This document shows, one piece after another, positions 1-34,113 of a DNA stretch of 34,113 nt. A program made the translations under genes and the position numbers. A model generated the notes under the pieces. It had not been told where the DNA came from. It worked only from the letters and a program-made list of their open reading frames with translations, and searched no databases. Source of the DNA: a virus; the IMG/VR virus record IMGVR_UViG_3300045119_000053, positions 1 to 34,113 of that record. The stretch is one strand, 5' to 3'. Each line of letters opens with the position of its first letter. The first letter of the stretch is position 1.

Positions 1-93
1 GGGCACGCAATGGACGCTACAAGGCATCTACTACACTACGTGACGTTTTCCCTAAAGGACAACAGGTTCGTAGAAAAGTTGGGAGAGGATTGA
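1..93 (+). CDS. 3' end of a rightward gene, truncated by the window
   Basis: Frame 1 is open from the window edge to a TGA and encodes a 30-residue tail (…HAMDATRHLLHYVTFSL…). The block HAMDATRHLL resembles the C-terminal D-A-x-R-H motif of RuvC-like or other RNase H-fold nucleases, but this is only a resemblance over a short stretch. The gene runs toward the leftward tail genes, so it is convergent with them, and its last codons form one arm of the terminator hairpin. Frame 3 is also open (to 147) and cannot be excluded, but its codon use looks less natural. Confidence 0.4.
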   Translation, partial: GHAMDATRHLLHYVTFSLKDNRFVEKLGED

Positions 94-138
94 GGAGGAG
101 CCCGATCGATGTGATCGTATTCCTAAACCTCTCCCAAC
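78..138 (-). terminator. Terminator hairpin at the end of the late operon
   Basis: GTTGGGAGAGG at 78-88 and CCTCTCCCAAC at 128-138 form a perfect 11-bp stem with a 39-nt loop. Read leftward, the stem is followed by TTTTCT, so it fits a rho-independent terminator for the leftward tail genes, whose last stop codon is at 142-144. The loop is unusually long. The hairpin also overlaps the end of the convergent gene, so it may stop transcription from both sides. Confidence 0.6.
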
Positions 139-141
139 ACC

Positions 142-816
142 TTAGATAGACGTCCAGAAGCCAGCGGTAGTAGCGCCATGAGAATCGTTCATCAGAGTTA
201 CTGATGGCTCATACGCCTGTAGTACGCCACCCCCGGTGTCTACGATCCCTTGGATGTCGATGTAGTACAGGAACCCTGGAGCAATCGGGACGCCAACCGA
301 CAGCTGGTGAAGCCAGTCAACGACTTCGGTAGTTCCTCCTGCTCCAGAAACTACAGGACTTGTCGTGTTATGCGCTCCGGCTACGACACGGATTCGACCT
401 GTTGAACCTGCTGTGAAGGCGTATCCAGCTACAACTCGAACGGCCTTGTGAGCGATTACCACAGGGAGAATCGTTCGCGAGATGATCTGGAAGCCTGCAC
501 CTGCGTTGATCTGAACGTACGGATTAGCACCTAGGGGTGTGAAGTTCTGAGGCAGAGGGAACTGAGGCGTATCCATACCATTCTCGTCGACATAGAACAT
601 CGGCGCCGTTGATCCTGGTATCAACACCTGCATGCCATAGTGCGTGCCTATCTTGCCTACTTGGACACGCCTGTTACCTGAGGCATCGATTGAGGTGAAG
701 GTACCTTCAGACGAAGAGAGTCCTGAGGTCCCGAACTTCTCCAGTTGCGAGATCCGGGCTTCCAGGGCTTGGAGACGTGATTCGTAAGTGACTTCCGGTA
801 GCTGCGGATCACTCAT
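142..816 (-). CDS. Tail-tip / minor tail protein
   Basis: A 224-residue protein, the last gene of the leftward late operon. It starts with a short coiled-coil-like segment (ESRLQALEARISQLEKF, about residues 12-28), as in many trimeric tail-tip or fibre proteins, followed by Gly/Ala/Thr-rich predicted beta structure. Its ATG overlaps the stop of the upstream gene (ATGA), suggesting translational coupling. Position after the Dit and Gp37-like genes supports a role at the distal tail, possibly host recognition. No enzymatic motif is seen and the exact family was not recognised. Confidence 0.65.
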   Translation of the reverse strand: MSDPQLPEVTYESRLQALEARISQLEKFGTSGLSSSEGTFTSIDASGNRRVQVGKIGTHYGMQVLIPGSTAPMFYVDENGMDTPQFPLPQNFTPLGANPYVQINAGAGFQIISRTILPVVIAHKAVRVVAGYAFTAGSTGRIRVVAGAHNTTSPVVSGAGGTTEVVDWLHQLSVGVPIAPGFLYYIDIQGIVDTGGGVLQAYEPSVTLMNDSHGATTAGFWTSI

Positions 817-1916
817 GTCAGGACATCCTCATCATTAAGTCTTACAGTCATTGACTCCCCACCATCGTCGTCGACACGAACTTCGAACTGTACGATTCTG
901 TAGCCGCCTTGAATGTTAACCCAGCCGTCCTGTAGGTTAACTTGAACGTTCGCTCCGCAGCGGAAAGATCCTGGAGTAAGCTCTGGCACGTTCACACGAC
1001 AGATCAATGTTGGGATCGTTTGCGGCTGCCGTACAGTATTTAGATCTGACGTTGCGTGCGAGAGAAGTGTATCGGCCTGACTTACGTCCTTGTAGGAAAA
1101 GGTCGCTTCCCTCATAGGATACTGTAGCAGTGTCGTGTCTTCGACTGTCTGGATTGCCATATCGATACCTTCGCCAGCACCAATGGCGTCTACCTTCTTA
1201 GCTGCCTTAGTGGCATCGATCGGAAGGGTATACGATATGACGTTGGTTGGGTAGTCGAAGCGAATGCCTGGAGCATCTGGCACGATCGGGTAGTAGAGTC
1301 TGAACACCTTATTGATTGTACTACCTGCGTAGTCACAGTCAATGAAGAACTCAAACCCATTGTCTAGTGCGGCCAATTGTTCAACAACCTTACCAATAAC
1401 CTGACGTTCCCAAGAGTTGTAGGTCCTGGTACGAAGTTGCTGGATACCTCCTCCGTCAGTAGTTAGCTCACTTCCTACCGTGACACCAATGCTTGCAGTG
1501 GGTCCATGTATGCCTGTGTTCTGAGCATAGTTGATAATGTCTCGTGCGATGAACAACTGGTCAGCGTCAGTGTAAGACTTGGTGTCTCGAATGTAACGAC
1601 CCCTGTTGTTGTTCTCTTGGAAGTAAGACCAGAACTCGTTCGCACCTAACGACAAGGTGGACTCTTCAGTTCCAGACTGAACGTTGGCTCTCCAGAGGAT
1701 TCCTCCCCAGACAATAGCCCCCTCCCGCTCGACGTAGATGGCAGTGTTCCAAGGACTAATAACGTCCTGTGTGGCCTTAGCGTGACGAGCTGAAATGGTT
1801 GCGGTTAGAGCCCCGGCATTGTTCAGGATACTAGAATACGACACACCACTCAAAGGCAGCTCAGCCTTAGGTAGGTTGGTGAGAACGTCGTAAAACAAGT
1901 ATCTGTAGCTAGTCAT
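813..1916 (-). CDS. Gp37-like siphovirus tail protein
   Basis: A 367-residue protein. The opening (SYRYLFYDVLTNLPKAELPL), the early block TAIYVEREGAIVWGGILW (about residues 58-75) and the later FDYPTNVISY region resemble the siphovirus Gp37-like tail family (ReqiPepy6 type), whose members form the baseplate hub or lie next to it. It starts at a TAATG overlap with the gene before it and ends in an ATGA overlap with the gene after it. It occupies the usual slot just after Dit. The family call is from pattern memory, not a search. No peptidase or glycosidase motif was noticed. Confidence 0.7.
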   Translation of the reverse strand: MTSYRYLFYDVLTNLPKAELPLSGVSYSSILNNAGALTATISARHAKATQDVISPWNTAIYVEREGAIVWGGILWRANVQSGTEESTLSLGANEFWSYFQENNNRGRYIRDTKSYTDADQLFIARDIINYAQNTGIHGPTASIGVTVGSELTTDGGGIQQLRTRTYNSWERQVIGKVVEQLAALDNGFEFFIDCDYAGSTINKVFRLYYPIVPDAPGIRFDYPTNVISYTLPIDATKAAKKVDAIGAGEGIDMAIQTVEDTTLLQYPMREATFSYKDVSQADTLLSHATSDLNTVRQPQTIPTLICRVNVPELTPGSFRCGANVQVNLQDGWVNIQGGYRIVQFEVRVDDDGGESMTVRLNDEDVLT

Positions 1917-3019
1917 TAGGCAGCGGCACCATTCGGGCCCATGTCTTCAATCGACATCCACGCCGGCCCAGGGTTGCCCGGAAGTGCGTTAGCGTTGAGG
2001 TCAACTGCGAAAGCATTACAAGTTACAGACACTTTGTACGCATGCGATGCAGCAGTCGGAGTTAGGACAACTGCACCATGCACGATTCGTGCGTCTGTAG
2101 CGTTCTGCTTAGCAAAGTTGCCGAACTGGGAAATGTTTGTAGCTCCTTCACGAAGGTACACTTCAACTAGTCCTGCACCAGCATTCGCTACGAACGATCC
2201 CTTAAATGTAATCCTGATCCTTCGGTTGGCTACAAAGGTGTTAGTGAGTGTAAGACTTGTCAAGTCAGTAGGACCTGTAGTTATACCTGTCTGGTTAGCA
2301 GTTGCTTCTACATAACCACTAGCCATGACACCCCAAGGCATCTTCCAGGGACGACGCCAGGTACCAGCTGACGTGTAGACCATTACTTCTTCTGTGTCCG
2401 ACTCGTACACCATAAGCCCAGTCGAGGCTGCAGCTTGAGCAGGACCACCCAAAGCGTTGATGGAATACGCACCATACAGAATCCCAGGGCGTCGTGCAGA
2501 GTTGACTACTGACATACCTGTAGGGATTCTTGGACGCAAGTCAGCAATGTTAGCGTTCGTAATAGTTGTCTGAGTGAACGCGATAGTGACTCGAGCCAGA
2601 GCGATCGTGTTCGACGGTAGTGCTGGATCGGTCGGCGAAGCTGAGGCAGTACCAGCTACGATAACAATGTCCCAAGCATTAGTTGCTCCGGAGTAAACCT
2701 GGTCTCGTACTCTAGCGCAAACCAAGTCGAAGCGCGACTGGCCTGCAGTACCCGGAGCAGCTCCATGTGTCAGGTTGACGTTGGCGTCGTTGTAGGCTGC
2801 ATACATACCTTGGGTGATAGACTCATCACCAAAGATAAGTGCGCCACCAGCGCTAGTCCTACTGTTCATGTTAGAGCCAGTGTCCTGAGTCACTAACAAG
2901 TCATTAGGACCGTAGACACCTTCCATGCGAGCTGAGCCAGACGCAAGCATAAGTCTGAACATATCAGACTTATGGTCCGTCCTGTTCTGTAGAACATACG
3001 CTGGGTTCTTTTCAGTCAC
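1916..3019 (-). CDS. Minor tail / baseplate protein
   Basis: A 367-residue protein with a GTG start preceded by AGGAG. The N-terminal half (…GSARMEGVYGPNDLLVT…, …GGALIFGDESITQGMYAAYNDANVNLTH…, …RFDLVCARVRD…, …ALARVTIAFTQTTITNANIADLRPR) has the layout common in tail-tip proteins of actinophages that attach a receptor-binding domain. The C-terminal third (about residue 225 on) is Thr/Ala/Asn-rich and predicted beta, probably a jelly-roll-like module. It sits between the Dit-like and Gp37-like genes. Exact function is unknown; host binding is an inference from position and composition. Confidence 0.65.
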   Translation of the reverse strand: MTEKNPAYVLQNRTDHKSDMFRLMLASGSARMEGVYGPNDLLVTQDTGSNMNSRTSAGGALIFGDESITQGMYAAYNDANVNLTHGAAPGTAGQSRFDLVCARVRDQVYSGATNAWDIVIVAGTASASPTDPALPSNTIALARVTIAFTQTTITNANIADLRPRIPTGMSVVNSARRPGILYGAYSINALGGPAQAAASTGLMVYESDTEEVMVYTSAGTWRRPWKMPWGVMASGYVEATANQTGITTGPTDLTSLTLTNTFVANRRIRITFKGSFVANAGAGLVEVYLREGATNISQFGNFAKQNATDARIVHGAVVLTPTAASHAYKVSVTCNAFAVDLNANALPGNPGPAWMSIEDMGPNGAAA

Positions 3020-3028
3020 TGTCTTCTC

Positions 3029-3895
3029 CTACACTGCAGCGTGCCAAGCGGATCGCCAAGCGATGTTGGCTGTACCTGAACCGGAGCTTGCACTTAGTCG
3101 AACTACATTAACGCCAGGACGTAGCATCCACCAAATCGAATCAGCGGTGAGAGTACTGTAACGAGTTGCTGTCCCCAGCATAACAGTCCTAGCAGCAAAG
3201 TCAACTGTTAAGACTTCGCCAGAACCCAAAGCGATCGTACTCTTCCAAGTCTCCCCTGTGGTCTGGTTTTGGAGCTGCGGGGCAGTCAGCGGCCCTGTCA
3301 ACGTTACCACAGGAGGAGTTGTTATATCTCCAATGTTATTGCAAGTGGCTAGAGTACCGCCTCCTACAGAACCTCCAAAGGAGAGGTCGAAGAGCATGTC
3401 GAAAGCAAACCCTGTACCTTCTACAGCAAGTCCAGCCGTAGCTGTGTTCAAAACATTTTCGTAGATCCTGGGATCGGGACACCAGAACATGAGTGTGAAG
3501 TTGCCATAGCCAAGAGCAAAGTCACGATCGATTGGAAGCGCACGTCGGCGAACTCTACAGTTGACTCTTTTCTTCACTCCGTCTAGGAGTTGGAAAACAA
3601 GTGGAATCAACTGCGGCTCGTAACTTTCAAAAAGCGACGTAGCAGTTCGAAGGTTCACGATAGCGTTTGGATCTGACGTGATGATGTTCGCTCTCATGAT
3701 GACTGTTCTAGTCGACATGAGATCAGGTGTCAAGTCGAAGGACCCATGATCCAGTGGCTTCTTGACGTCACCTTCTCGAACAGCCATCAGGTCAAGACCA
3801 TCTATGCCTGAGATGTCGTAACTACTTTGATCCCCGAACAGCAAGTTGTTGAACTCGAACTGATAGGGAAGCGTGATCAGATCTCCTGCAGCCAT
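3029..3895 (-). CDS. Distal tail protein (Dit-like)
   Basis: A 288-residue protein directly after the tape measure, the classical place for the siphovirus distal tail (Dit) protein that caps the tail tube and anchors the tip. It opens with a beta-rich hub-like segment (ITLPYQFEFNNLLFGDQSSY; then DISGIDGLD). The block RALPIDRDFALGYGNFTLMFWCPDPRIYE is typical of Dit proteins ('...F.v.f.apDPr.Y'). The C-terminal half is beta-rich (…TTGETWKSTIALGSGEVL…) like the carbohydrate-binding-like domain of long Dits. Its ATG overlaps the tape-measure stop. Confidence 0.75.
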   Translation of the reverse strand: MAAGDLITLPYQFEFNNLLFGDQSSYDISGIDGLDLMAVREGDVKKPLDHGSFDLTPDLMSTRTVIMRANIITSDPNAIVNLRTATSLFESYEPQLIPLVFQLLDGVKKRVNCRVRRRALPIDRDFALGYGNFTLMFWCPDPRIYENVLNTATAGLAVEGTGFAFDMLFDLSFGGSVGGGTLATCNNIGDITTPPVVTLTGPLTAPQLQNQTTGETWKSTIALGSGEVLTVDFAARTVMLGTATRYSTLTADSIWWMLRPGVNVVRLSASSGSGTANIAWRSAWHAAV

Positions 3896-6399
3896 TACGT
3901 AATCGCCTTACTAGGTGTCTGCCAGGGGTTAGTTGCTTGCACCCAAGCGAGCTCGCGACCAATTTCGAAGGGGTCAGCGTTACTCTGGACGTTTACATTT
4001 ATTGATTGATCGTTGCTTACCGTTTGTGGTAGTGTTGTAGGTGCTCCAGCTGTTTGAACGTTTGCTGAGATGTTCGAAATGTGCTCGTACACCATCTTCT
4101 CGTTGTCCTTCAAGCCCTTCACCATATCGGTCATCAGGTCACGACCAACATCTCTGGTGAAGTACCAGGGGCTACCGAGAAGGCCGAACGTCAGCTTATC
4201 GGCAATGTCACCAGCGAAGCCCGTAATCTTGTCCATCAGCCAGCCTGCAGAGTCCTTGATACCGTCCCAAAGGTTGTGAACTATATCCTTACCAATGGTC
4301 CACAACTTATCCCAGAGACCGGAGACCCAACCAGCAATAGCTGCAGGCAAGTTAATGAACCAGTTTCGAACTGAATCAATGGCGTTACCGACAGCATCGA
4401 GAATACCATGTACAGCATCCCAGAACAAGTTCCAAAGCAAGCCTGCAAGTGCGCCTAGGGCACCCAAAATCTTCGCTGGGAAGGCATCGAACCAGTTCAA
4501 CAGAGTGTCAAACAGGAACTTGAAGATAGCAATGACACCATCTTGAATGCCCTTAGCGATGTCGACAAGTCCATCCATGAACTGACTAAAGTCACCGTGG
4601 ATGATTCCTGTAACAACTTTAACGATGCCCTTGATGATTTCCAAGGCAGCGTTGAAGATGCCCACGATGAAGTTCCAGACATTCATGACCTGGTCCATGA
4701 TGTTGCTACCCCAGGTATCCCAGATGAACTTGTAGATGCCTACTGCCCACGAGAAGAGTGTAGTGACATCGTTAACAAGGTTGGTAACAATATCTGTAAC
4801 TGAGGACTTAAGGTTGTTCCAGGTCTCCTCAACATCACTCAGAATCTGCTTACCATTTTCTTTCCAGAACTTTTCTAGGTCGTTGAGTACGTCTTCTACC
4901 AAGCCTCTGACACTGTCAAGGGCATCGTTTATTCCACCCTTGATCTTGTTCCAGATGTGCTTGGTGTAGTTGTAGACGTCGTTCCAGAGGTCGACAAAGA
5001 AGTCCTTAACAGTATCCCAGTGCGTAACGATTTCGTAAGCCGCTACAGCCAAGAGAGCCAAGACAGCTAGGATGATAAGGATAGCGGCAACAACAGGAGC
5101 CGACATCAATGCGAACAGGCCTGCAAGTACAAGTATGGCACCACCAACAAGCAAGATGACGCCCATGATCAACATGAACGCGGCAACACCAAGACCAATC
5201 CAAATGACGAGTTCCTTTGTCTTGCCGTTGAGACCTTCCCAGAGGCCCATAAGGAACTCACCAACACCCAAGAGCTTCATTCCGATAGGAATCAGTTGCT
5301 CACCTATTTCCTGACGGAAGATCTTAAAGTGGTTCGTAAGCAGCTGAGCCTGGCTCTGAGGCTGCTTGAACATGATGTCGTAGGCCTTCTTCATCGCTCC
5401 AGTAGTGTTCTCACTTGACATGTCTCCGACCAAGCCTTGCAGCTGACCGAAGTTCTTTATTGCCAAGTCGAAGAACCTACGAGCCTGAATTGTACCTCCA
5501 GCACCCTTGAACAACTCTTGAAGGGCTGCGACTCGTTCTGGCTGAGTCATAGTCGACATCTTCTGAGTCAGCTCACCAACCACGTCAAGCATAGGTCGGA
5601 AGTTACCAGAAGCGTCAGAGACAGCAATACCCATTGCAGCGAGTCGTGGAGCAACCTTAGCGTTGGACAACGCGTCAAGAGCACGGGCAGCAGAAGTTGA
5701 TGCCATTGCAGCGCTCAAGCCATTCCTAGTCAGGAAGGCGAGCATGCCTGCAAGTGTTTCTACACTTTGCCCTGCACGAGCTGTAGACGGAAGAGCTCTA
5801 CCGATAGTCGATGCGAACTCTTCGTAAGTACCAACACCCTTACGGACAAGTTGGAACTGCAAGTCCATAACATGGGTAGCGTCCGTTATGGGAAGCTTGA
5901 ACGCATTCATGATCGCGATAGTCGAACGACCAGCAGTCTGTACGTCTACCTGGCCAGCGACTGCTTCCTTAGAGAATCCTCTCAGAAGCGTGGCTGCGTC
6001 CTTGACACCCACGTTCATGGACGAGAAGATGTCGTACAAGGCTGGCTGGAGCTGCTCAAGAGGCACCGGAATCACCTTAGCGATGTCGATACCTATCTGC
6101 TCTAGTTCCTTTACAGAGGTCTTTGTCTTATCGACCTGAGTCAGCGTCAGAGCAGCTTGCTGACGATACTCCATAGCGCCTTGAGTAGCAGAAGCGAAGA
6201 AGGCAAGACCAGCAGCACCGACGCCTGCGATACCAGCTCCGACACCAGAGATAGCGGCACCAACCCCCATCAGCTTACCACCCAGCTGCTGGGACTTGGT
6301 GCCAACTGTGCCGAAGACTGAACCAAGACCAAGGACAGTACGACTAGCCTCATCACGAGCACGCATGATAAGGAGTACTTCCCTAACGCCTAGCGGCAT
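3895..6399 (-). CDS. Tape measure protein
   Basis: An 834-residue protein, the longest gene of the tail module, which sets tail length by acting as a ruler inside the tube. The N-terminal part (about 30-75) is Gly/Ala-rich and hydrophobic. Residues about 80-330 resemble the TP901-type tape-measure domain (…AALTLTQVDKTKTSVKELEQ…; …SSMNVGVKDAATLLRGFSKEA…). A strongly hydrophobic stretch lies at about 395-455, and a Trp-rich, helical, repeated region (…LWDKLWTIGKDIVHNLWDGIKD…) runs to about 730. At roughly 1.5 Å per residue it would predict a tail near 125 nm. Its start lies 17 bp inside the frameshifted chaperone frame. Confidence 0.93.
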   Translation of the reverse strand: MPLGVREVLLIMRARDEASRTVLGLGSVFGTVGTKSQQLGGKLMGVGAAISGVGAGIAGVGAAGLAFFASATQGAMEYRQQAALTLTQVDKTKTSVKELEQIGIDIAKVIPVPLEQLQPALYDIFSSMNVGVKDAATLLRGFSKEAVAGQVDVQTAGRSTIAIMNAFKLPITDATHVMDLQFQLVRKGVGTYEEFASTIGRALPSTARAGQSVETLAGMLAFLTRNGLSAAMASTSAARALDALSNAKVAPRLAAMGIAVSDASGNFRPMLDVVGELTQKMSTMTQPERVAALQELFKGAGGTIQARRFFDLAIKNFGQLQGLVGDMSSENTTGAMKKAYDIMFKQPQSQAQLLTNHFKIFRQEIGEQLIPIGMKLLGVGEFLMGLWEGLNGKTKELVIWIGLGVAAFMLIMGVILLVGGAILVLAGLFALMSAPVVAAILIILAVLALLAVAAYEIVTHWDTVKDFFVDLWNDVYNYTKHIWNKIKGGINDALDSVRGLVEDVLNDLEKFWKENGKQILSDVEETWNNLKSSVTDIVTNLVNDVTTLFSWAVGIYKFIWDTWGSNIMDQVMNVWNFIVGIFNAALEIIKGIVKVVTGIIHGDFSQFMDGLVDIAKGIQDGVIAIFKFLFDTLLNWFDAFPAKILGALGALAGLLWNLFWDAVHGILDAVGNAIDSVRNWFINLPAAIAGWVSGLWDKLWTIGKDIVHNLWDGIKDSAGWLMDKITGFAGDIADKLTFGLLGSPWYFTRDVGRDLMTDMVKGLKDNEKMVYEHISNISANVQTAGAPTTLPQTVSNDQSINVNVQSNADPFEIGRELAWVQATNPWQTPSKAIT

Positions 6400-6999
6400 C
6401 AGCCTCGTCCTTCATCTTTCGAGTCTCGTCCATTTGTTTCAGACCCTGAGCTTCTAGTACCATTTCCATTCCACGCACGTGAAGGTTGTTCTGATCTAGA
6501 ACACCCCCAACGTTAGGCAAAGCTCCTAAGGCCTGGCAAAGGTTAGTGAGATTGATCACCCTGATCGCAACATGATCAACCGGATCGAGTGGCTTAAGGT
6601 CTCTTTCAAACCTTACAGCGAACTCGATCCGTTTCCGGAGTTTCCCTCACTGACCTCAAACTGGTTCAGCTTGTCAATGAGCGAACTGATTTCCTCACCG
6701 ATTCGAGGATTCAGTCGACCCATGTCCTGTGGGAAAGAGAGAGTGTTCCCGTTCTCATCTTCCAGGTTGTGTTCCACGAGACAGTTCTGGAACTCGTACT
6801 GAGCAACAGCTAGCTGCATCATAGACACATCAATCTGCATGTTCTGCTCAGTAGTCCCTGACATAGCCATCTTGCCTGCCATCTCGCGACGATGCAAGTA
6901 CTGGTTGTACGTCAGAGGTCTCAGAACAACATAACCCTCCGGACAGGACTTAAGATCGAACCTTTGGGTATCTTCACTTGTAACGGTAGCTTTAGGCAC
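6383..6999 (-). CDS. Tail assembly chaperone, -1 frameshift fusion product (G-T type)
   Basis: Between the short chaperone gene and the tape measure, the -1 frame is open with no start codon of its own. Slipping back one base at GGGAAAC (6640-6646) joins 120 residues of the first frame to 85 residues that begin LRKRIEFAVRFERDLKPLDP and end at TAG 6383-6385, giving a protein of about 205 residues. This matches the conserved G/GT arrangement of lambda-like tail chaperones, in which a few percent of ribosomes make the fusion that binds the tape measure. The extension ends 17 bp inside the tape-measure gene. The product is inferred from sequence only. Confidence 0.85.
6613..6999 (-). CDS. Tail assembly chaperone, unshifted product (G type)
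   Basis: A 128-residue acidic protein, GTG start with a strong AAGGAGGAG ribosome binding site. It lies between the tail tube and tape measure, the invariant place for this gene. The block GYVVLRPLTYNQYLHRREMAG (about residues 21-41) and the following helical segments resemble actinophage tail assembly chaperones, which coat the tape measure during tail assembly and are not part of the virion. It terminates eight codons after the slippery site. Confidence 0.85.
   Translation of the reverse strand: MPKATVTSEDTQRFDLKSCPEGYVVLRPLTYNQYLHRREMAGKMAMSGTTEQNMQIDVSMMQLAVAQYEFQNCLVEHNLEDENGNTLSFPQDMGRLNPRIGEEISSLIDKLNQFEVSEGNSGNGSSSL
6640..6646 (-). other. Programmed -1 ribosomal frameshift site GGGAAAC
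   Basis: On the minus strand the frame reads gaG GGA AAC, the canonical X XXY YYZ slippery heptamer, closely like GGGAAAG of phage lambda G/T. It lies near the end of the first frame, and the -1 frame is open for 85 codons downstream. A second, similar string (GGAAACG) occurs nine bases later but is not in slippery register. No strong pseudoknot was traced by eye. Confidence 0.9.
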
Positions 7000-7026
7000 G
7001 GCTCCTCCTTTATGCCTTGGAAGCTA

Positions 7027-7959
7027 TTATGTGATTACTTCTTGGGTCTTGACAACAATTTCGTACGCCTTGCTGGTTGCAGGGTCGTACTCGGCCACGT
7101 ACTCGACCGTTCCACGAACGAGATCACCCTGACCACTCAGGTTGACCTCGTACGAGTTCTTGATGGTGACAGCGCTCTTGATCTGGACGCTGTTGTTCAC
7201 CGACTTAGTCGCCAGGATCGTGATGTCCGTGGCTGTGTACGCCTTGAAGGCATCGTACTCAGTGCGAGAGTCGAAGTCGCGGTCGCACTTGATCGTGACG
7301 GTGCGCTCACCCCACTTGATGTCGACAGGCTTACGAGACGAGGACAACCTATGAATAGGCTCTCCTGCCTCGTCGATCGTCCACGTGATGGTGTCAGCAT
7401 CTGTAACTGTCGATCCACCAACAGTCAAGGTGTACGTACCTGCACCGTAAGGAGTTCCTGTAGGCCACGTTGGAGTTGGGTTCGCACCCGTCGCTTCGTC
7501 GAGACCAATCACAGAAGCCTTACACATCAAGACCATGTCCTCGATGGTAAACTCCAACCCTGTGACGACACATCCTGTGTAGACGAACGTCTGGTTGTTC
7601 CTCAGGATCGAGATCGTCATGGCTGGCTTCTGCGGGACCATGCCCTGGTGCGTAGGTGTGGTCGTGTAGACAAAGTTCGTCGCACCTGTCTTCGCGACCG
7701 AGTTACGACTCACGTGCAACCAGTAGACCAGGAACTCTTCCAGACATTCGAAGGTGATATCACCTTCAACCCAAGAGTTTCCGGACACCGCACCATGCTG
7801 GTCAGCGATTGCTCGGATCGACCGACGATGATGAGTGTTCTGCTTGTACGTCAGACTCTCACTCATGATCGGGGCGAACTTGGTGGGAGGCACTGCAGTA
7901 CCTGCTGTCACCTCGAATGCGATGCCGCAGATTCCGACTGCGCCAATGTTACGACCCAT
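7027..7959 (-). CDS. Major tail (tube) protein
   Basis: A 310-residue protein located immediately before the chaperone genes, the standard position of the tail tube subunit. It starts MGRNIGAVGICGIAFEVTAG, followed by …AVPPTKFAPIMSESLTY, a pattern common to long actinophage tube proteins ('...e.t.GT...p..fi...es...'). The body is beta-rich with Thr/Val alternation (…TIKCDRDFDSRTEYDAFKAY…, …YEVNLSGQGDLVRGTVEYV…). Its ATG lies inside the last codons of the upstream gene. Tube identity is by position and fold-like pattern. Confidence 0.82.
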   Translation of the reverse strand: MGRNIGAVGICGIAFEVTAGTAVPPTKFAPIMSESLTYKQNTHHRRSIRAIADQHGAVSGNSWVEGDITFECLEEFLVYWLHVSRNSVAKTGATNFVYTTTPTHQGMVPQKPAMTISILRNNQTFVYTGCVVTGLEFTIEDMVLMCKASVIGLDEATGANPTPTWPTGTPYGAGTYTLTVGGSTVTDADTITWTIDEAGEPIHRLSSSRKPVDIKWGERTVTIKCDRDFDSRTEYDAFKAYTATDITILATKSVNNSVQIKSAVTIKNSYEVNLSGQGDLVRGTVEYVAEYDPATSKAYEIVVKTQEVIT

Positions 7960-8317
7960 CTTCTGCTACCTCCTGTTCCGCCGGGCCCTCAGCGCTTACC
8001 ACAGGGGTAGGAGATTCAGGCTCATCTTCTGACTCTCTTCCCAGCTCTTCGTCGAAGATTGCTTCTTGCATGTCTACTTCGACAACCAAATCGGAAGGAG
8101 CATCGGGATCTGACTGGGCAACTGCTTCTGGCCACTCATCGTCTGAGTAGACCAATGTCTCCGAATCCTCAGGCCAGATGTAGCCTTGGGATTCGAACGT
8201 AGCTAACATCTCGTCGGTCACATCGGTTGTGGTTCCGTTCTCGAACACTCCTAGGCCAGGGATTTCCATTGACTGTTCCCCAAGGCTAGTGAGATCGACT
8301 GTTACTTGCTTGGTCAT
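7949..8317 (-). CDS. Acidic neck/tail-region protein, function unknown
   Basis: A 122-residue, strongly acidic protein. I choose the ATG at 8317 (MTKQVTVDLTSLGEQSM…), which overlaps the upstream stop as ATGA; a longer reading from 8350 lacks a ribosome binding site. The first 50 residues (IPGLGVFENGTTTDVTDEMLATFESQGYIWPE) form a compact domain of the kind found in small actinophage head-tail proteins that precede the tube gene. The rest is Glu/Asp/Ser-rich and probably disordered. It may help join head and tail; that is inference from position. Confidence 0.6.
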   Translation of the reverse strand: MTKQVTVDLTSLGEQSMEIPGLGVFENGTTTDVTDEMLATFESQGYIWPEDSETLVYSDDEWPEAVAQSDPDAPSDLVVEVDMQEAIFDEELGRESEDEPESPTPVVSAEGPAEQEVAEDGS

Positions 8318-8751
8318 GGCGCTAACCTCGTTTTCGAAATCCCCATCCATGTAATGCGATGCGCTCGCATGGCAGCTCCTCCTCGTACAGCAACTCCAGG
8401 CTCTGAGTTATTACAGAACCCGTGAATCACCAAACCTCCCAAGGTCACGTCGTTATGTAACAGACGTTGAACCTGTTCAGCGAACTGATCGCATTCCTTA
8501 CGGGTCTTCTGTGCGGACTGAATCGGGCAGTGGTACACAAAGATGTACACACTTAGTTCATTCCTAGTCATGCCTCCTGTAGCAATGCCTTGCAGCTCTC
8601 GGGCTAGACCAGCTGACTCAACTGCTGCTGCAGGAGTCCTAGGAATAAGATCCTGATCACCATAGAAGACATCTTCAAAGCCAAGCTCTGTATGGTCTTC
8701 TAGTAGCGACACAATCGTTTGGGTGATTGTTTCAAGACTGTCCGTGGTCAT
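8314..8751 (-). CDS. Tail terminator-like protein
   Basis: A 145-residue protein two genes before the tail tube. The layout (N-terminal amphipathic helix SLETITQTIVSLLEDHTEL, then beta strands such as NELSVYIFVYHCPIQSAQK, and a C-terminal MRAHRITWMGISK) fits tail terminator proteins, which cap the finished tail and bind the head connector. The call rests on position and secondary-structure pattern rather than a unique motif. It is coupled upstream by a TAATG overlap and downstream by ATGA. Confidence 0.6.
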   Translation of the reverse strand: MTTDSLETITQTIVSLLEDHTELGFEDVFYGDQDLIPRTPAAAVESAGLARELQGIATGGMTRNELSVYIFVYHCPIQSAQKTRKECDQFAEQVQRLLHNDVTLGGLVIHGFCNNSEPGVAVRGGAAMRAHRITWMGISKTRLAP

Positions 8752-9338
8752 TAGATGCCTGGCTTAAAGCCTGCGAGAACCAAACGCTCTCGGGCCCAGT
8801 CAAGAAACACGGTTTCGATTCTATCTACGTCATCATCCTGGATGAGCAAGAAGGGCCGTGCAGGAACTTCGCCGGAGATAAGATCTCCAGCCATACCCTT
8901 AAAGGCTCCAGCACCACCACCGCCCTGGTGGACAATACCATAGTCAGCTCCAGGAAGCTGAGAGACAAAGGCCTTGTCAGACTCTATTGTCCAGATGTTA
9001 AGCTGTCCTGCGACTCTCTTGAGCTTACCAGTCCTTACAAGGATTGGTCGAGCAGAGCCGTACCCTTCACGCGCCCTTGCTTCTTGTGTGTACTCAGCAA
9101 GAGGCAGCCAGGCAGGTCGGCCGCCAACTTCGAAGTTGTGTTTGATCGAAGGCGCAACTACCTTTTGCACAGATCGCTTGAGAGGCTCTCTGTACGACCT
9201 AAGCGAGATGCCGAAGTCAAAGTACCCTGCAGCAAGGATAGCAGGTGACGGATCCCAATCAACACTGATCACCTTCCCAGGGACATTGCCTAGCTTTAGG
9301 CCTCTGGGTGTAGTTACAGCCTTGATCGGGGTTGCCAT
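8751..9338 (-). CDS. Mu gpG-like virion morphogenesis / neck protein
   Basis: A 195-residue protein. The stretch KHNFEVGGRPAWLPLAEYTQ followed by RPILVRTGKLKR is the hallmark of the Mu gpG-like virion morphogenesis family, in which a 'F..gG.pW.pL' block precedes 'iL..tG.L'. The central YGIVHQGGGGAGA and VPARPFLLIQDDDVDRI match the later 'y...hq.G...iPaRpfl' part of the family. These proteins sit at the head-tail joint. It overlaps both neighbours by TAATG. Together with the genes to its right it argues for a Mu-related head/neck module. Confidence 0.8.
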   Translation of the reverse strand: MATPIKAVTTPRGLKLGNVPGKVISVDWDPSPAILAAGYFDFGISLRSYREPLKRSVQKVVAPSIKHNFEVGGRPAWLPLAEYTQEARAREGYGSARPILVRTGKLKRVAGQLNIWTIESDKAFVSQLPGADYGIVHQGGGGAGAFKGMAGDLISGEVPARPFLLIQDDDVDRIETVFLDWARERLVLAGFKPGI

Positions 9339-9814
9339 TAGAACCTAATACCCATGGTGAACTTGATGTCCTCAGAGTTAACGTCGCCTAGAGGGTTACC
9401 AAGTGCATCGTACTGCTGAGTGTTACCTGTGTCGTCTGTGGGCCAGAACTCTGGTGTTGTAGTAGGAATGTCTCCTGCAGGAAGATCTACCAGAGCAATG
9501 GAACCATCAGTGAGACCAGTCAGAATAGCCTCTACCATCGCCTCAAGACGTTGCGCCCAGGTAGGCTGGTCAGGACTAGACTCTGAGTACGTTCGCTCAT
9601 ACGTCCATGCAGCAATCAGCATGGAGATGAGCTTCCTGACCAAAGCTGGAGTCGTCGTCGAACCTATCCAACCAGACGTGTCGTACGTTTCACCTAGTCT
9701 GGCAAAGATATATGTCGAAGCAGACGATTCTAGCTCGACATCTACTTCCGTGATGCCGAGCTTTGTTGTTTCCAGCCACTGCTGGACTTCGTCCTGTGTG
9801 ACGAAGACAGCCAT
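9338..9814 (-). CDS. Head-tail connector, Mu gp36/DUF1320-like
   Basis: A 158-residue protein with the helical pattern of connector adaptors: VTQDEVQQWLETTKLG at the start, ARLGETYDTSGW in the middle and LVRKLISMLIAAWTYERTYSES, followed by a helix (WAQRLEAMVEAILTGLTDGSI). This layout fits DUF1320 (Mu gp36-like), which links portal and tail in Mu-like phages. It starts at a TAATG overlap with the SAP-domain gene and ends at a TAATG overlap with the gpG-like gene. The exact family is inferred by pattern. Confidence 0.65.
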   Translation of the reverse strand: MAVFVTQDEVQQWLETTKLGITEVDVELESSASTYIFARLGETYDTSGWIGSTTTPALVRKLISMLIAAWTYERTYSESSPDQPTWAQRLEAMVEAILTGLTDGSIALVDLPAGDIPTTTPEFWPTDDTGNTQQYDALGNPLGDVNSEDIKFTMGIRF

Positions 9815-10230
9815 TACCCTACTCTGTCAGCGCTAGCATCGTCCTCTTCGAGACGAGCCACTTGCTCGTTCTTCGTTCCACTCACCGCAAGCCCACGACT
9901 TGAAAGCTCTTCATGAAGAGCTTCCTGCGTCATGGACTCATAAGTACCACCAGACGAGGAGTCCTCTTCCGAGGGCTCCTCGCCGGTGTCCTCGGTGGCA
10001 AGGACATCAGCGAGGGTGATGTTGTACTTCTCCTGGAGAAGCTCATCTACCTCCGCAAGACGGGCCTGAGCAAAAGCCTCAGCCTCAGAACCCGTCAGAG
10101 TCGGCTCACCGATAGCGCCCTGTTCGGTCAGGGCATCAACGGTATCCTCATCCCACTCTTCTGGGATCTCATCGCCGGCATCAACCCACTCACCATTGTG
10201 GTTGATGTTCGTAAGCGCAACTGCAGCCAC
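9814..10230 (-). CDS. SAP-domain-like protein in the head-neck cluster
   Basis: A 138-residue acidic protein. I take the GTG at 10230, which has GGAGG eight bases upstream and gives MAAVALTNINHNGEWVDAGD; a longer reading from 10266 would overlap the previous gene and has no ribosome binding site. The N-terminal 40 residues resemble small structural domains in head genes. The C-terminus (YESMTQEALHEELSSRGLAV followed by SGTKNEQVARL) closely matches a SAP motif, the helix-extended-helix DNA-binding fold. Such proteins occur in actinophage head modules and could touch the packaged DNA end, but this is not established here. Confidence 0.65.
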   Translation of the reverse strand: MAAVALTNINHNGEWVDAGDEIPEEWDEDTVDALTEQGAIGEPTLTGSEAEAFAQARLAEVDELLQEKYNITLADVLATEDTGEEPSEEDSSSGGTYESMTQEALHEELSSRGLAVSGTKNEQVARLEEDDASADRVG

Positions 10231-10238
10231 TTGTCCTC

Positions 10239-10478
10239 CTACGTCTGTGAACCAACGCTCACCCAAGTAGGCGAGGCCTTGGTGTTGGTATTGATGTAGA
10301 CCTTCGTCGTGGTGACAGTGTTGTCGATGTACAGTGAACCAGGACCAGCAAAGCCAGCCCCAGTTCCTGCACCACCGTTGGTAGGAGCACCAGCACCTGA
10401 GAAGAGGGTCACATCACTTGCGAAGAGCAGTCGACCCAGCTTGAGCCGAGCAAACTGATTCTTGATGGTGAAAGCCAT
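10239..10478 (-). CDS. Small head-region protein, function unknown
   Basis: A 79-residue protein directly downstream of the major capsid gene, with a strong AAGGAGG ribosome binding site and ATG start. The first 25 residues (FTIKNQFARLKLGRLLFASD) are basic; the rest is Gly/Ala/Thr-rich (…GAPTNGGAGTGAGFAGPGS…) and ends with TKVYINTNTKASPTWVSVG, a pattern often seen in small capsid or tail-fibre repeat proteins. It could be a minor capsid decoration. No family was recognised. Confidence 0.6.
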   Translation of the reverse strand: MAFTIKNQFARLKLGRLLFASDVTLFSGAGAPTNGGAGTGAGFAGPGSLYIDNTVTTTKVYINTNTKASPTWVSVGSQT

Positions 10479-10487
10479 CCGTCCTCC

Positions 10488-11468
10488 TTACGCGACAGCG
10501 GCCTTGATGAGGTATCCAGCAATCGACTTGCTGGATGCATCAAGGGCCACCAACTTGAGGTCGTAACGCCGGCTCACACGGATGATGTCGGCCTTGCGAT
10601 CGGGGTTGTACCAGGTCTCCGCGATCTGAGCCTGCGACGGACCATAGGTCCAGCAGAACTCGTATGCGAAGGCCGGGATCTTCAACCCAGCACGCGGCGG
10701 CACGTACGCCATCAGAACATCCTTACCCCACAGGTAAGAGAGCGCAACCGTCTGGCCAGGGTTGGCAGTGTTAATACCAACACCGGGAACGATCACCTGC
10801 TGCATACCAAGGATGGATGCAATGATCTCTGCCGTAAGGACACCGCGTTCCGAGTACTTGATGCGCTCGATGAAGTCGGGGTGGTCCTCAAGCTGAGTCA
10901 TCACCTGGTAAGGAATGACTTCCAGGTTGGGCTCAAGGAAGAGACCTGAGTGGATCTTCCTCGTACCTGTCCTGTGGTCTCCGATCGGGTCGGAGTTGTT
11001 GTAGTCGTTCCACTGCGACGTACCTGACAGCGTGGTGGAGTAACCGGCGGCGAAGTTGGCTGCAGTCGTGGCCTGAGCCTGCATCGCTACCTCTCGTGCC
11101 AACCAGATCTTGGAAGTCACGAGCTCCGTACCATCACGGTCCGGGTCGAGAGGATTGTCTGCGTTCTCCCGCTCTTCTGGTGTGACTGGAATCTGCAGCG
11201 AGTGCTCCACTGCAAAGTATGTGTCCAGTGACACCGTGAGGCCGGGGATCTCGTTCGCAGGCGTACCTGGTGCTCGGATGTCTCCACCCGGGTCAACCGA
11301 GAACGCTTCACGGCCGAAGATGTAGTACTTGTCCGACTGCTTGCGCACTGGGACACGGGGGTAAAGCGCTTCACCAACGAGCCCATTGTTAGGCCAGCCG
11401 ACACTAATGCCGGTGAGGACCTTATCAATGTGAACGTTCGCGCTACCTCTGGAGTCGTAGACGGGCAT
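10488..11468 (-). CDS. Major capsid protein
   Basis: A 326-residue protein preceded by AGGAGG and placed directly after a decoration-like protein and the protease/scaffold gene, the usual capsid order. The opening (YDSRGSANVHIDKVLTGISV; then GWPNNGLVGEALYPRVPVRKQSDKY) and the middle block (EVIPYQVMTQLEDHPDFIER) match a class of HK97-fold capsid proteins found in phages with Mu-like head modules. No N-terminal delta domain is seen, consistent with scaffold function residing in the protease polypeptide. Expected to be the most abundant virion protein. Confidence 0.87.
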   Translation of the reverse strand: MPVYDSRGSANVHIDKVLTGISVGWPNNGLVGEALYPRVPVRKQSDKYYIFGREAFSVDPGGDIRAPGTPANEIPGLTVSLDTYFAVEHSLQIPVTPEERENADNPLDPDRDGTELVTSKIWLAREVAMQAQATTAANFAAGYSTTLSGTSQWNDYNNSDPIGDHRTGTRKIHSGLFLEPNLEVIPYQVMTQLEDHPDFIERIKYSERGVLTAEIIASILGMQQVIVPGVGINTANPGQTVALSYLWGKDVLMAYVPPRAGLKIPAFAYEFCWTYGPSQAQIAETWYNPDRKADIIRVSRRYDLKLVALDASSKSIAGYLIKAAVA

Positions 11469-11483
11469 TTAACCTCCTCCTGA

Positions 11484-11870
11484 CTAGGTGTCGATCTGGA
11501 CGCCAGGCGTCAGCTCGACGTCGAAATGGTCGCCAGAAGCAGCAGCAGCCGTCACAGCGATACCAACCTGGTTCTGCTTCGCCGTGGCGCCAAGAGCGTT
11601 ACGAATCTGCCCTGAGGCAGCTGCAACGACCCTTGCACCGATTGCGATGGCTTCTGATGCAATGCACCGACTGACACCCAGTGTGCGGATGGCAACAGCA
11701 CGCTTGCCGATGTCGGCAGCGACAACACCTTCCTGGAGGATGCCATGAACAACGTCAGTGGCACCAGCTTCGGTACAGTGCTGCGCAGAACCGGGAACAA
11801 GCTTCTGTGCCTTGAACTGCAGAGAAGTCGCGTCAACGACCTTCGGCTCATCATGAACGTAACGGGGCAT
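11484..11870 (-). CDS. Capsid decoration / stabilisation protein (DUF2190-like)
   Basis: A 128-residue protein with AGGAGGTG before its ATG, between the protease/scaffold and the major capsid genes. The pattern ADIGKRAVAIRTLGVSRCIA followed by AIAIGARVVAAASGQIRNA and GIAVTAAAASGDHFDVEL resembles DUF2190-type capsid decoration proteins (a repeated 'G..v...a.g.i..g..v......G...G.A...a..G....v.l'). Head decoration is therefore the likely role. Confidence 0.7.
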   Translation of the reverse strand: MPRYVHDEPKVVDATSLQFKAQKLVPGSAQHCTEAGATDVVHGILQEGVVAADIGKRAVAIRTLGVSRCIASEAIAIGARVVAAASGQIRNALGATAKQNQVGIAVTAAAASGDHFDVELTPGVQIDT

Positions 11871-11873
11871 TAC

Positions 11874-13025
11874 TTACACCTCCTCGAGGGACTCTTGACG
11901 GTAGGCCTCCCACAGACCTTCGTTCTGCTCAGAGATCCGACTCACAGCATCTGCGTAAGTCATTCCCTGCGTCTCGGACATCAGCTTCTCCGCCAGCTCA
12001 GTGAACTGTTGAGTAGCCGTCTTACCGTCTTCCATGACGGTAGGCTTGCCACGCTCACCCAGCTCGACCAATCCTGTCTCCAGGATGGAGTCGATGAACT
12101 CGGAGAACTTGACGGTGAACTGCGTAGGCATCTCTGCCAGCAGGACGGGGAGTCCTTCAGTGGCGGACGGAGGAAGTGCAAACTTACCCTTCTTCCCACC
12201 CTTGGTCCACGTCGTGACACGTGCGTTGGCTTCCGACAGCATTGTTGCTGCCTTCTGCTTGGTGAGATCCTCACCAAGAGTCCTGATCTGTGCGTGCTGG
12301 GCCTCCACAACTTGTGTCAGCCGTGCGAGCGCCGGGTTGTTCTCACCCAGCGTCTTGAGGAGCTTGCGGTCCTCCTCAGAAAGTGAAACCTCGCTGGTCT
12401 CCTCTTCCTTCGGCGGGTCGCTCTCCTCTTCCTTCTTCTTGGGCTCTTCTGTAGCCGCTGCCGCTGCCGCCAGGATCTCGTCCTCGGTAGCATCTTCGGA
12501 CAGCTTGTACTGCTCCCGGAGCTTCTTCAGGAATTCATCCACTTGCTCTCCTCCATCTACCTCGGACATGTTGATCGGGAGAATATCTTTCAGCCAGGGA
12601 CGGTTAGTCAGTGCGGCCCCGAAGAGCACGTCCTGCGTCTTCACCCCTGACTTAGGGTGTTCCCAACTGTCGGAGAACTCGGAACTCATGTACCGATATT
12701 CTCCCTTCTTAATCGCATCCTGAGCCGGCTCCGTGAACTCAACTGCGATCCACAGGCCAGCAGGTCCACGATCTTCTGCATCGCGAATCCAACCAGCCGC
12801 CTTACCCGTGTGCTCCCTGTGGTCGTAGTTGACATCAAGGGTGATCTCACGGACATTCTTCTTGACGCTATCAGCAAAACGCGCCACCCTGTCAGGGGTG
12901 ACGTTAATCTTGCCGTGTAGAGGGTGCGAGTACGTCCCCAGCGGGAGAGCTTGTACCCATTTCAGCGTGCTTGTGTCAGCAAAGTTCACCGACGCAAGAT
13001 CAACCCAGTACCCTACGTTTTTCAT
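11874..13025 (-). CDS. Capsid maturation protease with C-terminal scaffold (Mu gpI-like)
   Basis: A 383-residue protein. The N-terminal half matches Mu gpI-like proteases: LPLGTYSHPLHGKINVTPD, ITLDVNYDHREHTGKAAGWI, then EYRYMSSEFSDSW and VLFGAALTNRPWLKDI, which correspond to the family's 'D..H' and 'aALTn.p' motifs. From about residue 160 it turns into a long, charged, helical region (LSEEDRKLLKTLGENNPALARL and so on) with a Lys/Glu-rich linker, typical of a scaffold. As in Mu, the protease and scaffold are likely one polypeptide that cleaves itself out of the procapsid. ATG with TTAGGAGCAG before it. Confidence 0.85.
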   Translation of the reverse strand: MKNVGYWVDLASVNFADTSTLKWVQALPLGTYSHPLHGKINVTPDRVARFADSVKKNVREITLDVNYDHREHTGKAAGWIRDAEDRGPAGLWIAVEFTEPAQDAIKKGEYRYMSSEFSDSWEHPKSGVKTQDVLFGAALTNRPWLKDILPINMSEVDGGEQVDEFLKKLREQYKLSEDATEDEILAAAAAATEEPKKKEEESDPPKEEETSEVSLSEEDRKLLKTLGENNPALARLTQVVEAQHAQIRTLGEDLTKQKAATMLSEANARVTTWTKGGKKGKFALPPSATEGLPVLLAEMPTQFTVKFSEFIDSILETGLVELGERGKPTVMEDGKTATQQFTELAEKLMSETQGMTYADAVSRISEQNEGLWEAYRQESLEEV

Positions 13026-13047
13026 ACTGCTCCTAAGGATAGCGCTA

Positions 13048-13089
13048 TCAGCTCCTTGTAGACCCTTGGTCGGTATATATTTACATCAT
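13048..13089 (-). promoter_or_regulatory. Late promoter-like element, copy 2
   Basis: This 42-bp segment matches 23993-24034 at about 32 of 42 positions, with runs TAGACCCT, GGT and GGTATAT (plus-strand reading) identical. It lies between the fibre genes and the protease gene and points leftward in the same orientation as copy 1, with its AT-rich ATATATACC side farther from the gene. Repetition at the head of two late gene sets suggests a promoter for the capsid-tail part. It overlaps the last four bases of the 13086-13397 gene. A palindrome GATAGCGCTATC lies just downstream. Confidence 0.55.
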
Positions 13090-13397
13090 GCTATCGGTTC
13101 GATCAGTAGAGGCCAGCGTCCTTTACGCAACTCAGGGCCTAGAGTTGCCTCTACCAACAACGTGTATGAACCTGCTATGATGTCTAGCTCAGCTCCTGCC
13201 CAGTTGATAAGAATGTTAGGTGCCGTAGCAGCACCAGTGATTCCTGTGTTCTTAGTCGTAACGGGGTTAACTCCTGACTTGTATATCTTGACTACGAACG
13301 TGCCTGAAGAGAAGTCGATTATTGCCCCAGCACTATCCCGCCACGTCAACGGAGTATTGGGGGAGGTTGAACCTCTTGGAATCCTGATCGCTTTCAT
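13086..13397 (-). CDS. Small beta-rich structural protein, possibly fibre-associated
   Basis: A 103-residue protein. LTWRDSAGAIIDFSSGTFVV and LINWAGAELDIIAGSYTLLV suggest a small beta-sandwich like the N-terminal domain of baseplate/upper-fibre proteins of the BppU type. It is the last gene of the fibre-like block between portal and protease. Its start overlaps the stop of the 728-residue repeat protein, so the two are probably co-translated and may assemble together. Exact function is unknown. Confidence 0.6.
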   Translation of the reverse strand: MKAIRIPRGSTSPNTPLTWRDSAGAIIDFSSGTFVVKIYKSGVNPVTTKNTGITGAATAPNILINWAGAELDIIAGSYTLLVEATLGPELRKGRWPLLIEPIA

Positions 13398-15583
13398 TAT
13401 CCCTCCGTCATCGCGTAGGTAAAGACTCCTACGTCAGTCGGTGATTCTTCGGTAAGTGCTGGCGCATATGTTCCTACGTCCACTGGAGACTCTTCAGTTA
13501 CAGATGCTCCACGGTCACTTGTTATTACACCTTTACCATCGGTCCAACCAGCTCCAGCATGAAGGACAAACTGATCTGCTACATCAGACACAACCAACAG
13601 ATCAACTGTTGTACGAACAAGTGCTAGTACAGCACGAGTGGCTACATCAGAAGTGACTAGCGTGTCCGACAAAGTTCTGACGTAGGTAAGAAGTCTTGTC
13701 GCTGTATCACTAGTGACAAGTGTATCAGACGCTGTACGGAAACCGCCACCACCTGTAGATGCAACATCCGAAGTGACAAGCGAATCAGCTGCTGTACGGA
13801 AAAGCCTGAGCCCAGTCGCAACAGTATCCGAAGTCACCAAGGTGTCTACTGTAGCACGGAACAATGCAGGCGCGCGGGTCACCGCATCGCTTACCACAAG
13901 GGTATCGACTACTGTCCGAGATACAGTTAGTAGTCTTGTTGTCGAGTCGGAAGTGACTAGTGCATCAGAGACAGCTGTACTAAGTACAATGTTAGTTGTA
14001 ACAGCGTCCGACGTTACTAGTGAGTCAGATGCACTTCGAGGTTGTCCTCCACCCGTAGCACCTGCAGCACTATCGGAAGTGACTAGACTATCTGCAATCG
14101 TACGGAAAAGGATTGACCCTGTAGTAGTAGCATCGCTAGTGACCAGAGAGTCACTAGTTGTACGACTAAAGGTTAGTGCAGACCTAGTAGCGACGTCAGA
14201 CGTTACTAGTGCATCTGCTGCTGTCCTGGTGAATACTGATGCTCCAGATGCAGCATCAGAAGTCACCAAGGCATCAGCAGTTGTCCTACTGAACGACAGT
14301 GCAGCCCTCGTTGCAGCGTCAGACACTACTAGAGTATCTGACGTAGACCTAGCAACTCCTTGCTGGAAGGTAACCGCATCGCTTGTGACCAAAGTGTCAC
14401 TAGCAGTACGACCGAATACAACATTCCGCGTAGCAGTGTCTGAAACGACTAGCGTATCTGAAACAGTCCGAGGAAGGAAGACCGTTCTACCTTGAGGTCC
14501 AGTGATCCACTTTTCTGTCAGTGAGGCTGATATTGCTACAGGGTTTGCAAGCACTCCGTTGTAGAGCAGATAGTGGCCGACCCACCCGTCCCAGTGCTCG
14601 CTTCCGCTAACGGAACAACCAATCGCCAGTTGCTCCCACTGACTACCTGCGGGATTGCCTGCGGTGATGATCCGCACACCATCAAGCCAAAGCTCCGACG
14701 ATGAACCGTTAAAGATGCCAACGAGGACGTGTGGATTGGTATCAGCCGCAACGCCACTGTCGACCACGTTACCAGCGTAGATCCTCCATGTCTCAGTTGC
14801 GCCACTGGTATCGAGATAGATGGTAGGCTGTTGCGACGTGTTTCCAAGTACCTGACGGTTCCCGAGTGCGATCGTGTCACTCGCACACACTACAACTAGG
14901 GTCACTGGCTGGAACTGATCAGGAGGATCAGCAGTGAGTCGTTGTGCTCCTTGGAAGTCTAGGACAGCAAGTCCGGTTGGAGAAAATCTACCTGTAAATG
15001 GTTGTAGTGTTGATGTTGATGTAACCGACACACCCTGTGAACCAGACTCAGGATTGACCTGGCTGACTCTCCCACCCGACTGTGTGGTCTTCGACACGTC
15101 TGAGAAGTCGAACTCTGTGATAACCGTACCGTAGGCAGAGGCGATGAAGCCTACACCTTCATCTACAACAAGGATGTCAGTTGCAGTTGTTGTCTTGCTC
15201 GCCTGCCCTGTAGCGGCATCACTTGTAACGAGAGCGTCAGTGACTACCTTAAACAGAACTATGCTCTTCGTTGCAGCATCCGAAGTAACAAGAGTATCAG
15301 ATGCTGAACGCCCAAAGGTTAGAGCACCTCTTGTAGCGACATCTGACGTAACAAGACTATCAGAAACAGCTTGCCCCAATACAACCTTAGGCACGGCTGC
15401 GTCGCTAGTGACTAGCGTATCAGAAGCTGAACGACCAAAGACAACATTCTGAGCAGCTACATCAGATGTGACGAGGCTGTCAGCAGCGGTACGGCTGAAT
15501 GTTGATGGTCCACTGCCAGTGAGAACAAACGGAGGGTAGCCATACTTAGGCTTGAATGGCTGCGACCTACCGAGGCGTGCCAT
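13397..15583 (-). CDS. Repeat-containing virion fibre/decoration protein with a LamG-like domain
   Basis: A 728-residue protein. About 21 copies of a roughly 17-21-residue repeat centred on D-[TSA]-L-V-[TV]-S-D-x-[AV]-[TA] occupy residues about 31-143 (six copies, the last degenerate) and about 370-670 (fifteen copies). Between them, about 150-360, is a concanavalin/LamG-like domain (LWLDGVRIITAGNPAGSQWE; WDGWVGHYLLYNGVLANP). The C-terminus carries two 'TEESPxDVGxxxxAxTE' units. The repeats probably form an extended stalk carrying a glycan-binding domain. The gene lies in the head cluster, so a capsid fibre is as likely as a tail fibre. Repeat codons also produce long open antisense frames, which are not genes. 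Confidence 0.8.
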   Translation of the reverse strand: MARLGRSQPFKPKYGYPPFVLTGSGPSTFSRTAADSLVTSDVAAQNVVFGRSASDTLVTSDAAVPKVVLGQAVSDSLVTSDVATRGALTFGRSASDTLVTSDAATKSIVLFKVVTDALVTSDAATGQASKTTTATDILVVDEGVGFIASAYGTVITEFDFSDVSKTTQSGGRVSQVNPESGSQGVSVTSTSTLQPFTGRFSPTGLAVLDFQGAQRLTADPPDQFQPVTLVVVCASDTIALGNRQVLGNTSQQPTIYLDTSGATETWRIYAGNVVDSGVAADTNPHVLVGIFNGSSSELWLDGVRIITAGNPAGSQWEQLAIGCSVSGSEHWDGWVGHYLLYNGVLANPVAISASLTEKWITGPQGRTVFLPRTVSDTLVVSDTATRNVVFGRTASDTLVTSDAVTFQQGVARSTSDTLVVSDAATRAALSFSRTTADALVTSDAASGASVFTRTAADALVTSDVATRSALTFSRTTSDSLVTSDATTTGSILFRTIADSLVTSDSAAGATGGGQPRSASDSLVTSDAVTTNIVLSTAVSDALVTSDSTTRLLTVSRTVVDTLVVSDAVTRAPALFRATVDTLVTSDTVATGLRLFRTAADSLVTSDVASTGGGGFRTASDTLVTSDTATRLLTYVRTLSDTLVTSDVATRAVLALVRTTVDLLVVSDVADQFVLHAGAGWTDGKGVITSDRGASVTEESPVDVGTYAPALTEESPTDVGVFTYAMTEG

Positions 15584-16864
15584 CTACCTCACCACCGCTC
15601 TCTGGACTGCCTGCAGAATAGGTAGGTTCGGAGGCGCAACATACGGCGCAACGACGATTGTCCGAGCATTGTAGAGATCAGGACCGTTGAGGCTCTGGGT
15701 CATTGTTGCGGTACCAGTTGCACCCAAGACGACTGGGAACCATGACATCGACTGTGCGAAGTCGTTGCCTGTCGTTGTGTTGTACGACGCTCCACCGTAA
15801 CCCAGCGCCCCTTCACTCTGAGTTGTATGGGTGTTGTCGTCACCAGAAGAAAAGAACCTCATTACAAGACGATCGTTCGCAAGTGATGTTGCGGTCGGAG
15901 CGGTCATCGTGGCGTTCGCAGTACCTGCCGTTGATTGCTGGTCCTCAATTGGAGATGACGCTCTAGCGCCACGAACAGCAGTAAGTGTAATGCCCCAACC
16001 GTTAGCACCTGACGTAGCAATCGTGAAAGTTGGAGTCGTACTGTCGGTAAATCCAGCTCCCCATACCTTATAGAAAATCTGGTCGCTCATAGCTACAGTG
16101 TTATTGAGCTGCGACCCAACCGCTATCCAACCCTCACCGGCTGGAGCAGTGACAGCGTTGTTGGTGTCAGTTGTGATGTGAGCGAAGATCAGATCATTCT
16201 TTATCTTCACTGCAGGAACTGTTGGAGCAATAGTCGTCGTGATAGCAGTGAGTTGTGCTGAAACACCAACCACCCATGGAGACGGTAGGGTCGTCCAGTC
16301 AGACACAGCAAAGTTGTCCGCAGTTGCTGCATCAGGACTACTGTTCTTGAAGACGAAGATTCCGCCACGAGTTCCTGTCGTGATGGAAGCATCTACGAAC
16401 ACAAGCACGCAGACGCCATTGACGTAGACTGCGAGGACAGAGCCAAGAACACCAAGGCGCAAGGTAGCGGGGAGGGTGACGTTCAGGGTTGCTGCTGTCT
16501 GTACAAGCAGTGTTGGAGATCCTGCAACTGTCTTGTACAGCTCTACTCGCCGCGCGTTGGTAGCAGTTCCTCCACGAAGGAACGCTACATAGTTACCATT
16601 GGACGCAGAGGCAAATCTAGTGATCGGACCAACGGCGGCACTGCTACCGATTGTGGCATTCGTTGAGTCTCCGGTAACAGTGCACTCAGCGTAGTGGTCA
16701 ACTGTTGCAACGTCAGCATCAGCTCGTGCCCAACAGTTAACTCCAGCAGTAACAACTGTCAGCTCGTTCGAGACAGTCTGAACGTCACCAAACTCGGTCC
16801 ACGAGAGGTTAGGCCCAACAGTTGTCGAGTTAGCCTGATCGAAACTCTCAGTGAACCTAGTCAC
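15584..16864 (-). CDS. Virion surface protein, ConA/LamG-like fold
   Basis: A 426-residue Thr/Ala-rich, predicted all-beta protein. Residues about 1-200 (FTESFDQANSTTVGPNLSWT; YAECTVTGDSTNATIGSSAA; YVAFLRGGTATNARRVELYK) have the pattern of a concanavalin A-like lectin/glucanase fold found in phage structural proteins ('Y....f....g....v.l.k'). Residues about 200-410 form a second beta domain (…NDLIFAHITTDTNNAVTAPA…; …MSDQIFYKVWGAGFTDSTTP…). It immediately precedes the LamG repeat protein and may join it in one surface appendage. No glycosidase active site was identified. Confidence 0.7.
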   Translation of the reverse strand: MTRFTESFDQANSTTVGPNLSWTEFGDVQTVSNELTVVTAGVNCWARADADVATVDHYAECTVTGDSTNATIGSSAAVGPITRFASASNGNYVAFLRGGTATNARRVELYKTVAGSPTLLVQTAATLNVTLPATLRLGVLGSVLAVYVNGVCVLVFVDASITTGTRGGIFVFKNSSPDAATADNFAVSDWTTLPSPWVVGVSAQLTAITTTIAPTVPAVKIKNDLIFAHITTDTNNAVTAPAGEGWIAVGSQLNNTVAMSDQIFYKVWGAGFTDSTTPTFTIATSGANGWGITLTAVRGARASSPIEDQQSTAGTANATMTAPTATSLANDRLVMRFFSSGDDNTHTTQSEGALGYGGASYNTTTGNDFAQSMSWFPVVLGATGTATMTQSLNGPDLYNARTIVVAPYVAPPNLPILQAVQRAVVR

Positions 16865-16870
16865 CTGAGG

Positions 16871-17521
16871 CTACTCAGCCCAAACGAGGTAGCAGTATGC
16901 ATTCACTGCCGTTCCGAATGTTACTCTGATCCTCACGAACGTTGAGACAGCTGACATCGGTTCCCGACCCATCGGGAACTGCTTGACGTACTGGTTGGTC
17001 GGAGCGATGAACTGCGTGTCGAAACCACGCCAGTTAGCGACAGTACCTTCACCAGAGGCCGTGAAGCCTGAAGCTGTCGTCCCTAAGGTGATACTGGTAC
17101 CTGGTCCGAGCGGGTCGCCGTACTTGACGATGTCGGCTGCGTTCAGGGTTGTGACTGTCGCCGCTCCTGTACAACCGAAACACTCGACTCGTCCGGGGAG
17201 GGCAGCAGTAGATCCGTCGAAGCTGATGCCCCACTCGACGATTCGAATCTGGTCGGTTGAAGACGGTGCGATCTGCAGCATCGTCTTGATTGCGGTGCCA
17301 GTGGTGACCGGAACCAGAGCAGCGGTCGTTGGAGCCACTCCGTTCCAGGCTGCGTAGATAGATTCACCAGCGGCACCATGGAGAGGTCGGGCGAGCATGT
17401 CACGCTGCTTGCTCGACAGCGTGTTCCACTCTTTCTTTTCGATACCTAGCGGCGGCTCGCCAGTGTCAGCCAGAGCCTCAGGAACGATCAGGCCGGAACG
17501 AGTCCGGAGCATAGTGCTCAT
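16871..17521 (-). CDS. Virion structural protein, function unknown
   Basis: A 216-residue protein in the fibre-like block, with a good AAGGAGCG ribosome binding site. After a short N-terminal helical part (IEKKEWNTLSSKQRDMLARP) the sequence is beta-rich, including QIRIVEWGISFDGSTAALPG and FPMGREPMSAVSTFVRIRVT. This resembles small decoration or fibre-tip domains in actinophages ('v.EwGisfdGs...pi.vel'). A head decoration or fibre role is inferred from position between portal and capsid genes. Confidence 0.65.
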   Translation of the reverse strand: MSTMLRTRSGLIVPEALADTGEPPLGIEKKEWNTLSSKQRDMLARPLHGAAGESIYAAWNGVAPTTAALVPVTTGTAIKTMLQIAPSSTDQIRIVEWGISFDGSTAALPGRVECFGCTGAATVTTLNAADIVKYGDPLGPGTSITLGTTASGFTASGEGTVANWRGFDTQFIAPTNQYVKQFPMGREPMSAVSTFVRIRVTFGTAVNAYCYLVWAE

Positions 17522-17532
17522 GGAGTCGCTCC

Positions 17533-18171
17533 TTAAATCGTGACGGTATCGGTCACCGTGAGCTGGTCGGAGATTGCAGCCAGCGTCGCAGTCGAGCTAA
17601 GCACCGTCTGGAACAAGTTGTTCACCGTCGACAGCAAGGATGGACTGATACCCATCTTCGCAATCGTAACTGGGATCGTGTCCGAACCGTTGACAGTGAA
17701 CACTGCCACGACCGTACCAGTAGTCGCACCAGCGGTGTGAGTCAAGGTAGCGATCTTACGGATCAGTCCACCACCACCAGTAGTGATCTCCGACGGAAGA
17801 GTGGTATCACCGTTAGCTACCGCAGTAGCATTGGCGGTAAGACCCATGAACATCGCAGCGAACGAAGTCGGCACAATAGCGTACTGACCCGTCGTAGGCG
17901 TTGTTCCTGCAGCACCACCAGGCGAAACAGAGTCGTACCAACGGTCGACTGTCAACACAGTTGCCGTGTGAGAGATGATGTTCGCAAACACCAGACCACC
18001 GGAAGCAGGCTGTGCTACGACCATCAGGCCAACATACTGAGTCGTACCCCAAGAAGCTCCGGAGTCGGTCAGTGATGAGGCTGTACCAGCAGTCGCTGTG
18101 CCCTTGGCACCCGTACTGTTGCCGATTGCTTGGGCCCAAAGCAAGTTGCGCCCAGCGTCTGTCTTAGTCAT
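17533..18171 (-). CDS. Virion structural protein, fibre-like
   Basis: A 212-residue protein. It is Thr/Ser/Ala/Gly-rich and predicted beta, with 'GTATAGTASSLTDSGASWGT' and 'LTVDRWYDSVSPGGAAGTTP', typical of a small tail-fibre-like domain ('...t.gta..ltd....w..n.l.g..v......g.....i.sNt.tt.tv..W'). A second part contains FAAMFMGLTANATAV and IRKIATLTHTAGATTGTVVA. Together these suggest a trimeric decoration or fibre subunit. Its ATG overlaps the stop of the upstream gene, and it is the second gene after portal. Confidence 0.65.
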   Translation of the reverse strand: MTKTDAGRNLLWAQAIGNSTGAKGTATAGTASSLTDSGASWGTTQYVGLMVVAQPASGGLVFANIISHTATVLTVDRWYDSVSPGGAAGTTPTTGQYAIVPTSFAAMFMGLTANATAVANGDTTLPSEITTGGGGLIRKIATLTHTAGATTGTVVAVFTVNGSDTIPVTIAKMGISPSLLSTVNNLFQTVLSSTATLAAISDQLTVTDTVTI

Positions 18172-18560
18172 TACACTGCCTCCTCAGAGGGGTAGTCAAC
18201 ACCGACGCCAGGAGCTCCAGCGAGAGTGTGGTGAGTCGCTTCGACATCTTCAGGGCGCCCAGTGGGGCAACCAAAGAACTTGCCAAGGAGCACTTCGAAG
18301 TCTTCATCATCAGACCAAACCCATCCAGGCTTGCCTGCTGACTCGTTGTTCCAAGCAGCGATAACGGAGAGAACTGCTTCCTGCTCGGGAAGATGTGTGA
18401 TACCTCCACCTGTCGCGATCTCACGCATGATGTCCATAGCTAGATCGTCCGACGACTCAGCCACCTCGTAGGTGTAGACGTCAGGAACGCTACAGTACGT
18501 CACCGCAGGAGCTACAGTACCCTCATGCGTAGGACTGTTGTTACCAAGCTCAACCTGCAT
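18171..18560 (-). CDS. Head-region protein, function unknown
   Basis: A 129-residue acidic protein directly downstream of portal, overlapping it by one base (TAATG). Central segment VYTYEVAESSDDLAMDIMRE and ITHLPEQEAVLSVIAAWNNE are helical, and DDEDFEVLLGKFFGCPTGRP follows. No family was recognised. A MuF-like minor head gene would be expected here in a Mu-type module, but this protein is too short and lacks its motifs. Confidence 0.6.
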   Translation of the reverse strand: MQVELGNNSPTHEGTVAPAVTYCSVPDVYTYEVAESSDDLAMDIMREIATGGGITHLPEQEAVLSVIAAWNNESAGKPGWVWSDDEDFEVLLGKFFGCPTGRPEDVEATHHTLAGAPGVGVDYPSEEAV

Positions 18561-20020
18561 TACTTACCTCCACTCGTGTCTTGTCCGACTCTACCTGTAG
18601 AGCCTGGTGTCTTCCCTTGTGTCGAAGCTGCCGCTGTTGACTGCCTTGGTGGTCCAGCCTTAGCAGGCTTAGGCGCCTGAGGTGTAGCTACTTCCCTTTT
18701 CGTACTAGGATCTGCTACAGGCAAGTCCAACTCATCTCGGAAGTACGCTTCCAAAGGATCATCTGGCTGGATTACTCCTGCACCAATCAGGTTACGAACC
18801 GCGAAGCTGATTGTACGCCAGTCAACAGTCTCACCAATACGACGTACACGCAGCTCTGGGTACGTATCAACTGTCTTCCAGTTGTAATCAACCAGCTCAG
18901 GAATGGCATACTTGTTGAACACATCACGGATGATCTCCGCAATGTACCTTGTAGCCTTCATGAACAGGTTAGTCTCTTCAGGCTTCTCCGACCTAGCTTC
19001 AAGGAAGCCACCAAGTACCGAATGCAGCATCATCTTGTTGTGCTCTGCAATCGATGCCATTGCATCAACAGGATTACCCTGCAAGTCGAGCATCAGAACT
19101 TCCCACATCGGAGGAAGCACAATGTGTGCCTTCTCATTCGTTCGAAGGTTACGTCCCATCTCATCCGCAAGGATTTTGTCATCGTTACTAAAGTTCGGCG
19201 GGAGCTTGATGATCGGGATACCAATGCCATGACGTTCCTTCTGGATGGCATCGATCTTGTACAGGTTGTCCTTGTAGTAGTAGTGCTTGTACATAGGACG
19301 CATCACCGAGATGCCCTGCATGTTACCAGCTTCCTTGTCATTGGTGAAGACAAGGAGCTTCTGAATCGGGATTGCTACTTCGCCTAGAGGACCCATTTCG
19401 TTCTGGAACAGGATACCTGCAGGACCACCATTCGCGTCCCAGTACCACTGCATGATGTCCAGAGGATGCCTAGGTGCGAACTTCTTCCAGATGATCTTGT
19501 TGTCACGAACGTCAAAGACCTTCTCGAAGACGTAGTGACCGAAGTCCAAGAACAAGAGGATCTCAGTCAGTAGCTGAGGCAAGGATGTCGACATCATCTG
19601 GGTCATGTTCTTCCAGACAAAGTCGGCAATCTTCTTGTCCTGAGCGCTTGGCGAAGCTGGCTCCATGTACCAACGGGCAGCTAAGACTGGGGTCTTAATG
19701 AGCCTAAGCGCTGAACGAACCTGACCGTCTGATCGACGCATCTCATCGTACTTGCGCAAGCCAGTGTAGCCACGAAGCTGCCAGTTGTACTCTTCTGTAG
19801 CCATCCGAGAATACGAAGTGCTACCAGTACGACCCAGCTCACGTAGGCTGACAGACTCAGTCTTAACTCCAGCAAGCTCGACCTTAGGCTTGTCTGTGAC
19901 TACAATAACCCCACCACCGACATCGACGTCGACAACGTTGTAGTCGTTCATCATCCGATCGAAATTGATCTGAGGACGAGTCGCAAGCGCGGTCCCCTTC
20001 TTTCTTTCCCACAGGGCCAT
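18560..20020 (-). CDS. Portal protein (DUF935 / Mu gp29-like)
   Basis: A 486-residue protein directly after the large terminase. The segment EMRRSDGQVRSALRLIKTPV followed by LAARWYMEPAS is the classical DUF935 portal signature ('m...D..v.aal...k.av...W.iep'). LLFLDFGHYVFEKVFDVRDN and IWKKFAPRHPLDIMQWYW are also typical. The C-terminus is Pro/Thr/Ser-rich and basic (…RQSTAAASTQGKTPGSTGRV…), probably disordered. The portal forms the dodecameric ring through which DNA is packaged. The gene overlaps both neighbours by one base. Confidence 0.92.
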   Translation of the reverse strand: MALWERKKGTALATRPQINFDRMMNDYNVVDVDVGGGVIVVTDKPKVELAGVKTESVSLRELGRTGSTSYSRMATEEYNWQLRGYTGLRKYDEMRRSDGQVRSALRLIKTPVLAARWYMEPASPSAQDKKIADFVWKNMTQMMSTSLPQLLTEILLFLDFGHYVFEKVFDVRDNKIIWKKFAPRHPLDIMQWYWDANGGPAGILFQNEMGPLGEVAIPIQKLLVFTNDKEAGNMQGISVMRPMYKHYYYKDNLYKIDAIQKERHGIGIPIIKLPPNFSNDDKILADEMGRNLRTNEKAHIVLPPMWEVLMLDLQGNPVDAMASIAEHNKMMLHSVLGGFLEARSEKPEETNLFMKATRYIAEIIRDVFNKYAIPELVDYNWKTVDTYPELRVRRIGETVDWRTISFAVRNLIGAGVIQPDDPLEAYFRDELDLPVADPSTKREVATPQAPKPAKAGPPRQSTAAASTQGKTPGSTGRVGQDTSGGK

Positions 20021-21444
20021 TAGAACCTCGTATCCATGGTGAAGAACGTCTCTCCTGATCCGACCATTGCATCGACTGAACTTTCGGCATGACTTGTTGA
20101 ATCCATGACCTCACGAAGATGGTGTTGAGCTCCGAGTTCGAAGATGTGGACGAGACCGTAACGCAGAGCATCAAGTGCGTGGTCATCCTGCTTCTGTGCT
20201 GCCGATGTAGCTCCATCTTCTCTCGTAGCAGACGTCAAGTTCTTTACTGCCCGGTAGTTGTTCATCTCGCGAATGAGATTCACGCAACTAGGGTCTACGA
20301 ACAACTTAGGTTCGTACTTAGGTGTACCATACTCATCAAGCACACCTGTCTGGTAGGTCTTCAAGAACCTCTTGACGGTATCAATACCTTGGCGCCAGTT
20401 AGACTTCGCCTCGGGCAAGGACATACAAGGCGCAAAGTACTTGTTGACGGTTAGCGTTGCTTCCGGGTCGGCAGCATCACCAAAACAGCAATCGATGTGG
20501 TAACCTGTAGGCTGATCACGACGACCCATGACGATGAGGTGATCTTCCAGTCTCATGTACGGCTTGTAGTGCTCTCGCCATACATAGACGTTGTCCTGTG
20601 GGTCAACCATTACATCCAAAGCACAGAACGGGTTAACAAATCCCCAGTCTATGAAGATGTAGTTTTTCCACATCGGATTGTACGGTGTGCGCTTGACGTG
20701 AATCGTCTCGTCCCACTCACCGTAAATCTTTCCGACGAAGCTTGCGAAGTCCGCACCAATCTCTTGAAGGAACCACTCAGGCGTAGTCGTCTGCTCCAAG
20801 AGAAGGATTTCAGGATCCTGTCTACCTTCGGGGTAGACATAGTGGTTCTCCCAACTGGGAAATCTCCACGACTCGTAGTCAGGCTGATCTGGGTTATTAC
20901 CAAAAGCCCAGATGTCGTAGAGCCAGTTGAAGCCTTCTGGTGTAGTGGGGAAGGTAGCCCAGCCACGATAGTCGGCAAGAGAAGGACGAATGTACTTCTC
21001 CCACGTGTCGACTCGTTGCTTAGCCGCCTCTGACATGATCACTCCATGGAGTGCTTCACCGACAAGGTTCTCTGGGTGGTCTGCGGAACGCACTTCGATC
21101 CGAGTCTGCCATGGGAACTCGATAAACATGACGCCTTGCTTCTTACTGTACGCCTTCTTGACACGGTTGTCCTTGCCAAGACCCTTACGTACAATCAAGT
21201 CATCCCAAATAACCCGGAACTCCTTCTCAGCCAGGTCGTACGTTGGTCCTACAGCCCAGTAGCGTCTCCTAGGTAGGAACAGCTCAGGCTCAAGATCGCG
21301 TGCAGCCATGATTGACTTACCAAATCGACGCCCACAGCAAGGCACACGGAAGCGTGCGCCGCTCCTGTGGAACTCCATCTGGTGCATATGTGGCTTGTAC
21401 TTGATCTCGTTGAAGAAGGCGGTCTTGTCGACGTATCGGCTCAT
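20020..21444 (-). CDS. Terminase large subunit
   Basis: A 474-residue packaging motor. The ATPase domain has a Walker A of form G-R-R-F-G-K-S (residues 38-44) and a Walker B-like strand GVIMSEA (134-140) with the catalytic Glu at 139. The nuclease domain has acidic residues D266 in IFIDWG, D323 in FGDAAD and D421/D425 in DDHALDALRYG, the expected RNase H-like triad. It cuts the concatemer and drives DNA through the portal. The gene starts 4 bp inside the preceding 70-residue gene. Placement of lysis genes upstream of it is unusual. Confidence 0.95.
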   Translation of the reverse strand: MSRYVDKTAFFNEIKYKPHMHQMEFHRSGARFRVPCCGRRFGKSIMAARDLEPELFLPRRRYWAVGPTYDLAEKEFRVIWDDLIVRKGLGKDNRVKKAYSKKQGVMFIEFPWQTRIEVRSADHPENLVGEALHGVIMSEAAKQRVDTWEKYIRPSLADYRGWATFPTTPEGFNWLYDIWAFGNNPDQPDYESWRFPSWENHYVYPEGRQDPEILLLEQTTTPEWFLQEIGADFASFVGKIYGEWDETIHVKRTPYNPMWKNYIFIDWGFVNPFCALDVMVDPQDNVYVWREHYKPYMRLEDHLIVMGRRDQPTGYHIDCCFGDAADPEATLTVNKYFAPCMSLPEAKSNWRQGIDTVKRFLKTYQTGVLDEYGTPKYEPKLFVDPSCVNLIREMNNYRAVKNLTSATREDGATSAAQKQDDHALDALRYGLVHIFELGAQHHLREVMDSTSHAESSVDAMVGSGETFFTMDTRF

Positions 21445-21653
21445 GCGGTCTTCCGGAACTTCCCTGACTGGCTACCAACTCCTGTGAACTTGGCTACTGC
21501 AGGGTACGCAGCACCCTTACCTGCAGGCACTAGGTGACCGATCTGCAAGTCCAGCACTGTCTGGCTTGTTACGTTGGTGATACGAGCTGATTGCAGTCGA
21601 CCATTCGCCTTGAGGTAGTGAACGTGATTGAACTTCTTGGCCCTACTTGCCAT
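21441..21653 (-). CDS. Small SH3-like protein between lysis genes and terminase
   Basis: A 70-residue basic protein with the pattern LKANGRLQSARITNVTSQTV followed by LDLQIGHLVPAGKG, suggesting a small beta-barrel of SH3-like type as in several phage head or neck proteins. Its ATG lies 11 bases inside the upstream gene and its stop overlaps the terminase start, so it is translationally coupled to both. Function is unknown; a part in packaging or virion assembly is guessed from the adjacent terminase. Confidence 0.6.
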   Translation of the reverse strand: MASRAKKFNHVHYLKANGRLQSARITNVTSQTVLDLQIGHLVPAGKGAAYPAVAKFTGVGSQSGKFRKTA

Positions 21654-21927
21654 TGTCTACTCCCAACTCACGTTCGATACGAGCCATCCTGTCGTTGATT
21701 TGACGAACCTCCTGGCCGAGTGTGAGGGGGTTACCCGGCTCAGGAGGTTCACCAATCCCATTCACTGACTTGTAGACCTTATCCACCTTGGTATTGGTCT
21801 GACCTTGTCGCCGCAACATGACAATGAAGCCTCCTACAGCTGTCAGAAACGTCGCTCCCGCCGTTAGCAGGACAGCAAACGCTTCGGCCCCAGAAAGGCC
21901 TCCATTGTCAAGTGCGGCAAGACTCAC
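21643..21927 (-). CDS. Holin-like membrane protein (DUF2746-like)
   Basis: A 94-residue protein with a GTG start. One membrane helix (about 14-39, AFAVLLTAGATFLTAVGGFI) is followed by a charged coiled-coil tail ending IGEPPEPGNPLTLGQEVRQI and MARIERELG. This single-TM plus soluble coiled-coil layout matches DUF2746-type proteins found beside endolysins in actinophages and considered lysis accessory or holin proteins. It follows the endolysin gene directly. No clear ribosome binding site was seen, so it may depend on coupling. Confidence 0.7.
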   Translation of the reverse strand: MSLAALDNGGLSGAEAFAVLLTAGATFLTAVGGFIVMLRRQGQTNTKVDKVYKSVNGIGEPPEPGNPLTLGQEVRQINDRMARIERELGVDNGK

Positions 21928-21933
21928 CTAGAG

Positions 21934-22632
21934 CTACTTGCGAACGGTGCCGTTGAGGTCCTTGAACGACCCAGTCCAGTCGCCGCCCGGAGGCTTCTCT
22001 GTCACCCAGACGTGGTCGTTCGTCGAGACAACAAAGCAGTACACGGTACCATCAGTACCAACACAAGTCGAGATCATGTCTTCAGTTACTCCTTTTGGTA
22101 GGTACGGAGGAAGGTCGGGCGAAGGCTGTGAAGTAATCATTGACCACTCAGCCTTCGTAAGACCATCACTCCGATCGGCATCCAGATCGTGGTGGTTAAC
22201 CCAGCCGTGCCAAGCGCCAGCGCCGTAGCGAGGCCCACCATACAAAATCGCCGGAATCCCCCACTCAGTGAGAAAGTCAACGATCTTGTCACCCCAAGCA
22301 AGCTGGTTAGCTGTCAGAGGCTCTGCCTCGCTCAAGCCATCTGGCCCTGGTGGTCCGGTGACCATGCGCTCGAACTCAATCCCCGGACCAAAGGGGTTCC
22401 AGTTACCTGCGTGCCAGGTAATCGCATCAACCTCAGCGTACTGCGTACAGCCGCCTTCGCGAGACGCATCCTGGTGCACAAGGAAGTGAAAGTACCCACG
22501 TTGGGCAATGCCTCGAGAGTCAGCGCCTACAGTGTAGTGTGCCACTGCAAGCTGCATCTGACTTCGACCACTATTGTAACCAGCGTTCGCTCCAGGGTCA
22601 CGAGTAACCCCGGGCAACCAAACGTCGGGCAT
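21934..22632 (-). CDS. Endolysin, N-acetylmuramoyl-L-alanine amidase (Amidase_2)
   Basis: A 232-residue lysin from the ATG at 22632 (MPDVWLPGVT); the reading frame extends upstream but that ATG has the TAATG overlap with the holin-like gene. The zinc ligands and catalytic residues of the PGRP/Amidase_2 fold are visible: H32 in AVAHYT, the ITWHAGNWNPFGPGIEFE block (H74, E86) and NHHDLD (H147/H148, D149). A Pro-rich linker near 172-182 leads to a C-terminal domain of about 50 residues (…CVGTDGTVYCFVVSTNDHVW…), presumably wall-binding. It cleaves the stem peptide from muramic acid at lysis. Confidence 0.92.
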   Translation of the reverse strand: MPDVWLPGVTRDPGANAGYNSGRSQMQLAVAHYTVGADSRGIAQRGYFHFLVHQDASREGGCTQYAEVDAITWHAGNWNPFGPGIEFERMVTGPPGPDGLSEAEPLTANQLAWGDKIVDFLTEWGIPAILYGGPRYGAGAWHGWVNHHDLDADRSDGLTKAEWSMITSQPSPDLPPYLPKGVTEDMISTCVGTDGTVYCFVVSTNDHVWVTEKPPGGDWTGSFKDLNGTVRK

Positions 22633-22979
22633 TAGGCTGCCTTCTTCTCTGCCGGAGGCTGTGCTGCCGCAACTTGGTTCTGACCAACGTTCTTCACGGC
22701 AGCCAGACCCTGCCAAACACCAGAGCCCAGACCAGCAAGTATCACTGCCACTACAAGCTGGCTCCAGAAGTTCATCGAGTCCAGTGGCACATCAAGCACC
22801 ACTTGCGTGTGCCCGAAGTCGGACGCGGCGACCAGCAACACTGCTACAACCGCAATCACAATCGTCAAGCCTGCAACAATCCGATCTCTGTTTGTCCCAA
22901 AAGCCAACGACTTAGCTAGCGACACCAAGCCAAGGAGCACCCCAGCTAAGATCGCCGCACTTGTCAGGTCAATCGTCAT
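22632..22979 (-). CDS. Holin, about three membrane helices
   Basis: A 115-residue protein from the ATG at 22979 (a GTG at 22985 is possible; the AGGTAGGTG ribosome binding site fits the ATG). Hydrophobic segments lie at about 10-28 (AAILAGVLLGLVSLAKSL), 35-55 (IVAGLTIVIAVVAVLLVAAS) and 72-95 (FWSQLVVAVILAGLGSGVW), followed by a Lys/Ala/Pro tail ending AAQPPAEKKAA, as in many holins. It directly precedes, and overlaps by TAATG, the endolysin gene. Holin identity is inferred from topology and context. Confidence 0.75.
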   Translation of the reverse strand: MTIDLTSAAILAGVLLGLVSLAKSLAFGTNRDRIVAGLTIVIAVVAVLLVAASDFGHTQVVLDVPLDSMNFWSQLVVAVILAGLGSGVWQGLAAVKNVGQNQVAAAQPPAEKKAA

Positions 22980-23024
22980 CGCCACCTACCTTTGCGCGCG
23001 GCCCCAGTCTTCTTACCACAGGGC

Positions 23025-23111
23025 CTAGAGGTCTTGTTTTGATAGCCAGAGAAAAAACAATCCCATCGCTATCATGAACGACATCAGGATAACAAAGGTA
23101 CCCCGACTCAC
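23025..23111 (-). CDS. Tiny membrane peptide at the head of the lysis cassette
   Basis: A 28-residue peptide: MSRGTFVILMSFMIAMGLFF, then LWLSKQDL. It starts at GTG 23111-23109, which overlaps the stop of the upstream basic-protein gene as GTGA, and ends at TAG 23027-23025. Nearly all of it is one hydrophobic helix with a charged C-terminus. The overlap with its neighbour and position before the holin suggest it is translated and could be an antiholin or holin partner. The evidence is only these features, so it may be a chance frame. Confidence 0.5.
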   Translation of the reverse strand: MSRGTFVILMSFMIAMGLFFLWLSKQDL

Positions 23112-23293
23112 TTAGCCTTGTTTTGGGCAGCCCTTGCAGCCTTCATCGAACCCTTACCCTTCTTGGCTGCAGCCATCTGGGCGCTCGCCGCCTTCTTTCG
23201 CGGCATAGCCTTCCCCGCAGCAATGGGCGACTTCTTCGTCGAGGCCTTGGCTCCTGCTCGGCCTGCTCCCTTGGCACCTCCGTAGCCCGCCAT
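23108..23293 (-). CDS. Small, very basic Lys/Ala-rich protein
   Basis: A 61-residue protein composed largely of Ala, Lys and Gly (YGGAKGAGRAGAKASTKKSP…AAKKGKGSMKAARAAQNKAK), with almost no acidic residues, resembling histone H1 or nucleoid-protein tails. Its ATG overlaps the stop of the upstream gene. It could bind DNA in the virion or during packaging, or be a disordered structural peptide. No family was recognised. A similar but longer basic protein is its neighbour. Confidence 0.65.
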   Translation of the reverse strand: MAGYGGAKGAGRAGAKASTKKSPIAAGKAMPRKKAASAQMAAAKKGKGSMKAARAAQNKAK

Positions 23294-23622
23294 CAGTAGG
23301 CCTTGCTCGATCCCTCGCCCGGCACACCACGCGACTTAGTAGCCGGACCTGGCTTGCCTCCCTGCCCTTGGTTCGGTGCAGGAGTCTTCTTCACCAGCTT
23401 GGCGGCACTGTTCTTATTTCCGCCCTTGATCTTGGTCGCAACGGTCGTGCTCGCGTGGCCTCGACCCTTCCCGGTAGTTGCCTTACCGGAAACCGCGTTG
23501 ACCGACCTGTTCCCGGCACCCTTCACGGGCGACTTCGTTGCCATCTGCTTCGAGTGGTTTCCACCACCTCCACCGACACCTGGGGTGCCCTTGTGGGTAG
23601 CGGCTCGTGTCTTAGTTGCCAT
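23293..23622 (-). CDS. Basic, low-complexity Gly/Lys/Thr/Ala-rich protein
   Basis: A 109-residue protein from the ATG at 23622 (MATKTRAATHKGTPGVGGGG), which has GAAGGAGAC upstream and overlaps the previous gene by 11 bases; the frame is open further upstream. It is basic, with repeated K-x-G/N and T-T-V/K-A-T-K patterns (…GKATTGKGRGHASTTVATKI…), and likely disordered. It is followed without a gap by the 61-residue basic protein. Both might coat DNA or RNA; no homologous family was recognised. Confidence 0.6.
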   Translation of the reverse strand: MATKTRAATHKGTPGVGGGGGNHSKQMATKSPVKGAGNRSVNAVSGKATTGKGRGHASTTVATKIKGGNKNSAAKLVKKTPAPNQGQGGKPGPATKSRGVPGEGSSKAY

Positions 23623-23959
23623 CCGAGTTGTCTCCTTCTTCTGTTTGCAACATTGCACGTGCGTGCACGATGTTGTCTTCCTCTTCCTTCACTACATTTC
23701 CCAACAGCGCGGCCAGGGGATCATCTTCAAGATCGTCGTCGCCGATCTTTCCGATGTTGCGTTCGACGACATACTGCGCCGCTTGCAACCTGTTCTTCTC
23801 GTTGGTGCTGAACTTCGCCACGTGCACGACGGCGGCCGCTGCGGCAGGTCCGGCTTCACGAAAAATCCGCTTAACGGTAGCCCTGCTGTCACCCTCGTCC
23901 ATGAGGAGAGTTTCGTCCGCCAAAGACGCGAGCGCTTCATCGACGTTCCATTCGGCCAT
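23612..23959 (-). CDS. First gene of the late block, possible small terminase subunit
   Basis: A 115-residue acidic protein with AAGGAGGACACG before its ATG. The central helices (SRATVKRIFREAGPAAAAAV, then FSTNEKNRLQAAQYVVERNI) resemble phage 'terminase small subunit' type proteins, in which 'a..l...a...a..l..la.......vRl.Aa..il.r..g' recurs. The end is acidic (DDDLEDDPLAALLGNVVKEE). It is the first gene behind the late promoter element, but several genes separate it from the large terminase, so the assignment is tentative. It may also be a different DNA-binding or structural protein. Confidence 0.5.
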   Translation of the reverse strand: MAEWNVDEALASLADETLLMDEGDSRATVKRIFREAGPAAAAAVVHVAKFSTNEKNRLQAAQYVVERNIGKIGDDDLEDDPLAALLGNVVKEEEDNIVHARAMLQTEEGDNSDGN

Positions 23960-23992
23960 CGTGTCCTCCTTACTCGTCCCTATGATAGTAGG

Positions 23993-24034
23993 TCAGCATC
24001 TGCTAGACCCTAGGTAGGTATATCATTTCACCAT
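23993..24034 (-). promoter_or_regulatory. Late promoter-like element, copy 1
   Basis: Lies 34 bases before the first late gene, in the gap between the divergent late and early blocks. It matches 13048-13089 at about 32 of 42 positions. On the minus strand the core reads GATATACCTACC, AGGGTCTA and then GCTGA. TATCAT about 10 bases further downstream may be a -10. The ATATACC-N2-CC part is shared with three elements at 25784-26047. Whether host or phage sigma uses it is unknown. Confidence 0.55.
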
Positions 24035-24071
24035 ACACCAAAATCACTTATTGCGGGTGGGACCTACGGGT

Positions 24072-24101
24072 TTGTAAGAGAAGCGCATTATGAAGTAAAA
24101 T
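24072..24101 (+). promoter_or_regulatory. Right-arm promoter P0
   Basis: TTGTAA, 18 bases, TAAAAT. This is the weakest match to the TTGATT-18-TATAAT family of the right arm, but it has the same spacing and the same downstream context (ATATGAAG-like sequence, then an ACAAACCAACCAACC leader) as the promoter at 25167-25196. It would drive the winged-helix paralog at 24156. The leader lacks G and is probably unstructured. Confidence 0.55.
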
Positions 24102-24155
24102 ATAGTTATGAAGAGAAACACAAACCAACCAACCAAAAATGAAAGGTAGTTCATC

Positions 24156-24353
24156 ATGAACGAGTACACCACTCCTCTTTCTCCTTACAAGTTTGCTAAG
24201 AAGGAAGGGAAGATCCCCCAGATGGTCTACGGATACATCCAGAGTGGTAGGATCAAGTGTGGGATCGAACCCATTACGGGTAACAAGGTACTCTCCCCCG
24301 AGGAGATGAACAAGTGGTCCACGTACTGGTCCACGAAGAGGGAGGTGAAGTAA
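24156..24353 (+). CDS. Small winged-helix-like protein, paralog 1
   Basis: A 65-residue protein, ATG with GAAAGG upstream. Core: SPYKFAKKEGKIPQMVYGYI, then QSGRIKCGIEPITGNKVLSP. The 'h.FAK..gkipPQMVYgYI.sGRI' pattern suggests an excisionase/MerR-like winged helix-turn-helix, with the PQMVYGYI helix as recognition helix. About 45 of 53 aligned residues are identical to the gene at 25254, and two more distant paralogs lie at 29917 and 32393. Probably a DNA-binding regulator, but the regulatory role is inference. Confidence 0.7.
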   Translation: MNEYTTPLSPYKFAKKEGKIPQMVYGYIQSGRIKCGIEPITGNKVLSPEEMNKWSTYWSTKREVK

Positions 24354-24367
24354 GGAAGGGGATAGGG

Positions 24368-24432
24368 GGGGGAGGGGTACCCACCCCCTCCCCCACCTTC
24401 CCTTGTACTCCCCCGCTAGGGGTGGTACAAGG
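24368..24432 (+). other. Two hairpins after winged-helix paralog 1
   Basis: GGGGGAGGGG (24368-24377) pairs with CCCCTCCCCC (24385-24394) in a 10-bp, 7-nt-loop stem. CCTTGTAC (24401-24408) pairs perfectly with GTACAAGG (24425-24432), with CCCC/GGGG inside. Together they fill the gap between the stop at 24353 and the ribosome binding site of the next gene. No T-run follows, so they may stabilise or process the RNA or attenuate expression rather than terminate. Confidence 0.6.
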
Positions 24433-24463
24433 AAAGGTACACTACCGAGAGGAGGTGAGGAAC

Positions 24464-24670
24464 ATGGTGAAGAGGATCATAGTGGGACTAACCCTATCGG
24501 GTATGACCCTGGGGCTCGCGGGAGCGTGCAGCGGGGACCCGGGCGCGGGGGCGGGGGCGGCGGCCCGCCAACTCCGCAAAGCGGACGCCTACGCGGCGTG
24601 GTGCGGGGGTCGGGTCACCGACCGCGCATCGCAGCACGGGGGACCATACGTGGTCTCGTGTGACAAGTAA
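24464..24670 (+). CDS. Small secreted or lipoprotein-like peptide
   Basis: A 68-residue protein from ATG 24464, with GAGAGGAGGTGAGG upstream (the frame is open further left but has no better start). Signal-like N-terminus: MVKRIIVGLTLSGMTLGLAG followed by ACSGDPG. LAGAC is a degenerate lipobox (Ala at -3), so Cys21 may carry a lipid. The rest is Gly/Ala/Arg-rich with two further Cys (AAWCGGRVTD…VVSCDK), perhaps a disulfide. It could be a superinfection-immunity or envelope protein. The coding sequence is markedly richer in G+C than its neighbours. Confidence 0.65.
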   Translation: MVKRIIVGLTLSGMTLGLAGACSGDPGAGAGAAARQLRKADAYAAWCGGRVTDRASQHGGPYVVSCDK

Positions 24671-24701
24671 GGGACACTACACCTAGGGAAAGGGAAGGTA
24701 C

Positions 24702-24881
24702 ATGTTCAACGCACAAGACCTCTTGGAGATGGCGGAGGAAGTGGTCGCGGGGCTCAAGGCACGTGAAGGTGTCGGTGCCGTGATCCCCGAGCTCCACGCG
24801 GATGGGTCGTGGACCGTATGGGCCCACGCGAGCGAGGGCTACGGGAAGGTGAAGGTCACCATCGACGGGGACTGGAGCTGA
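24702..24881 (+). CDS. Small protein, function unknown
   Basis: A 59-residue protein, ATG with GGGAAAGGGAAGG upstream. Sequence begins FNAQDLLEMAEEVVAGLKAR and continues GVGAVIPELHADGSWTVWAH, ending with a charged Lys/Val/Asp strand. A helix followed by a small beta sheet is likely. It follows the lipoprotein-like gene by 31 bases and is closed by a hairpin, so the two form a short transcription unit. Its G+C-rich codons match the gene before it. No family was recognised. Confidence 0.65.
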   Translation: MFNAQDLLEMAEEVVAGLKAREGVGAVIPELHADGSWTVWAHASEGYGKVKVTIDGDWS

Positions 24882-24885
24882 GGGT

Positions 24886-24907
24886 AGGGGTCCCGCAAGG
24901 GACCCCT
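24886..24907 (+). terminator. GNRA-tetraloop hairpin terminator
   Basis: AGGGGTCCC (24886-24894) and GGGACCCCT (24899-24907) form a perfect 9-bp stem with a GCAA loop, five bases after the stop codon. The T-tract is short (TTTCCTC), so termination may be partial. Confidence 0.7.
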
Positions 24908-24976
24908 TTCCTCGCCCCGTTAGGGGTCCGGACCAACTATGGGGGGGAAACCTTTGGCCGGACGTTCTAGGGCCTT

Positions 24977-25063
24977 CCGGAAGTAAGAATACATCGGCCG
25001 TTCGGCCGTTTGCAAAAAGTTTGCCGGACGTACGAATACATCGGCCGTTGGGGCGTTTGCAAA
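24977..25063 (+). repeat. 40-bp tandem repeat, two copies
   Basis: Copies at 24977-25016 and 25024-25063 differ at only four of 40 positions; the start-to-start distance is 47 bp. Each begins CCGGA and includes GAATACATCGGCCGTT and ends CGTTTGCAAA. A partial third copy (GTGCGTTTGCA) is near 25107-25117. Each unit contains or abuts a CCGGA-type motif. No reading frame is preserved between the copies that suggests coding. Confidence 0.85.
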
Positions 25064-25166
25064 CCCATAGCGGGTGCCGTCCGGACCAACAATGTCCAGC
25101 GCGCGGTGCGTTTGCATCGGGGTCCGGACGTAATATCCCCCCAAAAAAGATTTTTTCAAAAAGTCC

Positions 25167-25196
25167 TTGATTTGCGCCTAGTGGATGCATTATAAT
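25167..25196 (+). promoter_or_regulatory. Right-arm promoter P1
   Basis: TTGATT (25167-25172), 18 bases containing CCTAGTGGATGC, TATAAT (25191-25196). A strong sigma-70-like promoter with an A/T tract immediately upstream that may act as an UP element. Downstream is a CA-rich leader similar to that of P0, then the winged-helix gene at 25254. Confidence 0.85.
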
Positions 25197-25253
25197 AGAA
25201 ATATGAAGGCAACACAAAACAACCACTACCAAACAACCAATAAGGAGCAAGTC

Positions 25254-25442
25254 ATGTATGACCAGCCTATGTCCCCGTACAAGTTCGCCAAGGCTGAGGG
25301 GAAGATCCCTCAGATGGTGTACGGGTACATCGCGTCGGGTAGGATCAAGTGCACGATCGAACCGATCACAGGGAACAAGATCCTGTCACCGGAGGAAATG
25401 ACCAAGTGGTCAGAGTACTGGGCCGCTAAGGCCAACAAGTAA
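25254..25442 (+). CDS. Small winged-helix-like protein, paralog 2
   Basis: A 62-residue protein from ATG 25254 with AAGGAG upstream. Core SPYKFAKAEGKIPQMVYGYI, then ASGRIKCTIEPITGNKILSP, ending KWSEYWAAKANK. It is about 85% identical to paralog 1 over 53 residues, but the DNA differs at many third codon positions, so the duplication is old and both are under selection. It is a single-gene unit between promoter P1 and a perfect terminator, which suggests high, independent expression. The likely role is DNA binding. Confidence 0.75.
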   Translation: MYDQPMSPYKFAKAEGKIPQMVYGYIASGRIKCTIEPITGNKILSPEEMTKWSEYWAAKANK

Positions 25443-25453
25443 TAACGGAAAGG

Positions 25454-25486
25454 AAGGGCACCTCTTCGGAGGTGCCCTTTCTTTTT
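25454..25486 (+). terminator. Strong rho-independent terminator with UUCG loop
   Basis: AAGGGCACCTC (25454-25464), loop TTCG, GAGGTGCCCTT (25469-25479), then TTTCTTTTT-like sequence to 25486. A perfect 11-bp stem with the very stable UUCG tetraloop, 12 bases after the stop of the winged-helix paralog 2. Confidence 0.92.
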
Positions 25487-25783
25487 GCTCTGTGGGGTCC
25501 GGAAGGCCTCCCTTAGGTTTGGGGCCGTCCGGACGTTCTCTCATTTTCGGTTCACCTCGAACCTCAGTCAAAACCCGTCTGAATGGTCGCGCCCCTCGTC
25601 CGATCGGCACCCTCTCAGCGTGCCGCTAGCCACAGGGTCGAAGGGTCCGATCCGTCCGGACCGACCATAGAGTCTAAGGGCAACGAGTGTGTTACACGGT
25701 ATATACTCAGTGAACCTGCTCAAGTAGGTACCTACTAAGTCGTTGTACTACTTTAGAGGTGAGCAGCTATATACAACGAGTGC

Positions 25784-26047
25784 TTTATATACCTTCCTTT
25801 CAATCCGATAACAACCGATTTGTCCGGCAGTGATAGTAATATAATACAAGTATATACATACCTACTATAACTAATACCTAAAGACCTGGTCATGGCGCCA
25901 TGTTTTCCGGAACACAATGCAGGTTAGTGTTTAGGGACATGTTCGGGCTATGAAAACGCGGTGTTTAGACATAGAGACTCTATTACCCCTTTATATACCG
26001 TCCTCACTCAAATAAACGTCCTCAATGTTCCCATTATATACCTTCCT
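25784..26047 (+). repeat. Three TATATACC elements
   Basis: TTTATATACCTTCCT (25784-25798), TTTATATACCGTCCT (25990-26004) and ATTATATACCTTCCT (26033-26047) are direct repeats in non-coding DNA. They match the ATATACC-N2-CC core of the two late elements, which face the other way, toward their own genes. In each case the element points toward downstream genes, consistent with a promoter part or activator site. Read on the other strand, two of them also give plausible -35/17/-10 promoters, so orientation is not settled. Confidence 0.6.
25891..25902. promoter_or_regulatory. 12-bp palindrome CATGGCGCCATG
   Basis: A perfect 12-bp palindrome followed by TTTT in the gene-poor stretch. It has no loop for a hairpin, so a dimeric protein-binding site is more likely than a terminator. 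Function is unknown. Confidence 0.4.
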
Positions 26048-26147
26048 AACGTTGCTAAGCCAACCCACTCACAGCCACTCCTAGTCACGACTAGTCACCA
26101 AACGCCAATTCGCCTGGATTTTAGTTGGCCTTCCTAGGTACTAGTCC

Positions 26148-26177
26148 TTGATTGCTTCCTAGGACCTGCAATATAAT
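26148..26177 (+). promoter_or_regulatory. Right-arm promoter P2
   Basis: TTGATT, 18 bases (containing TTCCTAGGACCTGC), TATAAT at 26172-26177. The spacer core CTTCCTAG-[AG]-ACCTGC is shared with P3 and P4. A second TTCCTAGG sits at 26131-26138, 25 bases upstream of the spacer copy. It drives the genes from 26234. Confidence 0.85.
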
Positions 26178-26233
26178 ATAAACATCACCAAAATATTTTC
26201 CAACCTTAGGAACTCCATAGGGGAGGTGAATCT

Positions 26234-26551
26234 ATGACAAACGAGTCCGGCACACACAAACCAACAGGCTATTATGGCCTATCTTTCCCAACAGTAACTG
26301 CACAGAAGGAAGATCCATTTCGTCCACACTCTTACGATCCGGATTTTGAAGGATGTGAGGCGCTGAACATCAGGTACTCCAACCGTTGGAAAGGCTACAA
26401 CGGATACTGGAAGACGATGTTGAGTCTGAAGGTAACACAAAATAAGAACAAGTTCCAAGTGAGTACCGAACGATTTGTAGTCGCTTACCACAACACAAAC
26501 GGCGAATACAATCTGACGGACATTCGTAAGCGGGGCATGTACGGCTATTAA
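26234..26551 (+). CDS. Protein of unknown function
   Basis: A 105-residue protein, ATG with GGGGAGGTG upstream, first gene behind promoter P2. It is Tyr/Asn-rich (…KPTGYYGLSFPTVT…, LNIRYSNRWKGYNGYWKTML, …FVVAYHNTNGEYNLTDIRKR…) and appears to be a small alpha/beta domain with no obvious motif. No homologous family was recognised. Confidence 0.7.
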   Translation: MTNESGTHKPTGYYGLSFPTVTAQKEDPFRPHSYDPDFEGCEALNIRYSNRWKGYNGYWKTMLSLKVTQNKNKFQVSTERFVVAYHNTNGEYNLTDIRKRGMYGY

Positions 26552-26564
26552 GGAGTAACGAACA

Positions 26565-26705
26565 ATGTACAACCTTTCCGATGAGGAAATGTTCAAGTGT
26601 ATCAGTGATATGGTAGAGGACGGGCTTCTCTGTTGGGAAGGCCTGGACAGCGACGGAGAGCCGATGCTGTCCCTCACAGACAAAGGAAGGAGCAACATTC
26701 AATGA
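26565..26705 (+). CDS. Small protein, possibly winged-helix-like
   Basis: A 46-residue protein, ATG with AAGGAG upstream, ending in an ATGA overlap with the next gene. Sequence NLSDEEMFKCISDMVEDGLL followed by CWEGLDSDGEPMLSLTDKGR has the 'v..GlL......dG....L.lTdkGr' pattern of the wing part of winged-helix domains. It is too short for a complete domain, so any DNA-binding role is a guess. Confidence 0.7.
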   Translation: MYNLSDEEMFKCISDMVEDGLLCWEGLDSDGEPMLSLTDKGRSNIQ

Positions 26706-27010
26706 CACCTGAACTTGAAGACCTGTGCAACAGGATCGCTGACCATTGGGGTGGAACCCAATGTAAACGGTTCTGGGTGACCGAAGGTGAACGTTTCGGG
26801 TTTATGGGAGATGAAGGCTTTTCCCGTTACACCGTAACACTTCCAGGTACAAAGTCACCGTGCTTCGAGGACTCCGGAAGACCTGCTGGATGGGTCATGT
26901 GCCCAGCTAATAAGGTAATCGTCCGGTGTCTCGATGATGCACCAGATGCTTGGTGGCACGTGAACTTCGACGGTAGTTACAACATCTACGGACGCGAAGG
27001 AACGGTCTGA
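26702..27010 (+). CDS. Protein of unknown function
   Basis: A 102-residue protein from the ATG at 26702, coupled by ATGA to the gene before it. It has several Trp, Gly and Cys residues (HWGGTQCKRFWVTEGERFGF; RPAGWVMCPANKVIVRCLDD; ending SYNIYGREGTV). It may be a small beta-rich protein. No known family was recognised. A perfect hairpin follows the gene. Confidence 0.7.
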   Translation: MTPELEDLCNRIADHWGGTQCKRFWVTEGERFGFMGDEGFSRYTVTLPGTKSPCFEDSGRPAGWVMCPANKVIVRCLDDAPDAWWHVNFDGSYNIYGREGTV

Positions 27011-27019
27011 ACATAGCAT

Positions 27020-27047
27020 TGAGGTATGAAGGCAACTTCATACCTCA
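27020..27047 (+). terminator. GCAA-tetraloop hairpin
   Basis: TGAGGTATGAAG (27020-27031), GCAA, CTTCATACCTCA (27036-27047): perfect 12-bp stem in the gap after 27010. Only TTG follows, so it may be a weak terminator or an RNA-processing or stabilising element. Confidence 0.65.
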
Positions 27048-27080
27048 TTGAAATGTTCGAACCGAGAGGAGGTGATATGT

Positions 27081-27260
27081 ATGAAGTACGTACGAGTGAT
27101 CCTAGCAGTTGAAGAGCACCCGTCACGTGATGGTTCCCTGAACTTTGACGAACGTCTCGAAGTGTTCATCGAGGAAGATGTCGCTGTTCAAGGTGCTTAC
27201 GTCAGTGGCGATTACGACACCCGCGAACAGGCTATTCATGGCCTGTGGAAAGAACAGTGA
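27081..27260 (+). CDS. Small protein of unknown function
   Basis: A 59-residue acidic protein from ATG 27081; GAGAGGAGGTG lies upstream, and an out-of-frame ATG at 27077 opens only a short frame. Sequence: KYVRVILAVEEHPSRDGSLN, FDERLEVFIEEDVAVQGAYV, then SGDYDTREQAIHGLWKEQ. It resembles a small alpha/beta sheet with a C-terminal helix, but no family was recognised. Confidence 0.7.
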   Translation: MKYVRVILAVEEHPSRDGSLNFDERLEVFIEEDVAVQGAYVSGDYDTREQAIHGLWKEQ

Positions 27261-27270
27261 GGGCCGCGCG

Positions 27271-27585
27271 ATGACATCGGAAGAAAAAGTTCAGGAGATG
27301 TCGAAGCGTATCACTACGCTGATCTGCGATGACGAATGGGTGCAGAACTGGTGCATCGAGATCGCAACGGCAGAGTGCAAACGCTTCTACGACCATGACA
27401 CTGCGTTCCTGGCGAGCGACGGAATGACCACCAGGATGTGGGATATCGACACAGCAACGACCGAGATACACCCTAGTGAGAACCACTACTGGGGCATTTA
27501 CAATGAGGCAATGATGAAGGCGATGCACATTTCACTCATGAACCTTCGTCACTTTTCCGACGATCCAGAACCGGAGGACATGTAA
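27271..27585 (+). CDS. Protein of unknown function
   Basis: A 104-residue protein from ATG 27271, 10 bases after the preceding stop; the ribosome binding site is poor, so it may depend on coupling. It is rich in Trp, Met and acidic residues (TLICDDEWVQNWCIEIATAE; TTRMWDIDTATTEIHPSENH; …EAMMKAMHISLMNLRHFSDD…). Mostly helical. It overlaps the next gene by TAATG. Confidence 0.65.
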   Translation: MTSEEKVQEMSKRITTLICDDEWVQNWCIEIATAECKRFYDHDTAFLASDGMTTRMWDIDTATTEIHPSENHYWGIYNEAMMKAMHISLMNLRHFSDDPEPEDM

Positions 27586-27755
27586 TGCCTCTATGTGACT
27601 TGTGTGATAAGGACGCTTGGTGGGATACACCTACTACGCGGAATGTGATCACGTTGGGGCGTTGGGGTTCGTTGTGCGAAGAGCACACGGCCTTGTTCGG
27701 TGTCCCTAACTCAACTATCCGCACATGGATAGGTCCGGAAGATCTTCGGCCGTAA
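27585..27755 (+). CDS. Small Cys-rich, possible zinc-binding protein
   Basis: A 56-residue protein, ATG overlapping the upstream stop. It begins PLCDLCDKDAWWDTPTTRNV and continues ITLGRWGSLCEEHTALFGVP. The C-x2-C pair and the later C-x2-H (CEEH) suggest a treble-clef or zinc-ribbon-like site. Function is unknown. It is the last gene before promoter P3. Confidence 0.7.
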   Translation: MPLCDLCDKDAWWDTPTTRNVITLGRWGSLCEEHTALFGVPNSTIRTWIGPEDLRP

Positions 27756-27787
27756 CGTTTTTAGAGTTCCGTCTTAGAAAGAAGTCC

Positions 27788-27817
27788 TTGATTTCTTCCT
27801 AGAACCTGCTATATAAT
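27788..27817 (+). promoter_or_regulatory. Right-arm promoter P3
   Basis: TTGATT, 18 bases (TCTTCCTAGAACCTGCTA), TATAAT at 27812-27817. The spacer is identical to that of P4 except for its first base. Drives the zinc-ribbon gene at 27852. Confidence 0.88.
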
Positions 27818-27851
27818 AAAGGGAGAGAGAAGAGAGGAGGTGGTACAAAAT

Positions 27852-28073
27852 ATGGATGACACAACCATCAAGATCATGACTCCACGAGCATGCCCTGGTT
27901 GTCACACACACGGAGAGTTCACTGTGACAAAGGAGGGCGTGAGGAAGTTCAACAGTGGCGATCTGATCCAGAACTGTTTCCCGGAGCTGAGCTCAGCAGA
28001 CCGTGAAAGGTTTGTGACCGGCTACTGCGGAACGTGTTGGGACAACCTGTTCGCAAACGACGGAGAGGAATAA
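27852..28073 (+). CDS. Zinc-ribbon-like actinophage protein
   Basis: A 73-residue protein from ATG 27852, with GAGGAGGTGG upstream (a GTG at 27840 lies within that site). A C-x2-C knuckle in RACPGCHTHGEFTVTKEG and a second in TGYCGTCWDNLFAND flank a helix with LIQNCFPELSSADRERFVTG. I recognise this layout as a small family widespread in actinophages ('...aliQd.fPel...dRe.liSg.C..Cwd..f'). It probably folds as a zinc ribbon; its job is unknown. Confidence 0.8.
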   Translation: MDDTTIKIMTPRACPGCHTHGEFTVTKEGVRKFNSGDLIQNCFPELSSADRERFVTGYCGTCWDNLFANDGEE

Positions 28074-28074
28074 C

Positions 28075-28239
28075 GTGACTGCAGCGTCTAAGAAGCGAGG
28101 ACGTCGAGCACAGGCTCGGCGCGTAAGTGAGATTCAGGCGGGGCTAGTAGTTCGAACTCGTCAGCAAGAGCGACGAGCAGCCAAGAAGGCACACCGAACA
28201 GCAAAGGCGGTGGCGAGTGAAGTACTACAAGGTGACTAA
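28075..28239 (+). CDS. Small, very basic Arg/Lys/Ala-rich protein
   Basis: A 54-residue protein from GTG 28075, two bases after the previous stop. Sequence: TAASKKRGRRAQARRVSEIQ, AGLVVRTRQQERRAAKKAHR, then TAKAVASEVLQGD. Likely one long basic helix that binds nucleic acid. It overlaps the next gene by 23 bases. The absence of acidic residues except at the ends and the strong helix bias support a real protein, though it is short. Confidence 0.6.
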   Translation: MTAASKKRGRRAQARRVSEIQAGLVVRTRQQERRAAKKAHRTAKAVASEVLQGD

Positions 28240-28408
28240 GACCTACCTGGTCTCAACGGATGAGGAGCTGACACCTCTTCAGAAAGAGATCCTGATAAAT
28301 CCTCACGACATCGATCTGACGTACGTGTTCAACGAGGACTTGATCAAGGTCGAACGTCACGCAACGTTCCTGGAAGAGACCGAGACAGCAGACTGGGCGT
28401 TGTTCTAG
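28217..28408 (+). CDS. Small acidic protein, paralog of 28632-28898
   Basis: A 63-residue protein from GTG 28217. Sequence: KYYKVTKTYLVSTDEELTPL, QKEILINPHDIDLTYVFNED, then ATFLEETETADWALF at the end. Opening 'YYKVTKTYLV' and ending 'ETxxxDW' match the gene at 28632 (GHYKVTHEFQV… QETDWGFSAL), so the two are probably paralogs. Function is unknown. It overlaps the basic protein gene upstream and is followed by a hairpin terminator. Confidence 0.65.
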   Translation: MKYYKVTKTYLVSTDEELTPLQKEILINPHDIDLTYVFNEDLIKVERHATFLEETETADWALF

Positions 28409-28425
28409 GATTGAGTGTTACATAC

Positions 28426-28447
28426 AGGGTACGCGGGAGCGTACCTT
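28426..28447 (+). terminator. GNRA-tetraloop hairpin terminator
   Basis: AGGGTACGC (28426-28434), loop GGGA, GCGTACCTT (28439-28447), with one G-U pair, then GTTTG. It is 18 bases after the stop at 28408 and closes the unit that begins at promoter P3. Confidence 0.65.
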
Positions 28448-28482
28448 GTTTGATATGCTCAAACCATTAGGGAGGTGAACAA

Positions 28483-28650
28483 ATGACAGAACGATTGAGG
28501 TCAGACATCTCAGACCACCTCGAGAACCGTCCAGTGACAGCGTACCACACCGAAGAGGAAAAGGCGCGGTCGCTAGTCACTGCATGGTACAACGACTTGA
28601 AGACGTTCGAACACTGGGAGAGGAGGGAACAATGGGCCACTACAAGGTAA
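28483..28650 (+). CDS. Small protein of unknown function
   Basis: A 55-residue charged protein, ATG with GGGAGGTG upstream. Sequence: TERLRSDISDHLENRPVTAY, HTEEEKARSLVTAWYNDLKT, then FEHWERREQWATTR. Helical. Its last 19 bases overlap the next gene. It has no recognisable family. Confidence 0.65.
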   Translation: MTERLRSDISDHLENRPVTAYHTEEEKARSLVTAWYNDLKTFEHWERREQWATTR

Positions 28651-28898
28651 CGCACGAGTTCCAAGTCAGCCTTCAGCCTAAACGGGATCTGGAGCCAGAC
28701 GAACTGAAGAATGCCCTTGTCACAGCTGAATGCGCGTGGCAGATGGGTGAGACGCAAGGAGAGGTGTTCAAGAACGATGCCCTCGACGGCAACCCAACGG
28801 AGGTGTACTACACCTTCGAGTACGAGGGCGAAAGTGAAGTGATCACCGACTACCAAGTCCAAGAGACCGATTGGGGATTCAGTGCACTGGACGAATGA
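28632..28898 (+). CDS. Acidic protein, paralog of 28217-28408
   Basis: An 88-residue protein from the internal ATG at 28632 with GAGGAGGG upstream; the frame is open to the left but has no good start. It opens MGHYKVTHEFQVSLQPKRDL and ends EYEGESEVITDYQVQETDWG. Like the 28217 gene it has the 'hYKVT' opening and the 'xxETxxDW' ending, with an inserted middle. Function is unknown. Confidence 0.7.
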   Translation: MGHYKVTHEFQVSLQPKRDLEPDELKNALVTAECAWQMGETQGEVFKNDALDGNPTEVYYTFEYEGESEVITDYQVQETDWGFSALDE

Positions 28899-28920
28899 CG
28901 AAAATCGTTCCCCAGGTGAG

Positions 28921-29070
28921 ATGATCTACGACGCTTCACGGCATCGTTGGATCGACGTAAACGAGTTCCACCGTCGCAATTTCTGGCGGGGCATGTACAC
29001 GATGTTCCTGTGGTTCGTAGGAGTGGCCGCGTTCGTGGCTCTCTGTATGGCTGGGAGGACAATGTGGTAA
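28921..29070 (+). CDS. Small membrane protein
   Basis: A 49-residue protein from ATG 28921; a GTG at 28882 is an alternative that would add 13 residues and overlap the previous gene. Sequence: IYDASRHRWIDVNEFHRRNF, WRGMYTMFLWFVGVAAFVAL, then CMAGRTMW. One membrane helix of about 20 residues follows a basic/aromatic N-terminus. Function is unknown. It overlaps the next gene by seven bases. Confidence 0.6.
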   Translation: MIYDASRHRWIDVNEFHRRNFWRGMYTMFLWFVGVAAFVALCMAGRTMW

Positions 29071-29192
29071 AGTTCGAAGTCACTATCAACTCTGACACAG
29101 TCACGGCTCGTCAGGTCAATCAGGCCCTTGAGTCGTACTTCTACTTCGTGGATGAAGTCAATGAAGTCACCGTCAAGGAGTTGGACACGTGA
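29064..29192 (+). CDS. Small protein of unknown function
   Basis: A 42-residue protein from GTG 29064, with GGGAGG upstream. Sequence: VKFEVTINSDTVTARQVNQA, then LESYFYFVDEVNEVTVKELD. It has a beta-alpha-beta pattern. It overlaps both neighbours, so it is translationally coupled. No family was recognised. Confidence 0.65.
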   Translation: MVKFEVTINSDTVTARQVNQALESYFYFVDEVNEVTVKELDT

Positions 29193-29338
29193 GGCAGTAC
29201 ACCGATCCAGACGATGGAAAAGAGTGCGGAACCATTTGGTTGCGCATCGACATCGACCTGAACGTGATGGGAGAACAAGCTCTCCTGACATTTCTCGACA
29301 ACACACCCGGAATACGAGCAGTAAGGGCATCACAATGA
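29189..29338 (+). CDS. Small protein of unknown function
   Basis: A 49-residue protein from GTG 29189, coupled to its neighbours by GTGA and ATGA overlaps. Sequence: RQYTDPDDGKECGTIWLRID, then IDLNVMGEQALLTFLDNTPG. It has the same beta-alpha-beta arrangement as the gene before it. Function is unknown; the overlaps at both ends are the main support. Confidence 0.55.
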   Translation: MRQYTDPDDGKECGTIWLRIDIDLNVMGEQALLTFLDNTPGIRAVRASQ

Positions 29339-29511
29339 GCATTTTCAAAGCGAGACGTTGGAAGGGCGCTAAGTGGAAAGCTCCGCTTTGGCAGGCGCTA
29401 GGAATCGTGTTGTGCTTTACCATCGTCGGAATACCTTTTGGTGCACCGATGTTTGCTTGGGCAGGGGTAAGGTACAAGGAGAATCTCGAGTACGAACGTC
29501 AGTCGAAGTAG
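29335..29511 (+). CDS. Small membrane protein, possible paralog of 31721-32071
   Basis: A 58-residue protein from ATG 29335 (ATGA overlap). One or two hydrophobic segments: WKAPLWQALGIVLCFTIVGI, then PFGAPMFAWAGVRYKENLEY. The 'xxIVGIPFGAPxxxxAG' motif is also seen as 'TVIGIPLGVPIIVFG' in the gene at 31721, so the two may be related. Likely inner-membrane. Role unknown. Confidence 0.65.
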   Translation: MSIFKARRWKGAKWKAPLWQALGIVLCFTIVGIPFGAPMFAWAGVRYKENLEYERQSK

Positions 29512-29538
29512 CTAGGAGCGACCAGTGGGAGCTGGTTG

Positions 29539-29640
29539 CCATGGCGGTACCCGAACAGGTGCAGGCGCTTTAGCCCCGCGCGACGCACTTCTAGTAGGGT
29601 ACCGCCGTGGGAGCTTGCTCCCCTGTACAAATCGTACAGG
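29539..29640 (+). ncRNA. Structured RNA element upstream of the 29665 gene
   Basis: The stretch between two genes folds strongly. CCATGGCGGTACCC (29539-29552) pairs with GGGTACCGCCGTGG (29597-29610), 14 bp with one G-U pair. Inside are further pairings (AGGTGC/GCACTT and GCGC/GCGC). A hairpin GGGAGCTTGCTCCC (29609-29622) overlaps the 3' arm by two bases and could compete with it. A third hairpin CCTGTAC-AAATC-GTACAGG (29622-29640) ends 25 bases before the ATG. It may be a 5'-UTR regulator, processing signal or independent RNA. It does not resemble tRNA. Confidence 0.55.
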
Positions 29641-29664
29641 TTACCGACCAAAAGGAATAGGTAA

Positions 29665-29844
29665 ATGATTGAAGTTACGTTCGAACACGAGAAGACCACA
29701 CCGGGAACCGTTCGGTTCAAGGAAGTTCCGGACGAGGACCACGCAGACCGCGGGGCGATCGGCACGCTCTACATTCTCAAGAAGGATGTCGAGAAGATCG
29801 GGAACCCCAACCGCATCACGGTCAAAATCGAGGCGGCCTCCTAA
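29665..29844 (+). CDS. Conserved small actinophage protein ('MIEVTFEHEK' family)
   Basis: A 59-residue protein from ATG 29665. Sequence: IEVTFEHEKTTPGTVRFKEV, PDEDHADRGAIGTLYILKKD, then VEKIGNPNRITVKIEAAS. I recognise this as a small protein found in very many actinophages, usually with 'fe.ekeTkntvrf.E......igtlYv.k..l......l.vti'. Its function is not established. It follows the structured RNA and directly precedes promoter P4. Confidence 0.82.
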   Translation: MIEVTFEHEKTTPGTVRFKEVPDEDHADRGAIGTLYILKKDVEKIGNPNRITVKIEAAS

Positions 29845-29849
29845 GGCCC

Positions 29850-29879
29850 TTGATTCCTTCCTAGAACCTGCTATATCAT
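29850..29879 (+). promoter_or_regulatory. Right-arm promoter P4
   Basis: TTGATT, 18 bases (CCTTCCTAGAACCTGCTA), TATCAT at 29874-29879. The spacer is nearly identical to that of P3. It drives the winged-helix gene at 29917 and begins only five bases after the preceding stop. Confidence 0.85.
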
Positions 29880-29916
29880 TGGATGTAGCATAACACAATG
29901 AGAGGAGGTGATTTGA

Positions 29917-30216
29917 ATGACTGAAGAGACCTCGGTGGCAGAGGTTTCGATCGAGGACGCCAAGGCGTACCTGGACACACGGCTCTCTGAGCGCGGTGTG
30001 GCTCAGGTGGCTGAGGGTGTCATCAACCCGATCGAGCTCGCCAAGGCCCTCGATGTTCGTCCGCAGATGTTGTACTCCTACATCCGCGACGGTCGCATCG
30101 TTGCACGCAAGACCGTGGACACTCAGAAGCTCGTGTTCGACCTGGACACGGCTCTGGAGTTCGTGGCAAAGCGTCTCACTCGTGAGGCGCAGCGTGCTGC
30201 CAAGGCTGCTGCCTAA
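29917..30216 (+). CDS. Winged-helix-like protein, paralog 3
   Basis: A 99-residue protein, ATG with GAGAGGAGGTG upstream. An acidic N-terminus (SVAEVSIEDAKAYLDTRLSE) is followed by the family core: INPIELAKALDVRPQMLYSY, IRDGRIVARKTVDTQKLVFD, then a helical, basic C-terminus ending REAQRAAKAAA. 'RPQMLYSYIRDGRI' corresponds to 'IPQMVYGYIQSGRI' of paralogs 1 and 2. The Lys/Ala tail may help bind DNA. It is a one-gene unit between promoter P4 and the tRNA-like element. A DNA-binding regulator role is inferred. Confidence 0.78.
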   Translation: MTEETSVAEVSIEDAKAYLDTRLSERGVAQVAEGVINPIELAKALDVRPQMLYSYIRDGRIVARKTVDTQKLVFDLDTALEFVAKRLTREAQRAAKAAA

Positions 30217-30266
30217 CTTGACTCAGACTCGGGGCCCCTGGGGAGCCTGGCAACAGAATCCCCCGC

Positions 30267-30347
30267 CGGAGCGTAGGTAACCTCTCCTAACTGGTTTTCG
30301 GTTGGTTGTACCAGTTAGTGACACGAGTTCAAGTCTCGTGGCTCCGA
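30267..30347 (+). ncRNA. tRNA-like element 1
   Basis: CGGAGC (30267-30272) pairs with GCTCCG (30341-30346). CACGAG-TTCAAGT-CTCGTG (30322-30340) is a perfect T-arm with the canonical TTCRANY-type loop. The two stack directly into a 12-bp helix, as long as a normal acceptor plus T-stem. Between them is no standard D-arm; instead a perfect 9-bp stem CTAACTGGT/ACCAGTTAG (30287-30295/30310-30318) with a 14-nt loop takes the place of an anticodon arm. A discriminator-like A follows; CCA is not encoded. It may be a degenerate tRNA or a tRNA mimic. Confidence 0.55.
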
Positions 30348-30369
30348 CTTCTTTATGTTGGGAGGTGAT

Positions 30370-30666
30370 ATGTTCAAATGTACAGTTGATAACTGTAAGC
30401 GCTCGTTCGACAAGCAACAAGGCCTGTCGATGCACATCATGCGTGCACACGAGAAGAAGGGTGGAGGACGAACAGGCAACAGGAAGAAAGAGCCTGGTAC
30501 TGAGGTAGTCAAGACACGACCTCGGCGGAACGTCACCGCTCAGCAAGACGCAATCATGATCGTGCAACTTGCCTTTCCGAAGGGGATTCCCACTGAGGAC
30601 AGGCAACAGCTTCTGGACGATCTAGATTGGATCGCCCGTACTGGAGAAATCCTCCAAAGGAGGTGA
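30370..30666 (+). CDS. C2H2 zinc-finger protein
   Basis: A 98-residue protein from ATG 30370 with GGGAGGTGAT upstream. A single canonical C2H2 finger lies at the N-terminus: C4-x4-C9-x12-H22-x4-H27 (FKCTVDNCKRSFDKQQGLSM, then HIMRAH). A basic linker (EKKGGGRTGNRKKEPG) is followed by a helical region (…TAQQDAIMIVQLAFPKGIPT…). Such single-finger proteins are frequent in actinophages and probably bind DNA or protein; targets are unknown. The gene lies 23 bases after the tRNA-like element and 2 bases before the next gene. Confidence 0.82.
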   Translation: MFKCTVDNCKRSFDKQQGLSMHIMRAHEKKGGGRTGNRKKEPGTEVVKTRPRRNVTAQQDAIMIVQLAFPKGIPTEDRQQLLDDLDWIARTGEILQRR

Positions 30667-30667
30667 C

Positions 30668-30949
30668 ATGAAACGCAAGGACATTACGTACATCGAATGT
30701 CGTACCTGGGGGCACCAATGGGATACCTTTGCCCCTCTGCAACGTGAGAGAGGCTATGGTACCCAGATCAGCCTTCGGTGCACACGTTGCGCCTGTGAGC
30801 GCTTCGACTGGATCGATAGCAGCGGGGCTCTCAACAGTCGTCAGTACAACTACCCCGACGGCTACAAGATGGCCAAGAACGATCGTCCGAGTCTGGGCGA
30901 TCTTCGTCTCGAACTACTTCACAGGTTGAGGAGGAGCAATGGTTCGTAG
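30668..30949 (+). CDS. Conserved Cys-containing actinophage protein
   Basis: A 93-residue protein, ATG with AAAGGAGGTG upstream. It has C-x(n)-GHQWD at the start (IECRTWGHQWDTFAPLQRER) and C-x2-C-x-C in the middle (LRCTRCACERFDWIDSSGAL), then SRQYNYPDGYKMAKNDRPSL. This is a pattern I recognise from many actinophages ('C..lgHaWe......l.C..Cgt.R.d.id..G....r.Y.YP.gY'). It probably binds zinc. Function is unknown. Confidence 0.8.
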   Translation: MKRKDITYIECRTWGHQWDTFAPLQRERGYGTQISLRCTRCACERFDWIDSSGALNSRQYNYPDGYKMAKNDRPSLGDLRLELLHRLRRSNGS

Positions 30950-31151
30950 ACCAGAACCCAACGAGGTGACGTTCGTCGACGCGAACTTGTATGTTTACGT
31001 CGACATGGACGAAGCCCAGCAATGGGAAGACGAGCACGTCGATCGAGGTATCCTCGAGGAGCTGGAACAGGAACTAGAGCACGGTCTCGAGCTTCTGTTC
31101 GTAGATCTTCGAAAGAACCACCCAACGTTCAGGTTCGAGTTCTGGACATGA
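30939..31151 (+). CDS. Acidic protein of unknown function
   Basis: A 70-residue protein, ATG with GAGGAGC upstream, overlapping both neighbours by a few bases. Sequence: VRRPEPNEVTFVDANLYVYV, DMDEAQQWEDEHVDRGILEE, then a Leu/Glu-rich amphipathic helix LEQELEHGLELLFVDLRKNH. A beta-alpha-beta fold is likely. No family was recognised. Confidence 0.7.
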   Translation: MVRRPEPNEVTFVDANLYVYVDMDEAQQWEDEHVDRGILEELEQELEHGLELLFVDLRKNHPTFRFEFWT

Positions 31152-31399
31152 ACGCGGAAGAGCGTGCCAAGCATCTGCAGATGATGCAGACCCCTGATGA
31201 TTGGCCAGTATGGCCATACCTTCCCATGAAGAGGAAGGCTCCAGGGTGGACTGTCGGGTTCTTGTGTGAGACCGCTAACGTGGTCGAACCTCGGGTGTAC
31301 CTCGGGAACATGTACAGTAGGAAGTCACTCGAGGACATGGAACAAAAGGTGTACGAAGACTTCGAGGCGATCCTCGACGACCTGTGGGTCGTTGATTGA
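31148..31399 (+). CDS. Protein of unknown function
   Basis: An 83-residue protein from ATG 31148, coupled by ATGA. Sequence: NAEERAKHLQMMQTPDDWPV, WPYLPMKRKAPGWTVGFLCE, then a helical C-terminus with RKSLEDMEQKVYEDFEAILD. The 'pddWP.WP.LP.KR' motif is common in small actinophage proteins of unknown role. It ends in a TTGA overlap with the next gene. Confidence 0.72.
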   Translation: MNAEERAKHLQMMQTPDDWPVWPYLPMKRKAPGWTVGFLCETANVVEPRVYLGNMYSRKSLEDMEQKVYEDFEAILDDLWVVD

Positions 31400-31797
31400 A
31401 CGTCGCAGTCGTCACTTGGCGCGTTGCCAAGGACGAGATGACAGCGGGGCAGCTCACTGAGGCAGCTAACTGGGTCTTAGAAGAGAGCTGGAAGGAAAGC
31501 TTCGGTGGCAATATTGAGGAGTACTTTGCTGCTATGCAATCAGGGCAGTTTCCTCACGTCTACTTCACCGACCCTGACTATCCATTCGTCTTTCGTGCTC
31601 GTGGTGGGAACCAGAGCAACGTCTGGATGGGTAGTGAGGAGTTCGCAATTGTCGTAACCGATGAACCGATCACGAAGGAGGAAGCAAACGCCATTCTAGT
31701 GGACTACTACGGGGAGGATGATGAGCGAGGACGATATTATCGACGCCTTGCCCCTTCACCTGCAGAACAAAGTCCTGAAGAGCATTCAGGTCAATGA
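31396..31797 (+). CDS. Protein of unknown function
   Basis: A 133-residue protein; I take TTG 31396 as start (TTGA overlap with the previous stop), since no ATG or GTG gives a better fit. N-terminal part: NVAVVTWRVAKDEMTAGQLT, then EAANWVLEESWKESFGGNIE. The end (…RLAPSPAEQSPEEHSGQ) is Pro/Glu/Ser-rich. A segment FAIVVTDEPITKEEANAILV is probably a beta-alpha unit. No family was recognised. It overlaps the next gene by 77 bases. Confidence 0.62.
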   Translation: MNVAVVTWRVAKDEMTAGQLTEAANWVLEESWKESFGGNIEEYFAAMQSGQFPHVYFTDPDYPFVFRARGGNQSNVWMGSEEFAIVVTDEPITKEEANAILVDYYGEDDERGRYYRRLAPSPAEQSPEEHSGQ

Positions 31798-32071
31798 GGA
31801 CGGAACGGTTCAAAGACGCGCCCCTGAGAGCATACCACAGGGGCACATGGTCAGAGAACCAAATGGTAGCTGGTTCGCGTTCAAACTCGTGCTGGCTGTT
31901 GTTTGGGCTTTTCCGTTTGCTGCTATAGGTGTAGGACTTTGCATTACAGTTATCGGCATACCACTTGGAGTACCAATCATAGTCTTCGGGTGCTTGCCAT
32001 TCAGTCGAACCGTTTACACCTTCGAAAGGAAAAAGGTCGATGCCGACAGACGACGTCGTGGTCTTACCTGA
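31721..32071 (+). CDS. Membrane protein of unknown function
   Basis: A 116-residue protein from ATG 31721 (an adjacent ATG at 31718 is also possible; GGGGAGG precedes both). After a soluble N-terminus (SEDDIIDALPLHLQNKVLKS) come two hydrophobic segments at about 51-90: FAFKLVLAVVWAFPFAAIGV, then GLCITVIGIPLGVPIIVFGC. The end is basic (YTFERKKVDADRRRRGL). The GIPLGVP motif links it to the 29335 gene. It overlaps the gene before by 77 bases and the one after by 32. Confidence 0.68.
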   Translation: MSEDDIIDALPLHLQNKVLKSIQVNEDGTVQRRAPESIPQGHMVREPNGSWFAFKLVLAVVWAFPFAAIGVGLCITVIGIPLGVPIIVFGCLPFSRTVYTFERKKVDADRRRRGLT

Positions 32072-32297
32072 AGGATGTAGTGTAAGCTACAAAGAGCGAG
32101 GACTACAAGACGGAAGCCAGTTTGTTGACTTCCGCCTTACAGTCAATCGTGACCTCGGAGTGGATGGACTCGATCACATCACGTATGTCGAGTTCAGCCA
32201 GGCCAAGAGCTACGACAGCACGTACGATCGCCTGACCAAGAGGGCGTTACAACTTCTGGGCTACGCGGAAACGGACTACATCCGCACGCCAGAATAA
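32040..32297 (+). CDS. Protein of unknown function
   Basis: An 85-residue protein, ATG with AAAGGAAAAAGG upstream. Sequence: PTDDVVVLPEGCSVSYKERG, LQDGSQFVDFRLTVNRDLGV, then DHITYVEFSQAKSYDSTYDR. A beta-rich N-terminus is followed by a helix. No family was recognised. It is the last gene of its unit; a perfect inverted repeat and promoter P5 follow. Confidence 0.68.
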   Translation: MPTDDVVVLPEGCSVSYKERGLQDGSQFVDFRLTVNRDLGVDGLDHITYVEFSQAKSYDSTYDRLTKRALQLLGYAETDYIRTPE

Positions 32298-32300
32298 AAT

Positions 32301-32350
32301 CTGGAAATAAGCGATTTCCAGTTGCTTGTTCCAGGTGGATGCTATATAAT
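32301..32350 (+). promoter_or_regulatory. Right-arm promoter P5 with an upstream dyad
   Basis: TTGCTT (32322-32327), 17 bases (containing CCAGGTGGATGC), TATAAT (32345-32350). Immediately upstream, CTGGAAAT-AAGCG-ATTTCCAG (32301-32321) is a perfect 8-bp inverted repeat that abuts the -35 hexamer, a good place for a repressor or activator; it may also serve as the terminator of the preceding gene. The right half (ATTTCCA before the -35) is also present at P6. Confidence 0.82.
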
Positions 32351-32392
32351 CAGAGGTAAGAACAAAAACACTAAACCACAAAGGAGAATGAA

Positions 32393-32791
32393 ATGCCTGA
32401 CCAGAACATGAAGGGCAAGGCCGAGGACAAGGCTGCAGAAGCCCCGGTGGCAGAAGAGACTGCGGAAGCGGCTCCGGCTGCGGAAGTGAAGCCCAAGACC
32501 ACGAAGACGCCTGCCGGTGAAGGCAACGTCGCGCCGGTCGAGTTCGCTAAGGAGCTTTCCAAGGCTCGCGGCGAAGTCGTGCCTCCGCAGATGGTCTACG
32601 GCTACCTCAAGAACATGAAGGACTTCCCCAAGGTGGATCGTGGTGAGGGCGTTGTTCCTCAGATCGTGATCCCGCTTGCGGAGGGGCTCGCGTACCTTGA
32701 GAGCAAGGCGAAGGAGAAGGCAGAGAAGGCTGCTGCGAAGGCAGCTGCTGCTCCGGCTCCTGCTCCGGAAGAGGCTTCGGCTAACGCCTGA
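32393..32791 (+). CDS. Winged-helix-like protein with Ala/Lys/Pro tails, paralog 4
   Basis: A 132-residue protein, ATG with AAAGGAG upstream. N-terminal ~45 residues are Ala/Glu/Lys/Pro-rich and disordered (…AAPAAEVKPKTTKTPAGEGN…). The core VAPVEFAKELSKARGEVVPP, then QMVYGYLKNMKDFPKVDRGE, aligns with 'SPYKFAK…IPQMVYGYI' of paralogs 1-2. A long Ala/Lys helix (AKEKAEKAAAKAAAAPAPAP) ends it, resembling the C-terminus of paralog 3. It is a one-gene unit between promoter P5 and tRNA-like element 2. A DNA-binding, possibly nucleoid-associated, role is inferred. Confidence 0.75.
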   Translation: MPDQNMKGKAEDKAAEAPVAEETAEAAPAAEVKPKTTKTPAGEGNVAPVEFAKELSKARGEVVPPQMVYGYLKNMKDFPKVDRGEGVVPQIVIPLAEGLAYLESKAKEKAEKAAAKAAAAPAPAPEEASANA

Positions 32792-32802
32792 GTTGCAAGT
32801 TC

Positions 32803-32850
32803 GGGGGGAAAGGTGAAAGGCCTGCACCGGGTTCGAGTCCCGGCCCTCCA
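32803..32850 (+). ncRNA. tRNA-like element 2 (minihelix)
   Basis: CCGGG-TTCGAGT-CCCGG (32827-32843) is a perfect T-arm with consensus loop. GGGGGG (32803-32808) pairs with CCCTCC (32844-32849) with one G-U, stacking directly on the T-stem into an 11-bp helix, followed by a discriminator-like A. Only 18 bases separate the two 5' arms, so D and anticodon arms are absent. It starts 12 bases after the stop of winged-helix paralog 4, the same context as element 1. The T-arm half also resembles the 3' end of a host tRNA, so a remnant attachment site is an alternative. Confidence 0.5.
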
Positions 32851-32852
32851 CT

Positions 32853-32942
32853 GGAAAGCCTCTGGTGTCTTTCTTACAACACACTCTCATAGTACCCACC
32901 GTCGTGGCAGTGTGATTTGACAGATCGTACCAGGGGCTTTCC
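32853..32942 (+). ncRNA. Long hairpin RNA downstream of tRNA-like element 2
   Basis: GGAAAGCCTCTGGT (32853-32866) pairs with ACCAGGGGCTTTCC (32929-32942), 14 bp with one G-U. Inside, CACACT (32880-32885) pairs with AGTGTG (32909-32914), and CCAC-CGTC-GTGG (32896-32907) caps the structure. The whole element lies in non-coding DNA between element 2 and promoter P6. Only three bases separate it from element 2, so the two may be one RNA. No T-run follows directly. Confidence 0.55.
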
Positions 32943-32961
32943 TATGCCTAAAAATTTCCAC

Positions 32962-32990
32962 TTGCTTAGGCCAGATGGTTCCTATATAAT
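32962..32990 (+). promoter_or_regulatory. Right-arm promoter P6
   Basis: TTGCTT, 17 bases (containing CCAGATGG), TATAAT at 32985-32990. It shares ATTTCCA before the -35, TTGCTT, the CCAG-[AG]-TGG spacer block and CTATATAAT with P5. It lacks the full dyad of P5. Drives the gene at 33023. Confidence 0.82.
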
Positions 32991-33022
32991 AGAGGTATAA
33001 CATCGCCTAGAAGGGACACTTA

Positions 33023-33250
33023 TTGGTTGCGCTCAATCTAACCGACGAGCAATGCGGATATTTGAAAGATGTCCTGGAATGGTGGTTAGAGGACTTTGAA
33101 CAAGCGACCGAAGATGTTATTAAGGACCCATCAACAGAGACGCCCGAAGAGATGTTGGATGCAGTGAGGGTGATGTACCATCTCTTTGAAATGACTCAGG
33201 AGATAAAGGAGCAGTTAGATGGCAATACCAGCCCTCTACCAACATTGTGA
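33023..33250 (+). CDS. Protein of unknown function, helical
   Basis: A 75-residue acidic protein; TTG 33023 is the best start, with AGAAGGGA upstream. Sequence: VALNLTDEQCGYLKDVLEWW, LEDFEQATEDVIKDPSTETP, then EEMLDAVRVMYHLFEMTQEI. It is almost all helix, similar in outline to small actinophage proteins of the 'l.lsdeqa..L...L...' kind. No function can be assigned. It overlaps the next gene by 32 bases. Confidence 0.68.
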   Translation: MVALNLTDEQCGYLKDVLEWWLEDFEQATEDVIKDPSTETPEEMLDAVRVMYHLFEMTQEIKEQLDGNTSPLPTL

Positions 33251-33611
33251 GACCGTCTACGATGCGATGGAAGAGAACTCTTCCACAGTACAAGTAGAAG
33301 GTCAACCAACAGTTGTGTATGAAGGATTCCTTACTAAGTTGGTAAGGGATGTACATCTGCCATCGCCTTACTACACGTTCGTCACCAACGCTCTTCAATC
33401 CATGGGTTGCATTCAGCAGCTCAAGCGGGGTGGCGGTAGTACTCCAAGTCAGTGGATTCTTCGTTACAAGCCTACGTTCGAACTTTTCGAAGCGCGGGCT
33501 ACGGACACTTACATGAAGCAGCACGACAAGACCGCGATCCTGACTCAACACTTGAAGGATCTGAACAACCGACTTCTAGTAGTGGAGGAACGTCTTGGCA
33601 TCTCTGGATGA
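33219..33611 (+). CDS. Protein with possible winged-helix domain
   Basis: A 130-residue protein, ATG with AAAGGAG upstream. The first 90 residues (…QPTVVYEGFLTKLVRDVHLP…YYTFVTNALQSMGCIQQLKR…) show a helix-turn-helix-like order ending in a 'lk.GG......w.l' wing. The C-terminus (ILTQHLKDLNNRLLVVEERL) is a coiled coil, suggesting dimers. This is like small actinophage regulators, but the family was not recognised. It overlaps the next gene by 17 bases. Confidence 0.7.
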   Translation: MAIPALYQHCETVYDAMEENSSTVQVEGQPTVVYEGFLTKLVRDVHLPSPYYTFVTNALQSMGCIQQLKRGGGSTPSQWILRYKPTFELFEARATDTYMKQHDKTAILTQHLKDLNNRLLVVEERLGISG

Positions 33612-33888
33612 AGCGACCAGATGTCCTAAGTGCGGAAACCCTGGACGTGAGACTACTAAGCAGTCAGGGGCCAAGCGTTCGACTGTGTTTACCTACCTCT
33701 GTGAGAACGAGGCATGTAAGTGGTACAACACTAGTTGGATCGTTCAAGTCATGAGCGATGGAACAATTCCTGATCGTAAGCAGGGAATGAAAGAGTTCCC
33801 TGACCTCGACATGTTCCAGCAAGCAATGGCACGAAGGGTTCTGGAGGATCTTGAGTTCGATCGAACCGGACAAGAACCAACTACCTGA
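33595..33888 (+). CDS. Zinc-ribbon protein
   Basis: A 97-residue protein; TTG 33595 has GTGGAGGAACG upstream. Four cysteines, C-x2-C (TRCPKCGNPG) and C-x4-C (TYLCENEACKWYNTSWIVQV), indicate a zinc ribbon. The rest is helical (…DLDMFQQAMARRVLEDLEFD…). This architecture is common among small actinophage proteins. It overlaps the WhiB-like gene by 38 bases. Confidence 0.75.
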   Translation: MASLDEATRCPKCGNPGRETTKQSGAKRSTVFTYLCENEACKWYNTSWIVQVMSDGTIPDRKQGMKEFPDLDMFQQAMARRVLEDLEFDRTGQEPTT

Positions 33889-34113
33889 CACAAGCGACCA
33901 GTGGTGGCAACCACAGGGGTTATGTGTTGATCACTCAAGACCGGATTTATGGTTTCCAACGAATCGATCCAGACAGGAAGATGTTCAACGTGCTATTGCA
34001 ATCTGTAAGCAGTGTCCTGTGAGAATCCCTTGTCGGAACTATGGTAGAAAGTACCATGCACACGGCATCTGGGGAGGAGAGATCCAACAGGACAGAGGCA
34101 ACTACCCAGGAAC
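33851..34113 (+). CDS. WhiB-like Fe-S transcription regulator, truncated by the window
   Basis: From TTG 33851 (GGAGG just upstream) 87 codons are visible: SSIEPDKNQLPDTSDQWWQP, then QGLCVDHSRPDLWFPTN and so on. The four WhiB cysteines are present, C25, C52, C55 and C61 (C-x2-C-x5-C in CKQCPVRIPC), with D-x-x-x-x-LWF before and the diagnostic GIWGG at 72-76. These proteins hold a [4Fe-4S] cluster and bind the host sigma factor. Phage versions can alter host transcription, immunity or lysis-related genes. The C-terminus continues past 34113. The start codon is inferred; no ATG or GTG is in frame upstream of the conserved region. Confidence 0.88.
   Translation, partial: MSSIEPDKNQLPDTSDQWWQPQGLCVDHSRPDLWFPTNRSRQEDVQRAIAICKQCPVRIPCRNYGRKYHAHGIWGGEIQQDRGNYPG

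Follow-up and report, generated by a model that had tools for sequence, protein, structure and literature searches.

In mitochondrial transcripts, tRNAs located between genes are excised by RNase P and RNase Z, and the mRNAs are thereby freed (PMC8601606). RNase P measures and cuts a domain made up of the acceptor stem stacked on the T-arm, the T-loop, and the R-C end (PMC4919913; PMC11143913), and its AT1-type model substrates are hairpins consisting of the acceptor stem, T stem, and T-loop (PMC11143913). Non-tRNA targets of RNase P include M3 RNA, the C4 RNA of P1/P7, T4 gene 32 mRNA, and E. coli polycistronic mRNAs (PMC11143913). tmRNA has only the upper half of a tRNA and is processed by RNase P (PMC3985003), and tRNA gene fragments comprising the T-arm and the 3' strand of the acceptor are found at integration sites (PMC9897764).

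The phage elements described here resemble mitochondrial tRNA punctuation in being tRNA-shaped units between genes, but they occur in DNA phages, are non-decoding, and have the top half only. They share the acceptor/T-arm domain of the AT1-type substrates, which are synthetic, whereas the phage elements are natural, stand in arrays, and contain a short connector. The known phage and mRNA substrates of RNase P are single cases, whereas the elements here form a repeated intercistronic family, a distinction drawn from descriptions of those substrates rather than from their sequences. Unlike tmRNA, the elements have no long body or tag frame, measure 39-112 nt, and receive no Rfam or ARAGORN call; unlike integration-site fragments, they possess both acceptor strands and occupy many sites per genome.

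Two tRNA-like elements in the window

The window, i.e., the whole 34,113-nt stretch of DNA analysed, belongs to an IMG/VR virus record and is probably a fragment; the genome is that of an uncultured, actinophage-like virus whose terminase shares 39% identity with its counterpart in Arthrobacter phage Wollypog. In a protein of 728 aa encoded at 13397-15583 (-), a short repeat resembling (S/T)DTLVTSDAAT recurs many times, and a tail or adhesion function is probable. The features around the two elements, E1 and E2, were as follows.

29850..29879, + strand: promoter-like site TTGATT-18-TATCAT, 5' of winged-helix gene 1 (consensus match only)
29917..30216, + strand: winged-helix/MerR-like gene 1, VNPI subfamily (HTH_17 E=0.001, below cut-off)
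30267..30347, + strand: E1, tRNA-like RNA with a 6-bp acceptor, a 6-bp T-arm, non-tRNA middle arms, and A73
30355..30666, + strand: next gene, 103 aa, weak C2H2 zinc-finger match, starting 8 nt past E1
32322..32350, + strand: promoter-like site TTGCTT-17-TATAAT, 5' of winged-helix gene 2 (identified by eye; absent from a stricter scan)
32393..32791, + strand: winged-helix gene 2, VTP subfamily
32803..32850, + strand: E2, mini tRNA-like RNA with a 6-bp acceptor, a 5-bp T-arm, an 18-nt connector, and A73
32849..32867, + strand: small hairpin directly 3' of E2, as in the arrays described below; T-rich, no T-run
33219..33611, + strand: p130, conserved syntenic gene used for collecting relatives

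A preliminary description of this DNA had reported two elements in which a perfect T-arm is stacked on an acceptor-like stem, and this was confirmed by reading and folding. In E1, the acceptor strands (CGGAGC, 30267-30272; GCTCCG, 30341-30346) abut a 6-bp T stem (30322-30327/30335-30340; loop TTCAAGT), giving a helix of 6+6 = 12 bp that is followed by A30347 and C30348 at the positions of A73 and C74. E2 pairs GGGGGG (32803-32808) with CCCTCC (32844-32849) and has the T stem CCGGG/CCCGG with the loop TTCGAGT; its stacked helix is 6+5 = 11 bp, and A32850 and C32851 correspond to A73 and C74. Both elements therefore have the shape of an RNase P substrate (a helix of ~12 bp formed by the acceptor and T-arm, with R73-C74). 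E1 starts 50 nt past the stop of winged-helix gene 1 (30216), as originally stated, and E2 starts 11 nt past that of gene 2 (32791), where 12 had been given.

The middle parts of the elements differ from those of tRNAs. In the predicted fold of E1, a four-way junction, the middle consists of one short hairpin and one long 8-9 bp arm that carries a ~14-nt loop (folding energy z -2.4). The 18-nt connector of E2 contains a tandem GAAAGGT/GAAAGGC, and its folding energy alone was unexceptional (z -0.02), since E2 is short and GC-rich. Both elements share with tRNA (RF00005) the top half, an acceptor stem stacked on a T-arm with a TTCRANN loop, whereas the D arm, the 7-nt anticodon loop, and a score over the cut-off were not detected in either with ARAGORN and RF00005, in agreement with the reported absence of ordinary D and anticodon arms. 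ARAGORN and Rfam at the gathering score made no call on E1 or E2, and a permissive Rfam threshold returned chance matches only; a below-threshold alpha_tmRNA match covered 30151-30267, off E1 itself. Neither a tag frame nor a tmRNA call from Rfam or ARAGORN was obtained for E1 or E2. A G3-U70 alanine identity was noticed by eye in E2 and in a further two long elements, too few to carry meaning.

T-arms of this quality are expected by chance ~3.65 times per 1.15 Mb of shuffled sequence, or ~0.1 times per window; two were observed in the window, each in the sense orientation and located 3' of a winged-helix gene. An intrinsic terminator (GC hairpin and T-run) was not found at E1, and at E2 there is just the weak T-rich hairpin downstream, which could itself end transcription. 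The origin of the elements as an attP/tRNA-gene fragment was considered and rejected: the 25-nt 3' half of E2 had no exact match to 84,980 genomes, and the 3' half of E1 had none in a search of viral contigs.

tRNA-like elements in related uncultured phages

Relatives of the window were gathered using winged-helix profiles and the syntenic protein p130, which yielded 28 further contigs (full sequences, except for one 87-kb contig that was used in part), and the T-arm survey covered the resulting 29 contigs, totalling 1.15 Mb. No relatives of p130 or of winged-helix proteins of this kind were found among annotated phages, nor any of p130 in bacterial genomes. The core gene order across the clade is winged-helix gene, RNA site, p130, and helicase, and the RNA site is occupied, depending on the phage, by tRNA-like RNAs, true tRNAs, terminators, or long hairpins.

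The T-arm pattern (GTTCRANNC, 5/5 stem) was observed 51 times versus 3.65 in shuffles, and ARAGORN left 34 of the 51 uncalled as tRNAs. As 6/7 acceptor pairing over a 100-nt span arises by chance in ~38% of cases and is too loose a test, 7/7 and fixed-register tests were used. A 7/7 acceptor was present for 17 of the 34 uncalled T-arms compared with 1.4 (maximum 6) when upstream sequences were swapped. R-C, which was outside the search criteria, followed the acceptor in 30 of the 34, and the few T-arms lacking it are about as many as the chance T-arms expected. Approximately 28 elements combine an acceptor stem and T-arm with D and anticodon arms that are absent or atypical. These elements are 39-112 nt long and lie between same-strand genes, many of them 6-18 nt past a stop codon; a few coincide in part with ORF calls that are short or have poor support.

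E1 resembles the clade elements with four-way folds (contigs G004, G006, G008, and G001/G002). In the orthologous long elements of G001 and G002, the top half is conserved and the middle sequence has diverged, with one arm preserved through two compensatory changes. A D-loop-like GGYR motif in the connectors was significant against mononucleotide shuffles but not against dinucleotide shuffles, and it is thus merely suggestive.

The elements might be decaying tRNA genes, with the site behind the winged-helix genes being a tRNA locus of the clade and E1 and E2 its functionless remnants. True tRNAs do occupy the same sites in relatives (tRNA-Leu in G012, tRNA-Lys in G006, and others in G019, G026, and G027), and the long forms of G015 and G018 retain a normal D arm while the anticodon arm is lacking or enlarged, which links the long forms to tRNAs. 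However, the top halves are perfectly paired despite differing sequences, and it is the middle that has been lost. The converse case, intact D and anticodon arms with a broken top half, was not found, although this is a weak test as the pattern recovered just 4 of 16 tRNAs.

Other RNAs were noted in the clade. Putative stop-codon suppressor tRNAs have the anticodon CTA, with two in G027 (L121 16236-16467), or TTA in G028 (L125; G028 64411-64491). A long hairpin with the internal motif GTACCAGA ... CCGAGGAAAG/C ... lies 3' of a winged-helix gene in G001 (L015 18719-18855), G002 (L018 6511-6640), and G022 (L112 9061-9200), and possibly represents a separate conserved RNA family.

Arrays in cultured phages and covariation

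When 12 cultured phages (820 kb) were scanned as a control, arrays turned up in the mycobacteriophages Papyrus, Indlulamithi, and Konstantine; the others had few or no T-arm elements outside tRNAs. In the early operons of these three phages, nearly every gene gap contains a ~40-nt element, none of which is annotated in the respective records. The layout is a stop codon, usually 5-15 nt, a 5-bp acceptor strand, a connector of ~11 nt (ACTGGCAGACA, AACGGTTTTCG, and GATGGTCGTAG), a 6-bp T stem with its T-loop, the second acceptor strand, R-C, a small hairpin, and a ribosome-binding site.

For 33 array elements picked solely by T-loop and intergenic position, the acceptor was paired 5/5 in 30 (swapped control: mean 5.2, maximum 12), and all 33 ended in RC. 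In their alignment, 90% of the cells were paired; the covariation was 0.697 versus 0.173 after shuffling (sd 0.023), with 121 double changes versus 41.6, and the signal collapsed when the pairing partner was slid by one column. Several pair types occurred at 10 of the 11 pairs across three phage genera. The alignment cells are not independent events because elements of the same phage may share ancestry by duplication. The acceptor and T stem of this mini family thus underwent compensatory changes, and their pairing is under selection irrespective of the sequence. Covariation had been put forward as the check on the elements; it is strong for the mini type in cultured phages, whereas E1 and E2 lack close homologues.

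Covariation in the 33 array elements and the recurrence of a common architecture among unrelated phages both argue against tRNA decay, which we regard as improbable; for the mini family, the simple degenerate-tRNA reading raised earlier is already disfavoured.

Occurrence of the mini family and placement of E1 and E2

A covariance model (R1) built from the 33 array elements found nine elements in Streptomyces phage Joe, which was outside the building set, and mini elements in the clade contigs G008 and G009 (47.1 and 46.1 bits). A BLAST search with a 58-nt Konstantine copy matched 495 places in 141 phage records, of which Streptomyces phages account for 113, Mycobacterium phages for 26, and Microbacterium phages for 2, and the matches in 29 of 30 sampled records lay outside annotated features. 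The mini RNA family therefore exists, is enriched, covaries, and recurs across phage genera, and its status as an RNA family is well supported. It appears to be an undescribed, widespread group of cut-down tRNA mimics that retain the top half only: no description of such elements was found in the literature searched, and the phage Joe paper mentions neither tRNA nor intergenic structures. Sequenced phages of Streptomyces and Mycobacterium, well over a hundred in number, carry between their genes a structured RNA element that is missing from their annotation, Rfam, and the literature searched.

The model matched E2 with a modest score of 21.4 bits (E=0.005, E-values being rough) and placed its acceptor in a different register. 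The E2 connector is longer than that of the family (18 vs 11 nt); in our own reading, it looks like the connector of the family (AAAGGCCTGCA vs AAAGGCATACA) with a tandem duplicate of 7 nt in front. Together with the model match, the intergenic position close behind a stop and the A-C end support the assignment of E2 to the mini family, albeit more weakly than for the array elements. For E1, the T-arm alone matched (12.2 bits, E=0.88), and no homologues were found. E1 is best explained as a longer, cloverleaf-like relative from the uncultured clade, grouped with the long elements outside the mini family.

Proposed cutting between genes

We consider E1 and E2 to be intercistronic mimics of the tRNA top half that serve as cutting signals for RNase P and RNase Z, with a probability of roughly 60% for this reading as a whole. 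Each element, with its 11-12 bp stack of acceptor stem and T-arm, TTCRANN T-loop, R-C end, and no decoding half, would be co-transcribed with the upstream gene. Host RNase P would recognise the top half and cut at the element, and RNase Z would probably cut on its 3' side. Cutting just past the upstream stop codon would part the two mRNAs, and the small hairpin behind the element would come to lie at the 5' end of the downstream one. E2 would correspond to the mini family arrayed between the early genes of mycobacteriophages and Streptomyces phages.

The placement right past stops, with one element per gap, suggests cutting between genes. We infer the transcription and cleavage of the elements, the enzymes involved, and the regulatory purpose from such features, and the cutting mechanism, like the function of E1, is plausible only. 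A role as processing signals, one of the options listed in the preliminary description, is the best explanation and fits the pattern of T-arm and acceptor only across phages. A point against it is that the elements encode RC only, not RCCA.

Positions right behind stop codons would also suit protectors of mRNA 3' ends. Viral tRNA-like 3' ends are known to block exonucleases in this manner, and a stable tRNA-like 3' end could do so here if RNase Z (with CCA addition) acted and RNase P did not. The elements start right past stops and end in A-C at the expected RNase Z cut. However, they are internal to operons, and a full acceptor and T-arm with no leader constraint is also a minimal RNase P substrate, so that cleavage on the 5' side is expected. 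We therefore judge 3'-end protection unlikely. Several copies per genome could instead release many excised tRNA-like molecules acting in trans as free small RNAs, e.g., decoys for host enzymes that process or target tRNAs. A decoy would need neither a position tied to gene boundaries nor the limit of one per gap, and we give this explanation little credence.

Returning to cutting signals, there is an even chance, in our estimate, that a dedicated family of tRNA minihelices lacking the anticodon has arisen in actinophages for this use, one behind almost every early gene, with host RNase P and RNase Z as the mRNA splitter, E2 as a member, and E1 as a cloverleaf-like relative. If RNase P cuts the elements, tRNA punctuation, known mainly from mitochondria, would organise early gene expression in phages, and phages would supply natural minimal RNase P substrates.

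Association with winged-helix genes

The two elements of the window had been proposed to form a module with the preceding winged-helix genes. Such a gene lies directly upstream of 9 of the 28 clade elements versus 0.6 expected, figures that are approximate since they rest on greedy ORF calls in contigs selected for these genes. The enrichment stands, but its generality does not: behind the other two winged-helix paralogs of the window stand a G-rich hairpin and a classical intrinsic terminator (24354-24414 and 25446-25485), and nearly all genes of the arrays in the cultured phages have an element behind them. The module with a winged-helix gene is enriched but is not the rule.

The promoter-like site at 29850 is a variant of a motif repeated within the window (26146, 27784, and 29850), CTTGATT(N)CTTCCTAG(A/G)ACCTGC(T/A)ATATAAT, which precedes several early operons. 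In Indlulamithi (L180 10081-10945), a true tRNA-Gln lies 39 nt behind a gene annotated as MerR-like helix-turn-helix, an order shared with the clade of the window.
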